This document shows, one piece after another, positions 1 through 64,000 of a stretch of 64,000 nucleotides of DNA. Where the stretch lies: contig OX335598.1 of NCBI GenBank assembly GCA_946893605.1, forward strand, positions 186,001-250,000, read 5' to 3'. This stretch comes from Candidatus Saccharimonadota bacterium. Its GTDB lineage: Bacteria; Patescibacteriota; Saccharimonadia; Saccharimonadales; Saccharimonadaceae. Position numbers and translations under genes: made by a program. Numbering within the stretch: the first letter of the stretch is position 1; every line of letters begins with the position of its first letter. The notes under the pieces are model-generated. The model did no database searches. It worked only from the letters and a program-made list of their open reading frames with translations, and was not told the DNA's origin.

Positions 1-1
1 A

Positions 2-448
2 ACGCAATTGGAAAAAGGTCAATCATTCACCGTTTCTGAACATGATGGCAAGGATCACGTTGTGGTGGTTGATGAGGTTGGAATTGGCGAAATTATGAAC
101 ATCAAGGGCAAAAATACGTACCAAGTTTTCCCGAAAGAACTGATGGCGTACGCTACTTTGAGGGATACTGGCGCGCCAAAAAGCCGTCAGTTGATCACGA
201 TTGAGAAGTATAATAATCGCGAATATGATGCTTATCGTAAGGTTCAGCTGAGCGACAAAGAACAGAAGGAAATGTTTGGCAGGACCATTAAGCCGATTGA
301 CTGGACGACGATTATAGTCATTGCCATATTTATCGCCATTATTTTGTTTGCGTTCATCTTCGACAACAACTCTGACAGCAGTAATGGCGGAGGTCACGGC
401 GGATCGCGCAGTGTTTACGGCGGCAGCAGCGGCGGGCTTGGCAAATAA
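2..448 (+). CDS. C-terminal part of a single-pass membrane protein (unknown family)
   Basis: The frame is open to the window edge (ACG CAA TTG...) and no ribosome site precedes the TTG at position 8, so the gene most likely starts upstream and only about 148 codons are visible. The visible part is a charged soluble domain, then one hydrophobic segment (TTIIVIAIFIAIILFAFIF, about 30-50 residues before the end) and a short Gly/Ser-rich tail containing GGGHGG. The tail looks flexible and extracytoplasmic. The SpeE-like gene begins 11 nt downstream on the same strand, so the two are probably co-transcribed. Function not recognised. Confidence 0.6.
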   Translation, partial: TQLEKGQSFTVSEHDGKDHVVVVDEVGIGEIMNIKGKNTYQVFPKELMAYATLRDTGAPKSRQLITIEKYNNREYDAYRKVQLSDKEQKEMFGRTIKPIDWTTIIVIAIFIAIILFAFIFDNNSDSSNGGGHGGSRSVYGGSSGGLGK

Positions 449-459
449 AAGGAGTTATA

Positions 460-1986
460 ATGTCACGATCAAGTACAGAAAAACGGGAGCAAATTGCTTT
501 ATTTGCGGCGGCAATTTTAGTAGCAATTGGCGGAATTATTTACGAGCTGATTTTAGGTGCGGCTGCGTCATATCTGGTGGGCGATTCGATTTTGAGCTTT
601 AGTCTGGCAACTGGCGTGACGCTGTTCGGTATGGGAATTGGCTCATTGCTGGTCAATTACATCAAGCTTCATCCAGCGACCAGCTTCGCAACGAACGAAA
701 TTATTCTGGGGCTAATTGGCGGAAATTCGGTGATGTTGATGTATTTGGGCTTCGTTTTTACGCGTTCACATTGGCTAATTTTTGCCGTCATAAGTCTGGC
801 GATCGGCATTTGTATTGGGCTGGAAATTCCGCTTTTAATGAAGATGTTTCAGGAGTTCGGGCGCAAATCTTCGGTGAAATTGTTTAGCAAGATTTTAGCG
901 CTCGATTATTTTGGGGCGTTAATTGCGTCGCTATTATTCCCGCTCGTTATGCTTCCGTATCTTGGCTTAATGCGTAGCGCGTATCTGGTGGCGGCACTGA
1001 ATATTGGCGTTGCGGTTCTGATTCTTAAGCAAATGAAAGCGTCGAAAATTGTGATGACAATTAGCGTTATTGCAACAATGTTGCTTTTGGGATTCTTCAT
1101 TTTTGCGACGGAAATTGAGCACGGAATTGACAAGCGAACATATAAAGATCCTGTGATGTGGCAGCAACAGACGCCGTATCAGAAAATTGTCCTGACGAGA
1201 TATAAGAATGACACGAGGTTGTTTTTGAATCGCAATCTGCAGTTTTCCAGCCTTGATGAAGCGCGTTATCACGAAACGCTATCTACTTCCGCTCTGTCTT
1301 CAGTCGCTAATCCGAAGCGCGTGCTGATTATGGGTGGCGGCGATGGGTTGTTGACTCGGGACGTTTTGAAATATTCCAGCGTTGAGCATATTACGTTGGT
1401 TGATATCGACGAGGTGATGACTAATCTGGCGAAAACTAATCATCTTCTCACTGATATAAATCAGCGTTCACTGCACGACCCGCGCGTTTCCATTGTCAAT
1501 CAAGACGCTTTCCAATTCGCCTTCTCTACCAAGGATAAATATGATGTTGTGTTAATTGATTTGGTGGATCCGTCGAATGAGAAATTAGCCAAATTGTATT
1601 CTGAGCAATTATATCGTCAAATCGGTAATATTTTAACGGAGCGTGGCGTTATGGTGACTCAGGCGACGTCTTCGTTTTTCTCTCCGCACGCTTTTTATAT
1701 GGTGGCAAACACCGTCAAATCGTCTCATCCAGAGCGATATGTGACGGCGTTTTCGATCAATGTGCCATCATTTGGTGAGTGGGGTTTTGTGATGTCTACG
1801 CCGCGAGCCGAGGTTGTGGCTAGTCAGCCATTACCGAAAAACCTACGATATCAAAACCAGAAACTACTCACCTTTCTGACTAAACAAAACGCCGTATCGG
1901 TGCCATCTGGACCGACTTCTACGTTGGTTTCTCCGCGAATTACCGACGTTTACAATTCCGATATGCGTCAGTGGCGATACGAATAG
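460..1986 (+). CDS. speE: Membrane-fused spermidine synthase-like aminopropyltransferase
   Basis: A 508-residue protein. Residues about 10-215 form several hydrophobic segments. The rest is a SAM-type methyltransferase fold of the spermidine synthase family: a GGGDG nucleotide loop near residue 293 (LIMGGGDGLLTRDV), the acidic strand end LVDIDE near 314, and LIDLVDPSNE near 366 where the family has its catalytic Asp region. The family moves an aminopropyl group from decarboxylated SAM to putrescine; long membrane-fused forms are common but their substrate is often unproven. The start is supported by AAAAGGAG upstream of the ATG. Polyamine chemistry is inferred; another SAM-dependent transferase is possible. 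Confidence 0.8.
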   Translation: MSRSSTEKREQIALFAAAILVAIGGIIYELILGAAASYLVGDSILSFSLATGVTLFGMGIGSLLVNYIKLHPATSFATNEIILGLIGGNSVMLMYLGFVFTRSHWLIFAVISLAIGICIGLEIPLLMKMFQEFGRKSSVKLFSKILALDYFGALIASLLFPLVMLPYLGLMRSAYLVAALNIGVAVLILKQMKASKIVMTISVIATMLLLGFFIFATEIEHGIDKRTYKDPVMWQQQTPYQKIVLTRYKNDTRLFLNRNLQFSSLDEARYHETLSTSALSSVANPKRVLIMGGGDGLLTRDVLKYSSVEHITLVDIDEVMTNLAKTNHLLTDINQRSLHDPRVSIVNQDAFQFAFSTKDKYDVVLIDLVDPSNEKLAKLYSEQLYRQIGNILTERGVMVTQATSSFFSPHAFYMVANTVKSSHPERYVTAFSINVPSFGEWGFVMSTPRAEVVASQPLPKNLRYQNQKLLTFLTKQNAVSVPSGPTSTLVSPRITDVYNSDMRQWRYE

Positions 1987-1989
1987 TTT

Positions 1990-4638
1990 TTAGTCGGCGG
2001 TAGTGTTCTTTTTTCGTCGGCGACGTCGTCTTTTTGGTGTGGCTGAAGCTAGCGGTGTAACTGTATTGACTACGGTTTCTGTGGTCACGTTATCATTGCT
2101 GCGAATTTGCAGAACAACTTCACCGTCGTTAGCTGTAGGCTGTGGCTTTTCCGGTTGGCTATTGACCGCTGGAGCGTTGTTTGCAGGCTGCGGTTGAGGT
2201 TTGGCCGGCTGTTTTTTCTGATTGCGAACAGGCTTTATTGCGGCGTCAATTTCCTTCTCGACATCTTCCCTGTTTCGCGAATACATGCGACGTGAATGTT
2301 CGATAATGTGCGGCGTGTTGTCGGCTTGGCTTGGCGGAAGTTCCAATGTGCGGGCAGAAAACGCGGGAGTTTTCTCGCCGCCGATAACCATATTGACAAC
2401 AAAATTACGATTGTGCATTTGAAGTAGGTCGATTGCCTCGAAGTTTGGCTCAAACTGCTTGGCAAGAATCGGTGCATCGTCAGCGGAAACTCGGAAGGAA
2501 ATCATGGTGCCGACGTTGCCAAAAACCGCATCGCGAACTGTGTCGCTCATCTGGGAAATGTACTGGTTGGCAACGGTCAAATTAAGGCCATATTTTCGAG
2601 CCTCAGACAGAATAGTCGCAAACGAATCGGTGGCGAAGTTCTGGAACTCGTCGACGTAAAGATAGAACGGGCGGCGGTCGCGCACGTCAGGAATGTCGCT
2701 TCGAGACATGGCGGCAAGCTGAATTTTCGTGACCAAAAACGAACCGAGGATGGCAGCATTATCTTCACCGATAAGACCTTTGGACAGATTGACAATTAGA
2801 ATCTTTCCTTCGTCCATAATTTGGCGAATATTGAACGTAGATTTCGGCTGCCCGATGATGTTGCGGATGATTGGATTGGCGGTGAAAGCTCCGACTTTAT
2901 TTAAGACTGGCGCAATTGCCTCGGCGACAAACTTGTCATTCCAGCTGGCAAATTCGACATTCCAGAATTGCAGAACCACGGTGTCTTGGCAATAAGTCAG
3001 CGTTTCTTTTCGGAATTCCTTATCTGTTAGCATACGAGTAATATCAAGCATCGTCGCTTCCGGTCGGTCCAGCAAAGCCAGAATTGTATACCGCAAAATA
3101 TACTCAAGCCGTGGTCCCCACGAATCGCCGAAAATACGCTTTAAAACGCCGATGATTTCTGATGAGATGTTGGTTTTTTGGTTCGGGTTCGTGACCTCCA
3201 GTGGGTTGAATCCCAGAGGATACGCGGTGTCGGCTGGATTAAAATAGATCACGTCGTTCAATCGGCTGCCAGGGATAAATTTCATGTTGTTGATTGCGAA
3301 GTCGCCGTGCGGGTCGATGATGGCATATCCTTGATTATGGAAAATGTCGCTTAAGGCGAAGAGCTCTAATAGTCCACTTTTTCCGGCGCCCGTTTGTCCG
3401 ATTGTGTAAACGTGGCGTGAGCGGTCATAGCGCAACATACCGAATTGGTGACTGATGCCGCGGAAGTTGGTGACGCCAAAGGCAGAAATTTGGTCGTCGT
3501 TGACATCTTCGCCGGTTAAGACTGGCAATTTGGATGGCGGTTCTGCGGTTTTGGAGCTCGCCCAAACTATGTTGGCGTTTCAACATTGGTGTGTGGCAAG
3601 TGAAAAACTGACGCCAATTCTTCTATATTTAAGATAAAACCGTCGCCGATGAACGAACGCTTGCGATATTTATCAATAAATTCTTTGCCAAACGCACCCT
3701 TGACGGCGTGGAATCCATTGAGATTGGTTGAATTGAACTGCTTAAATGTGCCGACGAGCGCCTGCATGCGAAGCTTAGCGTTTGTCTGACTTTCGCCCAT
3801 ATAAACCAAGCGAATTTTTACTTCATAGCCGAGCTTGGTCGCTTTTTTCTCTGCTTCAGAAATGCGAGTTTTGTCGCGGTCTGACAATTCAATAGTTGTT
3901 GATTGTCCGACTCCCTGCTCTGGTGGTTGCCATAACGCGCCAAGTACACCGATTAGCCACTGCATACTGCCGCCGAATCCTGGCAAGGAGAACATTCGTC
4001 CGTTTCTTATACTATTGATATATCGGTCAGCGGCGTCTTGCCAATCGTCGGGGATCGGTCTGACCAGCACCTGAATCCACAATTCCTCACCAGTGGTTTC
4101 CAATTTCGCCAGCGTGCCCGTAATGCCTGCCAGCGGGTCGACCTCGAAGTTTTGGAAGGTGCGAATCGGGAGAAATTCATCTGTGGTTAATGTTAATTCT
4201 GTCGAGTAAGCAACTTCGTGGTCGCGCTCGTGTTCGGTGTAATCTTCGTCGGCTTGGTGAATCTGAACGGTTGGATATTGAGAATAGATCTGTCCTTCGA
4301 CGAAACTTTGCAAGGTTTTTGGCACCCAAACGTAAAAGCGAATTTGTCCATTGACTGAGGCGATTTCAAAGCTAATATGCTCTTGGTGTCCGCCAGATAA
4401 TCGCAATTCTTTATTATCGCGAAGAATTCCGTGTAGTGAAGCGAATAGCTGCTCGGCGGCAAGCTCTTGCTTGTCGTTGGTGCGTGGGATTTCAAGAACC
4501 AAAAAGCACACTCTCAACTGAGGTGAAATCTTCGATCTTCCGATAATTTCGCCACGTCAAAAACATCAGGACTGCCACGATTGGCATCCAAATATACCAT
4601 TGTAATAACGTACCGATGATCCAAGAAATAATCTGCAT
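1990..4638 (-). CDS. VirD4/TraG-like type IV secretion ATPase (two frame breaks)
   Basis: Three consecutive minus-strand frames together make one protein of about 882 residues: a membrane N-terminus (4504-4638, hydrophobic IVAVLMFLTW), a central domain (about 3570-4503) and a P-loop ATPase (1990-3570). The ATPase has Walker A GQTGAGKSG near residue 412 and Walker B LYVDEFQNF near 660. The tail after about residue 800 is Pro/Gln-rich and ends in a basic KRRRRRRKK run. Patescibacteria commonly carry this architecture, related to conjugation coupling proteins that drive DNA or protein through a type IV system. Frames are lost near 4503 (one extra base in a T run) and near 3572 (one base missing); restoring them gives the joins SVLLVLEI and VETPNIVWASS. 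Probably consensus errors. Confidence 0.75.
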
Positions 4639-4682
4639 TATGTGTAAATTATCTCACCTCTGAAAGAAGTTTGCAACTTAGC

Positions 4683-5737
4683 TTAAGCGGCTTCTTCAAA
4701 AACGTACGTGGCTTTAGCGACGCGTTTGAATTGTGGCTTTGATTGAAGGTTTAATAGAATGGTGGTTTCCTTGACTTGTCGTTTATCGAGGACTTGGCGA
4801 ACGATTTCGTCGCGGTGAAGCGGAGTTTCGGAATTCTTCAAAATATCGGTAATGATATCTGCTACAGTTCCGCGACTGTAGCCCCAGCTAGCGAGCGCGT
4901 AAATACCGCGGCCGATTAGAACAAAGCGCTTGTCTTTAATAAGTTCATTGTGAATTGCCTGTGTCGTGACGCTTCGGCGGTTAAATTCGCTATCCCGAAT
5001 TCCCTTGGCGATGTCGGAAAAATGCATCGGCGAGCCGTTGGTGTCCAGAACAACGTAGATTTTATCGCGGATGTTCTTTGGGTTAACGGCTGGCCATTTG
5101 GCTAGTCCCCACTGATCGTTTAAGCTGGCTAATTTTTTACTAACGGTAGCCAAGGCTGCAATGTTTGAAGGATGTTCATAGTCCAATTTTTTGTGCAATT
5201 CTTCCGCGGTAACGGGCTCGCCGTGCTTTTTGATTGTTTTGACAACTTCTTCGACGCGTGCTCTAATTTGCTTTTCATTGCCGAGAGTGTCAATTGCTGC
5301 CGCTTGGTAATAATCGTCATTCTCTGTAACAATCGTGATGTTTTCTGCTAGCTCAGAAATGAACGCCACACGAGCGCGGTCAATTGCAGGTAAGCTTCTT
5401 TACCGAGGAAATGCGACGCCAAATCCTGCATGCGCGCAACTCGTCCCATCTCAGACAAACTCGAAGTAATTTCTTTTTCCATAGCAATAACCGAAGGAAG
5501 TTCTCCCTCGGCGACAGCTGCACGTAGACGTGTTAAGATTGCTTTTTCTAGCTGACGAACGCGCTCGCGAGTAATGCCGAACATATCGCCAATTAACTCT
5601 AATGTTTCTTTTCGGTCGTACAAACCAAATCGTCGAGAAATAATTTCCTTCTCGCGCTCTTGCGGAATCTTAGAAATAATAGTATCGACGACAGAATTTA
5701 ATTTGGCGCTTTGCTCGGTTTTTGTTGTCTCGCTCAT
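4683..5737 (-). CDS. Sigma-70 region 4 / HARE-HTH fusion regulator (one frame break)
   Basis: Two overlapping frames (5348-5737 and 4683-5369) join into about 351 residues. Residues 20-75 carry a sigma-70 region 4 helix-turn-helix (RRFGLYDRKETLELIGDMFG then ITRERVRQLE), which in sigma factors reads the -35 box. The C-terminal half has a HARE-type winged helix (FVLIGRGIYALASWGY), the domain also found in the RNA polymerase delta subunit. There is no sigma region 2, so it cannot melt a -10 box like a full sigma factor; it is more likely an RNA-polymerase-associated regulator. One base is lost near 5385, where KEAYL should continue into AIDRARVAFISE. A TTGACT/TATAAT promoter lies about 60 nt upstream. 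Confidence 0.75.
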
Positions 5738-5797
5738 GCTACTAGAAACATCCTCTCTGCCTCACCACAGGTTATATTGATTGAAAATATGTTTTTA

Positions 5798-5826
5798 ATT
5801 ATACAATTGCATCTGACAAAAGTCAA
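5798..5826 (-). promoter_or_regulatory. Sigma-70 promoter for the sigma4-HARE gene
   Basis: On the minus strand TTGACT (5821-5826) is followed after 17 nt by a perfect TATAAT (5798-5803). The predicted leader is about 55 nt, longer than for most genes here, and contains GAGGCAGAGAGGA. Confidence 0.7.
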
Positions 5827-5832
5827 TAGATA

Positions 5833-5868
5833 AATGCCATAATTGCTGATATAAATTATAGCATTTAT
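5833..5868. other. AT-rich inverted repeat after topA
   Basis: AAATGCCATAATT and AATTATAGCATTT form a 13-bp stem with one G-U pair and a 9-nt loop. It lies downstream of topA and just upstream of the sigma4-HARE promoter, so it may end topA transcription or act as an operator. No clear U-run follows on the minus strand. Confidence 0.4.
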
Positions 5869-5938
5869 TTTACGTTTTTTGCAATAGATTATATGAAGAG
5901 TTTTTATTATTCGGAATTATTGGATAGTATGGAAAACA

Positions 5939-8283
5939 CTATTTCTTTTTAGCGGATGTTTTGGTGGCTTTTTTAACTACGCGTTTGCGAGTTGGTTTCG
6001 CTGTTGTGGCGCTTAATAGCTCCAGAGCTTTTTCGTGAGTAATAGTTTTCGGATCTGTGTCTTTAGGGATTTTGACGTTTTTGGCGCCGTTGGTGATATA
6101 TGGACCGAATCGTCCATTGAGAACCTTAACTCCATCTGGGAATTCGGCAATATTCTTAGCGGCTTCGGCTTCTAATTTGGCAGCGTAAAGTTCGCGCGCT
6201 TTTTCTAAAGTAATGCTGTGTGGATCTTCTGGCTTAATGGAAACGAACAATTTGCCGACTTGAATATACGGACCGAATCGCCCGATATTCGCCTTGATGT
6301 CTTGACCGTCCTCTGTTTGTCCGACGATGCGTGGCAACTTGAACATTTCCAATGCCTGCTCCAGAGTAACTGTCTCAATTTTCGCACCCTTTGGCAGCGG
6401 TGCAAAGCGAGGCTTTTCGTCGCCGTCAGTTTCGCCAAGCTGTAACATTGGACCGAAACGACCGAATCTTGCGATGATCGGTTTATTTGTCTTCGGGTCG
6501 ATTCCCACTTCGCGATTAGCACCGACTTTACTTCGATCAATCCCGCCAGATTGCTTGATTAATTTATGGAAAGGTGTGTAAAATCCGTGCAACATTGTGC
6601 TTTTTTCCAGATTAGCACCGGCAATTTTGTCAAATTCCGTCTCAACGTTGGCGGTGAAATCGTAATCGACAATTTGCGTAAAATGGTCCGTCAGGAAATC
6701 GGCAATCAGTTCGCCGCTTGGCGTTGGAATAAGTTTGCCGCGTGTCGAGCCAGTTTTTCCTGGACAATACTTCGGCTAACTTCCTCGCCGTTATAATTCA
6801 GAACAATTACGTCACGCGGTTGACCTTCGCTGTCACCCTTTTCAACGTAGCCGCGAGTCTGAATAGTGTCAATAATCGTAGCGTAAGTTGACGGACGTCC
6901 GATTCCAAGCTCCTCCAGCTTCTTAACTAGCGAACCTTCGGTGTAGCGAGATGGCGGTCGTGTAAATGTTTGACGAGCCGTAATATCGTGAGAATTGACT
7001 TCATCGCCAGACTGTAACTTCGGCAGAAGCTCATCTTTATTGCCGCCGTAAACGCGCAAAAATCCGTCAAATGTAATGACTTCGCCCTTCGCCTCAAACT
7101 GAGCGGGCTTTTTGCTCTTAGGTAATTTATCGCCTTTGATATCAATTGTAATAGTTGTTTTTTCTAGTTTCGCTGGCGACATTTGAGACGCTAAAGTTCG
7201 GCGTCGAATTAGGTCGTATAATTTCTGGTCATAGCTATTATTAGACGCGGTTTCCAGGGTGATGTCCGTCGGGCGAATGGCTTCGTGAGCTTCTTGGGCA
7301 GACGCGGATTTGGTCTTAAATTTGCGAACCGTTGAGTAATCTGGACCGTAAAGACGCTTGATAAAATCGGTGGCCGCCGCGATGGCTTGACCGCTCAAAT
7401 TCACCGAGTCGGTACGCATATAGGTGATTTTTCCGTCTTGGTATAATTTTTGCGCCGAGGCCATGGTTGCTTTGGAGCTGAAACCAAGTTTAGAGTTGGC
7501 TTCCTGTTGCAGGGTTGACGTGGTAAAAGGCGCCGCTGGATTGCGCGTTCCTGGAGTTTTTGAGATATCGCTAACAATAAATTCGGCGGGTTTCAGGCTA
7601 TTTAAGAACTCGTTCGCCGCTTCTTCTGTATCAAATTTTTGATTAAGCTCGGCCTTGAATTCTTGATTGTCGTGAATAAAAATAGCAGTAACTTTGAACT
7701 GAGAATTGCCCTCAAACTTCATAATTTCTCGTTCGCGCTCGACTAGTAATCGCACTGCCGGACTCTGAACGCGACCAGCCGATTTTCCGCCCGGAACTTT
7801 CTGCCAGACGACTGGGCTGAGCTCAAAACCAACCAGTCGGTCGAGGATTTGCCTGGCTTGTTGTGCCTGAACCAAATTCATATCCACGGTTCGCGGATTC
7901 TTAATGGCATTAGTTATGGCGTCTTTGGTGATTTCATGAAAGACGATTCGCTTAGTCGTCTCAATAGGAAGGTCCAGCACCTTACACAAATGCCAAGCAA
8001 TGGCCTCTCCTTCGCGGTCTTCATCGGTTGCAAGCCAAACATTTTCCTTGCCGACTGCCTTGACATTTCTCTTTAGCTCGGTGATAACTTTCTTTTTTTC
8101 GGGGTCAACTTCATAGATTGCGAAAAAATCGTTAGCCACGTCAATCGGCGGCGTTCCATCCTTCGTCTTTTTAACAATCGAGCGAATATGCCCCACGCTG
8201 GACAAGACGTGAAAATCCTTGCCGAGATATTTCTCGATGGTTTTAGCTTTGGCTGGTGACTCGACGATAACGAGATTTTTCAT
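5939..8283 (-). CDS. topA: DNA topoisomerase I (one frame break)
   Basis: Type IA topoisomerase, about 781 residues, which relaxes negative supercoils. The N-terminal Toprim domain has VESPAKAKTIEKYLG and the acidic site TDEDREGEA (about 80-88). The catalytic Tyr lies in ITYMRTDS near residue 290. The C-terminus has repeats of the FGRFGPYI type (three or more copies) without zinc-finger cysteines and ends in a Lys-rich tail. The frame breaks at the T run 6754-6758 (A run in the gene): one more A changes QEKLARH to QEKTGSTRGKL and opens the frame into the second part, which starts around 6710. TATAAT lies 8 nt before the ATG, so the mRNA is probably leaderless. Confidence 0.93.
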
Positions 8284-8334
8284 AACTTTATATTATAACA
8301 AATCACTATCTGGCTACAACCGCAAAGTGAATTA

Positions 8335-9026
8335 TTACGAGCGACCACTGAGGCGACCGAGCATTGCCATTGATCCGAGGGTGCGATTGACATCTGTTAT
8401 TTGGCGTGGCTCTTCTGGATTTTCTTTTTCCGCGTTGCCGTTAATCGCTCGTTCTATGTAGATGCGTGTTGCGTGTACAGCGAGCGGAAGCGAGGCGGCG
8501 AATGCTCCAGCTCCTAGTTTGCGTAGAAGTTTGGCGAGTTTTGGATTTTTATCCTGCTCGGCAACATGGGCGGCAATGTAAGATATCAAAGTAACTGTTT
8601 CTCCTGCCATGGCTAGTTTTCCTGATTTGGTCGGTCGAGTTTCAGCTTTCTTGTCACTACGTAAATTGGTAATTCCTGTAGCCCCAGCGTTTATCGAGTT
8701 TAGTAGCGCAACAATGCCAAGGACGCGCTTTGGCGCCAACCCTTTTTTATTCATTTCATAGAGGATTTTGCCATAACTATTTTGTCTGTTGTGGCATCTA
8801 AGGCTGCTCCAAAATTGCTGGTCTGCCCTGTCATACGTGCTACTTTGCCGTCCAAGACGTCAGCTAATCGCCCGACCGCGCATTCTGCCAACCCTTCAGC
8901 CGTATCGATTTTCTCAGATCCGTGTATCGCTAAAGTGGCGCCAGTCACGCTTATCAAATTAGGGATGGTAAAAACGTCTTTGGCGACTTTACGGGCGGTA
9001 GGAGATGTTTCTCGGGATTTTTTCAT
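8335..9026 (-). CDS. CDP-alcohol phosphatidyltransferase (one frame break)
   Basis: Two frames join into about 230 residues. The first contains the complete family signature with D59, G60, A63, R64, G73, D77 and D81, the metal- and CDP-binding residues. The rest has hydrophobic segments fitting a small integral membrane enzyme. Such enzymes build phospholipid head groups from CDP-diacylglycerol; PgsA-like glycerophosphate transfer is the usual guess but the substrate cannot be told. One A is missing in the T run 8766-8769; restoring it makes VMAKILYEMNKKG and links the second frame. Organisms of this group often import lipids, so a complete enzyme here is informative. Confidence 0.72.
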
Positions 9027-9064
9027 AGTCCGTATAGTAACATCAATTTGTCAAAATAGCAATA

Positions 9065-9933
9065 TTATCGTAATGTCCAGTTGTTCGCTCCGAGGGGTTT
9101 GATAACACCGTTGATTTCCAGCATAGTTAACGCCGTGGCGAAATCTGACGCGGATAATCCTGATTTTTGTTGATTTCGTCGCCGTCGCGCATCCCTTCTG
9201 AGATGAGCTTTATGATAATAGCCTCTTCAATCGTTGCGCTGGCCGCTAATTCTTGACCGTTGTCTTTTTGTAATTTCTCTGGCGCGATGATTGATAAAAC
9301 ATCGTCGGCGTCCGTCACCAAATACGCCCCTTGTTTTAATAAAGTATTACAACCCGCCGACAGTGGGCTGGTTATGTTTCCGGGAACTACAAACAAATCT
9401 CTTCCCTGATTAAGTGCGTGCGAGGCGGTGTTTAGTGTGCCGCTTCGCTCGGCGGCTTCGGTGATAATAATCCCATCAGCTAGCCCACTAACTAGTCGAT
9501 TGCGCTCCAAAAAACTCCAACGATTGACTATTTTATTATCGCCCTTCATCCATTCTGAAATGACCGCGCCGCCCCGCTCTATGATGCTCATGGCTAGTTG
9601 ATAATTGGTCCGCGGCGAAATATCCGGAAGTTCATTTGGGACGACCGCCACGACCGTTCCGCCAGCTTCAATCGCAGCTTTTTGGGCAATGCAATCCACA
9701 CCTAGCGCCAGCCCACTCACGATTACACATCCGGCTTTTGCCAGATCTGTTGCTAATCGCTCGGTCACTTCTTTTCCGTAGGCAGATGGCTTACGGGACC
9801 CGACGATTGATACGACTGGCGCATTTGTTTCTGGCAATTTTCCCATATAACATAAGCTTTTTGGTGGATTGGCAATATGTGCTAATCTCTGGGAGAAAAT
9901 ATGCTCATCTGGTGTAATTCTATTGATTTCCAT
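9065..9933 (-). CDS. dprA: DNA-processing protein DprA (one frame break)
   Basis: DprA binds incoming single-stranded DNA during natural transformation and loads RecA. The Rossmann-like domain shows VSIVGSRKPSAYG, VSGLALGVDCIAQ and NQGRDLFVVPG. The C-terminal winged helix is recovered by adding one A at the T run 9164-9168, which turns the tail into NKKSGLSASDFATALTML and moves the stop to 9065. Total about 289 residues. I chose the ATG at 9933 (MEINRITPDE); a GTG at 9960 is also in frame but overlaps the shared -35 palindrome. Divergent to the putative RNA at 9989. Confidence 0.85.
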
Positions 9934-9953
9934 AAAAAATGTGGTAAAAAGTA

Positions 9954-9982
9954 TTGACACTTTGTCAAATGTTTGCTATAAT
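9954..9982 (+). promoter_or_regulatory. Consensus sigma-70 promoter driving the 9989-10299 RNA
   Basis: TTGACA (9954-9959), 17-nt spacer, TATAAT (9977-9982): a perfect match in both boxes. The -35 is half of the palindrome TTGACACTTTGTCAA, whose other half gives a TTGACA facing dprA, so both directions could be controlled at one site. Confidence 0.85.
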
Positions 9983-9988
9983 CAAGGA

Positions 9989-10299
9989 CGATTGGTTAAG
10001 TAATCATTAACCAAACGCACCTTATACCCCCTATTCTAACTATATGTTAGGTTGCGCGCAATGGCATTAAGTATTCTTACCCTCCACTTTTTGCGGTTCA
10101 ACGTTACGCGCATACTAACCCCTTTAACTGCCCTTTTTCAAAGGCGACCTCTGTTAAGGCGAGCACTAATTGGTGTTGATAATAGTCAGGCGCGGACTTT
10201 TGGAGTTTTAGTCGCGACGCTTCGCTGATACGGTAGCTCGGGTGGGTTGAAGGGTAAAAAAGCGTCAGGTGATGCCCACCCTTACCTGGCGCTTTTTTG
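9989..10299 (+). ncRNA. Putative structured non-coding RNA, about 310 nt, unknown family
   Basis: A perfect promoter begins and a strong terminator ends a segment without a credible reading frame. Visible stems: GGTTAA/TTAACC near the 5' end (9993-10011), CTAAC/GTTAG around 10038-10052, and a long-range pairing GGTTGCGCG with CGCGC...AACC around 10052-10117. I looked for hallmarks of RNase P RNA, tmRNA, SRP RNA and T-box leaders and found none. 6S RNA cannot be excluded by eye. It lies between dprA and a Fur-type gene, both on the other strand, so it is a stand-alone transcript rather than their leader. Confidence 0.6.
10261..10299 (+). terminator. Rho-independent terminator of the putative RNA
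   Basis: AGCGTCAGGT and ACCTGGCGCT form a 10-bp stem (one G-U) with a 12-nt loop, followed directly by six T residues. Confidence 0.9.
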
Positions 10300-10309
10300 T
10301 TGGGAAAAA

Positions 10310-10723
10310 TTATTTATTTTCTATAATATGTCGGCACTTTTCGCAAATACCTTCCAACTCAAAGTGGTGTTTTGTGACTATGAAATTATGTTTTTTACCG
10401 ATGAGATCTATGAGTTTTTCGAGTTCTTGCGATTGTATGGGTTCGGCATTTTGACAATTGATGCAGTAGAGATGGTGATGATGTGGTATAAAAGGTTCTG
10501 CTAACTCGTAATAGTTCTTCCAGCCAATAGTTATGGTGTTTATAATATTCAGATTATCGAACATCAGCAGTGTGCGGTAAATGCTGGCACGGTTAATGTT
10601 TTTGCAGTTTTTCGCAATATCGCCGACCGTAAGAGGCACATCTGAATTTCGCAGGATATCAAATACTTGCTGGCGTGGTTTTGTCAGACGAAGATTGTGG
10701 TGTTCAAATATTTCATTTAGCAT
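10310..10723 (-). CDS. Fur-family metal-responsive repressor
   Basis: A 137-residue protein of typical Fur/Zur/PerR length. Residues 1-75 are the winged helix (LTKPRQQVFDILRNSDVPLT and NRASIYRTLLMFD). The C-terminal domain has a His cluster HHHH (81-84) and two CxxC pairs, C87/C90 and C127/C130, the structural zinc site. It lies 47 nt after the permease gene on the same strand, so the regulator is probably encoded with its transport target. Whether it senses Zn, Fe or peroxide cannot be told. Its 3' end is close to the terminator of the opposing RNA. Confidence 0.88.
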   Translation of the reverse strand: MLNEIFEHHNLRLTKPRQQVFDILRNSDVPLTVGDIAKNCKNINRASIYRTLLMFDNLNIINTITIGWKNYYELAEPFIPHHHHLYCINCQNAEPIQSQELEKLIDLIGKKHNFIVTKHHFELEGICEKCRHIIENK

Positions 10724-10770
10724 AGTACTACGAATAGTTTATAACTTATTGCAACAAGTGTGCAATAGAC

Positions 10771-12537
10771 TTACAGTCCGAGTAGTTCATAAGGATATTT
10801 GGGTTGGCTGATTTTTGTGATATGCGCGTCGGTTATGACGTATTCAGCTTGGCCATTAACGATTTTCTGCGACAATTTACCTTTGACGATTAGCCATGTT
10901 CCATCTGAGTAGTCTGTCGAAAAGTTTTTCTCGACCAGGATTTTCATAGGCACGCTGTCAACAGTGCAGCAACTTATAACGTATCTGGCAATATTGAAGT
11001 AATTATAGCCGTAGTTTTTTAACAGATCATTTGAAACGAAGCCAGTAATGGTAATATCTTTGCCGTTAAAATAAGCGGCCTCTTTGCAAGAATTTATAGC
11101 GGTTTTCCAGCGATTTATTGAGATTGTAGAAGAGTCTTCTTTTGGTTGAGGTGTTTCGCAACGACTTTCGGGCTCAATAATCGCAGGACTTTCTTTTTGC
11201 GCGAGACTGCTTGGAGAGAGTGGCTTTGGTGGCAATATATATCCGACTGATAATATAATTATTGCAAAATAAGATATCGGGGTAATTTTTTTCAAGCCAA
11301 TTCTAGATTTATCTTTTGCGGGTTTATTTTTTAATTGCAACATTATATCAATAAGCAAAAGTATAACGCCGATTACGCTAATTATGATCGCGAATGCGTG
11401 ATAGCGCGGATGTACGTAAAAGCCGAGTTGATCGCGCCAAGCTAATAGCAAAATATATACACAAACGACAATTCCGCCAATTGATTTTGCAAGGTTAGCG
11501 TACATATAAGTTAACCCCAGCCCGACAATTAGAGATAAGATGAACACAGTTAAGGTAATTGTTGCAATAAATTTCCAGCGAAAAGTTGTTTTTAATAGCG
11601 TAATCATTTTAATGTCTATCATCGGTCCGAATAGCAAGAAAGATAAAATTGAGCCTGTTGTGAAATTTCGCACGTAAGCCAGTACGAAGAATGCGTCGAT
11701 GCTGGAGCATATCGAGATGATGAAGCTTAGCGTGATCATGGATATGACTGATAAGAAAATGTCGCCGCCGACGGCGTTTATGATGAATCGCGGAACGAAG
11801 ATTTGTGTGGCGGCTGCGATGCTAGCACCTAAGACCAACATAGTAAATAATTGCCAGAATTCATTACGTGATGAGCTGAATAAGTTTGATAATTTTGAAC
11901 CGTGATTATGAGAGTGGCAAAGTGTTTCAAACTCTGGATTGATGATGGAATCTTCCTTAAAAAAGCTGACGATAAAAGCGGTTATTTGTACGATAACTAG
12001 CGCAAAAATAATTCGCCACCAAACCATTCGGGTGTCAAAACTGAAGGCGGTCATGGTTGAAATTATGGTTATCGGGTTTATGATTGGCGCGGCGAAAAGA
12101 AAGCTAATAACGTCGGCAGGTTTTAATCCATTTGCTATTAAGCTTCGCGCAATTGGCACGTTACCACATTCGCATACAGGTAAAATTAGCCCGATCATAG
12201 AGAGTGTAACTCGTCGAAGAAAGGTGTTTTTTGGTAACATTTTGAAGACATCTTTTGATGATAAAAAGTATCTGATAAACGCGGATATGATAATTCCTAA
12301 AATTAAGAATGGGACCGCCTCGACAATTACGCTTAGCGTCAGCGTGATGAAATCTTGTAATGACGGAAGTAATTTATTGCACCATTCTGCAAATTCTCCG
12401 GTTAATAACATAACGCCGAATCGTGAGCTGAATTGATAAATAGCAATTATAAGGACGCCAAAAAACACCCAACCGATCAATTCGCTGTTGGCTGATAAAA
12501 ACTTTTTTATGCGACCATCTGGCGATTTTTGTGCCAT
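10771..12537 (-). CDS. Permease fused to a TIGR03943-like domain, metal-associated
   Basis: 588 residues. The N-terminal half (about 20-330) is a DUF318/ArsP-like multi-span permease with the signature LPVCECGNVPIARS (Cys122, Cys124). The C-terminal half (about 340-588) has more membrane segments then an exported domain resembling TIGR03943 (YcgQ type), ending in a region about ion or ligand binding with ISCCTVDS. In Bacillus-type genomes the two parts are separate neighbouring genes; here they are one chain. Co-transcription with a Fur-family regulator suggests metal movement, an inference. TATAAT 7 nt before the ATG suggests a leaderless mRNA. Confidence 0.75.
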   Translation of the reverse strand: MAQKSPDGRIKKFLSANSELIGWVFFGVLIIAIYQFSSRFGVMLLTGEFAEWCNKLLPSLQDFITLTLSVIVEAVPFLILGIIISAFIRYFLSSKDVFKMLPKNTFLRRVTLSMIGLILPVCECGNVPIARSLIANGLKPADVISFLFAAPIINPITIISTMTAFSFDTRMVWWRIIFALVIVQITAFIVSFFKEDSIINPEFETLCHSHNHGSKLSNLFSSSRNEFWQLFTMLVLGASIAAATQIFVPRFIINAVGGDIFLSVISMITLSFIISICSSIDAFFVLAYVRNFTTGSILSFLLFGPMIDIKMITLLKTTFRWKFIATITLTVFILSLIVGLGLTYMYANLAKSIGGIVVCVYILLLAWRDQLGFYVHPRYHAFAIIISVIGVILLLIDIMLQLKNKPAKDKSRIGLKKITPISYFAIIILSVGYILPPKPLSPSSLAQKESPAIIEPESRCETPQPKEDSSTISINRWKTAINSCKEAAYFNGKDITITGFVSNDLLKNYGYNYFNIARYVISCCTVDSVPMKILVEKNFSTDYSDGTWLIVKGKLSQKIVNGQAEYVITDAHITKISQPKYPYELLGL

Positions 12538-12578
12538 ATATAAAATTATACCCCATGCTTATGCTATACTAAATCAAT
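12538..12578. promoter_or_regulatory. Divergent leaderless promoter pair (permease / TerC-like)
   Basis: On the plus strand TGCTATACT (12562-12570) ends 8 nt before the ATG at 12579. On the minus strand TATAAT ends 7 nt before the permease ATG. Only 41 nt separate the two genes, so both promoters overlap and both transcripts should start at or next to the start codon. Confidence 0.7.
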
Positions 12579-13700
12579 ATGAAGCATCTTTTACATTCAC
12601 ATCATCCGTTTCGGATTTTCTGGTTTTCAGTCCTATTAACCTTAGGTCTGGGCGGTTTGATTTTTAGTCATATGGGCGTTAGCGGTTTTTGGCTATTTAC
12701 TATTTTGGTGGTTCTGGAAGTTACGTTTAGCTTCGACAACGCTGTGATAAATAGCAAGGTTTTGGCGGGAATGAGTCAAGTCTGGCAGAAAGTCTTCCTG
12801 ACGGCTGGTATATTTGTGGCGGTGTTTGTCGTTCGATTCATATTGCCAATTGCTATTGTGATGATTGCGAGCGGTCATGGATTTATGGATGTTGTCAATC
12901 TGGCGCTACATAAACCTGTTGAGTATGGCAAAATCCTGCACGAGGCGTCGCCGATGATTGACGCGTTTGGTGGTGCGTTTTTGATTATGATTGGGCTTAG
13001 CTATTTCATCGATTACAACAAGCGTGTTCACTGGATGCGGCACGTTGAGCCGATCTTGGCGAAGGCTGGGCGATTTGAGAATTTTAAGGTGTGCATAATG
13101 CTTAGCGTGGCGGCTGTTTTGTATTTTACAGTCGAGGCGCCGCATAAATCTTTGGTGCTGATTTCAGCGGTTCTTGGGATTGTGTTGCATATCGGATTGG
13201 AACTATTTGGGTCATTTTTCCATGAAGATGACGCAAAATCCGTTAAGATTAAAACTGGCTGGGCGGCGTTCGCTAGCTTGTTATATTTGGAAGTTCTGGA
13301 TGCCAGCTTTAGCTTTGACGGCGTGATTGGTGCGTTCGCCATCACCAACAGTGTGCTACTAATCGTGGCTGGGCTGGGCGCTGGAGCGATTTGGGTTCGA
13401 TCGCTAACCGTATATTTATTGCGAACGGGCGCGCTTAGCAAATATAAATATTTGGAAAATGGCGCTCACTGGGCAATTATGGCGCTCGGCGTGATGATGA
13501 TTGCCAAATTATTCCACTTGGAATTGCCGGAATGGGCGACGGGTGGCTTGGGCTTATTGTTCGTGAGTTTGGCGGTCGGCAGCAGCATATTGGAAGCCCG
13601 ATCGATCAATCTGCAAGAAGCTGCGGCTGCAAAATTACATCAAGCCGAAGAGCAATTGAAGAACGGCGCTTCAAAAATTGTGCCGCGAAAACGACGCTAG
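12579..13700 (+). CDS. TerC-superfamily DUF475 membrane protein
   Basis: 373 residues, about eight to nine hydrophobic segments. The duplicated acidic motifs of the TerC superfamily are present: FSFDNAVINSKVL (about 50) and ASFSFDGVIGAFAIT (about 245). Members of this superfamily export Mn or other metals or support metal insertion into exported proteins. The Lys/Arg-rich C-terminus after about residue 340 is probably cytoplasmic. It diverges from the Fur-linked permease, consistent with a small metal-handling neighbourhood. Confidence 0.82.
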   Translation: MKHLLHSHHPFRIFWFSVLLTLGLGGLIFSHMGVSGFWLFTILVVLEVTFSFDNAVINSKVLAGMSQVWQKVFLTAGIFVAVFVVRFILPIAIVMIASGHGFMDVVNLALHKPVEYGKILHEASPMIDAFGGAFLIMIGLSYFIDYNKRVHWMRHVEPILAKAGRFENFKVCIMLSVAAVLYFTVEAPHKSLVLISAVLGIVLHIGLELFGSFFHEDDAKSVKIKTGWAAFASLLYLEVLDASFSFDGVIGAFAITNSVLLIVAGLGAGAIWVRSLTVYLLRTGALSKYKYLENGAHWAIMALGVMMIAKLFHLELPEWATGGLGLLFVSLAVGSSILEARSINLQEAAAAKLHQAEEQLKNGASKIVPRKRR

Positions 13701-13707
13701 AATTTGT

Positions 13708-14268
13708 TTAATATTTTATACTGAACGGCTCGATAGTTCCGTTAATAAATTTCTCGATCAAATTAATTGATTCGGGCAATATCCAGCTTTGGAGAATCTT
13801 TTGCTCGTCTGAGTTGAACTTTCCTAGGACAAAATCTACGTCACCAATTTGACGTCTAAGCAAATTATCTGTGCCAATACGAATATGCCAAAAGTCTGAT
13901 CCGACGTGAGAGTGGAGCGACTTTAAGCCATTACTGCCCGCGTCTCGACCGCCTTTGCGGGTTCGAATTTTGCCAAAGTCCAGCGCTGTGTCGTCGTGAA
14001 TAATTAGTAAATCATCCAATGTCAATTTGTAAAAATCTAAGATTGCTCGAGCGGAAATTCCGACTTCGTTATAAAATGTAGTTGGCTTAACTAGTAGGAT
14101 TTTTTCTCCAGAAATATTCAGCTCGGCAATATCGGCGGAAAACTTCGGCTTGTTTGAAAAGGTTTTTCCCTGTTCTGACGCAAATTTATCAATAGCCAAA
14201 AACCCAGCATTATGCCTCGTGTTTGTGTATTTTTCGCCTGGATTTCCCAATGCTAAGATGACTTTCAT
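13708..14268 (-). CDS. pth: Peptidyl-tRNA hydrolase
   Basis: 186 residues, normal for the family. It releases peptides from peptidyl-tRNA that drops off the ribosome. The N-terminus LALGNPGEKYTNTRHNAGF holds the conserved Asn and catalytic His; LLVKPTTFYNEVG and IIHDDTALDFGKIR are the other family blocks. A TATACT box ends 6 nt before the ATG, again leaderless. The divergent CobW-type gene starts 43 nt away. Confidence 0.95.
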   Translation of the reverse strand: MKVILALGNPGEKYTNTRHNAGFLAIDKFASEQGKTFSNKPKFSADIAELNISGEKILLVKPTTFYNEVGISARAILDFYKLTLDDLLIIHDDTALDFGKIRTRKGGRDAGSNGLKSLHSHVGSDFWHIRIGTDNLLRRQIGDVDFVLGKFNSDEQKILQSWILPESINLIEKFINGTIEPFSIKY

Positions 14269-14311
14269 AGACTTAGTATATCACCTTGTGAAAATGACGT
14301 ATAATAAGCAT

Positions 14312-15280
14312 ATGGCAAAACGCGATGATGATTTGGAATTTAGCCTTAACGCGCCGTTTGATGATGGGCGAGCGGTTATCGATAAAGTTCCGCTGTATTT
14401 GGTGAACGGCTCGTTGGGCGCTGGGAAAACTAGTGTCCTTGAGTTCTTATTGCAACAAAGTGACTATAAGGGTTCTCGGGTGATTGAAAATGAGTATGCT
14501 AATGAAAATGTTGACGGTTATCGATTGGAAAAGTTGGCGGATATTGTGACGACTTTGGCCGGCGATTGTGTCTGTTGTTCTTCGAAGCATGCATTGACGC
14601 GAATGTTACTTGACTTTTGCCGCAATTCCCCCGCCCCAGTGTTTATTGAGGCGACTGGTGTGGCGCGAACGATGAATTTGGTTGAAAAATTGATTAATGC
14701 ACAAATATTCAATAAGTACGAGTTGGCGCAGAGCTTTTATGTTATTGATGCACATGAGATTTTACGTGGAATTGAGCCGGCGCATGAAATTGAGTTGCAA
14801 GCGGCGGATATGATTTTAGTGACCAAAGAAGATCTGCTAAGTGACGACGAGCGACTACGATATGAATCCAAGCTGAGCTCCCTGCCTTACGGAAAAATAT
14901 TGAGCGCGCCACGAGGTAAATTTGATATCAATAAAATGTCGACGCCGTCGGGTTTGTTGGCGTTTTTTGATACGTACGATGGCGAGTTGGTCGTACCGGA
15001 TAATCCGACGTATGCTGTGCTGGATGTTTCTGGTATGAAAATTGCTGCGGCGACTCTGGAAAAAATTTGGCCGGAACTTTTTGGTGCTTATAAACTCAGG
15101 CGAATGAAGGGCTGTTTTATTGATGATAATGGAGTGCGGCATCATTTGGAGGCAACGGAAAATCAGATTCAAATAGCTAATTCTGCGGCGGAAGAGCCAG
15201 CAAAAATTGTGCTAATTGGTGAACGTGCGGACGAAATTACGCGTGAAGTTTTGTCGGCGCAATTGATGATGTTTGAATAA
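14312..15280 (+). CDS. CobW/G3E-family GTPase (metal chaperone type)
   Basis: 322 residues from the ATG at 14312, chosen because TATAAT (14300-14305) lies 6 nt upstream; the longer frame starting at 14150 overlaps pth and its promoter. P-loop VNGSLGAGKTSVLEF near residue 34, the family CxCC metal motif GDCVCCSSKH near 86, FIEATGVART and VTKEDLL. G3E GTPases insert or deliver metals (Zn, Co, Ni) to client proteins. Close to a Fur-type regulator, a permease and a TerC-like protein, but the metal is unknown. Confidence 0.87.
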   Translation: MAKRDDDLEFSLNAPFDDGRAVIDKVPLYLVNGSLGAGKTSVLEFLLQQSDYKGSRVIENEYANENVDGYRLEKLADIVTTLAGDCVCCSSKHALTRMLLDFCRNSPAPVFIEATGVARTMNLVEKLINAQIFNKYELAQSFYVIDAHEILRGIEPAHEIELQAADMILVTKEDLLSDDERLRYESKLSSLPYGKILSAPRGKFDINKMSTPSGLLAFFDTYDGELVVPDNPTYAVLDVSGMKIAAATLEKIWPELFGAYKLRRMKGCFIDDNGVRHHLEATENQIQIANSAAEEPAKIVLIGERADEITREVLSAQLMMFE

Positions 15281-15374
15281 AAGTTTGCTTTCGTCGTTTC
15301 CGACTCATCAGCATAGATACGCATCTATGGAGCGAACATGACAAGCAGAGACTTTGACAGAGGTTCGCAGGAGA

Positions 15375-16103
15375 CTACAGCAGCTTGGCAATATCGATCG
15401 CCAATACAACAGCAATGAGACTGAGGGCTATGGCATTATACAATGCATGCACAGTCGCAGCTGCCGCCGTAGCTATAATCTGGATACGGTATTTGCGGTA
15501 GTACCATAAGTATACTAGCAAAAAACCGAAGCCAGTCACAGACAGGGCGATCCCTGCTGCGAAGCTATACCAGATGTTCATGATGTGTAGGAGTCCAAAG
15601 CATACGCTAGCGCGCACTCGTTCGCGCCAGTTCCACCTCTCGCTCCCGGAGCGAAAAGCTTGCTCCTCCAGTAGCGCTAAGAACAATATGGTATTGTACA
15701 CCTCGTATCTGGTAGCTTTGATTTTGTGAAGGATCTTCTGTGATGGTGTGTAGTTCGTGAGGTCTCCCATGAGGAAAACTCCTGCCATACCAACAGTCCA
15801 GGCAGTTGCCGTTGCCCATCTCGTGGGAAGGAAGGTTTCAAGCCCGCGAGTTAGAAGACTAACTGCGGACTGATTCAGTCCAGGGACGAATAGGAGCATC
15901 TTTATCGTGGCGATTGTCATGATAATTAGCCCTACTGCAAGAATACTAAACTTCCATCTGCTGAAGTATCCGGCATTCTCAATCTCAGCGACGAGTCTAG
16001 ACCAGACAAAGGTTGGCCTAGTGTCCTGAGGCATGGCCCTCCTGAAGAGCCAAGCCATAACCCCTTTTTTGGGGCGATGCACTACCGTAATGTCTGTATA
16101 CAT
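15375..16103 (-). CDS. CPBP-family intramembrane metalloprotease
   Basis: 242 residues from the ATG at 16103, selected because GAGGTG lies 6-11 nt upstream; the longer frame from 16139 has no such site. Six or more hydrophobic segments. Family motifs in order: EEQAFR (EExxxR, near 145), FGLLHIMN (FxxxH) and HALYNAIAL (HxxxN), the expected metal ligands. CPBP proteases process prenylated substrates in eukaryotes and are linked to bacteriocin immunity in Gram-positives. A conventional promoter, a hairpin leader and a Shine-Dalgarno site set it apart from its leaderless neighbours; possibly acquired. Confidence 0.8.
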   Translation of the reverse strand: MYTDITVVHRPKKGVMAWLFRRAMPQDTRPTFVWSRLVAEIENAGYFSRWKFSILAVGLIIMTIATIKMLLFVPGLNQSAVSLLTRGLETFLPTRWATATAWTVGMAGVFLMGDLTNYTPSQKILHKIKATRYEVYNTILFLALLEEQAFRSGSERWNWRERVRASVCFGLLHIMNIWYSFAAGIALSVTGFGFLLVYLWYYRKYRIQIIATAAAATVHALYNAIALSLIAVVLAIDIAKLL

Positions 16104-16124
16104 CTCTACACCTCTTTCAAAGGT

Positions 16125-16222
16125 TGGTCGGCTTGTCAAAGTGCGCTTTCGGACAAGGCATAAATCTCAACTTGTCAACAAAAGCCAATGTTATTTATAT
16201 CACGTAATAGTGTTTAAGTCAA
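16125..16222 (-). promoter_or_regulatory. Promoter and hairpin leader of the CPBP gene
   Basis: TTGACT (16217-16222), 17-nt spacer, TATAAA (16194-16199) on the minus strand. The leader of about 85 nt contains CTTGTC/GACAAG flanking 14 nt, upstream of the ribosome site. Confidence 0.6.
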
Positions 16223-16245
16223 GAGAAGTTGGCGTAAAAATAGGA

Positions 16246-17679
16246 TTAAGCGAGCTTTTCGGCGTTCTTGGCCTGCTTGTAGGCTTTCGTGACTGGCGCC
16301 AGACCGCGCGCAACGCGTTCACGATTGGCCTTTAATTGCTTTTCGTCGCGGAAAGACATTTTAATTGGCGTTCCTGCAAAATTGAAAGCTTCACGCAGAG
16401 TTCGCTCCAGATAACGTTTGTAACTCCAGTGGACGAATTTCAGATTGCTACCGTAAATAACAAACCACGGCGGAGCGACGTCCGTCTGGACGATGTAGCG
16501 CAGTTTCGGGTGTGAATTTTTCAGACCAGCTGGCGGATGTGCGGCGATGGCTTTCTGTAAAATGTCGTTTAAGGCACGAGTTTTACATTCTTGGCGACGA
16601 CGCTTATAGATATCAAGCGCTAGGTCGAATAACTTAGCGACATTCTGTCCAGTGACGGAAGAGGTGAATATCAGTGGCGCGTACGGCGTGAACTTGAAAT
16701 TATAGCTGATTTGTGGCGCAATTTCATCGTGTGTGTAAGCATCTTTACCTTCGACAGAGTCCCATTTGCTGACGACCAGAACAAGCCCCTTTCCCGCCTC
16801 ATCAATAATTCCAGCTAGGCGCTGGTCCAATTGAACGTTAAGCTCATTAACGTCCATAAGAAGCAGACAAACATCAGCTTCGTTGATGGCTTGCATTGTG
16901 CGAAGAACTGAGAACTTTTCAATTCCAGTTTCCTGCTTTCCTTGGCGGCGAACTCCAGCGGTGTCGAGCAATTCAATTGTTTGTCCGTGATAACGAACTT
17001 GAACGCGGTTTACGTCGCGAGTTGTGCCGGCGACGTTGGCGACGATGGCTTGCTGTTTGCCCGCCAAAGTATTGAATAGATTACTCTTTCCGACATTCGG
17101 GCGGCCGATTAGCGCGACGCGAATAACGTCGTCAGGTGCGGTTTCGGTGGCTGGCGGAATAAGTTCGGCGATGCTATCAAGAAGCCCCGAAATGCCGATA
17201 CTGTGCTCGGCGGAAGTTTTTATGATGTTTTTAATACCGAGTCGCTTAAATTCGTCAACATGAAGAGAGCCTTTTAAGTCTGCTTTATTGGCGATTAGAA
17301 TGACTGGCTTGCCGCTTTTTAGAGCCTTTTTGGCTAATTGTCGATCAGCGTCGGAAGGATATGCGGTGGAGTCGACAGTTACGAGGATTACATCAGCGGC
17401 GGCGGAGGCGTCAGCGATTTGGTCCTGAATGGTCGCCTCGAATTCGTCCTCGGCAGTTTTAAGTCCGGCTGTGTCGATGAGCCAAAATTGCGAATAGTCA
17501 TCTGACGGCGCAGAATCTACGTTACGTCGTTTGTATGAGACTTTACCAACAACGTTGTCGCGAGTTGTTCCAGCTTCCCTGGCGACTATGGCCGTGCGAG
17601 AGCGCGTCAAGCGATTAAATAGTGAGCTTTTGCCGACGTTGGCTTGCCCGATGATGGCGACTGTTGGTAATTTAGACAT
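16246..17679 (-). CDS. der: Ribosome-assembly GTPase Der (EngA)
   Basis: 477 residues with two tandem GTPase domains and a KH-like C-terminus, the family layout. First domain: GQANVGKSSLFNRL, DTAGL, NKAD. Second: GRPNVGKSNLFNTL, DTAGV, SKWD. Der acts late in 50S subunit assembly. TATAAT lies 8 nt before the ATG. The last residues are Ala/Lys-rich. Confidence 0.96.
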   Translation of the reverse strand: MSKLPTVAIIGQANVGKSSLFNRLTRSRTAIVAREAGTTRDNVVGKVSYKRRNVDSAPSDDYSQFWLIDTAGLKTAEDEFEATIQDQIADASAAADVILVTVDSTAYPSDADRQLAKKALKSGKPVILIANKADLKGSLHVDEFKRLGIKNIIKTSAEHSIGISGLLDSIAELIPPATETAPDDVIRVALIGRPNVGKSNLFNTLAGKQQAIVANVAGTTRDVNRVQVRYHGQTIELLDTAGVRRQGKQETGIEKFSVLRTMQAINEADVCLLLMDVNELNVQLDQRLAGIIDEAGKGLVLVVSKWDSVEGKDAYTHDEIAPQISYNFKFTPYAPLIFTSSVTGQNVAKLFDLALDIYKRRRQECKTRALNDILQKAIAAHPPAGLKNSHPKLRYIVQTDVAPPWFVIYGSNLKFVHWSYKRYLERTLREAFNFAGTPIKMSFRDEKQLKANRERVARGLAPVTKAYKQAKNAEKLA

Positions 17680-17699
17680 GATTATATATTATAGCAGTT

Positions 17700-18200
17700 T
17701 TAAGACATTTTGGCGAGCACACTGTTTATGTAAGCCTCGCACGGACGAATTATTTTCAGGAAATCCTCAAAACAGCTCAGGCCGCTTTTTGCTATGAATT
17801 CCTCGGTCTCTATGTCTAGTTTATATCCCTCGCTCTCGTCATCATTTCTGGTGTAATTGTGGATGTAGGCCTTTGGAGATTCTTCGTTAATTGGATTTGG
17901 ATAAAGTGTTATGTAGTAATTTTCTTTGGGGCTATGTATGCAGTAGTAAGTGTTATTGTCGTCATCTCTGAACTCTACGGATATAGGATATTTAAATTCC
18001 TTAGTATGTTTCTCAACCTCTTTAATAAGTTCGATGTAAGCGTAGATTTGGTTTTCTAGGAGTTTTGGTAAAATATTGGGCCCATCATTCTCATAGAACA
18101 TTTTTTCTATGGTATCCGATCTTTCTTCCTCAAGGTTACGTATGACTGCTCTTAGCTTTTCTGAGGGCAAAGGCTCAGATTTGCGCCCTAGCGTTTCCAT
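17700..18200 (-). CDS. Hypothetical acidic protein, 166 aa
   Basis: No family recognised. Soluble, with a charged helical N-terminus (LRAVIRNLEEERSDTIEKMF), then a beta-rich middle with aromatic residues (YYCIHSPKENYYITLYPNP) and a helical end. Codons are more AT-rich than in neighbouring der. No signal peptide or membrane segment. It lies between the pseudouridine synthase and der on the same strand but has its own AT-rich upstream region of about 50 nt. Confidence 0.6.
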   Translation of the reverse strand: METLGRKSEPLPSEKLRAVIRNLEEERSDTIEKMFYENDGPNILPKLLENQIYAYIELIKEVEKHTKEFKYPISVEFRDDDNNTYYCIHSPKENYYITLYPNPINEESPKAYIHNYTRNDDESEGYKLDIETEEFIAKSGLSCFEDFLKIIRPCEAYINSVLAKMS

Positions 18201-18251
18201 TTTACAATTACACTTTCTATCAAATTTAGCACAAAAGCTATATTACAATAT

Positions 18252-18983
18252 TTACCGTAAAATGTAAAGAGCCGCGGAGTAAATTATGAATTTCTCTTCT
18301 CTCCATTCGCCTCTCTTGAGGTCGCCGAGCGAATAATTGCCGAAGTTTGTTCTGTGGAGTTTTTTAACAGTGTAGCCTAACGCATCGAAAGTTCGCCGAA
18401 TTTGACGATTCCTTCCCTCGCTCATTTCCACTATCCAGCGATAATCATCGCCTTCGTGTTGTCTTTCTAATGTCAATTGACTGCGTCCGTCAGGAAGCTG
18501 CACGCCAAAATCATTGATCATTTGTCGGTGAAGCGGCTGTAGTGGTTTGTCAATTGTAACGAGATATCGCTTAATCTTGTAAAACGACGGATGTGTCATG
18601 CTGTGAGCAAAATCGCCGTCGTTCGTCATGAGAATCAGCCCGGAGCTGTCTTTGTCCAGGCGACCAACGGGTTTTAAATGGTGAAGGTTTTTTGGTAGCA
18701 ATTTGTATATTGTCGGAACGCCGCCCTGAGAGGCACGCGAACAAAGATATCCAGTTGGCTTGTGTAGGATGATGAGCTGTTTGGATTGCAATTCTAGCAA
18801 TTTGCCGTTATAGGAAATTTTATTTGCGTCAGAAATTTGTTGACCCAATCTGGCGGGCTGACCGTCAATAGTAATCTTCTCCTTCTCTATCAATTCGTCG
18901 GCTTTTCGGCGAGAAATACCCAAGCACAGCGCCACGAATTTGTTGAGGCGCCAAGATTCTTGCTTTGTGTCTGGGTTTATCAT
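18252..18983 (-). CDS. rRNA pseudouridine synthase (RsuA/RluB family)
   Basis: 243 residues. An S4 RNA-binding domain at the N-terminus (LNKFVALCLGISRRKADELI) precedes the catalytic domain with GRLDKDSSGLILMTNDG containing the catalytic Asp, and the late block EGRNRQIRRTFDALGY. The family isomerises single uridines in rRNA. Its ATG overlaps the stop of the upstream response regulator (ATGA), implying translational coupling. RluB and RsuA activity cannot be separated by sequence reading alone. Confidence 0.9.
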   Translation of the reverse strand: MINPDTKQESWRLNKFVALCLGISRRKADELIEKEKITIDGQPARLGQQISDANKISYNGKLLELQSKQLIILHKPTGYLCSRASQGGVPTIYKLLPKNLHHLKPVGRLDKDSSGLILMTNDGDFAHSMTHPSFYKIKRYLVTIDKPLQPLHRQMINDFGVQLPDGRSQLTLERQHEGDDYRWIVEMSEGRNRQIRRTFDALGYTVKKLHRTNFGNYSLGDLKRGEWREEKFIIYSAALYILR

Positions 18984-19958
18984 TGTTGCGGATTTATCGG
19001 TGGAAATTGTGTCGGCTGAGGCGTTTCTGATGGTTGATGTGGGATGCTTTGCTCCTGAGGCTGTGTCTGGACTGGAGGTATTGCGCTAGCTTGCTCAATA
19101 GGATTTGGTGCTGACTGAGGCGTCGGAATTGGTTGCGGTGCTGGAGCCTGCACTGGTTGAGGCTCTGGAGTTGGCTGAGAAATTCTCTGTGTATTGTCTA
19201 ATTCTTCTGCCATAAGCTTGGAAATATCTACAGAATTCTGGGAATCATCAGCTGGCAAAGGTTGAATCACACGATCACCAAGCCCTGATGGTCGTGGTGC
19301 GGGCGATGAAAATGGCGCCATAGGCTGCGGCAGAGTTGTCGGCTGAGGCTGCGGCGCTGGAATTGATTGTGGCGCTGGAGCGAATACTTGTTGCGGATGT
19401 TGTTGTATAAGTGGATTCACTGCGGGAGTTGTTGGCGTTGCAGCGGGGGCGGCTGGTTGTGGTGACAATGAAGAAATATCAGGCCTAGTAACTGGCTGCA
19501 GTGCTGCTGGAGTTGGCTGAGGTGTTGGAGTGGCTGGCTCATATGCATGAGCTGGTTGTGAAACTGGCACTGGATTTGCGCCGACTCCTGGAAGATCTCC
19601 CAAGGTTTCGTGAACTGCTCTCACAACGTCCTCTATTCCTACCTGAGATTTCACCAAGTATTTATCGGCGCCAAGTTGCTCGCCGCGTTTTCGCTGGTCC
19701 TCTGATGATAGTGCGGTCATGATAATAACTTTAACGTCTTTTGTTTCTGTCGTTGACGTAAAATGTCCAGCATATCAAAGCCAGAGATTTTGGCATCATC
19801 ACGTCGCTTAAGATTAATCGCGGACGTTCTTTAATTGCCATGGCCAGAGCTTCTTCGCCGTCGCCCGCCGAAACGATATCGTAGCCCTCCGCCAAAAGTC
19901 GTACGCCGTAAATTTCGCGTAAACTTTTGTCGTCCTCAACCAATAAAATTTTTGTCAT
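18980..19958 (-). CDS. Response regulator with Pro/Gln-rich tail (two frame breaks)
   Basis: Frames 19731-19958 and 18980-19720 form one protein of about 326 residues. The receiver domain (1-120) has acidic D9/D10, phospho-acceptor D52 in ILSDVMMPK, MTALSSED and the conserved Lys in KYLVKSQ. There is no DNA-binding domain; the rest (about 130-326) is a low-complexity Pro/Gln/Ala tail. Two single A losses, at T runs 19739-19742 and 19788-19791, split the frame; restoring both yields PKISGFDMLDILRQRQK then KDVKVIIMTALSS. Encoded 50 nt after its likely partner kinase. Confidence 0.78.
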
Positions 19959-20010
19959 ATATTTATACTATACTGAAGTTTTGACAAAAAATCCATAGCC
20001 CTTATGGTTA

Positions 20011-21993
20011 TTATTCGCGACCAGGTATGGATAATTGCTGGCGCTTTTTACGCAACTCTTCCTCAATTTCAGCCAGCGTTGGCTCGGAAGAATTTCTGGC
20101 TGGCTGTGGAATTTCCGGCTGGACTACTGGAGTAGCCGGCACGGATGGAACTGGATTTTCTGGAGTTGCGATTGCGGCTGGATTTGAATCGACAATTTCG
20201 CTATTATTTTCAGTTGCGGCATTTTCCGTCTTCTCTTCTGCAGCAATTTCAATTTTTTCTGAAGCCAAAGAGTCTGGCGTTGAGTCTTCAGGCTTTTCAA
20301 TTTCTGCAGATTCCAAACGTTGTTTTGCGTCCGAACTATTCATACGAGGAATTTCCAGATAGAAAGTACTTCCCTCTTTATATTTGCTTTCAACTCGCAA
20401 GCTTCCAGACATCGCCTCGGCTAAGCGGCGACTCAAATATAACCCCAAGCCAGTTCCGCCAATTTCTCGCGTGTCAGAATTGTCCACTCGATAAAATTTC
20501 TGGAATAAATGCGGAATATCCTCGGCGGGAATGCCAATGCCGCTATCTTTTACGCTTACGGAAATCTGCTTATCGTCGCCGGTAACATTGACGACAACTT
20601 CGCCCGACGGCGTGTATTTGATGGCATTTTCAATCAGATTGCTAACAACTTCCCTAAAATGGTCAGGATCAATATTGGCATAAAAAATCGGCTGCAGCGA
20701 CTTCTCTTTACTTTCGCCAACGATGTCTGGCATAAAGATGTAATTGAGCTGCTTTTCGCTAGCTTTTGTCGCCAAACCATCAAAAATATCCTTCAAAAAT
20801 TCGTTTACGTTGATGATCTTCGGGTTGTTTTTCATTCGCCCATCTTCTACCTTGCTGATATCAAGGAGATCTTGGAATAAGCGCCCCAGATGTTGCGCCG
20901 ATTCGTGAGCCTTGGTGATGAAATCTCGCGCCTTTTCGTCAATATGTGCGGTGGCTGGATTTAACGCCAGACCTAAATAGCCCTCAATTGACGCAACTGG
21001 CGTGCGCATCTCGTGACTGGCGGTGGAAATGAATTCGGCTTGCTCGCGCTCTTCGGCTTTTTCTTTGGTGATGTCGCGGAAAACTACGATGATTCCTTCG
21101 CCGTCCGTGCCGACTGGAGAGCTGACGATTGACACTAAAATGCGTTTTTCAGAGCTGGTCAATAGGAATAATTTATCGTTGTGTGTTGGCTGGTTTTTTG
21201 ATAAAGATTGGGCTATTGGATTCTCGAGATCTTCTACGTCTTTTCCGTCTGAAGTAACGAGTTTTAAGACGCTCTTCCAGTTGAGTCCGAGCGCATCGCC
21301 TTGGTCCCAGCCGATGATTTGCTGGGCGGACGGATTTATCAGTTCGATGTTGCCGTCTTTGGAAATAGCCAAAACGCCGTCGTCGATGGCATTGATCACT
21401 ACGTCAGATTTGTTCTTAACCGCGGAAAGTCTATTCTCCAGATTGGACGTATTGTCATCAGTTTTTTGGCGGCGAATCCATAGAACGAGGCTAAAAATCA
21501 AAGGCAAAAATCCGAAGAAGAGGTAGCCGATGATAAATTGCACGTTTATTCCCTGTTGAACGCTGGTAGCTATAATCTGTAAAATAACCAAAAGCCCCAT
21601 TATTCCTGAGATTATTGCGCCGAAAAATCCTGCAAAAATTGCCACGATAATCCACATAACTAAGAATGGTGAAACAACTCCGCCGCTGGTAATTATGGTG
21701 GTTGCGGCGACGGCGACGGTTAACGAATATACGAAAATTCCAATTCCAGTTTCGTGTTTTCTGGGGAGCCAAAAACATAAAATCAGCACAATTAAGCTAC
21801 CGATTCCTGCTACGCCAGCCGCCAAATCTGAGACTGATAATCCGATTGGTAATTGATAGCCGGTCGGTATAAATCGCGCCCATGCATATAAAAGAATGAT
21901 TGTGAAACAGCTCAGTAATGCCACTTCACACAACCTCCTTAGCCAAAATCTGGAAATTGCGTGAGGCTTAAAGTAAATCCCGCCCTTTTTCAT
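20011..21993 (-). CDS. Membrane sensor histidine kinase with PAS domain
   Basis: 660 residues. Six or so membrane segments (about 18-170), a PAS domain (about 195-310), the dimerisation box SHEMRTPVASIEGYL with phospho-His near 325, and an ATPase domain with NLIENAIKYTPSG, DSGIGIPAEDIP and GGTGLGLYLSRR. The last 120 residues are a disordered Pro/Glu/Ala tail ending in EELRKKRQQLSIPGRE, an unusual extension for a kinase, mirrored by the tail on the neighbouring response regulator. No extracytoplasmic sensor domain, so the signal is probably in the membrane or cytoplasm. Confidence 0.92.
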   Translation of the reverse strand: MKKGGIYFKPHAISRFWLRRLCEVALLSCFTIILLYAWARFIPTGYQLPIGLSVSDLAAGVAGIGSLIVLILCFWLPRKHETGIGIFVYSLTVAVAATTIITSGGVVSPFLVMWIIVAIFAGFFGAIISGIMGLLVILQIIATSVQQGINVQFIIGYLFFGFLPLIFSLVLWIRRQKTDDNTSNLENRLSAVKNKSDVVINAIDDGVLAISKDGNIELINPSAQQIIGWDQGDALGLNWKSVLKLVTSDGKDVEDLENPIAQSLSKNQPTHNDKLFLLTSSEKRILVSIVSSPVGTDGEGIIVVFRDITKEKAEEREQAEFISTASHEMRTPVASIEGYLGLALNPATAHIDEKARDFITKAHESAQHLGRLFQDLLDISKVEDGRMKNNPKIINVNEFLKDIFDGLATKASEKQLNYIFMPDIVGESKEKSLQPIFYANIDPDHFREVVSNLIENAIKYTPSGEVVVNVTGDDKQISVSVKDSGIGIPAEDIPHLFQKFYRVDNSDTREIGGTGLGLYLSRRLAEAMSGSLRVESKYKEGSTFYLEIPRMNSSDAKQRLESAEIEKPEDSTPDSLASEKIEIAAEEKTENAATENNSEIVDSNPAAIATPENPVPSVPATPVVQPEIPQPARNSSEPTLAEIEEELRKKRQQLSIPGRE

Positions 21994-22065
21994 GCTTTTA
22001 TTATGGCGAATTTTCAGAAAAATCTCAAGTGATAAATATGATGTAGAGGTTGTATGGATGCGGAA

Positions 22066-22098
22066 AAGTAGACAAGCCTCCCCTTCTCGTGGTATAAT
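22066..22098 (+). promoter_or_regulatory. Promoter of tRNA-Glu
   Basis: TAGACA-like -35 and perfect TATAAT (22093-22098) about 18 nt apart; the tRNA begins 12 nt later. Confidence 0.6.
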
Positions 22099-22110
22099 CC
22101 ATGGAGTTAC

Positions 22111-22185
22111 GGCCCTATCGTCTAGCGGTTAGGACACCAGGTTCTCATCCTGGCAACCCGGGTTCGATTCCCGGTGGGGTCACCA
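22111..22185 (+). tRNA. tRNA-Glu (anticodon CTC)
   Basis: A 75-nt cloverleaf with encoded CCA. Acceptor GGCCCTA pairs with TGGGGTC; anticodon arm CCAGG-TTCTCAT-CCTGG gives CTC; T arm CCGGG-TTCGATT-CCCGG. A C34 anticodon reads GAG only, so another tRNA-Glu(TTC) should exist elsewhere. gltX lies about 3 kb away. Confidence 0.95.
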
Positions 22186-22195
22186 AAAAAACATT

Positions 22196-22222
22196 CTGGC
22201 GGATTATTTCCGTCTTTTTTTA
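22196..22222 (+). terminator. Terminator after tRNA-Glu
   Basis: GGCGGA TTATT TCCGTC followed by seven T residues. Confidence 0.75.
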
Positions 22223-22603
22223 TGATTTATCATTGTCCGTCTGCTTAACGACATCTATCAAATTTCGCGGCGTAATGTCGGCTTTAATTAGATATCCGTC
22301 GACACGACTCATGACGGATTTACGCGAAGCCTCGTCTTGCTCAAAATTAGTCATAATCAGAATCTTACTATTCGGAACCAAATCGACATTGTTGTTTCTC
22401 AGCGCGTCTAAAATCTGGTCGCCGCGTTGTTCTGGTAGCATCAAATCTAAGATTATCAAGTCAAAGTTCTGGTTGCGCGCCGCCACTAGTCCGTCATTCC
22501 CGTCGACCACCCACGTCACGTCATATCCCGCTTTTTGCAGACTTCTGACATACATTTCACCAATAAATCGGTCATCTTCTACGCATAAAATTGTCTTTAT
22601 CAT
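22220..22603 (-). CDS. Single-domain response regulator (CheY-like)
   Basis: 127 residues, receiver domain only: acidic pair in CVEDDRFIG, phospho-acceptor in LIILDLMLPEQRG, Thr in ILIMTNFE and Lys in GYLIKADI. No output domain, so it probably acts by protein contact. It begins 8 nt after the adjacent kinase gene, with AGGAGG just upstream of its ATG, in clear contrast to the leaderless genes. Confidence 0.92.
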   Translation of the reverse strand: MIKTILCVEDDRFIGEMYVRSLQKAGYDVTWVVDGNDGLVAARNQNFDLIILDLMLPEQRGDQILDALRNNNVDLVPNSKILIMTNFEQDEASRKSVMSRVDGYLIKADITPRNLIDVVKQTDNDKS

Positions 22604-22611
22604 AATTCCTC

Positions 22612-24140
22612 CTAGCCCTTATACATAGCGTGATTTTTTATCCAGCCGCCGCCCTTTCGTATCAATTGATTATTTAATTGGCCGTCTTCTAACAATTTAT
22701 CTTTAACTGTAGCATAAATTGGCAAAGTGAACGAGAAGACCGAGCCTTCGTTTTCGCGGGATCGAGCGATTATCGAGCCGCCGTGAGATTCGACAAAGGC
22801 TTTGCAAATGTAAAGACCAATTCCCGTTCCAGCCACAGCCTCGCGTGATCTGTGTGATCGATAGAACTTGTGAAACAAATTGTCCACGACATTTGCCGGC
22901 ATACCAATTCCATTATCGGCGACGGACACTTCCACGAAGTCGCCTTTTTGTTCTGCGGAAACGGTTACAGACCCGCCCTCAAAGCTGTATTTGATGGCGT
23001 TGTCAATTAGATTACCAATCACTTCTCCGATACTTCCGTGATCGGCGGCTACGGTTGGGAGATCATCTGGAATATTGATGCTGAGCATTCTGTGTTGAGT
23101 CGAGGCGCGAAGTTGCATATCGTCAGCGATCGAGGCGTAAATATTAGCGACAGTGTCTTCCAGCAAATAAACCTTCAAGTGATGTCTATCATATCTGGCA
23201 ACGTTAAGAATATTATCAATGTAGCTAGACAAGCGATTGGACGAAACGACCAACCTATCAAGAAGTTGCCTTTCATCGCCCTGCAAGCGTCCAGCAAACT
23301 CTTCATTGATGATGTCCAGATATCCACGAATAACTGTAATCGGTCCGCGAAGTTCGTGGGCGGCAAAAGAGATGAAATTGAGGTCCTCTTCTTCTGGCAA
23401 ATATCCTTTAGACTTGTCGATGAGAAAAATGACAGTTTCGGCGGCGGCGCGGCTTTCTCAAATGAAGCTACGATATCAAAAATCCGCGTTTTTTGGATGA
23501 CGTCAGGGTTGGTGCTGATGCGTTGCCAACGGCGCTCGGCTTTAATTTTCTCATTGGAGATTTCGTGAAGCCAATCGGAAATGCTTGGTTCGTTTAGAAA
23601 ATCAAGCGCCAGAAAATCCTCGCCTTTTGCGTTCCTGGAAATCGGGGCGGCGGAATTGGCGAAGATAATTTTCTGATTGGAATTAAGAATTACTACGCCG
23701 GTGCTGGCTTGATTCAGGGCTTGAGTGAGCGGAATTTTTGGCTTGTCGTTGTCGCTAGCTGGTTTTTGCTCTGGCTGATAATCGCCATAAATTGCCTGAA
23801 GCGCCGTCTTAAATCCAGTTTTTTCGTAGCGTTTATCGTTAGGATTTGGCGGAGTGTCGGTGGTTAATTCGCCAATTTTATGAGAAAGTGCCGCCAGAAT
23901 TTTATTAAGCGGCGCAGCGATGATTTTAACGATAGAAATTGAAAATAGGATTTGCAAGATAGCGGTAATTAAAATGATAATCCAGAAATTTAGCTGGAAT
24001 ATGGAAATTGCCGTGAAGTGGAGTGCGATTCCCAGTCCTAATATGATGCAGGCGCTCGCTGATAATAGAACTAATATGACTTTTCGGTAATAATATTGTT
24101 TGTACTCGCGCAAGGTTTTAGATGCCGGATCTATTGCCAT
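22612..24140 (-). CDS. Membrane sensor histidine kinase (one frame break)
   Basis: Frames 23175-24140 and 22612-23400 join into about 509 residues. Two N-terminal membrane segments (about 22-75), a linker, a PAS-like domain with TGVVILNSNQKIIFANS, then the H box AAHELRGPITVIRGYLD (His near 261) and ATPase blocks NLIDNAIKYSFEG, DNGIGMPANVVD and GTGIGLYICK. The frame is lost by one base in the GC-repeat region near 23445; repair gives EKAAAAETVIFLIDKSKGYLPEEED-type sequence in two steps. The ATG at 24140 overlaps the upstream DUF3048 stop, so the genes are coupled. Confidence 0.82.
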
Positions 24141-25237
24141 GAAACACTTCCCCTTCCTGGCGTGAAGGCTGCAATCCATGCTTGTCCGCGATTTAAGGCG
24201 ATGTCTTTTCCGGATTCGTCTGTCAATTTAAGCGGCGAATTTATGTCCGTTTTTGACCAAGTGGCAGTGGCGACTGTGCCGTTTTGGAAAATGTAAGCTT
24301 TGCCGGATCCTGTCGTTTTGACGTCTTCGTAGCCATCGTAATTTTGAGCCCGAGCTTCAACGCTCACTTCCATAGCTACGATAGTGTTTGGAGTGATTTG
24401 CCCATCTTCCCTGTCGGTATGTGGCGCGCCAGCCATGCTCCTGAGGTAAGAATTCGACGCCTTGTCGTAAGTGTATGAAGTGTTGTAGAGCGACCCGCTG
24501 AGGTCTATGTTTACAGATGTGGCGTTTGGCGATTCTACGGGCTTGCCGTCTGCTCGCGCGAAACTGATGAATTCGGAATTGTTATAGCCTTTTGCGCTAT
24601 TCAATTGGTCGAGCTTTTCTCCTGAAGTGTAGACGTTGTGCGGCGCGTAGCGGTCGCGAGATCGCCAATATGATCCGTCGTTAAAGAACTGGTCGATGTC
24701 ACGATAATTGCCGTTTCTGACTTGAGATAAAGCATTGGGACTTCCGCCAACGTGTGCGATTGACGCCTGATACGGCGCCGCCCAGCTTAAATAGTATAAT
24801 CTTAAGCTTCGCACTGGACCGATTAGCGCCGGCTTTTCTCCCTGGTACAGAGCCAAAAACCTAGTGATTCCGCCCTCCGCCACGGCTTCATAAACCACGC
24901 CGGCTTTCTTTAGTCCTGACTGCGGTCTGGCGGCTGGACTATTCTCGATCATCACACCAGTTACGGGCAGCTTTGCGGCAGCTTCGTTCGCGATTTCCAC
25001 GCCAGTTAGCGGCGAATAAAACTTCTTCGGCGCGGGTTTTTTAGTCGGCAATTTCAGTTCCACGCTAGCGGTCTGCTCGTATTTTATGGAGTGAATTGCA
25101 ATTATGAAAACCCCAGCAATAACCATCGCGCTCACCACGAGTACGATTGCCAGAATATGCTTTTTTACCCATTCTTTGAACGACTCCCAGCGAGCGTTCT
25201 TTTTTTGTCCTGATTTATCTATTTTTTCAACATTCAT
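24131..25237 (-). CDS. DUF3048 (YerB-like) membrane-anchored protein
   Basis: 368 residues: a basic N-terminus, one membrane segment (about 30-50), then an exported domain with the DUF3048 blocks PVTGVMIENSPAARPQSGL, VVYEAVAEGGITRFLAL, IGPVRSLRLYYL and APHNVYTS. YerB-type proteins are linked to cell-surface processes in Gram-positives, mechanism unknown. It heads an apparent operon with the kinase and response regulator, suggesting an envelope signal. A TGCTATACT box lies 10 nt before the ATG. Confidence 0.85.
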   Translation of the reverse strand: MNVEKIDKSGQKKNARWESFKEWVKKHILAIVLVVSAMVIAGVFIIAIHSIKYEQTASVELKLPTKKPAPKKFYSPLTGVEIANEAAAKLPVTGVMIENSPAARPQSGLKKAGVVYEAVAEGGITRFLALYQGEKPALIGPVRSLRLYYLSWAAPYQASIAHVGGSPNALSQVRNGNYRDIDQFFNDGSYWRSRDRYAPHNVYTSGEKLDQLNSAKGYNNSEFISFARADGKPVESPNATSVNIDLSGSLYNTSYTYDKASNSYLRSMAGAPHTDREDGQITPNTIVAMEVSVEARAQNYDGYEDVKTTGSGKAYIFQNGTVATATWSKTDINSPLKLTDESGKDIALNRGQAWIAAFTPGRGSVSWQ

Positions 25238-25275
25238 GCTTATGCTTAGTATAGCATTTTCGGCGCACGAATAAA

Positions 25276-26721
25276 CTATTTTTGTAGATAATTATCGATT
25301 CTTTGCAGAGTTTTTTCCTTGCCAATTAGCGCCAGCGTGTCGTTAAGTTGCGGACTAAACGGCGCCCACGTCGTCACGATTCTCACTAGACTAAACAAAA
25401 TCCCCGGCTTCTGCCCTGTCGTTTCCAGTAATTGGTTAAGGCAATTCTGAATTGTTTCTGGCGTCCAATCTGTAATTTTCTCGAATTCCTGGCGAGCAAT
25501 TGTCAATAAGTCTCGTCGCTCGTCGTCGGTCAATTTGCGAAGTTGCTTATTTCCGTCAATCAATTCCGTGTCAATTTCAGGCTCGACGAAGAAATAGCTC
25601 GTTAACTTTGGCAAATCTTGCAATGTCTTCAAGCGATCTTGCGCCAATTCCAGAACGCGCTTTTTATATGATTCATCGGCGCCTTTGGCTTCGCCACCCC
25701 AGAATGATTGGCAGCGAGAATAAAGATCGTCCAAACTAAGCGAGCGAATCCATTGACCGTTCAGCCAGATAAGTCGTTGTTCGTCAAATCGCGCGCCAGA
25801 TTTTTGGACTCGATCAAGTGAGAACTTTTCAATCAGCTCAGCTTTACTGAAAATTTCCTGTTCCGTGCCGTCATTCCAGCCAAGTTGCGCTAAGAAATTA
25901 AGCATCGCTTCTGGCAAAATTCCTTCTGATCGATATTCAGTTACGCTTTTAGCACCGTCACGCTTGCCAAGTTTTTTATTTCCCGATGGCGCCATAATGT
26001 GTGGCACGTGTGCCAGAATCGGCGGCGTAATTTTAAGAGCTTCGTAAAGCGAGAGATATTTAGGCGTGCTGGCGATGTACTCCGAGCCGCGAATCACGTG
26101 CGTAACTTGCATTTCGAAATCGTCAATGATGTGCGCAAAATTGTAGGTTGGCAGACCGTCCGCTTTGATCAGAATGAAATCGTCCAAAGCTTCTGGGCCA
26201 GCCGACAACTCGCCCATAACGGCGTCTTTCCAAGAATATCGCTTAATTTCCGGAACCTTGAAGCGAAGCGGCATTCCAAGTTGCCACTCTGGCGGATTTT
26301 CTGGACGATGGTCGCGATATAAAAATGCTCGCTTTTCGGCCTTGGCTTTGTCGCGTAAAACTTGCACTTCTTCAGGCGTGTACGGATCGGCGTAAGCTAG
26401 TCCTTCGCTAATCATTTTCTTCGCCCATTTTATGTAAATGTCGCGGCGATCCGTTTGGTGATATGGGCCAAAATTGCCAGACTCTTCTTTTGGATTGTTG
26501 AGAGTTGGTCCTTCGTCCCAATTTAGACCTAGCCAATTTAAGGTTTCCAAAATCATTTCTTCCGCGCCTTCAACGAACCGAGCTTGGTCCGTGTCTTCAA
26601 TGCGTAAGATGAAATCTCCCTGATGTGCTCTGGCAACAAGGTATGTGTATAGCGCGGTGCGGACGTTGCCTAAGTGAATATAGCCAGTCGGACTTGGCGC
26701 AAAACGAGTTCTAATAGTCAT
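25276..26721 (-). CDS. gltX: Glutamyl-tRNA synthetase
   Basis: 481 residues, class I synthetase. The HIGH-type motif is in FAPSPTGYIHLGNVRT at the N-terminus and the KMSKS-type motif is KLGKRDGAKS near 245. The C-terminal anticodon-binding domain is present. The enzyme may be discriminating or not; the window does not show whether GatCAB exists. TGCTATAAT ends 6 nt before the ATG. Confidence 0.96.
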   Translation of the reverse strand: MTIRTRFAPSPTGYIHLGNVRTALYTYLVARAHQGDFILRIEDTDQARFVEGAEEMILETLNWLGLNWDEGPTLNNPKEESGNFGPYHQTDRRDIYIKWAKKMISEGLAYADPYTPEEVQVLRDKAKAEKRAFLYRDHRPENPPEWQLGMPLRFKVPEIKRYSWKDAVMGELSAGPEALDDFILIKADGLPTYNFAHIIDDFEMQVTHVIRGSEYIASTPKYLSLYEALKITPPILAHVPHIMAPSGNKKLGKRDGAKSVTEYRSEGILPEAMLNFLAQLGWNDGTEQEIFSKAELIEKFSLDRVQKSGARFDEQRLIWLNGQWIRSLSLDDLYSRCQSFWGGEAKGADESYKKRVLELAQDRLKTLQDLPKLTSYFFVEPEIDTELIDGNKQLRKLTDDERRDLLTIARQEFEKITDWTPETIQNCLNQLLETTGQKPGILFSLVRIVTTWAPFSPQLNDTLALIGKEKTLQRIDNYLQK

Positions 26722-26727
26722 GAGTAA

Positions 26728-26736
26728 ATTATAGCA
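26728..26736 (-). promoter_or_regulatory. Extended -10 promoter of gltX (leaderless)
   Basis: TGCTATAAT on the minus strand, ending 6 nt from the start codon. A clear example of the architecture seen at many genes here. Confidence 0.65.
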
Positions 26737-26750
26737 CGTTATCTGATGAG

Positions 26751-27773
26751 TTACAGGCTAGTGGCGATTTTTTCAATTTGACTGCTTGAGAGGTTTGCGT
26801 CGCCGCTGATTTGATATAGGATTCCGCCGTTCACCCAAGCCGCTTCTTTCCCGCCGCTATAAATTGTCAATCCGTCGATCATCGTGGTGTTTGGATTCTT
26901 GTGCTTTTCAGAGAAGAATTCTTTCACCGCTGATGAATTCCAGCCGCTTTTTTGCTGGGTTATGGTGTATCCTGAGCTTCCGTCGGCGTAAGCGTATTTC
27001 ATAGAGACCTCACCTGATTTGAATTTGATGGGTCCATTCAGCGCGTAGCCGTCTGGCTTATAGCCTGGATATTTGGCGTCAATTCCTGATTGAACGGCTG
27101 CCATTTTTATGGAGATATTTGGCATGCTCAGATATGTTAAATAGCCACCAAGCAGCATCACCGCAAATCCCACAGAAAACGTATTCAACCAACGCAATGC
27201 GCCGCCCTTTTTCTGGCGTCGGCGTGCTTTTTTATTGCTGGTAATCTCATTCGACAAGGCTTTCTCAATCGCTTCGTTTTTCAATTGATGAGCGGTTTTC
27301 GCGGCTGGCTTTTCTATTTTTTGTGGAGCGACGGCGACAAGTGGATTGTTATTCATAGTCAGAGGCTGGCGTTCTTTTCGTAATTTAGTGTCAACGCTAA
27401 GAGGTCTTTGCTGAGCGCGACGAGTAACGGGGTGAGCTTCGGCTGGGCGGTTAATAGCAATTTTCTGAGGAGCTGGCTTGCTGACAATTGGCGTAGAAAA
27501 CTTCTTCACGGCGATATGTTGTTTCACGTCGACGCGAGCCTTCTGGGGTTTGGCGGCTAATGGCGTACGCTGCGGCATTTTAACGTGCCGACGATTCAAT
27601 GTACTGGATTTCTGAACGTGTGCGGCATGAATATTTGATACAGATGTACCACGCTTACTGATTGATTGTTCTTTTTTTATCTCAGTTTCTTTCACATCAA
27701 TATCATTCATTACCATTCCAGTAATAGTATTGTAAGCTCGTCCATTGATAACCACGTAGTTTTTACTTGCCAT
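26751..27773 (-). CDS. Membrane-anchored protein with DUF4367-like C-terminus
   Basis: 340 residues. Residues 1-195 are basic, disordered, rich in Lys/Gln/Pro. A single membrane segment (about 200-222, FSVGFAVMLLGGYLTYLSM) precedes an exported domain with ITQQKSGWNSSAVKEFF and GLTIYSGGKEAAWVNG, resembling DUF4367. That domain occurs in anti-sigma and spore-surface related proteins; its role here is unknown. AGGGGGA precedes the ATG, a usable ribosome site. Confidence 0.68.
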   Translation of the reverse strand: MASKNYVVINGRAYNTITGMVMNDIDVKETEIKKEQSISKRGTSVSNIHAAHVQKSSTLNRRHVKMPQRTPLAAKPQKARVDVKQHIAVKKFSTPIVSKPAPQKIAINRPAEAHPVTRRAQQRPLSVDTKLRKERQPLTMNNNPLVAVAPQKIEKPAAKTAHQLKNEAIEKALSNEITSNKKARRRQKKGGALRWLNTFSVGFAVMLLGGYLTYLSMPNISIKMAAVQSGIDAKYPGYKPDGYALNGPIKFKSGEVSMKYAYADGSSGYTITQQKSGWNSSAVKEFFSEKHKNPNTTMIDGLTIYSGGKEAAWVNGGILYQISGDANLSSSQIEKIATSL

Positions 27774-27862
27774 TAATCCCCCTAATGTTTATTCCTATAT
27801 ATTATAGTACAAATCGCCTAAGGTTTTTTCAAGTGTAAAAATATGTTATAATTTTCGTAATT

Positions 27863-29360
27863 ATGTACCAGAAAAAAGAATCGCACTAAAGAGCTCGCGC
27901 GGCGGACCTTTGTGTACACGCTGATGACATTATCACTTATAATTCTTCTTACGTTTTTGACGTTTAGAATGCTCGGCTATACGTTTGATCCAAATACGAA
28001 AGAATTGCAACAAACTGGACTTGTCCAATATGAATCACATCCTGGCGGGGCGCTGGTTTATGTTGACGATATGGAGCTGCGCCGCACTCCAACGAAAAGC
28101 ACTGTTCTTCCTGGTAAGCACACTTTTTCGATGAAATTGGATAAATATGAACCGTGGCAAAAAACGTTGAATATTAAATCTGATACAGTGACAAATTTGA
28201 ATTACGCCAGACTGATTCCGACAAAACGCGAAACCACCGAGGTGAAAACGTTCGACTCATTACAATCCGTTTCTCTGTCGCCAGCTGGTAATTTCTTGAT
28301 GGGATTTGGCGTTAAGGATAAAACTCCGATTTTGACAATTGGCGATATTCGCGACACGAACAAAGATAAGGAAAAATTCACGGATCACGCATTAAGCACA
28401 AGCGTTTTGGCTGGCTATTCCCTGTCTTCTGACAACCATACGTTTACTGTGTCGGAGTGGGACCGCGATTCTCGTTACGCGTTAGTGAAGCATTCGTATC
28501 CAGCGGAAAATAATACTACTGGCGTGCAGTGGTTGGTTTTTGATAGAGAAAATCCAGAAAAAATTACCGACGTAACGGCTATGACTGGTTTTGGAATTAA
28601 GCAAATCGGCTTTGCGGGAACTGGCGCACACACAGCTTACGCTCTGCAGGAAACTGGCGAATTGAGGCGAGTTGATCTTGATAGCTCGACAATTTCCAGT
28701 CCAATTTTAGTTGGCGTCGAATCTTTCAAGCTTTACGGCGACGATCGTTTGTCCTACCTGGCTGTTATTGACGGTAAAAAAGTGGCAGGAATTTGGAAGC
28801 GAGATTGGAAAGAGCCGTTTGTGATTGGCACTTTTGCTACCGATTCTACTCCGGTAATTCGAATTTCTCGCTATTTCAATAAAGACACCGTAGTCTTGAC
28901 TGATGGCAAAAATATGACAATTTACAGAGGCGACATTTCGGACTCTAAGGACCGCCAAAAAGAGTTCTTAAAAACGGCAAAGACCATTAAAACTGACAAT
29001 GCGACTGCAAGCGTGATAATGGACAATGCTGGGCGATTTATCGTGGCGCAAAACGGCGCGGCATTGCAGACTTATGATTTGGAGCGTAAAGAATTGTCGA
29101 GTGCGTTTAATATCGGCGTGGCGCAGGAAGTGAAGTGGCTTGACAATTTCTATATTCGTAGCATTTCTGTGTCGGGAAAAATGGAGATTCGCGAGTTTGA
29201 CGGTACGAACGCTCATACGTTGATAAATGTTAAGCCTGGTTTGGATTATGTTTTGTCCTCGAATCAGCGATACGTTTACGGATTGACGACCAACGCTTCT
29301 GGAAAAATTGTCCTGAGTAAAATGAATATGGACAATGGTTCGATTGGGTTCTTTAATTAA
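27863..29360 (+). CDS. PEGA-domain membrane-anchored beta-propeller-like protein (one frame break)
   Basis: About 498 residues. An N-terminal membrane anchor (about 18-38), a PEGA domain (about 52-105; ESHPGGALVYVDD and VLPGKHTFSMKLDKYE), and a long exported region of repeated beta strands resembling a propeller. Probable cell-surface protein of unknown ligand. The frame starting at the GTG at 27912 lacks the natural start; removing one A in the run 27872-27877 connects it to ATG 27863 (MYQKKNRTKELARR), which has TATAAT 10 nt upstream. Confidence 0.72.
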
Positions 29361-29369
29361 ATAGCTAGT

Positions 29370-30786
29370 TTATCGACCGCCGAATAATTTCTCAAGCAAA
29401 GTCGGCTCGGGTTTTCCTGGGATATTTGAGTTGTTGCTTTGCTGCTGATTTGAGCTGGATTCTGAAGTTGCGGTAGCTTTGCTTGGGTCTGGGCTGATTT
29501 GTTCCGCAAAGATAAGAAGTCGCTTTTCTGCGGTTCCTAAAGGCACACAGCTTACAAGTGTAAGCATTGGCTTATCTGTATTAATCTGAACTTTTGAAAC
29601 TTCGGTTGGCATAACGACTTCTGTTGATGTTATTTTATAAGTGTAGCGTTTCCCGTTGTAATTCATGTAAATAATATCGCCCTTGACCAGCTTTTCATTT
29701 TGAGCAAAAACGAATTTATAATCGCCACCAGCAAAAGCGTCGTTACTGGAGTGGGCGGCAAATACGGCATTTCCGACCTCGCCTGGCACGGCGCTAGCGC
29801 CAGGAACGAAAGAGTGAGCTACTCCTTCTCCATGGCTTTTGATTGCGATTTCGTGTCGCTGGCGGCATAATAAATAACTGGCGCGTCAACGTTAATCTTT
29901 GGGATGATAATCCTAGGTTCAGGTCCGACGGTTACGTCAGTGGAGGCGTCAACGATGATGTTTTGTGGGTTAATTGCGCCAGGTGTTGTAGTATAGCTGC
30001 GACCGCGCCGAAAATAACGCGGTTATATTGCAAAAACATGAAGACTAATAGCACCGACAATCCAGCAATCGCCGGAACGAAATGTCGGGATTTTTTCACT
30101 TTATTTGCGGAGTCGCGAACCTTTTGCTGAATTTGACTGCGGAGTTCTTTTATGGCTGCTTTTTGTGGGTCCAGAGGCTCGTCTTCGCTGACTACGGGCG
30201 TGATATTCTGATTTTCCTTCGTCAATCGAGAAATTTCACGGTTTTTTGCCGCGATGTCGCCCGCGTAGTAACGCTCATAATACATCTGATAATATTTCTG
30301 CCAAGCACTGTGGTATTGCTTCCATTGGTCGGCCGAAACTTGAGTGTGGACGGTTGAATTTTGAGTTTGAGCGATTTGGTTTGCGGGAGCGGAATTGCTA
30401 ATTTGTGGCTTTGGCTGAATCTGGGTTTGGGCAATTGGCGTCGTCCTCATAGCGTGATTAGCAGAGTCTTTTTTTAGCTCTGGCTGTGGCGTTACTGAAA
30501 TTTGCTGAGGTTTGGATATTTGCGCCTTGGGCTGTTCTTCTCGGACTTCGGGCTTTGATTGTAATTGAGCGGAAAATGGTTGCGTCTGAGCTTTTTCTGG
30601 CGCTGGATTCTGTTCTTCTGATCTGGAATAAATAGCGTCAAGTTGCCCACGAATAACATCGGCAGCGGCATTTCGTGAGGCTGCTGAATCGCGAGTTGGC
30701 GGCGTGAGAGATCGGCGCTGATCTGATACCGGCATGCCCACTCGACCGTTTGATTGATCATCCGTCGGATACATAACTTCTTTCAT
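29370..30786 (-). CDS. Sortase with long disordered N-terminus (two frame breaks)
   Basis: About 472 residues after repair. Residues 1-160 are Gln/Pro-rich and disordered; a charged stretch and one membrane segment (about 230-255) follow, then the sortase domain with catalytic His in VFAAHSSND, Cys in LTLVSCVPLG and Arg in EKRLLIF. The end is a low-complexity Ser/Gln tail. Sortases join surface proteins to the envelope at a C-terminal signal; no substrate with LPxTG was recognised here. Breaks near 29985 and 29825, one A lost each; repair gives QTPGAINPQN and AMEKGVAHSFVPG. Confidence 0.8.
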
Positions 30787-30877
30787 TATACGTCAAATTG
30801 ATATCAAATAAAAGTCGTGCTTGTGAGAAATTGCTGGTTGTGTTACAATCATACGGTAGCTTGGAGCGTTCTCTTGT

Positions 30878-30964
30878 GCCGCGGTGGCGGAATTGGTAGA
30901 CGCGCTAGACTCAAAATCTGGTGAGCAATAGCTCGTGCCGGTTCAAGTCCGGCCCGCGGTACCA
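30878..30964 (+). tRNA. tRNA-Leu (anticodon CAA)
   Basis: 87 nt with encoded CCA and a long variable arm as expected for Leu. Acceptor GCCGCGG pairs with CCGCGGT; anticodon arm CTAGA-CTCAAAA-TCTGG gives CAA. TACAAT at 30844-30849 is the likely -10. Confidence 0.95.
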
Positions 30965-30981
30965 GAGGCAGCTTCAAGTGA

Positions 30982-31008
30982 TAATCGTCCATTTTGGGCG
31001 ATTTTTTT
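30982..31008 (+). terminator. Terminator after tRNA-Leu
   Basis: ATCGTCC ATTTT GGGCGAT followed by a T run. Confidence 0.8.
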
Positions 31009-31085
31009 ATGCAAAGAAAACAGCCCGCAGAAAGGCACTAGCCGAGGCTTTATAGCCTTCTAGGCAAGAGTTTCTTCCTGCGGGC
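31009..31085 (-). terminator. Large branched terminator after the 23-aa peptide gene
   Basis: Outer stem GCCCGCAG/CTGCGGGC (31023-31030 with 31078-31085) encloses inner hairpins such as AGGCT ATAA AGCCT; TGTTTTCTTT follows on the minus strand. Confidence 0.65.
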
Positions 31086-31106
31086 TTTACAGCCCTCCTT
31101 TTCCAC

Positions 31107-31178
31107 CTAGTTTTGTCCCCCAAAAAGGAACAGCACAGCCAGGAACACGAAGAGGGCGCCCATGATAACAGTGAACAT
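31107..31178 (-). CDS. 23-residue hydrophobic membrane peptide
   Basis: A short frame MFTVIMGALFVFLAVLFLF plus GGQN, a single membrane span with almost no soluble part. A near-perfect ribosome site AAGGAGGTGA lies 5 nt before the ATG. A conventional promoter (TTGACA, 17 nt, TATTAT), a leader hairpin and a large terminator bracket it, so this is a self-contained transcription unit. Candidate roles include a small membrane regulator, a toxin of a type I pair or a subunit of an unseen complex; none can be shown. No antisense RNA promoter was evident. Confidence 0.65.
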   Translation of the reverse strand: MFTVIMGALFVFLAVLFLFGGQN

Positions 31179-31207
31179 AAAATCACCTCCTTAGAGAGAT
31201 GCTCTTC

Positions 31208-31290
31208 ACTCGCGACCAAGGGCTACTTTCGCCCTTTGACAAGTCGCGAAAGCTTGTTAGTATAATACAACTAATTGTGCGTAATGTCAA
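31208..31290 (-). promoter_or_regulatory. Promoter and hairpin leader of the 23-aa peptide
   Basis: TTGACA (31285-31290), 17-nt spacer, TATTAT (31262-31267). The roughly 77-nt leader folds as CGCGAC...GTCGCG around GGGC GAAAGTA GCCC. Confidence 0.7.
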
Positions 31291-31308
31291 GCGGATATTT
31301 ATGCGAGG

Positions 31309-32100
31309 CTACATTTTGCAGATAGCGGTACTGATTGCTGCCAGCGGCGCTTTCGGCGACCAGATCAAGTAGCTTGCGGCGCGGGCGCCGACGGTTCCCC
31401 GCCAAATTGCCATTGGTGCGTCCCATTTTTGGGTAACGACTTCTCCGCTGTGGGCGATTATTAAATTGTCGGCATGAAAAACGCAAATTGTTACGGGATA
31501 TGTGATGGTGAATTTGTGAAGCGCTTCAACGAGTTGCGACAATTGAATGCTGAACGTAATCATTTTTGGATAAAAAATTGCGCGGAATATTTTCTGAACT
31601 TGCGCCAGACTTGCTATGAAAACCACGTGCGGATTGTCCAAAATTTCCTGAAAACTATTCTGCACGAGGTCAATCGCATCTCGCGTCAGCACGACGGGAA
31701 TTTCTGACTTTTTGATCAATTCTTCGTAGACAATTGCCGTCTGACTATTTCGTCCAGCGTCGCCGCATAATAGTAATACGTCCGCCCATCTTTCCAGTGC
31801 CAAAGTTTCAGTGAGCGCTTCGTTTGCCAAACTTCCTGATTGGTTTGTCGGCGCGAATAAAACGTCGGTCATATTCGCGGGAACATTTTTTTTCAAGGCG
31901 TCAGGGAGTAAAACGCGAGCCTCGCCCACGCCAGCCCTGAGCGCCTCTTGATAGCTTTCTGCCACTGCCAAAAAGCCTAATTTGTTACCGCCGATGATTC
32001 CTAATTTTCCCGCTTGGTCGCGTCGTTCTGGCTTGTTCCATTCGACATCTGGAAAAAGTGGCTTTCCTGGTTCTTGTTTTTGCCAAAATTTCATATCCAT
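31309..32100 (-). CDS. NAD(P)H-hydrate dehydratase-like protein (divergent YjeF C-terminal domain)
   Basis: 263 residues with a ribokinase-like fold signature: GKLGIIGGNKLGFLAVAES early, LLLCGDAGRNSQT in the nucleotide region and VVLTRDAIDLV. The family repairs damaged NAD(P)H hydrates using ADP or ATP. Key late motifs are weaker than usual (the region after TICVFHADNLIIAHSG), so activity is uncertain. The ATG overlaps the stop of exonuclease III (TAATG), so they are translated together. Confidence 0.6.
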   Translation of the reverse strand: MDMKFWQKQEPGKPLFPDVEWNKPERRDQAGKLGIIGGNKLGFLAVAESYQEALRAGVGEARVLLPDALKKNVPANMTDVLFAPTNQSGSLANEALTETLALERWADVLLLCGDAGRNSQTAIVYEELIKKSEIPVVLTRDAIDLVQNSFQEILDNPHVVFIASLAQVQKIFRAIFYPKMITFSIQLSQLVEALHKFTITYPVTICVFHADNLIIAHSGEVVTQKWDAPMAIWRGTVGARAASYLIWSPKAPLAAISTAICKM

Positions 32101-32899
32101 TACAAATCTACCTCAATACTCACCGGACAATGATCGCTGCCCATTTGTTCTGGATGAATTTGCGGATTAGTAACACGATTTGCGATTTCACACGACGCTA
32201 GCCAATAGTCAATCCGCCAACCGACATTTCGCGCTCTGGCATTCGCCCAATGCGTCCACCAAGTGTACGCGCCAGTTTTTTCGGGGAAAACCGTCCGGAA
32301 AGTGTCTGTGAATCCAGCGTCCAAATAATTCTGGAAACCTTCCCTTTCTTCGTTGGTGAAGCCGTGTTTGCCGACGTTGGGTTTCGGATTTGCCAAGTCA
32401 ATTTCCTGGTGCGCCACGTTCATATCGCCGCAATAAAGGACTGGCTTTGACAATTCCAATTCTTCCAGATAAGCCAACACTGCCGCGCTCCCATTTTTAT
32501 GTCGCAAATCCAATCGGCTCAAATCCCCTTTTGAGTTCGGAGTGTAACAATTGACGACCCAAAAATCGTCAAATTCGGCGGTGATAATTCGTCCTTCGTC
32601 GGCTGGATTGCCGTATTCGTCGCCCGTTAAATCAAATTGCTCAATGATGTTCGGCGGAAAACCGTCGCGCCAGCTTAAGGGTGGAATTTTTGAGAAAATC
32701 GCCGTGCCGGAATAGCCTTTTTGGCAGCGGAATAGAAATGCTCGTGATAATTTGGCAGGTCAATTTCAACTTGATCTCTGGCGGCCTTAGTTTCCTGCAG
32801 ACACAGAATATCTGGATTGTACGTGTTGATAAACTTCGCGAATTCACCTTTATTGATGACCGCACGAATGCCGTTTACATTCCAAGAGAAAAGCTTCAT
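32100..32899 (-). CDS. xth: Exonuclease III-type AP endonuclease (one frame break)
   Basis: About 266 residues after repair. Motifs in order: SWNVNGIRA, CLQETKA, CYTPNS, GDMNVAHQEIDL, GWRIDYWL and GSDHCPV, the complete metal and catalytic set of the EEP nuclease family, which cuts DNA at abasic sites and trims 3' ends. One A is missing at the T run 32718-32722; repair turns AAKKAIPARR into AAKKGYSGTAIFSKIPP. TATAAT lies 6 nt before the ATG. Confidence 0.93.
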
Positions 32900-32935
32900 A
32901 ATTTTATTATACCGTGATGATATAATTTAATGAAT
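32900..32935. promoter_or_regulatory. Compact divergent promoter (xth / hydrolase)
   Basis: Minus-strand TATAAT at 32906-32911 is 6 nt from the xth ATG; plus-strand TATAAT at 32921-32926 is 9 nt from the ATG at 32936. The two -10 boxes are only 9 nt apart, so each lies inside the other's polymerase footprint. Confidence 0.7.
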
Positions 32936-33739
32936 ATGCTACCAATGTACGATAAGTTTTTGGGCGAAATATCAAGCGGCTTTATGGACGTCGGAGGTAT
33001 AAAAACTGCTTATTATTTTTATCAAGGCGGCTCAGATAAAACTATTTTGCTAATTCATGGCATTGGTGGCGATTTTCACGGGATGATTCCGCTGGCTTAT
33101 CACCTGAAAAATGACGCGAATTTGGTGTTTGTTGATTTGCCTTCTCACGGCAGAAGTCAATTGATAAAAAATATGAAAATGAGCGACGTTGAAAATTGGG
33201 CGATGAATTTGATGTCGGCTTTTGGCGGTAAAGGCGTGTCAATTGACGAGGTTGTTGCTCATTCGCTTGGATGTTTGGCGGCAAATAAGATGCGATGCCG
33301 GAAAATTTGGTACATCAGTCCTCCGATGAAAACTTCGATTATATCGAGAATTTCCTCGTCGTTCTTTTACCGCACTCGTCGGGTGAATCAATATATTTAT
33401 TTGAACTATTATTTTTCGGTGTTTCGTGGGCTGTGCTTGGTGAATAATAGACGGAAAAACACAGTGGATTTGATACGGTGGCTGACGAAAAATACGCAAG
33501 TAACGCGGCAGCAATATTTGGAACAATCGAAAATTGCGCGGGACATTTCTCGGGGCAATAAAATTATTATTTCTGAGCGTGAATTTACGGGATTGATAGT
33601 TGGGCGACGGGACAAGATTTCGCTTCCTGTGAATGTCGCAGATGGCGTAAAAATTGATAAATTTGTGGAGATTGATACGGGACATTTGTCGGTATTGGAT
33701 AGTCCAGAACTGGTTGCTGAATTGATATTGGCGGAATAA
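32936..33739 (+). CDS. Alpha/beta-hydrolase
   Basis: 267 residues from ATG 32936; an ATG at 32930 exists but lies only 3 nt after the -10 box, before any possible transcript start. ILLIHGIGGDFHGM forms the oxyanion region, VDLPSHGRS follows, and the nucleophile elbow is VAHSLGCLA. A late acid and His (DTGHLSVLDSP) complete the triad. Substrate unknown. It precedes two glycosyltransferases, perhaps all concerned with lipids or the envelope. Confidence 0.8.
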   Translation: MLPMYDKFLGEISSGFMDVGGIKTAYYFYQGGSDKTILLIHGIGGDFHGMIPLAYHLKNDANLVFVDLPSHGRSQLIKNMKMSDVENWAMNLMSAFGGKGVSIDEVVAHSLGCLAANKMRCRKIWYISPPMKTSIISRISSSFFYRTRRVNQYIYLNYYFSVFRGLCLVNNRRKNTVDLIRWLTKNTQVTRQQYLEQSKIARDISRGNKIIISEREFTGLIVGRRDKISLPVNVADGVKIDKFVEIDTGHLSVLDSPELVAELILAE

Positions 33740-33759
33740 TTATTTGCTATACTGTAGGT

Positions 33760-34785
33760 ATGAGTAAGAAAGACGATAAAAAACTAATTGTTGATATGAT
33801 TTCTGAGAGCGAATTCACTGTTCAGGGTCATGGTGTGCATACGGCCTTTGTAGAGATGACAAATGCGCTTAAAGATCGTAATGATATTGATATTGCGGTG
33901 AATAAGGCTCGGTTAGATGCGGATATAGTCCATGCGCAAACTACCGGACTGTATTCGATGAAAAAAATGCGTCAATCTGGCGGAAAGAAGGTCGTGTCTG
34001 CTCATGTTGTACCAGCTTCTTTTATAGGTAGTATTAAGGGCGCGAAGTTACTAGAGCCACTTGCTCGCGCGTATTTACGATGGTTTTACAATAAAGCTGA
34101 CTTGGTCTTAGCGGTATCTGATTATACAAAGAATGAACTGGAAAAAATTGGTGTCAAGAAGCCAATTTCTGTACTATATAACACTATAGATACGGCAAAA
34201 TATGCCAATTCACTGGCGAAGAAGAAATCTGCTAGACAAAAGCTTGGCATTAGCAATGATGCTTTTGTGGTCGTTGGAAGTGGTCAAGTGCAGCCACGTA
34301 AGCGTGTCGATATGTTTTTTAATATGGCAGAAAAGATGCCTGATGTGGAGTTTGTATGGGTCGGCGGCGTGCCGTTTGGAGTGATTGCGGCTGAGAATGG
34401 TGCTATGCAAAGAATGATGAATAATCCGCCAAAGAATTTGAAATTTACTGGTGTGATACCACTCGATGAGGTTGCTGACTATTACCGTGCGGCCGATGTA
34501 TTTGTATTGCCGAGCGAGCAGGAAACCTTCGGTTTGGTTGTTGTCGAGGCCGCTGCCGCAGGATTACCTGTTGTCTTGCGAGATATTTCTGATTATGACA
34601 CAACATTTAGAGATGGGGCGGTAATGGCTTCGTCTGATGGTGACTTTGTGAATCAAGTAGATAAACTGAGGCGAAATAAGAAATTTTATAGCCAACAATG
34701 CCGATTAGCAGAAAAGATTGCCAAACGTTTTGATAGCAGTGCTGGCGCTGAGCGATTGGTTGAATTTTATCGATCACTGATATAA
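33760..34785 (+). CDS. Glycosyltransferase family 4
   Basis: 341 residues, GT-B fold. C-terminal donor site with LPSEQETFGLVVVEAAAAG (EX7E motif) and GSGQVQPRKRVDMFF. No membrane segments. Possibly makes glycolipids together with the next gene, as paired GT4 enzymes do in wall-poor Gram-positives; this is inference. TGCTATACT ends 6 nt before the ATG. Confidence 0.86.
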   Translation: MSKKDDKKLIVDMISESEFTVQGHGVHTAFVEMTNALKDRNDIDIAVNKARLDADIVHAQTTGLYSMKKMRQSGGKKVVSAHVVPASFIGSIKGAKLLEPLARAYLRWFYNKADLVLAVSDYTKNELEKIGVKKPISVLYNTIDTAKYANSLAKKKSARQKLGISNDAFVVVGSGQVQPRKRVDMFFNMAEKMPDVEFVWVGGVPFGVIAAENGAMQRMMNNPPKNLKFTGVIPLDEVADYYRAADVFVLPSEQETFGLVVVEAAAAGLPVVLRDISDYDTTFRDGAVMASSDGDFVNQVDKLRRNKKFYSQQCRLAEKIAKRFDSSAGAERLVEFYRSLI

Positions 34786-34804
34786 ATGGTATAATGGGGC
34801 TATT

Positions 34805-36103
34805 ATGAGGATAGGACTTTTTACGGACAGCTACAGACCGTCCATTAACGGTATCGTTTACGTTGTTGAATCACTAAAGCGCGAGCTGGAAGCTTTGGGG
34901 CATGAGGTCTATGTCTTTTGTCCAGCAAAGTCTATTAGTCCGTCCAAGCAAGCCGAACTCCTTCACGAAGATGAGAATAGTCGAATAATTCGTTTCCGCT
35001 CAATTACGGGCGCGTTCTTTGACGATTACGACACGTCGGTGTTTTTTCCTCCTGTGGTGCAGCGCCAAATTGCTAATATGCATCTGGACGTTGTTCATAT
35101 TTTTACGCCGTCGCAAATTGGGCTATTGGGTGTGAAGGCGGCGAAGAAAAATAATATTCCTTTGATTATCCAGCATTGTACGGATCTATATGAGTTCGTC
35201 GATCATTATCCTGCGGTTTTGCCAGGAGTTTTGGCGTTGGCGGGAGTGGTTTTTCCATTGTCGGTAAAATTGAATGGACAGGATTTGCTGGAAGTCGCCA
35301 AATTATATCGTCCGCGTAATGGCGTAACGAAATGGAATAAAGATATTATTGAGCGCGTCATAACTATTTTATATAGCAAGGCGGATGCGGTGATTGCCCT
35401 GTCGCGTAAAAGCCGCGATCAATTGGAATCTTGGCAGACCGAAGATTACACCTACGACGTTACTTTAATGCCAAACGGCGTGAATGCTCTTCCGCGGGCG
35501 AGCGCGAAACGAGTTGCGGAATTTCGCGAGCAATGGGGTCTTGACGAAAAAGATGAAGTGTTTGGCTTTGTGGGGCGCTTGGGCGAGGAAAAGAATTTGC
35601 CAATTTTGATTCAGGCGTTTAGTGAGTTTATTGCCGAAGCCCGTCCGAAATCAAAGCTGCTGTTTGTCGGCGATTTTGAATATCGAAAAACTTTGGAAAA
35701 AATGGCAGCCGAGACGGATTTTGCGGATAGGATTATATTTACTGGCGCTATGCCACGAGAAGATTTGGGTGTGGCGTATAAAGTGATGAACGTGTTTACT
35801 TTTCCTTCGCTTAAAGATACGCAGGGCTGGGTTCTTCACGAAGCCGCTCACGCTGGAAAGCCGATTGTTATTATTGACAAGGAAGTTTCAGAGGTCGTGA
35901 AGGATGGAGTTAATGGCTATTTTGCGGAAAATAATCCAGAAAGTGTCGCGGAAAAAGTAATTGCAATTCTAAAAAGTCCGAAAAAACAAGCAGAGTTTAG
36001 CGCTGAAAGTAAGAAGCTGGCCAATAAATTCACGGAGCGCAGTCAAGTGAAGAAACTTGAAAAGCTTTATGAAAATCTAATTAAAGCGTGCGAAAATCAA
36101 TAA
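34805..36103 (+). CDS. Glycosyltransferase family 4 (glycolipid synthase type)
   Basis: 432 residues. The N-terminus RIGLFTDSYRPSINGIVYVV and VHIFTPSQIGLLGVKAAKK match GT4 enzymes of the 1,2-diacylglycerol 3-glucosyltransferase group; the donor site is GFVGRLGEEKN and FPSLKDTQGWVLHEAAHAG. Starts 20 nt after the previous gene but with its own TATAAT 9 nt before the ATG, so it can be expressed alone. Acceptor lipid is inferred from family only. Confidence 0.86.
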   Translation: MRIGLFTDSYRPSINGIVYVVESLKRELEALGHEVYVFCPAKSISPSKQAELLHEDENSRIIRFRSITGAFFDDYDTSVFFPPVVQRQIANMHLDVVHIFTPSQIGLLGVKAAKKNNIPLIIQHCTDLYEFVDHYPAVLPGVLALAGVVFPLSVKLNGQDLLEVAKLYRPRNGVTKWNKDIIERVITILYSKADAVIALSRKSRDQLESWQTEDYTYDVTLMPNGVNALPRASAKRVAEFREQWGLDEKDEVFGFVGRLGEEKNLPILIQAFSEFIAEARPKSKLLFVGDFEYRKTLEKMAAETDFADRIIFTGAMPREDLGVAYKVMNVFTFPSLKDTQGWVLHEAAHAGKPIVIIDKEVSEVVKDGVNGYFAENNPESVAEKVIAILKSPKKQAEFSAESKKLANKFTERSQVKKLEKLYENLIKACENQ

Positions 36104-36132
36104 ATTCTGAGCCTGGTTCGTAGTCGATGCGA

Positions 36133-36608
36133 TTATCTATTAGAGATGAGTCGCCTGGTTTCCCTATCTTGGTCGCGGCGTTTGATGGTTTGGCGCTTGT
36201 CGTAATTTTTCTTACCTTTTCCGAGCGCAATTACAACTTTAATAAACTTTCCATTGGTCAATAATTTGGTCGGGACAATTGTCATTCCCTGTTTTTGGCT
36301 TCTGTAAAATTGGACAATTGCTTTTTACTTATCAATAATTTCCGCGCTGAAGTATCGACTGAGCGGCTATTTGCTTCTCCGCGAACGTTTAATCGCAGTG
36401 AAAAGCTGGCGTTATTTAGCCACAATTCGCCATTTCTTAAGCTAACAAATGAGCCTTTAAGCTGGACGTGACCTTCTCTGGCGGCTCGTACTTCCATTCC
36501 AGTTAAAACCAAGCCGGCTACAATTTCTTCGCCAAGTTCATAATCAAACCGTGCGCGACGATTGACAATATTCTGTGTGGCTGGTTTTTTAGCTTTTGGC
36601 TTTGACAT
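36133..36608 (-). CDS. smpB: SsrA-binding protein SmpB (one frame break)
   Basis: About 158 residues after repair, the normal length. SmpB brings tmRNA to stalled ribosomes. FDYELGEEIVAGLVLTGMEV and GSFVSLRNGELWLNNA are the core blocks. One A is missing in the T run 36292-36296; repair gives EAKKQGMTIVPTKLL and then GKGKKNYDKRQTIKRRD, the conserved basic tail, ending at TAA 36133. TATAAT is 7 nt upstream. The matching tmRNA gene was not found in the window. Confidence 0.94.
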
Positions 36609-36697
36609 GGATTATATTATAGCAAAACTTAATGCGACAGTATATTTAGGCTAGTTTGGTGCGGCTGAAATATGACTTATGTTACAATATCTCAAGC

Positions 36698-38355
36698 ATG
36701 ATAGCCGACATTCACATTACTGAGAAAAGTTTTGGCGATAAGACGTTGATGAAAGACGTCAAGTTCAGCGTGGACGACGGCGAGAAAGTTGGTGTGGTTG
36801 GTCGTAACGGTGTTGGCAAGTCGACGCTGTTTGGAATATTGAGCGGAAAAGATACTGATTATACTGGCGAGGTTATTTTTCGGCGCGGCATTACGGTTGT
36901 GACTACAGCTCAGGAACATCACGGTTTGGGCGAGCAAACGGTCATGAAGTATATTCTTGGTGGACTTCCAGAATATTCCAAGCTAAAGAAAATTATCGAT
37001 GAATATCCGCTGACTATGGGCGACAATATGCGAAAAATTGAGGAATATACGCAAGCTTTGGAGCGATTTGATCAAAAAGGATTTTATCAAATTGAAGAAA
37101 AAATTGATCGCGAGCTGAGCAATTTTCAATTAGACGGTTATGGCAATCGGCGGATTTCTTCCCTGTCTGGCGGGCAAAAAAGATTAGTTGAGATTGTTAA
37201 AATTATGCATTCGGAGGCGCATTTGGCGCTGATTGACGAGCCAACAAACCACATGGATTACGTTGCGAAACAGCAGTTTATCGACTGGATGAATTCGCAG
37301 CCGCATCAAGCGATGCTAATCATTACGCATGACCGCGATGTACTTGGGCAAGTTGATCGAATAGTTGAGATTAAGGACGGACAAGCCGTGAGCTACCGCG
37401 GAAATTACGACGCGTATTTGAAGCAGAACGCTCAAGCCACAACAGCTGGAATGAATAATTTTGAGCAGATTGAGAAGCGAATTGTTAACCTGAAGCAAAA
37501 AGTTTTGGACTATCAAAGACTTAAGGAAAAGTCGCGTAATCCTGGCACGATTCAGAAATTTAAGCGCTTGGAGAATGAAGCGCGAACGGAGCTGGCGGAA
37601 TTGTCGGAAATGGAAAAGCCGACGTTTTGGATTGACAAGGAATCCGTTGGTCAATTGGATTATAAATCCGCCGAGCGTTATGGAAAATTCAAGTCGCGTA
37701 ATATTCGCTTGAGTATGAAAGACGCATCCAGTCGCAGTCAGCACGTATTGGTTCGCGCGGAAAATGTGGCGGTTGGGATTGGTGAGCGGATATTGTTTGA
37801 AGATGTGAATATTGATCTGCGTGAAGGTGAAGCGATCGAAATTAGAGGTCGCAATGGCGCTGGTAAGACTACGTTGATTCGGATGATTCTGGCGGCGGGC
37901 AAGAGTTTTGATGGCGGTCCTGTTCTTTATTCTGGCGATATTTTCCTTGATCCGCAGGTTCGAATTGGCGTTTACGAGCAAGAAATTGACGAGCGATATC
38001 TGTCTGATCCGTTAGAAAAAGCGATTGAAAAATTGTATATGAGTCGTGATTTGTCAATTTCTGATACGAAAATTCGGCAACTTTTGGCTGACTATTTGTT
38101 CACGGACGCTGATCGAATGACGCCGCTGGCTCGCTTGTCTGGCGGTCAAAAGGCGCGTTTTCAGATTATTGCTATGCTGGCGAATGACCCACAACTGCTT
38201 ATCCTAGACGAGCCGACGAATCACTTGGATTTGCGAGTATTGAAGAGTTGGAAACGGCGTTGGCCAAATATTCCGGCGCGATTCTTTACGTCAGCCACGA
38301 TAATTATTTCCGCGAAAAACTTGGCGGAAAAGTTGTGCAAATTGGCGCAGAATAA
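36698..38355 (+). CDS. ABC-F family ATPase, ribosome-associated type (one frame break)
   Basis: About 552 residues with two ABC domains: Walker A VGRNGVGKST and IRGRNGAGKTT, signatures SSLSGGQKR and ARLSGGQKAR, Walker B LIDEPTNHMD and LILDEPTNHLD. No membrane part, so a translation factor rather than a transporter. Start ATG 36698 chosen because TACAAT is 9 nt upstream; the longer frame from 36656 crosses that promoter. One G is missing near 38233: HLDLASIEELETALAKYSG follows on repair, ending at 38355. Confidence 0.9.
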
Positions 38356-38404
38356 AAATTTTCCGCCAGAATTTGACGGAAAATCTTGAATCGTTTTAAG
38401 AAAA

Positions 38405-38692
38405 TTAGTCGGACAATAAGCCGTTTTTTCGTAGCAAATCTTGTAGTTTCGGGCGATCAAAACCAAGCACTAATTCCCCGTTAATATCCGTTACTGGCAC
38501 GCCTTGGAAATTGCCACCATTTTTATTTAGCAATTCCTCTTTTGCGCCAGGATCAGCCTCGATATCTTTGGAAACAAAATCAATTCCCAGCTTCTTCAGC
38601 CATTCCATTTCCGTGTGGCAAAACGCGCACCAGCCAGTGTTGTACACGACAACTTTTGTGTCTTGATGGTTGTTCGTTGTGTCTTCGCTCAT
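38405..38692 (-). CDS. Glutaredoxin-like protein
   Basis: 95 residues, thioredoxin fold, with the redox pair C22/C25 in NTGWCAFCHTEMEWLKK and the cis-Pro region GVPVTDING. Reduces disulfides or glutathione adducts. The N-terminal 10 residues are an acidic extension. Confidence 0.88.
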   Translation of the reverse strand: MSEDTTNNHQDTKVVVYNTGWCAFCHTEMEWLKKLGIDFVSKDIEADPGAKEELLNKNGGNFQGVPVTDINGELVLGFDRPKLQDLLRKNGLLSD

Positions 38693-38740
38693 ATATTCCC
38701 CTATTTAATAACACTTCCAATTATAACATAACGGTTACGT

Positions 38741-38965
38741 CTATTTAGAATTCTTCGACGTCAAATGCCAATTTTTGCACCATTCGCAGTGATATATATC
38801 AATCGACAAATTCGGGTTTGCTAATTCTTGGATTTCTGCTGCTTGGCGGGCTTTTATCTCTGTTGAGAAGCGGCGTTTTTTCTGGCAATTAGCCAACCCT
38901 GAAATTGACATCAATGATGTTTTTTGGGTTTTTTGACTATTTTTTGAATAATTTCGTCGTGGCAT
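38741..38965 (-). CDS. Small zinc-ribbon-like protein, 74 aa
   Basis: Basic N-terminus (30 residues), a helical middle and a C-terminal IYHCEWCKNWHLTSK with C60, C63 and H67, a half zinc site as seen in short ribbon proteins. A TATACT box precedes the ATG by about 11 nt. Function unknown. Confidence 0.6.
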   Translation of the reverse strand: MPRRNYSKNSQKTQKTSLMSISGLANCQKKRRFSTEIKARQAAEIQELANPNLSIDIYHCEWCKNWHLTSKNSK

Positions 38966-39004
38966 CTTGCAAAATAGTATAACAGATTGATATAGTGGAA
39001 AGTA

Positions 39005-39265
39005 ATGGTAAAAGAAACTGACATTTCGGCTAATAATACAGGCGATTCTGGCGCGATGATGATTTTGGCAAGGACGATGATTGGTACAATGTGGCGAATG
39101 TTTTTGCCGACAATTGGTTTGACTTTGTTGGGATTGTGGCTGGATAATGTCAGTGGAGTGAAGATGAGATGGTTGCTTGCTGGGGTTATTTCTGGCGCGA
39201 TTATCTCAGTGATTCTCGTAGCTTTGCAAATTGCTAAAATTAAACAGCAGGAGTTGAAAAAATGA
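39005..39265 (+). CDS. atpI: ATP synthase assembly protein AtpI/AtpZ-like
   Basis: 86 residues with two hydrophobic segments (about 30-48 and 55-75). Position at the head of the atp operon, and its small two-span form, identify it as the AtpI/AtpZ type that helps c-ring assembly or Mg uptake. TATAGT ends 8 nt before the ATG, so the whole operon may start leaderless. Its TGA overlaps the atpB ATG. Confidence 0.8.
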   Translation: MVKETDISANNTGDSGAMMILARTMIGTMWRMFLPTIGLTLLGLWLDNVSGVKMRWLLAGVISGAIISVILVALQIAKIKQQELKK

Positions 39266-40099
39266 TCGATTATATGGCAAGCGCTGGTCCGCATATTTCA
39301 GTAAAGGTTGACGAAGTTCTCAATATTGCTGGCGTATCTATTACGAATTCACACTTGATGGGATTCTTGGGATTGGATCGTACTGGTGTGGGCAATGTTC
39401 CGTACTCGTGCGGCGGTTTTAGGTAAAAAGAAACATAATTTCATCACAAGGCTAATTCAGTGGACGTTCGACGGACTTTATAATACAGTTTGCCAAGTTA
39501 TTCCAGACCAAAAATGGGCGCGTAAAGTTGCTCCGCTCTGTATTACGTTGTTTTTCTTTATCGTTGCGCAGTACTGGCTGGGACTTTTACCGATCGTTGG
39601 TCCAATTACAATTGGCGAGCATCACACTCCGCTGTTCCGCGGTGGTGTGGCGGATCTTAATATGACTTTTGGCTTGGCAATTGTGACGATTGTCGCAGCT
39701 CAGATTTACGCGTTTAAGTACTTGGGATTTAAGGGCAATTTGGGGCGATATTTCGTCAACCCGTTACGTGATCCAATTATGTCATTTGTCGGCATCCTGG
39801 AATTAGTGGCTGAATTTTCGCGAATGCTGGGACTTAGTTTCCGTCTATTTGGTAATGTTTTGGCTGGCGAAATTCTCTTGGCAATTATCGCTTACATGAC
39901 GAAGTTTTTGTCACCTGTGGCTCTGCAACCGTTCTATTTCTTTGAGTTGTTTATTGGCGGTATTCAGGCGTATATTTTCTTTATGCTATCAACTGTGTTT
40001 ATTTCCCTGGGGCTGGCTCACCACGATTCGCACGAGCCAATTGATGAAGTTCACTCCTCTGTTGAAACTAATAAATTAGCGACATCAGATAGTGATTAA
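39262..40099 (+). CDS. atpB: ATP synthase F0 subunit a (one frame break)
   Basis: About 278 residues after repair. The conserved helix with the essential Arg is RMLGLSFRLFGNVLAGE (residues about 190-206), which faces the c-ring. The extra base near 39376 (GGATTGGATC) interrupts the first span; removing one G restores GFLGLIVLVWAMFRTRAAV. The ATG at 39262 overlaps the atpI stop (ATGA). Confidence 0.93.
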
Positions 40100-40135
40100 A
40101 TTAGGTAATAATTAATTAAAAGGAGAATATTAACC

Positions 40136-40348
40136 ATGGAAGCATTAGCATTCACACTTACCTACGCAATCCCTGCAGCATTTGCAGCAATCGGCGCTGC
40201 AATCGTTGGCGCAGCAGCTATGAACGCTGCTGGTCGTAACCCAGAAAAAATCAACGACCTACGCACAATGATGATCTTGGGTATTTCATTCATCGACGCT
40301 ATTGCTATTATCGGTTTCGTTGCAGCAATCGTCGGCAAAGTTATGTAG
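40136..40348 (+). CDS. atpE: ATP synthase F0 subunit c
   Basis: 70 residues, two membrane helices with the polar loop GRNPEKIND. The ion-binding carboxylate is an Asp in GISFIDAIAIIGF; the sodium-binding residue set (Q, ES) is not evident, so proton coupling is more likely. AAAAGGAG precedes the ATG, the strong ribosome site expected for a multi-copy subunit. Confidence 0.95.
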   Translation: MEALAFTLTYAIPAAFAAIGAAIVGAAAMNAAGRNPEKINDLRTMMILGISFIDAIAIIGFVAAIVGKVM

Positions 40349-40364
40349 TTTTCGGGAGTAAATT

Positions 40365-40907
40365 GTGGAGAAAATATTAACACAATTTGCCAATTCTGGC
40401 GCATCGGAAAAAGCTGGTTTGTTTGATTCGCTAGGTATTGATTGGGCGCTGTTGGCGTTTCAGACGGTAGCATTTTTAATCTTGCTATTTGTTCTTCGCA
40501 AGTTTGTCTATCCGCCAATGATGGAAATGCTCGTCAAGCGAGAAAAAGACCTGAAAGCGGCTGACGCGGCAGCAAAATCTGCCAAGGAAAATGCCGACAA
40601 GGCCGAAGAAATGACCGCCGAAATTATGCGAAAAGCGCGAGCGCAAGCTAGCGACATCGTGGCGTCTGCTCGAGAAGAAGCGACCGAAGTCGTTGAAGAA
40701 GCAGCTAAAAAAGCGACTGCCAAATCTGAAGCTTTGATTAAAGAAGCGCATAATACGATTGCTCAAGAAATTGAAAATGCTAAGAAAGACCTGCACAATT
40801 CGACATTAGAGTTGGTAGCTGAGGCGACTGGCAAGGTTTTGGGCGAGAAAATTGATGCGAAGAAAGATACAAAGCTGATTTCGGAAGCGCTTGAGGAGGC
40901 TGAATAG
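40365..40907 (+). CDS. atpF: ATP synthase F0 subunit b
   Basis: 180 residues: an N-terminal membrane helix (about 28-46), then a long charged coiled coil forming the peripheral stalk. The start is GTG at 40365, with GGGAG 9-13 nt upstream. The residue before the span is Asp-Trp rather than the usual arrangement. Confidence 0.92.
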   Translation: MEKILTQFANSGASEKAGLFDSLGIDWALLAFQTVAFLILLFVLRKFVYPPMMEMLVKREKDLKAADAAAKSAKENADKAEEMTAEIMRKARAQASDIVASAREEATEVVEEAAKKATAKSEALIKEAHNTIAQEIENAKKDLHNSTLELVAEATGKVLGEKIDAKKDTKLISEALEEAE

Positions 40908-41306
40908 ATGAGATTAGTGTCCAGGAAAAAGTTGGCAAAGTACGCAGCTGAACAAATTTTAGCTGGCAATGACGCGGTGTTGGAAGAAATTGCTGGCCTT
41001 TTGATTTACGAAAAGCACGAACGTGAAGTTGATTTGTTGGTGCGAGATATTGAGGCTGAGTTGGCCGAGCGTGGTGAAATTGTAGCGTCGGTCGAGAGTG
41101 CGAGAGCGCTTGATGACAGCACAAGACGTAAAATAGAACAATTTCTGGCGTCTGCGGCGAGCGATAAAAATAGTAAGCCAAAAGTGTCGCTAAGAGAATC
41201 AATTGACCCGACGTTGATTGGTGGATTTAAGCTACAAACGCCGACCGCAACACTGGACGCAACGGTTTCGAAGAAGTTAAACGACTTGCGGGCGAAGAAA
41301 ATCTAG
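40908..41306 (+). CDS. atpH: ATP synthase F1 subunit delta (short form)
   Basis: 132 residues against about 175-180 in most bacteria. The N-terminal helical domain that binds the alpha crown is shortened; the C-terminal part with the family block [11 protein letters not shown] is intact. The ATG follows the atpF stop with no gap. Shortened but in frame with no sign of a lesion. Confidence 0.88.
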
Positions 41307-41314
41307 GAGGAAAA

Positions 41315-42841
41315 ATGAGCAAGATTGATGTGACAGAATTAGCCAAAAGCCTGCGGGAAAAAATCGCGCAGCTGGAGGCGACGGAAGGTTTGGAAGATGC
41401 TGGCGTGGTTATTCGCGTTGGTGACGGCGTGGCTTGGGTGCACGGCTTAAGTAGTGCTGGCTATAGTGAAGTGCTGGAAATTGAAACTGATGGCGACACG
41501 GTTGAGGCGTTTGCTCTGAACTTGATGGAAGATGAGATTGGTGCGGTGATTCTTGGTGGTGAAGATAAGGTCAAGGCTGGCGCCAGCGTTCGTCGTAAGG
41601 GTTCGGTGCTAGATGTTCCTGTCGGTGAAGAGCTGTTGGGGCGAGTGGTTGACCCGCTAGGTCGGCCTCTTGACGACGGTCCAGCGATTAAGACGAAGAA
41701 ACGTGGTTTAATTGAGCGTCCCGCTATTGGTGTGATGGGTCGTAAATCGGTTCACGAACCTCTGATGACTGGCATTATGTCGATTGACGCGATGTTCCCA
41801 ATCGGTCGTGGTCAGCGTGAGCTTATCATTGGTGACCGTCAGACTGGTAAGACGGCAATTGCCATCGATACGATGATCAACCAGGCTCGTCAAAAGACTG
41901 GCGTGGTGAACGTTTATGTGGCGATTGGTCAGAAATTGTCGAAGATCGCCAGGTTGGTCGACCGATTGAAAGAAGAAGGCGTGATGGACCAGACGATTAT
42001 CGTCGCAACCAGCCCGTCCGACGCGGCCTCCCTGCTTTACTTGGCGCCTTACGCTGGTACAGCCATGGGTGAATATTTCCGCGATAACGGCGGTCACGCA
42101 TTGATGATTTATGACGATTTGACCAAGCACGCGGTGGCTTATCGACAGATGTCGCTATTGTTGCGCCGTCCACCAGGACGCGAAGCCTACCCAGGTGACG
42201 TCTTCTATTTGCATTCACGATTATTGGAGCGATCGGCTAAATTGTCAGATGAACTTGGCGCGGGAAGCTTGACTGCTCTACCAATCATTGAAACGCAAGC
42301 TGGCGACATTTCCGCTTACATTCCGACCAACGTGATTTCTATTACCGACGGTCAGATTTTCTTAGAAACCGACTTGTTCTATCAAGGCATTCGCCCAGCC
42401 ATCTCAGCTGGTCTATCAGTTTCTCGTGTTGGTGGCGCAGCCCAGACGAAAGCCGTTAAATCTGTCGGTGGAAACTTGAAGCTTGGTCTTTCTCAGTTCC
42501 GCGAATTGGCGTCATTTGCTCAATTCGGCTCAGATCTTGATGACGCAACAAAGGCTCAAATTGACCGCGGTCAGCGACTCACTGAACTTTTGAAACAGCC
42601 ACAATATCAACCAATGAGCGTTTGGGAGCAATTTGTCAGCATTCACGCGGTGACTGGCGGTATGTTTGACGATGTTCCAGTTTCTAAGATTAAGGACGCG
42701 CAGTCTGCCCTATTGACTTACCTCTGGAAAAATTCTAAAGATGCTATGCGTGAGCTAAACAAGGGCGACAAGCCTTCGGATGAGCAGCTGAAATTGATTG
42801 ACGAAGCTACGAAAGAAATAGCGAAAGGATTTGAGGAGTAA
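41315..42841 (+). CDS. atpA: ATP synthase F1 subunit alpha
   Basis: 508 residues. P-loop [29 protein letters not shown], and the alpha signature [17 protein letters not shown]. Non-catalytic nucleotide-binding subunit of the F1 hexamer. AGGAGGAAAAATG gives a strong ribosome site. Confidence 0.98.
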
Positions 42842-42844
42842 TTC

Positions 42845-43726
42845 ATGCCGAGCACTCGCGCGCTGAAAAATCGCATTCGTTCGGTGGACTCAACTAAGCA
42901 GATCACCAAGGCTATGCAATTGGTGGCGGCCAGTAAAATGCGTCGGGCTCAAGAGGCGGACAAAGCCTCTGCGCCGTACACGATGGCGGCGGAAGAATTG
43001 CTGTCTTATTTGGCGAGCCAAGGCGCAACCGACAATCATCCGCTGTTCGCCAGGCGAAAGATAAATAAGCGATTGATTATCGTGGTGGCTAGCGACAAGG
43101 GTCTGGCTGGCGCATACAACACCAACGTTTTGAAGAAGTATTTGGAATTGTTAAAGCGTGATGACGAGCGCGGAATTGAGAACTTGACTCTGACGATTGG
43201 TCGGCGAGCTTCGCAATTCGCAACGCGTCTTAAAGATACGAAAATCATCGGTACGTATGAAGATTTGCCAGATCAGCCGTCTGGATTGACGTTCCATACG
43301 ATTTTGAATACGGCAGTAAATATGTTTGAAAATGGCGAAGTTGACGCCGTTACGCTTGTCTATACGCGTTTTGTCAATAGTATGGTTCAAACTGCTGAAT
43401 TGGATAGATTATTGCCAGCAGGAACGAAAATCTTGGTTGATCCGAGTGAAGTTTCTAACACGATTTCTGACGCCAAATATGAGCCGAGTATTCCAGAAGT
43501 TTTGGACGCGGTGGCGTATCGCTTGGTTGGTGCGCGACTGTTGCAGGCGTTGCTTGACGCTCGCGCCAGTGAACATTCTATGCGTATGATGGCGATGAAG
43601 AATGCTACGGATAATGCCAGCGATTTGGTTGACGATTTGACGCTAGCTATGAATAAAGCTCGCCAAGGGGCGATTACTCAGGAACTTGCTGAAATTTCTG
43701 GTGGCGTGGAGGCGATGGAACAATGA
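42845..43726 (+). CDS. atpG: ATP synthase F1 subunit gamma
   Basis: 293 residues. The N-terminal helix LKNRIRSVDSTKQITKAMQL and the C-terminal helix MKNATDNASDLVDDLTLAMN are the two rotor coiled-coil strands. The TGA overlaps the ATG of the following Nudix gene. Confidence 0.97.
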   Translation: MPSTRALKNRIRSVDSTKQITKAMQLVAASKMRRAQEADKASAPYTMAAEELLSYLASQGATDNHPLFARRKINKRLIIVVASDKGLAGAYNTNVLKKYLELLKRDDERGIENLTLTIGRRASQFATRLKDTKIIGTYEDLPDQPSGLTFHTILNTAVNMFENGEVDAVTLVYTRFVNSMVQTAELDRLLPAGTKILVDPSEVSNTISDAKYEPSIPEVLDAVAYRLVGARLLQALLDARASEHSMRMMAMKNATDNASDLVDDLTLAMNKARQGAITQELAEISGGVEAMEQ

Positions 43727-44172
43727 TAAATAACACAACCCTATTCGTCAGTACTGTTGTTGTAAAGGACGGTAAGTTGTTGGTCGTTCAAGAAGGCAAA
43801 AATAATTATGGTCAATTAGATACCTGGAATTTTCCAGCTGGTCATGTTGAGCCTGGCGAAAGATTGGTGGATGCGGCGATACGCGAAGCGAAGGAAGAGT
43901 CTGGCTACACAGTTGCAATTGATGGCGTACTGTCGGTGCTGTTGAAAAATACTGATTCTGGTATGTCGCTGGTTGTGTTCTTTCTAGGGCACATTGCTGA
44001 TGACTCTCCTGTCGCGCACGAAGAAGGAATCCAGCAGGTTGACTTCGTGACGTTAGAGGCTTTAGAGAAACTGAACTTACGCTTCCCTGATGATATGATA
44101 GAGCCGGCTCGTCGAGCATTGTCGGATAAGAGTTATTCTTTGGATATAATTATGGATTATCAGGAGGCGTAG
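43723..44172 (+). CDS. Nudix hydrolase inside the ATP synthase operon
   Basis: 149 residues with a complete Nudix box: GHVEPGE, then seven residues, REAKEESGY. It hydrolyses nucleoside diphosphates linked to another group; the substrate (for example oxidised nucleotide, ADP-ribose) is not evident. The ATG overlaps the atpG stop (ATGA) and atpD follows 51 nt later, so it is co-translated with the operon. This is not a standard atp gene. Regulation of adenylate levels is speculation. Confidence 0.9.
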   Translation: MINNTTLFVSTVVVKDGKLLVVQEGKNNYGQLDTWNFPAGHVEPGERLVDAAIREAKEESGYTVAIDGVLSVLLKNTDSGMSLVVFFLGHIADDSPVAHEEGIQQVDFVTLEALEKLNLRFPDDMIEPARRALSDKSYSLDIIMDYQEA

Positions 44173-44196
44173 ATGCGATATGAAAAGTGAGATTAA

Positions 44197-45657
<1,461 letters not shown>

Positions 45658-45659
45658 TC

Positions 45660-46085
45660 ATGAAATTGTCATTAGTCACACTTGTCGGTACGAAGGTTGA
45701 CGAAGAAGTTTATTCGGTGTCAATTCCGACTACTGACGGCGAAATTTCCGTTTTCCCAAGCCACGAGCCGCTAGTGACGATTGCACGGGACGGCGTAATT
45801 ACCGTGCGTCGACATAAAGAAGATTCTGATAATCAGTTGGAGTATTTCGCAATCTCTGGTGGCGTGGTAAAAATTGACTATTCGTCGGTGCAGATTCTGG
45901 TTGATGAAGCTGATCACGGTGATGACATCATCGAGGCGGAAACTCAGAAGGCTCTGGAGCGTGCTATTAAGGCGCGTGATGAAGCTGGCGATCAAGTTGA
46001 GCGCGAGAAAGCCAAGCAGCTTATCGATCGTCATATGGTGCGATTGAAGGTTGCTGATCTTCATAGACGTAAGCGACGACGCTAA
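45660..46085 (+). CDS. atpC: ATP synthase F1 subunit epsilon
   Basis: 141 residues: N-terminal beta sandwich with VSIPTTDGEISVFPSHEPLV and a C-terminal two-helix region that can brake rotation. Ends in a very basic tail (HRRKRRR). Last gene of the operon. Confidence 0.95.
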   Translation: MKLSLVTLVGTKVDEEVYSVSIPTTDGEISVFPSHEPLVTIARDGVITVRRHKEDSDNQLEYFAISGGVVKIDYSSVQILVDEADHGDDIIEAETQKALERAIKARDEAGDQVEREKAKQLIDRHMVRLKVADLHRRKRRR

Positions 46086-46106
46086 TTATATATCGGCAAT
46101 ACTACG

Positions 46107-46128
46107 AAGGAGCCTGATTATTAGGCTC
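46107..46128. terminator. Hairpin between convergent atpC and kinase-like gene
   Basis: AGGAGCCT/AGGCTCCT-type stem (GGAGCCT gattatt AGGCTCC). It overlaps the stop of the minus-strand gene. No U-run on the plus strand. Confidence 0.5.
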
Positions 46129-46994
46129 CTCGTGCTATGTCTTGCTTGAGTCCTTCGATTGACGCTTGCACGATATCGACAGTGCCATAGGAATATAGAT
46201 TAGGAATGTCCTCTTCGTATGGCTTAATAAAATGCTCGATAATAAGTTCTGAGTCTAGCATCCGCTGACCGTCGTAATTGTATTGACCGCTCATTGAATA
46301 GGCGCAACTTCCAACGTCTCGCACGAACCTAGAGATTTTTGCCGAGTCTTTGTTGGTTTGCTGAAATGTTTCGGTATCAATGCACCACGGTTCAGTGCTG
46401 ATAGTAAATGCAAAGTTTTTTATTTGCGCATCATTCATTGTATACGGTTTTTCTAGGCTGTGAAAATAATGCATAGTGGCGAATGCAGTACGGGCGATAA
46501 GCCGTGCTTTTTCTTCAGGTAACATAGTCTCGCGATATTCGTCGACTAGACTGTCGCAGCTCCGTACGCCTTGTATAAAATCGGTAATCACTGCCACTTC
46601 TCCATTCTCGAGGCGGATAACACCTTTCGGCTCGAAGGTGCGAATTGCTTGAGGGTGTTCTAGGCTATTGATGTCTCGCATCGTATCAATATCTTTCAAC
46701 GCTGCGCGTGGTGTAAGATATGGCTTGATTGTAAGGTTGGGTTGCGAGAGGTACGCCCGAGCAGTATGATGTTGCATCATAAAACCCAACTTCATTGATG
46801 CTATTGCGGCGACCTTCTGAGTAATCGTCGCGAGGATCTAACCCTATGTAAAGATAATCTAATGGCACACCTAACCGGTCGGTGCCAAATAATGCAATAT
46901 CTCCTGGATATAGTTGATCTACTTGTTTCCGCAAATCTCTCGTATCATCAATAGCGATTGGTGTTATAGATAAATATCTTTCGAGCTGACGCAT
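46121..46994 (-). CDS. Kinase-fold (APH-like) protein, unknown substrate (one frame break)
   Basis: Frames 46686-46994 and 46121-46795 join into about 290 residues once one A of the run 46781-46784 is removed (NEVGFMMQHHTARAYL). The C-terminal part resembles the aminoglycoside-phosphotransferase/kinase catalytic loop: MNDAQIKNFAF followed by a DFG-like CIDTETF. The N-terminal lobe is unusual and lacks a clear Gly loop. A TATAAA box ends 7 nt before the ATG. Function not recognised beyond the fold. Confidence 0.55.
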
Positions 46995-47007
46995 AAACTA
47001 TTTTATA

Positions 47008-48072
47008 TCACAAATCACGGATATTTGCAATAGCTAGGCGGACTTCGTCGGTCGTCGTGGTGTGCATCAATTTCTCCCGAAGTTCCTTTGCGCCGTCAAA
47101 ATCGCGAATATAAATCTTGAAAAAACGTTTTAGTGTTTCAAAAGGTCGACCGAGGGTTGGTTGGTAGTGGTCGAAGAGGTCGAGGTGGTAGTGTAGTAAG
47201 GCAATCAGCTCAGATTTGTGATGAATAGTTGAGCTATACTCTGTCTCGGAGTACTCTTTACGGGTGGCTTCGCCAGCCCGTGGCGTTCGGCTGACGGGGC
47301 TTGACGCGCCTGTCACAGCCTCCTCGACTGAGGATAGTTCAATTGCCCTCCTAAAGCAGAACGGATCACTGAAAACGCCTCGCCCAATCATAATTCCATT
47401 CACGCCGGGATGTTTTCTGGCAATCTCCAGCCCATGCTCTCGGTCGCGAATGTCGCCGTTGATAGTCAGGAGTGTTTGTGGGGCAATTTCATCGCGCAGT
47501 TTAACAATCTCGTCAATCAATTCATAATGCGCCGCGACTTTGCTCATCTCTTTTTTTGTGCGCAGATGAATTGTCAGATTAACGATATCTTGCTGTAAGA
47601 TAGTAGTCAGCCACTCGCGCCATTCATCGACGTAAGTGTAGCCCAGCCGAGTTTTTACGCTAACTGGCAATCCAGATTTTTTGGCGGCATCAATTGCAGC
47701 TATCGCTATGTCGGGTCGACGAATCAGAGCCGCGCCACCGCTTTTAATGGCAGACTTGGCGGGACAACCCATATTGATATCAATTCCGTTAAAACCAAGT
47801 TCCGCGCAGTGCTTCGCGAAAGCTTCCATATCCCCTGGCTCGCCACCCCAGATTTGCGCAATGAGCGGTTGCTCATCGTCAGTTTTAATTAATCGCCCAG
47901 CTATGGCTTTGTCGCCAGCGTGAACCCAGCCGGTGGCATTTGCGAACTCGGTGAAAAATATATCTGGCGCGCCAGCCTGTTTCACGACATGACGAAACAC
48001 GACGTCGGTGACGGCTTCCATTGGTGCCAATATGAAAAATGGCTGCGGTAAATTATTCCAAAACGATGTCAT
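47008..48072 (-). CDS. dus: tRNA-dihydrouridine synthase
   Basis: 354 residues. FMN-binding TIM barrel with LAPMEAVTDVVFR, the catalytic Cys in INMGCPAKSAIKSGGAAL, VSVKTRLGY and GVNGIMIGRGVFSDPF. It reduces uridines in tRNA D-loops. Between FRRAIEL and HYHLDLFDHY it carries an extra stretch of roughly 35 residues rich in Ser/Thr/Glu, encoded by DNA with strong inverted repeats; normal Dus proteins have only a short linker there. Confidence 0.93.
   Translation of the reverse strand: MTSFWNNLPQPFFILAPMEAVTDVVFRHVVKQAGAPDIFFTEFANATGWVHAGDKAIAGRLIKTDDEQPLIAQIWGGEPGDMEAFAKHCAELGFNGIDINMGCPAKSAIKSGGAALIRRPDIAIAAIDAAKKSGLPVSVKTRLGYTYVDEWREWLTTILQQDIVNLTIHLRTKKEMSKVAAHYELIDEIVKLRDEIAPQTLLTINGDIRDREHGLEIARKHPGVNGIMIGRGVFSDPFCFRRAIELSSVEEAVTGASSPVSRTPRAGEATRKEYSETEYSSTIHHKSELIALLHYHLDLFDHYQPTLGRPFETLKRFFKIYIRDFDGAKELREKLMHTTTTDEVRLAIANIRDL
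47220..47335. repeat. In-frame palindromic insertion inside dus
   Basis: This segment encodes the extra residues of Dus and has stem-forming sequence such as ACGGGTGGC TTC GCCAGCCCGT, the GAGTACTC palindrome and GGCGTTC...CGCC. GC content is higher than in the flanking gene. It looks like a mobile palindromic element kept in frame. No second copy was found by eye in this window. Confidence 0.45.
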
Positions 48073-48095
48073 CTCTGTTATTTTATCACAAAAGG

Positions 48096-48130
48096 AGAAA
48101 AACCCTCACTCTCGCCTTTGAGAATGAGGG
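48096..48130 (-). terminator. Rho-independent terminator of the 48.1-48.7 kb transcript
   Basis: On the minus strand CCCTCATTCTC AAAGGC GAGAGTGAGGG followed by TTTTT: 11-bp stem and U-run. Confidence 0.88.
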
Positions 48131-48443
48131 GATGGCGGGCTCAAGCGGTTCTGCCTGGAGCGATCTCAACTGTGAGAAAAACTGCCACGAGTGAATCTCG
48201 CGAGCCCGAAACTGGGAGGGAAGCAAAACGCCTTTGTCTTGCTCTCGGCGGGCATGGAGGGAGTTGGAACCCTCATCCTCTTTCTCTTCTGAGATAGAGG
48301 GACCTCCGTCCACACCCTTTTGATTCTTTTCCCCGGTCAGTCGGCTGGCTGAATCACGCCAGGAGCGGACGGACGCTCTTGTGTTAACACTAAGTTAGCT
48401 TTTTCGTAGATTAAGATCTGCGACCGTCATTTGGAGGGTGAGG
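48131..48443 (-). other. About 310 nt between the 54-aa gene and its terminator
   Basis: Two weak minus-strand frames overlap here: one of 75 codons starting at GTG 48313 that runs through the terminator, and one of about 50 codons ending before it. Neither has a convincing product. The sequence is GC-rich compared with the core genes and may be a structured 3' untranslated region or a separate small RNA. Confidence 0.35.
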
Positions 48444-48608
48444 CTACTTCTTGCTCTTGTCGAGGGCGTCTTTCGCCTTCTGCCCGACAGAGCCTGCCTG
48501 CTTGGCGGCCTCTTCGAGCTTAGTGCGCTCGTACGGGCTGAGCTGCCCTCCAGCCATACCCTTCTTGATAGCAGCTTCTCGCTGCTTGGGCGTCCATGTG
48601 TCAAACAT
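48444..48608 (-). CDS. 54-residue helical charged protein
   Basis: Begins MFDTWTPKQREAAIKKG and ends in KAKDALDKSKK; predicted helical, very Lys/Ala-rich, with no Cys and no membrane segment. AAAGGGTGA precedes the ATG by about 6 nt. Codons favour G/C in third positions (AAG, CTC, GCC) unlike core genes. It sits in a transcript with a hairpin leader upstream and a strong terminator downstream. Unknown function; a small nucleic-acid-binding or stress protein would fit the composition. Confidence 0.6.
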   Translation of the reverse strand: MFDTWTPKQREAAIKKGMAGGQLSPYERTKLEEAAKQAGSVGQKAKDALDKSKK

Positions 48609-48633
48609 GGATATCACCCTTTCTAAAAGAAAA

Positions 48634-48707
48634 GAGCTGACCTCCTAATTATGCTCCTAGAGAGCATAACTCGAAAAGTCAGCTCTACCAACAAAGCGTT
48701 TACTATA
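48634..48707 (-). promoter_or_regulatory. Structured leader of the 54-aa gene
   Basis: Outer stem GAGCTGAC/GTCAGCTC (48634-48641 with 48678-48685) and inner stem TTATGCTC/GAGCATAA (48649-48656 with 48662-48669). An AGGAGG lies inside the structure and is not placed to serve the 54-aa ATG. A TATAGT box is at 48702-48707. Confidence 0.55.
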
Positions 48708-48752
48708 ATAACACTAATTATAAAAAAATGCAACAATATACTAGAATAATTT

Positions 48753-51700
48753 TTATATTTCGCCCGCCAGCAGGTCTTTTTCGAACTGCAACATTCCCTT
48801 ATAATCCGCCGAATAGCCAGAAATATCCGGCAGATCTAACGTGGTAATTTTTCGCCAAATAATCTCAATCAGTTGCGTAAATTCAGACAGTTCTTCTCTG
48901 GAGAACATGTCTTCCAGGCTGAGGATATCGCCGGTCTTCATGTCTGGCTCGACAAATTGTAATCGCCCGCCAGTAAACGTGAAATTGCTATAATCGCGTG
49001 AATGCTCGACCAGCAGCTGATAGAACATCAATTGCTGACGATATTTATGAAGTTTGATTTTCTCGTAATCAGCCGAACCTTTCCAAGAATGCGCCGGCTT
49101 GCCAGTTTTATAATCCGTTACGAAGATGGTTTTATTTTGTTTGTCGATGTCGACAACGTCAAGTTTACCAGTCAATCTGGCATTATCGATAATTACGCCT
49201 TGATTTGAAAAGTCCAATTCCGCCAAGTCCGTGTCGTGAAAATCTGAAGATTTGGCGTTTAAGAACGCGGTCAAAGCCGACTTCCCTTTGTCCAAGTACA
49301 ATTGAAAATCGTCCGCCGGCAAATGCTGGCTCTCGAGGTATTTTTGGAAAAATTGGAGAATTTGTTCGGTGCTTGGCAATTGATGATCGACGCTGAATGA
49401 GCAATGCGCTTGCTGAAGGCTGCTGTGAATCGCAGTTCCGTAAGCTGCGGCGGAATTTTTGGCGGATGGAAAATGCAGCAAATTGTTCAATAAGAAATTC
49501 TGCGGTCCGCCGCGTGAAACGTCGAGGAAATTATTCAAATGCGTCGCGGAAAGCTTGTATGTTTCCAACGCTGGCGCCAATAAATCCTTTAATTCCGGAA
49601 CAATCGGCGAAGTTAGCCGCGTCGTCCAGTCGGTTTCAGCGAGTTCAATTTGTTCAGCTGGATCGTCGCTGGTCGGAATGACGGTCGGTGTGCAATTCGT
49701 CAAGAAACTGGCGATTATCGTGTCGCTGCCAGAATCGTTGGTTTGGGAATAAGTCATGGTCAATGTGGTTTTGGCGCGAGTCATCGCCACGAAAAACAGC
49801 CGAAGTCGCTCGTCGTAAGCCGCGCCCGCTGGCTGAAGTTGGAGGTTTGCGGGATATCGGATAGCTCGACTGCGTGAACGAACTTTTTCGCCCCAAGCGC
49901 TGTCAATTGCCCCAATCACAAAAACGTGCGGAAATTCCAGACCTTTGGATTTATGAGCGGTCATTAAGTTTATGGCGCCGCTGAGTGAACTTGCGTGCGT
50001 GCGAATTTGCGTTAAGCGAGTTTTTGTTGAAATATGCAGGTCAATAAACTCCAAAAAATCTTCCAGAGTTGGGTTTTTATCGGTGATTCGATCGCGAAGT
50101 TTTTGGCGCAAAGTGCGCAAACTTTCCAGAATTGTCAGATATGCTTCTGGGTTTTTATCTAGCTTTTCTGGCGAGAAATAGAAATTGGCGAGAGAATTGA
50201 CCTGAAGGTCGTCGCTTTCGTCGTTAGTTAAGCCTAACAAATTGTCCAGCTGCTCTTCCAACGGCAGATTCGGCACGTCCTTAGCGCGCTCCAAAAGCCA
50301 CTCTGCAAATTCCTTAAATACGCTATTCGCCAGCATACTTTCCAGCCACAATTGCCGATTTTTGTAAGCTTGAAGGCTCAATTTCCAGATGTCCATTGCA
50401 GAAAATCCAAACGCTGGATGAGCCGTAATTTCCGGCAATAAACTATTGGCAACGTCCAAATTATTCTGGCTAATCGCCACGACAGTTCGCGCTAATTTGT
50501 CCAGAATCTGGATTATGTCTTGCTCCAGAATGTCGTCGTGACGCTCGTAATTGACAAAAAGATTTTCCTTATAAAGATGCGGAAGAATTTCAATGAGTTC
50601 CTTATGGTGACGCGCAATAATCGTGATGTTTTCTGGTTTCTCGCCATTTTTTATTAGCTCGGCAATTTGTTTGGCAATTCCCGCTCGCTCTTCGCTAACA
50701 GATGAGAATTCTTGGATTTCGACTTTTGAGCCTTCGCTATTTGCGTGTGCGGTCAATTGTTTTGATAGTCCGTCAATTGTGTTTTCCAATCGATCCGCGC
50801 CTTGAGTGATAACGTCTCGCGCTGAGGATAAAATGTTCTCGGCAGAACGATAATTGTCGGTCAAAACGATAATTTTTGGGTCGTGATAATGTTGGCGGAA
50901 ACGCTGGATGTTGCCCACGTCTGCGCCTTGGAAGCTGAAGATTGCTTGGTCGTCGTCGCCGACCGCCATGATGTTTGGATTATCGTCGTTCTCGCTGGTC
51001 AAATTGAACAATAATCGTAATTGCGCCAAGTTCGTGTCCTGAAACTCGTCGACCATGATGAATTGAAATTGCTCTTGGAGATTTGCGCGCAGTTCTGGGT
51101 GAGATTCGCAAGCTTGAATAACGGATAAAATCATGTCGTCGTAGTCAAATAACGAGCGCTCGGATAAAATATTTACGTATTTTTCGTAAACGTCAATTGC
51201 GGCGGATAATTTTTCTGCAGCGGTAAAATCTTTCAGGACAAATTCGCCATTGGCATTTTTTTCGCACCATTTATTTTTCCAAGCAGTCAGTGGCTTGGTT
51301 GAGTTTTCGTCAAGTGCTTCTTGGGTGGCATGCACGATGCTCAGCGCTAAAACGTTGGCGTATGGCGTGATTGAGGCTGGCAATTTTGAGTTTTTCTCGT
51401 CAGGATTTTTGGCGGCTAAATTGGCAATTTTCTCAGCTATCGGCGCAAACATTTCAATTGTCTTTTTCGATATTTTGGCGGAAAATACTTGCTGAATGTC
51501 TGGCGCAATTTCGGCGATTGTGCTTTGATTGTCCTCAATAATTGCCCGTAATTCTGACGGCGTTAAGCCGCTTTGCTTGAACTCGGAAATAATGCGAATG
51601 AGGTCTTTAATATAAACGAATTCCCCGTTGTTTTTCGCGCTTAATGGATTTCGCCAATCAAGTCCTTCGAGTATTCCAGAGATAATTTGATATTGCGTCA

Positions 51701-52049
51701 ATTCGTCAACTGGCTGAGCGTCGGCGCCACGGAAAAAATACTCGCGATGTTGATTGATGATTTCTGTACCGAAACTGTGGAATGTGTGAATTGCAATTTT
51801 ATACGCGTCCTCACCGATAATCTGGCGAAGTCGTTGGCGCATATTTGTGGCGCCGCTTTCGGTAAATGTCAGACATAAAATACTGTTTGGCAAAGTGTCG
51901 GTTTGTTTCAGGATTTGGGCAGTGCGCATACTTAGAAGCTCGGTTTTCCCTGTCCCCGGTCCAGCAATCACCAAAAGCGATCCGTGAATGTAGTCGACTG
52001 CTTGTCGTTGATTATCGTTTAATTTAGCGTAACGAGTATTGAAATCCAT
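48753..52049 (-). CDS. UvrD/PcrA-type helicase with C-terminal RecB-like nuclease
   Basis: 1098 residues. Superfamily 1 helicase motifs: Walker A VIAGPGTGKTELL (about 30-42), DEFQDTNLAQLRLL near 335, GDDDQAIFSFQGA, LTDNYRS, LMTAHKSKGLEF and VAMTRAK. The last 260 residues are a PD-(D/E)xK nuclease of the RecB type with GKLDVVD, VTDYKTGKP and QQLMFYQLLV. The layout fits AddA/AdnB-like end-resection enzymes that act in double-strand break repair and limit foreign DNA; no partner subunit is adjacent. Confidence 0.9.
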   Translation of the reverse strand: MDFNTRYAKLNDNQRQAVDYIHGSLLVIAGPGTGKTELLSMRTAQILKQTDTLPNSILCLTFTESGATNMRQRLRQIIGEDAYKIAIHTFHSFGTEIINQHREYFFRGADAQPVDELTQYQIISGILEGLDWRNPLSAKNNGEFVYIKDLIRIISEFKQSGLTPSELRAIIEDNQSTIAEIAPDIQQVFSAKISKKTIEMFAPIAEKIANLAAKNPDEKNSKLPASITPYANVLALSIVHATQEALDENSTKPLTAWKNKWCEKNANGEFVLKDFTAAEKLSAAIDVYEKYVNILSERSLFDYDDMILSVIQACESHPELRANLQEQFQFIMVDEFQDTNLAQLRLLFNLTSENDDNPNIMAVGDDDQAIFSFQGADVGNIQRFRQHYHDPKIIVLTDNYRSAENILSSARDVITQGADRLENTIDGLSKQLTAHANSEGSKVEIQEFSSVSEERAGIAKQIAELIKNGEKPENITIIARHHKELIEILPHLYKENLFVNYERHDDILEQDIIQILDKLARTVVAISQNNLDVANSLLPEITAHPAFGFSAMDIWKLSLQAYKNRQLWLESMLANSVFKEFAEWLLERAKDVPNLPLEEQLDNLLGLTNDESDDLQVNSLANFYFSPEKLDKNPEAYLTILESLRTLRQKLRDRITDKNPTLEDFLEFIDLHISTKTRLTQIRTHASSLSGAINLMTAHKSKGLEFPHVFVIGAIDSAWGEKVRSRSRAIRYPANLQLQPAGAAYDERLRLFFVAMTRAKTTLTMTYSQTNDSGSDTIIASFLTNCTPTVIPTSDDPAEQIELAETDWTTRLTSPIVPELKDLLAPALETYKLSATHLNNFLDVSRGGPQNFLLNNLLHFPSAKNSAAAYGTAIHSSLQQAHCSFSVDHQLPSTEQILQFFQKYLESQHLPADDFQLYLDKGKSALTAFLNAKSSDFHDTDLAELDFSNQGVIIDNARLTGKLDVVDIDKQNKTIFVTDYKTGKPAHSWKGSADYEKIKLHKYRQQLMFYQLLVEHSRDYSNFTFTGGRLQFVEPDMKTGDILSLEDMFSREELSEFTQLIEIIWRKITTLDLPDISGYSADYKGMLQFEKDLLAGEI

Positions 52050-52134
52050 AGTTTTATTTTACCATGTTGACTAGTTTTAATAGAGCGTGTAATATTAGGG
52101 TATCGTGCTAGTTCCTTGCGCGTTTCAGTTAGCT

Positions 52135-52180
52135 AAGGGACGCACAGTACCTTAGCGATTTCTATCCTGGAAGGAGAATC
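52135..52180 (+). promoter_or_regulatory. Hairpin leader and ribosome site of the secreted Cys protein
   Basis: GCTAAGG/CCTTAGC stem (11-nt loop) followed by GGAAGGAGA 5 nt before the ATG at 52181. TTGACT and TAATAT further upstream are plausible promoter boxes. Confidence 0.55.
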
Positions 52181-52525
52181 ATGAGCAAGAGGATTATTTC
52201 CGTACTTGCCATCGTCATGCTCGCCGCTGGGTCGCTATTCGTGACTCAGAGTAGCGCCAAGGCATATCCTGGCAACTGCTATGCGGAAGTGACGCCTGAC
52301 CTCAGAGGGCACGCTAGCTGTCATTCCGGCACGGGGTATTACCGTGTTAGTGTCAGTTGCGCAGCAGTCTGGACGTTTGGATATGCCTTTGGGGTGTATA
52401 GCCCCTGGGTTGCCGTAGGGTCCAGGAATGACGAAGCCTGGGCGTCGTGTCCTCCTGGAGCGTGGCTGTGGAAGCCTGCTGGACAGGCTCGCTATTACGC
52501 GTTCCTCGAGAGGAGAAATCCCTGA
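52181..52525 (+). CDS. Small secreted cysteine-containing protein, 114 aa
   Basis: Clear signal peptide: MSKRIISVLAIVMLAAGSLF then SSAKA, with a signal peptidase I site before YPGNC. The mature part of about 85 residues has four Cys (possible two disulfides), many aromatic residues and Gly/Ser, with PWVAVGSRNDEAW near the middle. No family recognised. GC-rich codons, a strong ribosome site, its own leader and a following hairpin mark it as an independent cassette. Could be an exported effector or adhesion-like factor. Confidence 0.7.
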   Translation: MSKRIISVLAIVMLAAGSLFVTQSSAKAYPGNCYAEVTPDLRGHASCHSGTGYYRVSVSCAAVWTFGYAFGVYSPWVAVGSRNDEAWASCPPGAWLWKPAGQARYYAFLERRNP

Positions 52526-52530
52526 GATGA

Positions 52531-52564
52531 GCCTCAGAGTCGCTCTTTGGAGCGACTCTGAGGC
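52531..52564 (+). terminator. Long perfect hairpin after the secreted protein
   Basis: GCCTCAGAGTCGCTC TTTG GAGCGACTCTGAGGC: 15-bp perfect stem. No immediate U-run, so it may work as a bidirectional or RNA-stabilising structure. Confidence 0.7.
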
Positions 52565-52597
52565 TAAGATTTATAATATTTTTTAAGGAGGGCGTAA

Positions 52598-52915
52598 ATG
52601 AAAAACTTAAAAAAGATAAGATTTAGTCATATATATATGTTTGTGCTGACAATTGCGTTGATCTTTCTGAGTTATCAAGTCTACTGGCTGAATGAAAAAG
52701 AATATCGAAGATCAGTCCAGTCCTCTATTGATTATCTTGAAAATGCCCAAAGTATTAAGCGACTTGAGTTTTGTGTTAATCACGCCATTAAAGATTGTAC
52801 TGAAGAAAATGTCGCTGATTGGAATGAAAAACATCCAGAAGACGCGTTTAAGGGTAAAAGCCACTTGGATATTTCCCGTCAATCAGTCGAATCGGTCAGA
52901 CAGGTTGGCTATTAG
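52598..52915 (+). CDS. Small membrane-anchored protein, 105 aa
   Basis: A basic N-terminus, one hydrophobic segment (about 12-32, YMFVLTIALIFLSYQVYW), then a charged soluble domain with two Cys (FCVNHAIKDC). AAGGAGG lies 7 nt before the ATG and TATAAT at 52571-52576 may drive it. No family recognised. Confidence 0.62.
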   Translation: MKNLKKIRFSHIYMFVLTIALIFLSYQVYWLNEKEYRRSVQSSIDYLENAQSIKRLEFCVNHAIKDCTEENVADWNEKHPEDAFKGKSHLDISRQSVESVRQVGY

Positions 52916-52970
52916 ATTTCACATCTTTGCCATCTCGCGCACCTCATAAAAAAATGGTAAAATATTATCT

Positions 52971-53459
52971 ATGAATAAGGCGACGTATGACGAGCTGGCA
53001 CTGGAGCGAATTGCTAAGGAAAAATTTGGTTTTCCAATTGATGTTCAATCGATAATTTTGTGGCACGCTGATGTTAGTCGCACGGCTAAGGCGTCGGTGT
53101 TTTTGACGAATAAAAAGCAGCTGATGATGTATTTAGAGGCGACGTCGCCGTTGATTTTATCTGACGTTAAAAAGATAATTTCTCGAATGGGCATGCGGGC
53201 GGAATTATTTCTTCCGCCAAAAGGTCAGCCGCGATATTTTGAAGATATCGGCAAGCGTAAATTCCGCGAAGTTTTTCCTGGAAGAAGGCACGTCACGGAT
53301 GAAGATTTGCATTTTTATAAAACTTTGGCGCCGTATAATCCCGCCTTGGTTCTGATTTCTGAAGTGAAAAATGGCGAGATATATCAATTCGACTCTGACG
53401 CGTACGGAAATTGGCGAGTTGGCGCGAGGTTCAGTTACAGAAGGATTCGGACAAGCTAA
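52971..53459 (+). CDS. Conserved hypothetical protein, 162 aa
   Basis: Mixed alpha/beta protein without signal peptide or membrane span. TYDELALERIAKEKFGFP opens it; a central stretch has HADVSRTAKASVFLTNKKQL. The ATG has TAAAAT 7 nt upstream. The 3' end overlaps the P-type ATPase start by 49 bp, suggesting linked expression. No function recognised. Confidence 0.62.
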   Translation: MNKATYDELALERIAKEKFGFPIDVQSIILWHADVSRTAKASVFLTNKKQLMMYLEATSPLILSDVKKIISRMGMRAELFLPPKGQPRYFEDIGKRKFREVFPGRRHVTDEDLHFYKTLAPYNPALVLISEVKNGEIYQFDSDAYGNWRVGARFSYRRIRTS

Positions 53460-55771
53460 TGCGTGACTATTTGGACATTATCAAGCGGAATCTGCTCTCA
53501 CCTATTGTCGTGGTGATTTTTCTGTTGGCTGGCGCGCTGGTTTATGTTCGCGAATATCGTGACGCGTGGTTTATTTCGGTGGTGATTGTCGTGAATTCGA
53601 CGATTGGCATTATTCAGGAGTTAAGGGCCAAGCGAGTTTTACGTCAATTGGAGCTGATGAGCGCGCCGAAAGCTCGATTGTTGAAAGATGGAAATGTTGT
53701 CGAGGTCGGTTATGATGAGCTTAAAATTGGCGATGAGATTCTTATTCAGGCTGGCGATGAATTACCGGCGGACGCGAAAGTTATTGAGTCGAAAGGCTTG
53801 GAACTGAATGAAAGTATGTTGACTGGCGAGTCTGCGTCGATTGAGAAAAAGGACGGCGATGTCGTGTTGGCGGCGACGACGGTTTCGGCTGGTGAAGGTA
53901 CGGCGCGAGTAACTGCGATTGGTGACGACACGAAAGCTGGCGCGATTAGCCAAGTCCTGAAACGTTACAAACCAGAACTCACACCTCTTCAATTAGCGAT
54001 TTGGCGCGCAATTTACTTCTTGACTTACGGCGCAATTGTCTTGTCGCTACTTATTGCTATCGTCTATTATTTCTCTGGCGATAACGTCGTCGTCATCTTA
54101 AAAACCATCACTTCGGCGGCGGTTACAGTCGTGCCTGAGGGTTTATTGTTGGCGAGTTCACTGCTTTTGGCGTTCGGCTCGCTGCGATTAGCTCAGGCGA
54201 AAGTCTTGCCGCAAAAATTGTCAGCAATTGAAGCCATGGCGCTTTTGAATTTGCTGGCCGTAGATAAAACAGGCACCTTGACCAGCGATGAAGTTACATT
54301 GGAACAGGTCGTGGCTTTTGGTGATGAAAATGACTATTCAGACTCTGACGTTGCCAGTTTTGCGGCGTTAATTGCTCATGAAACCAGCGGCGGAAATATC
54401 ACTGGTCGTGCAATTTTGGCGGAAGCTGCGTCGCCAAAAAATGCGAAAGTTCTGGAAGCGATGGCGTTTTCGTCAGCGCGTAAAATGGCTGGCGTGAGGG
54501 CGAATATTGACGGTGAAATTCGGACTTTGATGATGGGCGCGCCAGAGTTTGTGTCGAAGTTGGCGCCAGTAGATAAGGAAACTCAGGAAAAGCTGAATGA
54601 TTGGGCTGATAATGGTTTGCGCGTGTTGATGTTGGCTGAATTTTCGGACGATAAAACCAAATTGAAAGACTTGAAAAACGGTTCTGGAACGGCAATCGGC
54701 GCGGTTGTTCTGCGCAATTCCCTGCGTCATGGCGTTGTTGAAACGGTGGACTTTTTGCAGAGCCAAGGTGTAACTATTCGCGTGATTTCTGGCGATAATC
54801 CGCGCACGGTTCAATACATCGCCAAAGAAGCTGGAATTAAACATCCAGAAAAGGCGATTTTGGGTGAGGATTTGGCGGCGCTTAGCGAAGATGAATTTAA
54901 TAAAGCGGCTGACACTTACACGATTTTTGCCAGAGTTTTGCCAGACCAAAAAGAGCGCTTGATTAATCGATTCCAGCAATCGGGAAAATTCACTGGTATG
55001 GTCGGCGACGGCGTGAACGACGCTTTGGCGCTGAAAAAGGCTGACCTCGGCGTGGCGATGTACGCTGGTGCGCCGGCTTCTCGTCGAGTTTCTGACATTA
55101 TATTGCTCAACAATTCGTTCACTTCCCTGCCTATGGGAATGAAATTGGGCAATCAAATTATGCAGGCAATCGAAGTCATCGCTGTTCTGTTTTTCCATAA
55201 AATTATTTACGGCGTGACGCTTCTTCTTGCGACGATTCTCATCAATATGAATTATCCGTATTCGCCGCGCCATATTACGTTTATGAATATTTTTCTGGTG
55301 ACGATGCCGACTCTTATGTGGACGCTATTTCCGCCCGTTCCGAAGCATCGAATAAATCCGAAGAGATTCTGGCATGATACTTTGCTGGCTGTTACGCCGA
55401 TTGCTTTAATTACTGGCGTGGCTGTCGCGTTCACCTATTGGATTACCTCTGTTATGTTCCCTGGTCATGCTGCAGAAGTCGCAACGATGACGGTGTTGAC
55501 GGCAACGTTCTTTGGCGTATATTTGGTGTTCTTGGTGGGAATTATGCTGGACGTAACTATCGATAAATCCGCCAAGCGCGCTCGCCTGCTTTATCTTCTG
55601 TCGGTGATTATTGTGGCGGCTGGAAGCTTTGGTTTTGGGTTCCTGCGCGATTTCTTCGACTTTACCGTGCCGAATTTGTTCATAATGTGGCCAGCTGCTG
55701 GCGCAATTGTCGTAGCGATGTTAGCCCAGCTATTCATTGCTCGCTGGGCTGGTCGACGAATCGTTCAGTAA
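53411..55771 (+). CDS. P-type cation-transporting ATPase (CtpE-like)
   Basis: 786 residues from a TTG at 53411; an ATG at 53459 would shorten it by 16 residues. TGES loop MLTGESASIEK (about 137), PEGL in VVPEGLLLASS, phosphorylation site DKTGTLT (about 285), and GDGVNDALALKKADLG. Ten or so membrane segments. The PEGL motif resembles Ca-type pumps; CtpE of mycobacteria is the nearest architecture I recognise. The N-terminus is short compared with most relatives, so the true start remains open. Confidence 0.88.
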   Translation: MASWREVQLQKDSDKLMRDYLDIIKRNLLSPIVVVIFLLAGALVYVREYRDAWFISVVIVVNSTIGIIQELRAKRVLRQLELMSAPKARLLKDGNVVEVGYDELKIGDEILIQAGDELPADAKVIESKGLELNESMLTGESASIEKKDGDVVLAATTVSAGEGTARVTAIGDDTKAGAISQVLKRYKPELTPLQLAIWRAIYFLTYGAIVLSLLIAIVYYFSGDNVVVILKTITSAAVTVVPEGLLLASSLLLAFGSLRLAQAKVLPQKLSAIEAMALLNLLAVDKTGTLTSDEVTLEQVVAFGDENDYSDSDVASFAALIAHETSGGNITGRAILAEAASPKNAKVLEAMAFSSARKMAGVRANIDGEIRTLMMGAPEFVSKLAPVDKETQEKLNDWADNGLRVLMLAEFSDDKTKLKDLKNGSGTAIGAVVLRNSLRHGVVETVDFLQSQGVTIRVISGDNPRTVQYIAKEAGIKHPEKAILGEDLAALSEDEFNKAADTYTIFARVLPDQKERLINRFQQSGKFTGMVGDGVNDALALKKADLGVAMYAGAPASRRVSDIILLNNSFTSLPMGMKLGNQIMQAIEVIAVLFFHKIIYGVTLLLATILINMNYPYSPRHITFMNIFLVTMPTLMWTLFPPVPKHRINPKRFWHDTLLAVTPIALITGVAVAFTYWITSVMFPGHAAEVATMTVLTATFFGVYLVFLVGIMLDVTIDKSAKRARLLYLLSVIIVAAGSFGFGFLRDFFDFTVPNLFIMWPAAGAIVVAMLAQLFIARWAGRRIVQ

Positions 55772-55776
55772 ATATT

Positions 55777-57009
55777 TTAACTTTCTTTGACTATCTTCTT
55801 TGTGGACTGTATTTTCTCATCCGCATAAAGAACCACATCTTTTATAACCAGTTTTTGTACGGCAGAAACAAGAAGTTCCATAAATTCAAAATCTATTTTC
55901 CCGTCTTTTGTTGGAAGCATAATTTTATCGTTTTGTATTTTTTTATTGCTAATACTATTGCCCCAACTATACTTATAGGACAAACTCTTTCTAATGCAGG
56001 TCGCTATAAATAACTGGCTTATTGTGTCTGCTTTGTCTTCGTCTTTTAAATATAAAGCTAGATTGTGACTATCATTAGAGAAAAAATCTGCCCCTTGATA
56101 AGATACAACAAAAGTTTTCCCTCCGATAAAAATACAATTACCTTTATCTTTGAGCTCTTCTTTATATTTTATATAGCTAGATACGGAGTTATTATCTGCG
56201 CTAGCACATAAATAAGGCGTGTTGCCGCTATTGGGTTTTATGTCATTAGATAGGATATTTTTCGTGTTTTTTACATTAAATATCCCGTATTGACCCGTTA
56301 CATCTTTTTCTTCCCATTCTAGCAGTTTAAGATTTTCTAATGCTTCTTTTTTCTTCACTAGACAATTCGTAATTGTCTGATCCGCTTACCGTCAGGTAGC
56401 GGAAAGTTCGCGTATACGCTCCTCTTCGAGTTCGCGTATACGCTCCTCTTCGAGTTCGCGTATACGCTCCTCTTCGAGTTCGCGTATACAAGCGTCCATA
56501 AATTCAAAATCTATTTTTCCATCTTTTGTTGGAAGTTGGATGAATTCTTTTTTTACCTTTTCCCAACCCGCCTTATCAGTCCACGCAAAGTTGCCATATA
56601 TAGACTTCGCGATTGCGCCTGTTAAAAATAAATATTGATTATCATTAGGTATGTATTCCTTTTAAACGATATAGCGTATGCATCTTGCAACACTGTAAAT
56701 TCTTTATTCTGGTAAAAAGTCGCTCCCGTATTTGCTCCATTTGCAGAAATAGAGATTACATTCTTTTAATATAGTGGCATTATCTCTAGGAGCATAATTG
56801 TTAAGACCTTGGTTTTCAATACCCGCAGTCAAAACAGGAAGAGTAAACTCTGCTATTTTTTTTGGCGATAAATCGCCTACCTTCATCTTTAAATTGTTCG
56901 TTTTTAATTTCTCAAACAAATCTCCGATTCTATACTCGCCCCACTGAACGTCTTTAAGCTTTTTGTTCAGTGAGGAATCTATTTTCCCGAGCGATTGTCC
57001 CGCTCTCAT
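55777..57009 (-). pseudogene. Broken specificity (S) subunit of a BcgI-like restriction system
   Basis: Fragments of one S subunit: the first target-recognition part at 56704-57009 (VQWGEYRIGDLFEKLKTNN), the central repeat helix at about 56406-56490, and the second recognition part at 55777-56358 (LEWEEKDVTGQYGIFNVKN). These define the DNA sequence cut and methylated. At least five frame changes interrupt it (around 56765, 56660, 56640, 56395 and 56350), too many for simple homopolymer errors. The start overlaps the end of the modification-restriction gene. Likely inactive. Confidence 0.75.
56406..56490 (-). repeat. 24-bp tandem repeat, about 3.5 copies, in the S subunit
   Basis: Three exact copies of a 24-bp unit starting GTTCGCGTATACGC (56406-56429, 56430-56453, 56454-56477) and a partial fourth. 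On the minus strand each encodes eight residues, IRELEEER, extending the helix between the two recognition domains. Changes in copy number keep the frame and alter spacer length, a known way type I and related S subunits change specificity. Confidence 0.85.
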
Positions 57010-59020
57010 TTTTAAGCAAGTTTGACACTTCCCACGCCAGGTAATCGGCCACGGTCTTTTTAAAGTCCTCTAGCGTCGGTCTTGTGTCTATTGGCGCCGT
57101 CTGATTCCAGTCTGAGCCGTTTTCTGGGTCAATATGCCCTTCGTAATATTCTTTTTCCGTAAAGATATTTAGCTTACTCTTTTTCCGAATCGCACAAGGT
57201 CTACTACTTCCTGGTATCTTTCTTTTGCCCTGTCGGTATCTCTTAGATTTACGCTATTTTTTTTCCTGTTGGTCCTTGTGTAGCCGTCGTTTGAAAAGTC
57301 TATGAACTTAACAACTTCTCTGTCTTTTGGTGCGCTTCTCCTGCCCTAAACACGTATATATTTGTCTGTACGCTCGATTTCCCAACGAATAAATCTATAG
57401 GCATTTTAATACTTGCAAGTAATGTATTCTTCGTAAGAATCTTCTTATTGAGCTCCTTTGCTTTTCCGCTACCTGCTGAATTTTGAATGATAATGGCTGC
57501 GTATCCTCTGTCCATCATGGAAAGCGCTTTTTCTACGAAAATCATTCCATTGCCCTCTGCTGAATAAGGTGGATTAAGCACAAAGGCGGTTGCTGGGAAT
57601 TTTTCATCTGTTTTGCCGAATCCGTATTTGCCATCAAAATCAAGAAGTGAGTCTTTATTTAAGATGTTTGAGCTTCCATCTCCCATGAGTATCATGTTTA
57701 AGATTGCAAGCATATAGATATTCGACAACACCTCTAATCCCAAAAGCTGCTCTGCTTTTATTTTAAGTTGTTTTTGCTCCAGCTCTAATGGAGATGTTAT
57801 TTTTGCTTTTGCGTCTATAATCATCTCGTTCATCGCGGCGACAAGTAGCCCTGCGCTTCCTGTCGCAAAGTCCCAAACATAGCTGTCTTTATCTACCCTT
57901 GCTAGTTTTACTAAAAGATTAGCGACATAAGACGGCGTTAACACTACGTCATTTAGCTTATCTTGAGTAAAGCCAAGCCACGAGTACATTTCATTAAATA
58001 GCTTACCTGTAAAGTCTGTAGTCAGTCCTATCTTATAATAAATACCCAAGTCGTCAACTATCTTTGAAAATATTCTCTTAAGCTGACTTTCTCCGTTTAT
58101 CGGCTTATTAATATTTTCAGATAATAATGTGTTTTTTAGAGTTCTTACGATAAGGTCTTGTTTTGTCTTAGGTAAGTTTTTTTGTTTTAAGAACGCCTCT
58201 ATCTTTCTAACAATGATATCTCCATCTGTATTTCCCTCTTCTGTAGATGATTTTAATTCGGATTTTTCAAGCGGTCTTACTTTGTCCGGTATTCCGAGTG
58301 TTGCCATAATTGAAGCTGAAACAAGATACACTCTGTCGTTTTCACTAAGACCTTTTTCGTTTGCATAGATGTCATTGTTAAGCTTTACAGGAGCTTGCAT
58401 TTGTTTCTTTCTCTCTTTTGTCTTTGAGCGCTTCCAATTCTTCACTTGATAAAGAGTTCATTTACTTTCTTAATAAAATCATTAAAATTTTCTTTTCTCA
58501 AAAACGAAAGGTCGCTATATTTTCCTACTTTTTGTCCAATACCCAAGTGTCTTTTGGACACATAATAAACACCTATGGAGTGTCTCTATCCGCCGTTGGC
58601 TTTTTTATATCCCGTAACACCAATAGCGATTACGTCAGTGTAGCTTGTGTAGTGAAGTACGGCATTTGCGTAGTGTACTGCGCCATTTACAGCATAGCTA
58701 TTGATATTTTTGTAGTTGGGCTCATTTTTGCTTGTTCTGTTGTCTACTCTGCCATCTTCGTCAAGTCTAATCAGTTTATCTTTATAACCTTTGTACTCTA
58801 TAAGTATTGGGTAGTGATTCAAAGCTTCATCTTGCAATAAAAGTTTAGCATCTGGTCTGTTGCCGCCTGCGCCACCGCTCTTTGACTTATATTCGTCTAA
58901 AGCCTTATCTATTTCTTCATTGAGGCTTTCTTGCTCTAGCTTGTAATCTAATTTGTAACTTTTAAGCCAGCCGTTCACGAGGTCGGCAATTTTTGGTTCT
59001 ATGGATTGTTGCTTAATCAT
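56954..59020 (-). pseudogene. Broken BcgI-like nuclease-methyltransferase (RM) subunit
   Basis: Three pieces of one protein of about 690 residues: an N-terminal nuclease-like domain (58586-59020; RPDAKLLL and ILIEYKGYK, a PD-ExK pattern), and an N6-adenine methyltransferase (57300-58400; VWDFATGSAGLLVAA and the NPPY box FVLNPPYSAEG). The combination of nuclease and methylase in one chain plus a separate S subunit is the type IIB (BcgI) layout; there is no HsdR translocase. Lesions: a TAG at 58586 and frame changes near 58459, 58400, 57320 and 57180. GGAGAG precedes ATG 59020, inside the end of the upstream methyltransferase gene. Confidence 0.75.
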
Positions 59021-60356
59021 TTTTACTCTCCTTTTCAATATTCTCTAGCTTCTTATCCAAAACCACAAGGTGCTCAATGTGCGGCGTCCTCGGGAAGAAA
59101 TTGTAGCCTTGATGATGCACGATTTCATATTTTTCCTGAAGTAGGCTGACGTCTCGCGCCTGCGTGACTGGATTACAGCTCAGATAAATAATCCGAGGCG
59201 GCTCAGTTTCCAGCAGTCGATTAGTAACGTCCGAGTGAAGTCCAGCGCGCGGCGGATCAACGATGACAATTTGCTCGCCAGTTATATATTCCAGAGATTT
59301 TTCGCTCGGCGCCAAAATCGCCTTGGCATTCGGTCGATTCAATTTAGCAATATTCCTCTGCATTTCCGCGACGGCATGTTCGTTAATCTCCACCAGCGTC
59401 ACGTCATCTCCGCCAATTGTCAAACCAATTGTCCCGACTCCAGAGTAAAGGTCGAGCGTCGGCATTTTTTCATTGCAATTAATCCACGCTTTCATATCGC
59501 TCAAGGCCTTTTCGTAAACTGGAATGTTGACTTGGAAAAATCCTTCGCAGGCGTAGTTGAAGGCGACGCCTAAAATCGTGTCGCTCAGTGTTGTGTCCCC
59601 GAATTTATTCAAGCGCTCTGTGATTCTGCTGGCTGGGCTTTTGGGGTCGGAATAAATTATTTCGCCGCCCGCAGCTGATAATAATTTGGCTTCATCGTCG
59701 GAAATCAGGTTTTCTATCTTATCTTTTACGTACAATTGCCAGACGGTGTTTCCCTGTTGGTCTGAGCGAATCAGGAGTGTTTTTAATTGGCGCGCGACGA
59801 TTGGCTTTTCTCGTAAGAGGTCGCGGATTTCAATTGCCAATTTATTTATGCTCGGATGCGCCAAGCTGGTTCCGTCAACGATGACTTTTCCTTTGCCGCC
59901 ACGCTTGAAAAACGCCAAGTCCAGAGTTTCCTTTTCGTCGTCGTCCGTTTTGTCACCGAACCAACTGAACTCGACTTTATTGCGATAATTAAATTCTACG
60001 CCGTCAGAAAATACCTCGATTTTTTCAGGCAATGTGATGTTATGAAGTAAAAAAGCCTCTTCGATTAGCGACGCTTTGTACGATTGCTCGCTGGACATCG
60101 GCATTATTTGCCAAGGACTGGTGCTTAAATAACTATTTTCATCTTTCGGCGTAATTCGCTCTGGACTCTTCTCGATAATTTTCGTCACTATTCCTTCGAC
60201 GAAGTGTGATTTTTTCTTTGTCACGCGAATTGTTACAAGCTCTTTCGGCAGTCCTCCCCAGACGAACGCTTTGCGGCCGTCGTCAAGCGTCCCGATAGCT
60301 TGCCCGCCGCCAACGATTTTTTCTAATCTTAAAGTCTCAAAAATTTGTTTTCTCAT
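59013..60356 (-). CDS. RlmD/TrmA-family RNA uracil methyltransferase without Fe-S cysteines
   Basis: 447 residues. N-terminal TRAM domain (about 1-60), then an SAM domain with LDLYSGVGTIGLTIGG, VDPPRAGLHSDV and the nucleophile in IIYLSCNPVTQARD. Enzymes of this family form 5-methyluridine in 23S rRNA or tRNA. In RlmD the region after the TRAM domain holds a four-Cys iron-sulfur site; here it reads TSPWQIMPMSSEQSY, with no Cys, so the cluster is lost. rRNA versus tRNA target is undecided. Confidence 0.88.
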   Translation of the reverse strand: MRKQIFETLRLEKIVGGGQAIGTLDDGRKAFVWGGLPKELVTIRVTKKKSHFVEGIVTKIIEKSPERITPKDENSYLSTSPWQIMPMSSEQSYKASLIEEAFLLHNITLPEKIEVFSDGVEFNYRNKVEFSWFGDKTDDDEKETLDLAFFKRGGKGKVIVDGTSLAHPSINKLAIEIRDLLREKPIVARQLKTLLIRSDQQGNTVWQLYVKDKIENLISDDEAKLLSAAGGEIIYSDPKSPASRITERLNKFGDTTLSDTILGVAFNYACEGFFQVNIPVYEKALSDMKAWINCNEKMPTLDLYSGVGTIGLTIGGDDVTLVEINEHAVAEMQRNIAKLNRPNAKAILAPSEKSLEYITGEQIVIVDPPRAGLHSDVTNRLLETEPPRIIYLSCNPVTQARDVSLLQEKYEIVHHQGYNFFPRTPHIEHLVVLDKKLENIEKESKND

Positions 60357-60403
60357 TAGGCTATATTATATCAGGATGTGTGGATTTTTTCTGGATGGCG
60401 TGC

Positions 60404-60409
60404 TATAAT
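60404..60409 (+). promoter_or_regulatory. -10 box of tRNA-Gln
   Basis: Extended -10 TGCTATAAT (60401-60409), 20 nt before the mature tRNA. Confidence 0.6.
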
Positions 60410-60429
60410 CGTCATTGTCCTGGCAATAG

Positions 60430-60504
60430 TGGGACGTCGCCAAGCGGTAAGGCACTGGGTTTTGGTCCCAGCATTCGCAGGTTCGAATCCTGCCGTCCCA
60501 GCCA
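60430..60504 (+). tRNA. tRNA-Gln (anticodon TTG)
   Basis: 75 nt with encoded CCA. Acceptor TGGGACG pairs with CGTCCCA; anticodon arm CTGGG-TTTTGGT-CCCAG gives TTG; T arm GCAGG-TTCGAAT-CCTGC. Confidence 0.95.
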
Positions 60505-60524
60505 AGTTAAATTAAACGTAGATT

Positions 60525-60546
60525 CTCGCCCGAATGGGCGATTTTT
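60525..60546 (+). terminator. Terminator after tRNA-Gln
   Basis: CGCCC GAAT GGGCG followed by ATTTTT. A second GC-rich hairpin, GGTTGGCG/CGCCGACC, lies about 8 nt further on. Confidence 0.7.
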
Positions 60547-60643
60547 GGGTTGGCGGCGCGCAGCGCCGACCAAGCGGTTTCAGGGGGGTGATTTGATATT
60601 GATATTTTGAGAATTCAGGAAAGTTGCAAGTAAATTGAAGGTA

Positions 60644-61450
60644 TTACAGATTATGCGGTGTGAATACCGAGATATGTTCATTGTCTTTCATTGCAATTCT
60701 TGCCAACTCGGACGTTACGTGGGAGATTCCGTGCGATTCAATGATTTCAGCCACATAAACGCCGCTACAAAAAGTAACACGGGCGCCTAGGTCGCTAAGG
60801 CAATCGGCTTTATGAGGCGTCGGAACATGCGATTCATCTACGGTTAAGCTGGATAAATCTGCAATACGACTCATGAGCTCTCTCGTATCCCAATATACTT
60901 TACTCTCTGTATTTTGATGAGAATCTATCCAGTTTGTCGCAGTCCATGACTGCATCGACTCATAAATTGCTTTTTCTGCGGCTTGCATTGCATTTTTCGA
61001 ACAGCCACCTCCAAGAACAGCAAATGGATAATCTCTTTCATTCGATATAATGCTACAGGCAATCTTGTAATCTGGGTTAACTGACTCAACCAGCCCAACA
61101 TGCACAGAGAAACTCTCGGGTATTTCTATCTTGTGACTGCGCACAATCTTTTCGACTGTATCATCTGAGAACTTCGCCAGAAAAGGCCTGTCGAGTGCCC
61201 ACCATGCGGCAAGTGAAATTCTCTCAATCGCTTCTTGCCATGCATTTTCAAGAGCAATCTCTTTGTCTATATGTGCGGCTGAGGCTACAATTTCTTGATC
61301 ATTTGCATGATCAGCCTCTATTCTCTCCATCATCGTGCGCACTTTTAATTTATCAATGTCCAGACCTGTTGAACAGGGGCGAAAATCGCCCCCGCCATCT
61401 AATCGCACCGTCTTTACCGGTGAAAACGATGTATCTATAATTTCAAACAT
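60644..61450 (-). CDS. YcaO-like protein
   Basis: 268 residues, shorter than typical YcaO enzymes (about 400). Two family patterns are visible: ALENAWQEAIERISLAAW (EAIER block, near 75) and GGGCSKNAMQAAEKAIYESM followed by QSW (near 165-187, the A..E..Q block); both belong to the ATP- and Mg-binding site. YcaO proteins activate peptide backbones with ATP to make azolines, thioamides or amidines, in RiPP pathways or on cell proteins. No E1-like partner is adjacent. It lies 67 nt after a Gly/Cys-headed protein that could be its substrate; this is an inference. Confidence 0.55.
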   Translation of the reverse strand: MFEIIDTSFSPVKTVRLDGGGDFRPCSTGLDIDKLKVRTMMERIEADHANDQEIVASAAHIDKEIALENAWQEAIERISLAAWWALDRPFLAKFSDDTVEKIVRSHKIEIPESFSVHVGLVESVNPDYKIACSIISNERDYPFAVLGGGCSKNAMQAAEKAIYESMQSWTATNWIDSHQNTESKVYWDTRELMSRIADLSSLTVDESHVPTPHKADCLSDLGARVTFCSGVYVAEIIESHGISHVTSELARIAMKDNEHISVFTPHNL

Positions 61451-61471
61451 AAATATTCACGTGTTTTATGC

Positions 61472-61507
61472 TTGGGCTGGGCGAAGTTTCCTCCGCCCAG
61501 CCCAAGT
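61472..61507. terminator. GC-rich perfect hairpin between 167-aa gene and YcaO-like gene
   Basis: CTTGGGCTGGGCG and CGCCCAGCCCAAG form a perfect 13-bp stem with a 10-nt loop right after the stop of the 167-aa gene. A partial terminator here would let more of the upstream gene be made than of the enzyme, as in many precursor/enzyme pairs. Confidence 0.7.
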
Positions 61508-61517
61508 TTTGTGATCG

Positions 61518-62021
61518 CTATGCGACCACGAGGTTCGCAGGTGCGAACACCTGTGCGAACTCACCCTGCCAGCTGGTCGTGCGGTTCAGGCTCTTCAGCG
61601 CTGCGACGAAGTTGCTCGTCAGAGCCGGATCCTGCCACAGCGACTGCTGCAACGAGCCGCTGACAGCGAGCGTCTGGAGCTCCAGGCGTGCCACCACAAC
61701 CTTACTGACCGCATCGGAGATCAGCTTCTGCTGTTCACCGAAATCGACCTCAGGCGTGCGAACGGACGACCAGAGCGCCGCGACCGTGCCGAGTGTTGCT
61801 CGGGCGCTCATCAGAGCGTCCTCGCTGCCGCTCAGCAGCTGCATGGCAGCAACAAGGTCACCGCCAGTCATGACCGCATCTTCGATGGCAACGTTCGCCT
61901 CGAAGAACTTGGCAGACCCATCGAACAGCGACTTACAGTAGCTTGCCAGCTGCTCAATGTACTCAGCGGAGAATTCGGGGCTGACGTTACCGTTGCCACC
62001 TCCGCAGTTGATTCCTCCCAT
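61518..62021 (-). CDS. 167-residue protein with Gly/Cys/Asn head, possible YcaO substrate
   Basis: Start ATG 62021 chosen for the strong ribosome site AAGGAGGTGA 5 nt upstream. The head MGGINCGGGNGNVSPEF is Gly/Asn-rich with one Cys; the rest is helical and Ala/Leu/Ser-rich, with one more Cys early (SYCKSLF) and no signal peptide or membrane span. GC-rich codons differ from nearby core genes. Its promoter (TTGACG, 18 nt, TATGAT), leader, ribosome site and hairpin form an independent unit. It could be a structural or RiPP-type precursor protein; no family recognised. Confidence 0.6.
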   Translation of the reverse strand: MGGINCGGGNGNVSPEFSAEYIEQLASYCKSLFDGSAKFFEANVAIEDAVMTGGDLVAAMQLLSGSEDALMSARATLGTVAALWSSVRTPEVDFGEQQKLISDAVSKVVVARLELQTLAVSGSLQQSLWQDPALTSNFVAALKSLNRTTSWQGEFAQVFAPANLVVA

Positions 62022-62085
62022 GGTAATCACCTCCTTGGGCGGGATATCAGGTACGATAAGGGAAAGTCTCCCAAATATAAGTCAT

Positions 62086-62115
62086 ATCATAGCACGAGAA
62101 AAACCCACTCGTCAA
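62086..62115 (-). promoter_or_regulatory. Promoter of the 167-aa gene
   Basis: TTGACG (62110-62115), 18-nt spacer, TATGAT (62086-62091). The leader of about 60 nt contains GGGAGACTTTCCC. Confidence 0.65.
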
Positions 62116-62122
62116 GTATATT

Positions 62123-63739
62123 CTACCTAGTAGGTATACTTATGATATTTGTTATACCGATATTCTGCACAAAATCTCGGTCGTGAGACACAATCAGGAC
62201 GCCTCCATTATAGTTTTTTAACGCGTGTTCTAGCGCTTCGATTGTCGGTATATCAAGATTATTGGTCGGCTCATCAAGAATCAATAAACCAGCATTATTG
62301 GCAGCTATTCCTGCCAAGAGTACCTTGGCGCGTTCACCTCCGCTTAACTCGCTGCCTGGTGTTACTTGAATAATATCTTTCTTGAGATTGAACCGAATAA
62401 GTAAATTAATTGCGTCATGCAATTCAAGTGATGGCGCAAGGTGACGAAGGTTATTGAGCGCAGAGTCGTCAGGTAACGGCAATGTTTGATTTTGATCGAC
62501 GTAGATAACATTTGCTTGCTTGCTGGCATGAACATCGCCAGATGAAACAGGAGCGTCACCTATGATACCGCGTATCACAGAGGTCTTTCCTGAGCCATTT
62601 TCACCCTTCAATAAAATCTTATCGCCAGTGCGAATCGAGAATGACACGGGACCGATAGTATGCTCGTTGCCATAGTCAATTTCCAGATTAGATACGGAAA
62701 GTAGATTTAGTTTCTTGCCCGCTTCTTCCTTGAAAAGAAACTTTAGCGACACATCTTCTTCCGGCCGCTCCGGTTCCTCAAGTTGTCCGAGCCGACTACT
62801 CATGCTGCTGGCTGCGCTTGCCAGCCCACTTGCGGCTTTTTCTTTACGAAAATGAGCCGTGAGCTTATCGTTGTCAGAATTTGAGCGGTTTGACCCAGCG
62901 GAATTTGCCTTAATCCGTGCTGCCCTCGCAGCACGACCAAGTCGCTTCTTTTCTTTTTCATACTGTTCGTAGCGATTAAACGTTGCTTGCTTTGCCTTTT
63001 CACGGGCTTCAACATATTCATCATAACCGAGTCCATATTGCCGCATACCTTGATCACCGCCCATAAGCTCAATAATACGGCTTGTTGCATTTCTTAGGAA
63101 ACGACGGTCATGCGAGACCATCAAGAAGGCCGCATTCGAATCCCCAATAAATTTTTCCAATACAACGACACCTTTGTCATCGAGGTTGTTAGTCGGCTCA
63201 TCCAATAAGACAACATCGTAGCGTGAGGCAAATACCGCTGCAAGTGCAATGCGTGTTCGCTGACCACCAGAAAAATTACCAATTTCTTTACTTGTATCGA
63301 TAGAGGATATATCGGCGCGTTTAAGTGCTTTTTCTAGATTCGCATCAAATGACGCCACCTCAAACTTGTCATATTTCTCGAGCGCATCAGCATATAGCAG
63401 GAGAGTTCGTTCACTCGAGTCATGCTCAAGATTCGCACATTGCTCATCAAACTGCTCGCGCACATCCTTGACACCGGTCACTTCCTCAATAAATTCATAC
63501 ACGCTATGATCTAGCCAATCACGCATGTCCTGTGGTAATATCCCGATTTCTTCGTTGGTTTTAATGATTTCCCCAGAGGTTGGAGTTAGGCTACCATTAA
63601 TAAGTCTTAAGAGGGTTGTCTTGCCTGCGCCGTTTGGACCGACGAGGCCGATCTTATCACCAGTGTTAATAGAGAACGACACATCGTGAAGGATCTCTTT
63701 GCTACCGGTAGCGTAGTTGACGCGATTGAGGTTAATCAT
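62123..63739 (-). CDS. ABC-F family ATPase (second copy)
   Basis: 538 residues, intact. Two ABC domains with Walker A VGPNGAGKTT and LKGENGSGKTS, signatures GNFSGGQRTR and SELSGGERAK, and Walker B VLLDEPTNNLD and LILDEPTNNLD. A linker of about 80 residues with a basic stretch (RLGRAARAARIKANS) joins them. ABC-F proteins act on the ribosome and some protect against antibiotics. It is not closely similar to the other ABC-F in this window. TATAAT 8 nt before ATG. Its place next to a YcaO-like gene is worth noting but may be chance. Confidence 0.9.
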   Translation of the reverse strand: MINLNRVNYATGSKEILHDVSFSINTGDKIGLVGPNGAGKTTLLRLINGSLTPTSGEIIKTNEEIGILPQDMRDWLDHSVYEFIEEVTGVKDVREQFDEQCANLEHDSSERTLLLYADALEKYDKFEVASFDANLEKALKRADISSIDTSKEIGNFSGGQRTRIALAAVFASRYDVVLLDEPTNNLDDKGVVVLEKFIGDSNAAFLMVSHDRRFLRNATSRIIELMGGDQGMRQYGLGYDEYVEAREKAKQATFNRYEQYEKEKKRLGRAARAARIKANSAGSNRSNSDNDKLTAHFRKEKAASGLASAASSMSSRLGQLEEPERPEEDVSLKFLFKEEAGKKLNLLSVSNLEIDYGNEHTIGPVSFSIRTGDKILLKGENGSGKTSVIRGIIGDAPVSSGDVHASKQANVIYVDQNQTLPLPDDSALNNLRHLAPSLELHDAINLLIRFNLKKDIIQVTPGSELSGGERAKVLLAGIAANNAGLLILDEPTNNLDIPTIEALEHALKNYNGGVLIVSHDRDFVQNIGITNIISIPTR

Positions 63740-63806
63740 GCTAACATATTATAGATTATTCTTTACTGTTAGGCAACTTTCCTGAACTCTCGAAATGTCA
63801 ACACCT

Positions 63807-63823
63807 CTGCCATGAAATGGCAG
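63807..63823. other. Short perfect hairpin
   Basis: CTGCCAT GAA ATGGCAG, 7-bp stem with 3-nt loop, upstream of the larger inverted repeat. Confidence 0.55.
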
Positions 63824-63829
63824 CCGAAC

Positions 63830-63908
63830 CGCCAGAAAAACCCTTTGCCTTATTTTTGAGATTTCCTTCGCCGAATTTCTTTTTAGTTGTAAAGGGTATT
63901 TTCTGGCG
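63830..63908. repeat. Long interrupted inverted repeat
   Basis: CGCCAGAAAAACCCTTT (63830-63846) pairs with AAAGGGTATTTTCTGGCG (63891-63908), about 16 pairs with one bulge, around a 44-nt AT-rich loop. It may be the stem of a structured RNA that continues into the tRNA-like segment. Confidence 0.6.
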
Positions 63909-64000
63909 GGACGAGCGCGGGCTTGCCTGGGCAGGCGTTGGGACTGAGCCTATACGACTCAGCTAACATCGCGCTGGAAATAGGTTCGAATCCTGCCGTC
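63907..64000 (+). ncRNA. tRNA-like 3' segment, cut by the window end
   Basis: GGTTCGAATCCTGCCGTC at the window end equals 18 nt of the tRNA-Gln T arm and acceptor. Upstream GGGACG (63908-63913) could pair with the CGTC and following bases as an acceptor stem; AGCGCG/CGCGCT (63914-63919 with 63970-63975) forms a second stem; inner hairpins GCCTG/CAGGC and CTGAG/CTCAG follow. No D arm or normal anticodon arm is visible. An acceptor plus long second stem plus T arm recalls tmRNA, but the insert is too short. Could also be a tRNA fragment. Confidence 0.35.

Follow-up and report, generated by a model that had tools for sequence, protein, structure and literature searches.

In the SigO-RsoA system of B. 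subtilis, region 4 of a sigma factor is found apart from region 2. The system is listed as two chains (PMC10141391). The delta subunit of RNA polymerase (RpoE of Bacillus) is reported to consist of one folded domain followed by a disordered acidic tail, with the N-terminal domain docked between the shelf and the jaw of beta' (PMC7749165). Helix-turn-helix motifs resembling sigma region 4 also occur in DNA-handling and defence proteins, among them BrxL and variants of DndH, according to two further papers (PMC12839542, PMC10853773). The gene analysed here encodes a protein in which region 4 is joined to a HARE winged helix. As in SigO-RsoA, its region 4 is separated from region 2, but here it is attached to an array of winged helices, and no separate region-2 protein was found in the genome. 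With delta it shares the HARE winged helix, seen in Pfam and NCBIfam matches and in a compatible fold; it differs from delta in its region 4, its three additional winged helices and its basic end. With RpoD/SigA it shares region 4, in sequence, fold and recognition helix, but it has neither region 2 nor region 3, and RpoD is encoded by a separate gene of the same genome. A literature search that took in little of the subscription literature found nothing on transcription initiation in Patescibacteria and no region 4-HARE protein from this phylum, so that a prior mention of such a protein is possible. The leading reading of its role, a plausible one, is that of a promoter-selecting accessory factor. 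That it is a housekeeping RNA polymerase accessory factor of Patescibacteria, bound at promoters, has in our judgement about an even chance of being right.

The window, a stretch of 64,000 nucleotides, covers positions 186001-250000 of a presumably saccharibacterial genome that consists of a single contig of 701,908 bases and has a completeness rating of 83%. The gene lies on the minus strand and is present in the window as two overlapping ORFs in different frames. The N-terminal ORF (5348-5737, 129 amino acids) contains region 4, the start of winged helix 1 and then out-of-frame residues, as seen by Pfam and tblastn. The C-terminal ORF (4683-5369, 228 amino acids as called) contains the end of winged helix 1 and then winged helices 2-4, as assigned by Pfam and by a structural model built with relatives (pLDDT 82, pTM 0.56). 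The frame change was placed at about 5378-5402 from tblastn of relatives and from intact ORFs in related loci; most of the tblastn rows listed follow the N-terminal frame to about 5393-5402. Region 4 and HARE are in one ORF in 106 of 109 related loci (a set that includes some genomes twice, e.g. L005/L111 and L007/L034), and the intact proteins are 341-365 amino acids long, counted from the first ATG. Two of the three exceptions (L039, L102) reach the end of a contig and the third (L108) is a chimeric contig with an unrelated left part. This last record (DBRN01000012.1) is titled Atopobiaceae and has a saccharibacterial-type gene fused to unrelated sequence, pointing to a chimeric or mislabelled assembly.

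The break in the gene is probably an assembly indel; a true pseudogene could also account for it. An indel-rich assembly accounts best for this break and for those in three other genes. The upstream neighbour, which from its sequence we take to be topA, is on the minus strand at 5939-8283 and is divided in this assembly between two frames, at 5939-6595 and at 6706-8283; loci such as L045 and L070 have it as a single long ORF. The downstream neighbour on the same strand, encoding a TraG/TrwB/HerA-like ATPase (1990-4517; Pfam match on 1990-3528), is split into 1990-3528 and 3567-4517, and forms a single ORF, about 2.4-3.0 kb long, at the seven saccharibacterial loci listed with an ATPase match. 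The rpoD gene of this genome (G000 contig 1, about 7195-8117; L114, L145) is frameshifted inside region 4, which is intact in all 29 RpoD sequences of relatives that were read. A purely local explanation is weakened by split genes elsewhere: the ATPase gene is in two ORFs in the distant-lineage loci L245 and L246, and the region 4-HARE gene is likewise broken into two ORFs in the more distant relative L247.

The initial annotation had described region 4 joined to HARE without region 2, and in these three respects it was borne out; it had overlooked the break in the frame and the total of four winged helices. Region 4 (5519-5659, minus strand, residues 27-73 of the N-terminal ORF) was found by Pfam search at 49.3 bits (Sigma70_r4, E 3.6e-13, cut-off 24.1). 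HARE-HTH scored 38.7 bits in the C-terminal ORF as a whole, being the sum of two stretches (E 1.3e-9, cut-off 25.9), and the best single stretch in a six-frame search of the genome reached 21.5 bits, under the same cut-off. HARE in the window is thus a sound but not a strong match; it is clearer in relatives. Both Sigma70_r4 and HARE-HTH were matched in 30 of 30 aligned relatives, HARE at E 0.001 or better and at best 3.1e-15. Following region 4, the model of the relative L033 (pLDDT 88, pTM 0.69) has four winged helices: region 4 at residues 3-76 and the winged helices at about 81-148, 154-211, 222-281 (HARE) and 291-346, with limits drawn by hand from secondary structure. In the window, winged helix 2 is at 5103-5276 (predicted structure, residues 32-89 of the C-terminal ORF), winged helix 3, the delta-like HARE, at 4884-5060 (best Pfam stretch and predicted fold, residues 104-162), and winged helix 4 at 4698-4865 (predicted structure, residues 169-224), all on the minus strand; the last carries a KETT.LLNLQ stretch whose columns are invariant in 26 sequences. 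Region 4 and HARE are the best conserved parts of the protein, each with a mean top-residue frequency of 0.86, compared with 0.77 for winged helix 4, 0.65 for winged helix 2 and 0.60 for winged helix 1. Since sigma factors filled the fold list of the whole model, the C-terminal part was modelled alone, and its fold search gave tandem winged-helix matches at high rmsd to SelB, which binds nucleic acid, UFL1 and cullins. These matches indicate no more than a common arrangement. RNA polymerase III subunits appeared weakly in the fold searches.

The recognition helix is nearly equal to that of RpoD. TRERVRQ was found in 106 of 106 relatives and TRER[VI]RQ in 20 of 20 distant relatives, and all 29 RpoD proteins have TRERIRQ. 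We take recognition residues of this type to be the readers of the -35 element, following structures of sigma-A with the -35 element such as 1ku7. Across 15 pairs, region 4 was 35-48% identical to region 4 of RpoD from the same genome, and residues 2-87 of the L033 model superimposed on sigma-A structures with Z 11.7 (82 residues aligned, 1.7 A). The helix is among the points in favour of an accessory factor acting at promoters. Given the broken frame in the window, the gene might be suspected to be a complete sigma factor that lacks region 2 through an error in sequencing, or one half of a split sigma factor with region 2 encoded by a separate gene. The first half of this suspicion is refuted by the intact relatives: neither Sigma70_r2 nor Sigma70_r3 is among the families matched by 30 of them, and the frames of saccharibacterial relatives give only about 20-45 residues before region 4, counted from the first ATG. 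A full sigma factor after frame correction was therefore rejected, since the relatives have one ORF and no region 2 in it. A genome search for a region-2 partner gave none; the sole Sigma70_r2 match of the genome is rpoD, in an assembly whose 83% completeness leaves room for a missed gene. Taken together, the two forms of this explanation are highly improbable. The model of the defence sigma factor MzaA was matched by its C-terminal region-4 part alone, at 50.9 bits against a cut-off of 800. As a separate observation, several relatives (G011, G012, G026, G031, G032, G034, G039) have more distant sigma-like matches beside the main RpoD, up to four in all in G032.

The HARE domain of the window, as a predicted structure, matched B. 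subtilis delta (2m4k) with Z 8.5 over 70 aligned residues at 2.4 A. Unrelated winged helices score Z 8.4-9.6 against the same domain, i.e. as high as delta, so the likeness to delta rests on the sequence match. With the NCBI model of delta the window scored 34.7 bits and two relatives scored 41.0 and 45.7 bits, the cut-off being 42. The region 4-HARE protein was the one HARE match in a six-frame search of this genome. An acidic C-terminal tail like that of delta is absent: subtracting the basic from the acidic residues over the last 40 positions gave between -9 and -3, a net basic end, in 106 of 106 relatives. The delta-like HARE speaks for an accessory factor of RNA polymerase; the missing acidic tail and the unspecific fold match speak against one.

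It had also been proposed that many promoters in this DNA depend on extended -10 boxes rather than on -35 boxes. The first part of the proposal stands, as TGn-extended -10 boxes upstream of genes numbered 13 in the window compared with 2.4 in shuffles, and 38 compared with 5.4 in the related genome G004. The contrast was too sharp, because -35 boxes paired with -10 boxes were enriched too (6 compared with 0.6 in the window, and 9 compared with 1.4 in G004). When sites of G004 were aligned on the -10 box, TTG appeared at the right spacing (58, 42 and 41%), and the 21 aligned sites of the window had TT alone at that spacing (57 and 42%). Elsewhere in the window, at 9954-10311 on the plus strand, a promoter that fits the consensus exactly and has a palindromic -35 (TTGACACTTTGTCAA) precedes a conserved stretch of about 320 nt that could be aligned in 6 genomes (folding z -2.9) and ends with a terminator-like hairpin and a T run. 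No Rfam family matched this element at gathering score (best 20.1 bits compared with 40, on the other strand), nor was a tRNA or tmRNA found in it, and it is a candidate for an undescribed small RNA.

Upstream of the region 4-HARE gene itself is the promoter TTGACT-17-TATAAT (5798-5826, minus strand; -35 at 5826-5821 and -10 at 5803-5798), which is near-consensus in relatives as well. In 105 relatives, some genomes being included twice, the 150 nt upstream were scanned for TTGACA-16..18-TATAAT; the best match had no mismatch in 33, one in 51, two in 17, three in 3 and four in 1. A threshold of three or fewer mismatches separates poorly from shuffles (104 of 105 compared with a mean of 59), and for this reason the threshold of zero or one was chosen. 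Among the 84 loci within that threshold the spacing was 17 in 83, and 80 of the promoter strings were distinct. Applied as a control to 249 genes (the window and 200 kb of G004), the same count found no gene with zero mismatches and 10 with one, the region 4-HARE gene included; an exact site, G004:C1:32954, does fall within those 200 kb, but outside the scanned regions. Across 25 genomes there were 0-22 sites of the exact pattern per genome; the reversed control gave a total of two. The genome studied here has a single exact promoter site, which is not that of the region 4-HARE gene. At 20 distant loci, searched over 230 nt, 6 had no mismatch and 6 had one; among 134 genes around 12 distant-lineage loci, with the region 4-HARE genes counted in and gene starts assigned by a simpler rule, the corresponding numbers were 4 and 6. 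The sequence GAGGCAG ahead of the start codon was considered as a leader motif and set aside, being present at just 10 of 105 loci.

The near-consensus promoter is a further point in favour of an accessory factor. High expression and autoregulation would both explain it, and a strong promoter may signify high expression alone, which would weaken the point. The same promoter, together with a recognition helix that is nearly RpoD's, allows a reading in which region 4 would compete with RpoD by blocking -35 elements or the flap tip, as a decoy or a global repressor. Initiation at -35-dependent promoters would then be lowered and extended -10 promoters would escape; both kinds of promoter are present, and an own -35 site near consensus would suit negative feedback. 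An extended -10 box is also found, though, in 53 of the 101 own promoters with at most two mismatches, so that such a competitor would not repress its own gene sharply. Binding of region 4 to the -35 element or the flap tip, on which the competition would depend, is itself predicted from sequence, and we regard a competitor of RpoD as unlikely.

The neighbours of the gene are conserved. Among saccharibacterial loci that have 900 nt of flank or more, 93 of 105 carry the ATPase gene downstream and on the same strand, 83 of them within 600 nt, and 82 of 98 carry topA upstream, 52 of them within 600 nt. At distant loci the ATPase gene adjoins in 7 of 12, and topA is also there in 3 of 12; the ATPase gene is not adjacent in L237-L240 and L248. 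In other classes an ATPase match lies 13-421 nt behind the region 4-HARE match, by match coordinates, in at least 27 of 40 genomes, and in the remaining 13 the ATPase is not adjacent or not among the matches listed. The steadiest neighbour is thus a gene for an ATPase of the DNA-pump type and no RNA polymerase gene, which counts against the accessory factor. It is also the ground for the main rival explanation, that the protein is a DNA-binding partner or operon regulator of the TraG/HerA-like ATPase with no role at RNA polymerase. Its five DNA-binding folds would grip DNA and pass it to the pump, or would control the operon. One report gives a parallel, a sigma-like helix-turn-helix inserted between the REase and HerA-FtsK domains in some DndH proteins (PMC10853773), and the SelB-like tandem winged helices returned by the fold search fit nucleic-acid binding. 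On the other side, the ATPase profile matched 40 of 40 genomes with a weak hit to the region 4-HARE protein, just as it matched 40 of 40 with a strong one. These are profile matches and not proof of orthology, but because of them the pump probably needs no region 4-HARE protein, and dependence of the ATPase on it is not supported. The five distant loci lacking adjacency add to this, and a partner of the pump would leave the invariance of the -35-reading residues without explanation. We hold this rival possible but rather improbable.

Returning to the accessory factor, a point in its favour comes from lineages with two copies of the gene. In the three two-copy loci read (L237, L238 and L239, from G213, G117 and G325), one copy is directly behind a gene for an OmpR/PhoB-type winged-helix regulator on the same strand. 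Around the one copy read in G066, a fourth genome with two copies, no such gene was seen. A tie to core genes of RNA polymerase between the two copies in other lineages was considered and dropped, as the ORF starts listed there do not resemble polymerase genes, for most of them a judgement made by eye.

The family is present in 38 of 41 genomes of near relatives, the genome studied here included, with one match per genome except in a single case, where two contigs each carry a piece. This near-universal presence favours a general role such as that of an accessory factor. Three of the 41 have no match, two of these being more than 90% complete. In a sample of the phylum, 369 of 379 genomes matched at E 1e-5 and 10 did not. 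The matches were divided by eye into 214 strong ones (best E 1.4e-22 or better) and 155 weak ones (9e-15 or worse); all 37 sampled genomes of the same class were strong, as were 177 of 342 from other classes. Since HARE was found in none of 40 weak-hit genomes searched out of the 155, the weak hits are probably RpoD region 4. At 20 distant strong loci that were read, the region 4 helix was present in all, and in 19 it was near the start of the ORF. The 165 of 379 phylum genomes and the 3 near relatives with no strong match are a point against an accessory factor of housekeeping type.

Outside the phylum the search covered plasmids, phages and viral contigs. The closest relative found there is an Abditibacteriota plasmid protein annotated as rpoD (BCM94557.1, AP024153.1, L206), of 568 amino acids and without region 2. 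It resembles the family in region 4, in a HARE match below cut-off (E 0.011) and in the last winged helix, and aligns to it at both ends; it differs in a longer N-terminus and in its position directly before a gene for an Eco57I-type methyltransferase. A restriction or defence use of the same module is possible, and the restriction-type neighbour of this relative counts against the accessory factor. With the full protein as query, two plasmid records were found, this protein and a match to region 4 alone, together with one viral contig matching over region 4 only. The C-terminal part had no match in the phage set. With BCM94557.1 as query, apart from itself there were only matches of region-4 size, in 8 plasmid records and in 10 of the 11 phage records listed. 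On the records searched, carriage of the family by phages or plasmids was rejected.

As an accessory factor the protein would bind RNA polymerase and work alongside the main RpoD, so that promoter complexes are stabilised or selected and transcription is affected. Region 4 would sit at the -35 element, perhaps on the flap tip of beta, and the array of four winged helices would tether the protein to RNA polymerase and/or to upstream DNA, the third being of the kind that docks delta between the shelf and the jaw of beta'. The level of the protein may be tuned through its own near-consensus promoter. A wider form of the idea, a general transcription factor of Patescibacteria that reads the -35 element in trans, shares its recognition with RpoD and is under feedback through a closely kept consensus promoter, seems to us doubtful. 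If it were true, such sharing between RpoD and a separate protein of region 4 plus four winged helices would be a bacterial arrangement reminiscent of the winged-helix factors that go with archaeal and eukaryotic polymerases. A saccharibacterium has reportedly been manipulated genetically (PMC10633639), and this makes the accessory-factor idea directly testable. Much of bacterial diversity belongs to the Patescibacteria, and transcription initiation in this group is poorly known. With a strong match in 214 of 379 sampled genomes and an unchanged -35-type helix, the region 4-HARE protein makes a good candidate for an initiation component specific to the lineage.

Follow-up and report, generated by a model that had tools for sequence, protein, structure and literature searches.

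A structured non-coding RNA of roughly 310 nt is encoded on the plus strand at 9989-10299 of the window, i.e., the whole stretch of 64,000 nucleotides analysed here from a 702-kb Saccharibacteria genome, the start being deduced from the -10 element and the end from the T tract. The fold of this RNA is proved by compensatory base changes, and the RNA almost certainly represents a new family, unrelated to any described family tested by covariance model, the novelty lying in the family itself and not in a mode of action. It is most likely a stand-alone RNA, abundant and acting in trans, and probably a housekeeping RNA. Considered alone, action in trans appears likely, and the fuller proposal of a new structured non-coding RNA, trans-acting and ancestral in the class Saccharibacteria, is put forward with moderate confidence.

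The gene has the layout of an independent transcription unit, with a strong conserved promoter and a terminator of its own. The promoter TTGACA-17-TATAAT (9954-9982, plus strand), already pointed out in the initial annotation, was recovered by promoter scan with 12 out of 12 letters, namely a -35 TTGACA at 9954-9959 and a -10 TATAAT at 9977-9982, the latter being TG-extended (TGC). Since 87 of 88 homologues share the TTGAC of the -35, the 17-nt spacing and the TG extension of the -10, this promoter is not a chance match. As for the terminator, the hairpin (10255-10299, plus strand) and its T6 tract (10293-10298) stand as first described, with 17 out of 17 pairs changed on both sides, but the stem exceeds the 10 bp originally ascribed to it because A/U pairs lengthen it; a simple terminator scan overlooked this element because its loop limit was 8. 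Folding of 9989-10299 yields -100.9 kcal/mol (z = -3.45), and none of 100 shuffles is equally good. The segment had also been said to contain no plausible gene, which agrees with its conservation pattern, dominated by base-pair covariation and not by coding, and with an open frame that is not conserved; a 58-aa ORF (10052-10228) was rejected as a coding gene as it is disrupted by in-frame stops in the close relatives L002 and L004.

From the 5' end, the RNA (all features on the plus strand) begins with a hairpin of variable sequence, P1 (9989-10017), recognised from the fold and from comparison of homologues, followed by the conserved block ACCUUAUACCCCCUAUUCUAAC (10019-10040), which is exposed and mostly unpaired in the consensus. 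Helix P2 (10046-10119, with 10046-10064 pairing with 10101-10119) has 16 of its 17 pairs changed on both sides and encloses hairpin P3, the loop of which, CUUACCCUCCAC (10076-10087), contains CCUCC at 10081-10085. Helix P4 is made of the 5' strand CCCUUUAAC (10120-10128) and the 3' strand GUUGAAGGG (10246-10254), which covary (8 of 11 pairs changed on both sides), and encloses a variable middle domain (10131-10240). The window has the long form of this domain and many relatives a short form; the long form includes a hairpin (10190-10219) with the loop UUUUGGAGUUUU (10198-10209), which is a candidate to dock with the CCUCC loop. Further on, GGGUGGG (10240-10246) and the CCCACCC in the terminal loop are complementary in sequence, and the block GAUGCCCACCCUU (10271-10283), conserved in the homologue alignment, forms the top of the terminal hairpin. 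The exposed and most conserved parts are C-rich, namely the UACCCC strand, the CCUCC hairpin loop and the GCCCACC loop of the terminal hairpin.

Within this architecture, at 10036-10050 and 10115-10119 of the window, GUUAG can pair either with a 5' CUAAC, as a local hairpin, or with a 3' CUAAC, as part of P2. The long-range GUUAG/CUAAC helix is supported by lineages where GUUAG is changed, since the 3' partner is changed together with it (GUUGC/GCAAU, GUUGG/CCAAU); the 5' CUAAC can form the local alternative in many sequences, and in some relatives this local hairpin is lengthened by extra stems. The alternative pairing may represent a switch.

The several stems noticed at the outset turned out to belong to an elaborate fold with covarying helices. 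When 38 short-form sequences were aligned with MAFFT and then folded jointly, i.e., with an alignment not fitted to structure, compensatory changes were found in 35 of 56 pairs. A covariance model of 226 positions, named R1, was built from these 38 sequences and run over 100 loci: across 99 distinct sequences, 52 of the 56 helix pairs vary on both sides in compensatory fashion. In these 99 sequences, standard pairs occupy 96.9% of the cells against 82.1% in shuffles and 38-53% with partners slid, doubly changed cells number 680 against 133 in shuffles, and the covariation score reaches 0.428 against 0.167 for shuffled and 0.03-0.09 for slid controls. The R1 alignment is fitted to the structure, which favours structure, and the unfitted MAFFT alignment gave the same picture; base-pair covariation hence lies beyond the controls, as in a structured non-coding RNA. 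The changes are visible by eye in P4, where CCCUUUAAC/GUUGAAGGG is replaced by CCCUUUGUC/GACGAAGGG, GCCUUUAUC/GAUGAAGGC, CCCUUUCAC/GUGGAAGGG or CCCUCUAAC/GUUAGAGGG.

The initial annotation considered this RNA as an orphan, which is correct, and recommended comparing the dprA-fur interval between related genomes; this comparison revealed conservation on a scale it had underestimated, the family spanning the whole class. Within the same family, BLAST with the 376-base interval as query gave a match for 133 of 151 genomes, and for 100 of the 104 of good quality, the closest matching relative (G133) exhibiting 96% identity. Across the class, R1 matched 253 of 295 genomes, or 250 of 285 good ones, covering 98 of 128 genera, and in a phylum-wide draw of 380 genomes the 32 matches all fell inside the order; looser filters added further weak cases, including in another family of the class (f31). 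As R1 derives from one family only, its counts for distant families are to be read as minima. In genomes lacking a match, the dprA locus was searched over 60 kb without filters: six of seven class members then gave a divergent match (E of 6e-7 to 0.006), with a TTGAC promoter near the match in four of these six, and none of 10 dprA loci from outside the class gave a match at E < 1. Taken together, the R1 searches and the dprA-locus matches indicate that the RNA is retained by vertical descent throughout the class, outside of which it was not observed. The exact 3'-end pattern further occurs in at least 117 stretches of a collection of named genomes; among the matches listed, nearly all are labelled Candidatus Saccharibacteria, including the oral taxa HOT-352, HOT-348 and HOT-350, together with MAGs from rumen, sheep gut, horse gut and other sites, and we take the few other or vague labels to be misnamed MAGs. 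One core pattern, searched in viral contigs for a phage-borne copy, had no match there.

The Rfam/Infernal scan advised from the start gave no family at gathering score with Rfam 15 on the stretch; relaxing the limit to E = 10 brought up only irrelevant matches such as S_pombe_snR96 and Atu_C9, far below their cut-offs. The prior judgement from sequence features, that this is neither RNase P RNA, tmRNA, SRP RNA nor T-box, is borne out as no covariance-model match was obtained here. Neither the RNase P RNA model (RF00010) nor the tmRNA model (RF00023) matched the stretch, and both RNAs are encoded elsewhere in the genome, at G000:59527-59868 (265 bits) and G000:62640-63039 (90 bits), respectively. 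The raiA/ModT model (RF03072) had no match in the window or the homologues (E up to 10 or 1), nor in 21 genomes, a search where control genomes gave none either. The likeness to raiA is of type only, i.e., size (about 210-310 nt), an own promoter of housekeeping type, a complex fold that combines conserved unpaired nucleotides with candidate pseudoknots, and a competence gene as neighbour, comFC for raiA/ModT and dprA here. Unlike raiA/ModT, which is flanked by raiA and comFC and kept in thousands of species (PMC11706538, PMC11751092), the present RNA belongs to another phylum, is found beside dprA, topA and pth, and is kept in a whole class. No description of it was found in the open-access literature searched.

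To our knowledge, highly structured RNAs kept by whole bacterial classes are few, namely RNase P, tmRNA, SRP, 6S and, recently, raiA and OLE. Those that have been studied proved to serve basic functions of the cell. The Saccharibacteria, tiny parasites that live as obligate epibionts, have genomes near 0.7-1 Mb; an RNA of about 310 nt that they keep nearly everywhere, in one place and one orientation, is unlikely to be dispensable. Genetic tools exist for the group, Southlakia epibionticum having been studied by Tn-seq and natural transformation (PMC10633639), so that the function of the RNA is directly testable.

The C-rich loops offer a lead to this function. CCUCC is found in the P3 loop of 99 out of 100 homologues, where about 5 would be expected in shuffles, and in class-level relatives this loop reads CACCCUCCUUU, also forms like UCACCCUCCUUU, which we take to be close to the anti-Shine-Dalgarno 3' end of 16S rRNA. 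The same RNA that carries CCUCC carries GGAG loops in the long form or GAGGUGGGU in the short form; 20 of the 21 long-form sequences compared have a GGAG with which the CCUCC loop could form 4-6 bp, and GGUGGG faces the terminal loop in nearly all sequences. Such complementarity suggests docking inside the molecule, with GGAG contacting the CCUCC loop and GGUGGG the CCCACC loop. Covariation says little about these docking pairs because they hardly vary, and G-rich partners are also expected at some rate in shuffles. Exposed C-rich loops and internal G-rich elements being combined in one molecule, the RNA is proposed to act in trans and to have two states, docked and open. The RNA would be transcribed constitutively and be abundant, with the C-rich loops as its working surface; these would dock intramolecularly on the GGAG and GGUGGG elements and, once undocked, could bind a G-rich partner, e.g., a Shine-Dalgarno-like stretch of an mRNA, or alternatively a protein reading C-rich RNA. 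That it binds G-rich RNA, Shine-Dalgarno-like or other, is a plausible conjecture, and the specific mechanism by which CCUCC would recognise G-rich RNA is advanced only tentatively. More speculative still, and on the whole unlikely, is the complete scenario of a class-wide housekeeping RNA whose CCUCC hairpin loop would imitate the anti-Shine-Dalgarno end of 16S rRNA, a self-docked/open switch then controlling translation in a minimal-genome epibiont.

The same loops can be read differently, as parts of a compact, self-contained RNA in which the conserved loops would serve the tertiary fold of the molecule itself, i.e., a scaffold, a ribonucleoprotein or a ribozyme like raiA/ModT or OLE, without pairing to other RNAs. 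The elaborate fold, the conserved unpaired nucleotides and the candidate loop-loop contacts are consistent with this explanation, and raiA RNA, in which two pseudoknots go together with conserved unpaired nucleotides, follows the same logic (PMC11751092). Against it, CCUCC is invariant while its proposed internal partner shifts in place and form between the long and short types and went undetected in several divergent families. On this evidence, a purely self-contained RNA is possible though doubtful.

Conversely, CCUCC may look outwards, as in a small regulatory RNA pairing through this loop and its other C-rich parts with mRNAs at their ribosome binding sites, in the manner of the C-rich loops of staphylococcal small RNAs. 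Exposed C-rich motifs pairing with G-rich ribosome binding sites are known from the RsaE/RoxS-type RNAs of Gram-positive bacteria, which share such motifs with the present RNA but are shorter and less elaborately folded, and no Rfam match was obtained here. The identity of CCUCC with the anti-Shine-Dalgarno core, together with the resemblance of the class-level loop to the 16S rRNA 3' end, speaks for this explanation, whereas conservation reaches far beyond a seed sequence and Shine-Dalgarno sites are few in the window, with GGAGG upstream of only 5 of 52 genes examined. Many long ORFs of the window further resemble leaderless transcripts in that a TATAAT-like box precedes the ATG by about 6-12 bases. 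With few GGAGG sites and many leaderless-looking genes, a global Shine-Dalgarno role would be limited, and a small regulatory RNA of this kind seems rather unlikely.

Compared with these two readings, which like the preferred stand-alone, trans-acting RNA give weight to the loops, a third one relates to the genomic neighbourhood. The flanking genes named in the initial annotation were confirmed, namely dprA (9127-9933, minus strand; PF02481), divergent from the RNA, and a Fur-family gene (10310-10723, minus strand; PF01475), convergent with it in the lineage of the window. The latter adjoins an ArsP_1/DUF1980 permease gene (10771-12537, minus strand), possibly as a metal-regulated pair, and both separate the RNA from pth (peptidyl-tRNA hydrolase; 13708-14268, minus strand). 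The Fur-family neighbour is a local feature and pth the widespread downstream neighbour, convergent in 51 loci, the remaining loci including short or truncated ones. In 96 of 113 loci, dprA is the upstream, divergently oriented neighbour of the RNA, mostly at 24-139 bases, a placement which is very old. A cis-acting leader or riboswitch is argued against by the divergence from dprA, the convergent orientation of the downstream gene in the window and of pth elsewhere, and the terminator ahead of the next gene. The palindrome TTGACA-CTT-TGTCAA over the -35 (9954-9968) had led to the suggestion that the RNA and dprA are controlled together; this idea is weakly supported, since TTGACN5GTCAA is found in 62 of 88 homologues versus 87 of 88 for the promoter and the promoter scan revealed no minus-strand promoter for dprA at the palindrome. 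A role restricted to competence would equally be compatible with the promoter and with the position next to dprA. For a cis-acting or antisense element controlling dprA, hence competence, the short divergent spacing and the palindrome can be invoked, but the RNA is transcribed away from dprA without overlap, an elaborate fold would be needless, and the RNA persists where no adjoining dprA was seen and topA or pth is the neighbour (L158, L160, L165, L172 and L173), which makes such an element very unlikely. Of note, on the other side of dprA, a putative CDP-alcohol phosphatidyltransferase gene (8335-9026, minus strand; by the look of its sequence) is split by a change of frame near ATGAAATGAATAAAAAAGGG, either a real frameshift or a sequencing error, into two overlapping ORFs (91 and 139 aa), and is a single frame in relatives L003 and L005.

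Regarding SRP and 6S RNAs, the SRP RNA models (RF00169/RF01854) gave nothing over threshold in the genome of the window or in relatives: the small SRP RNA (RF00169) was found in none of 106 Patescibacteria genomes, including G000, with 11 of 14 control genomes positive, and the large one had no match in 13 genomes, so that in these Patescibacteria SRP RNA is either lost or diverged beyond the model. The 6S RNA model (RF00013) did not match the stretch, nor was any 6S RNA over threshold in 21 relatives; the present RNA resembles 6S as a stand-alone RNA of housekeeping type and differs from it in comprising several helices with a variable middle domain in place of one long bulged hairpin. That the RNA might be a highly diverged copy of either, as its near-universality, its similar size and these missing matches could suggest, is extremely unlikely, since its ends do not pair, it exhibits neither the SRP-type GGAA tetraloop hairpin nor the 6S-type hairpin, and the SRP models fail also in Patescibacteria where this RNA was not found. 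A sub-threshold match to 6S RNA (32 bits) is located at 1501-1654 of locus L031 (genome G152), where it adjoins the RNase P RNA gene.
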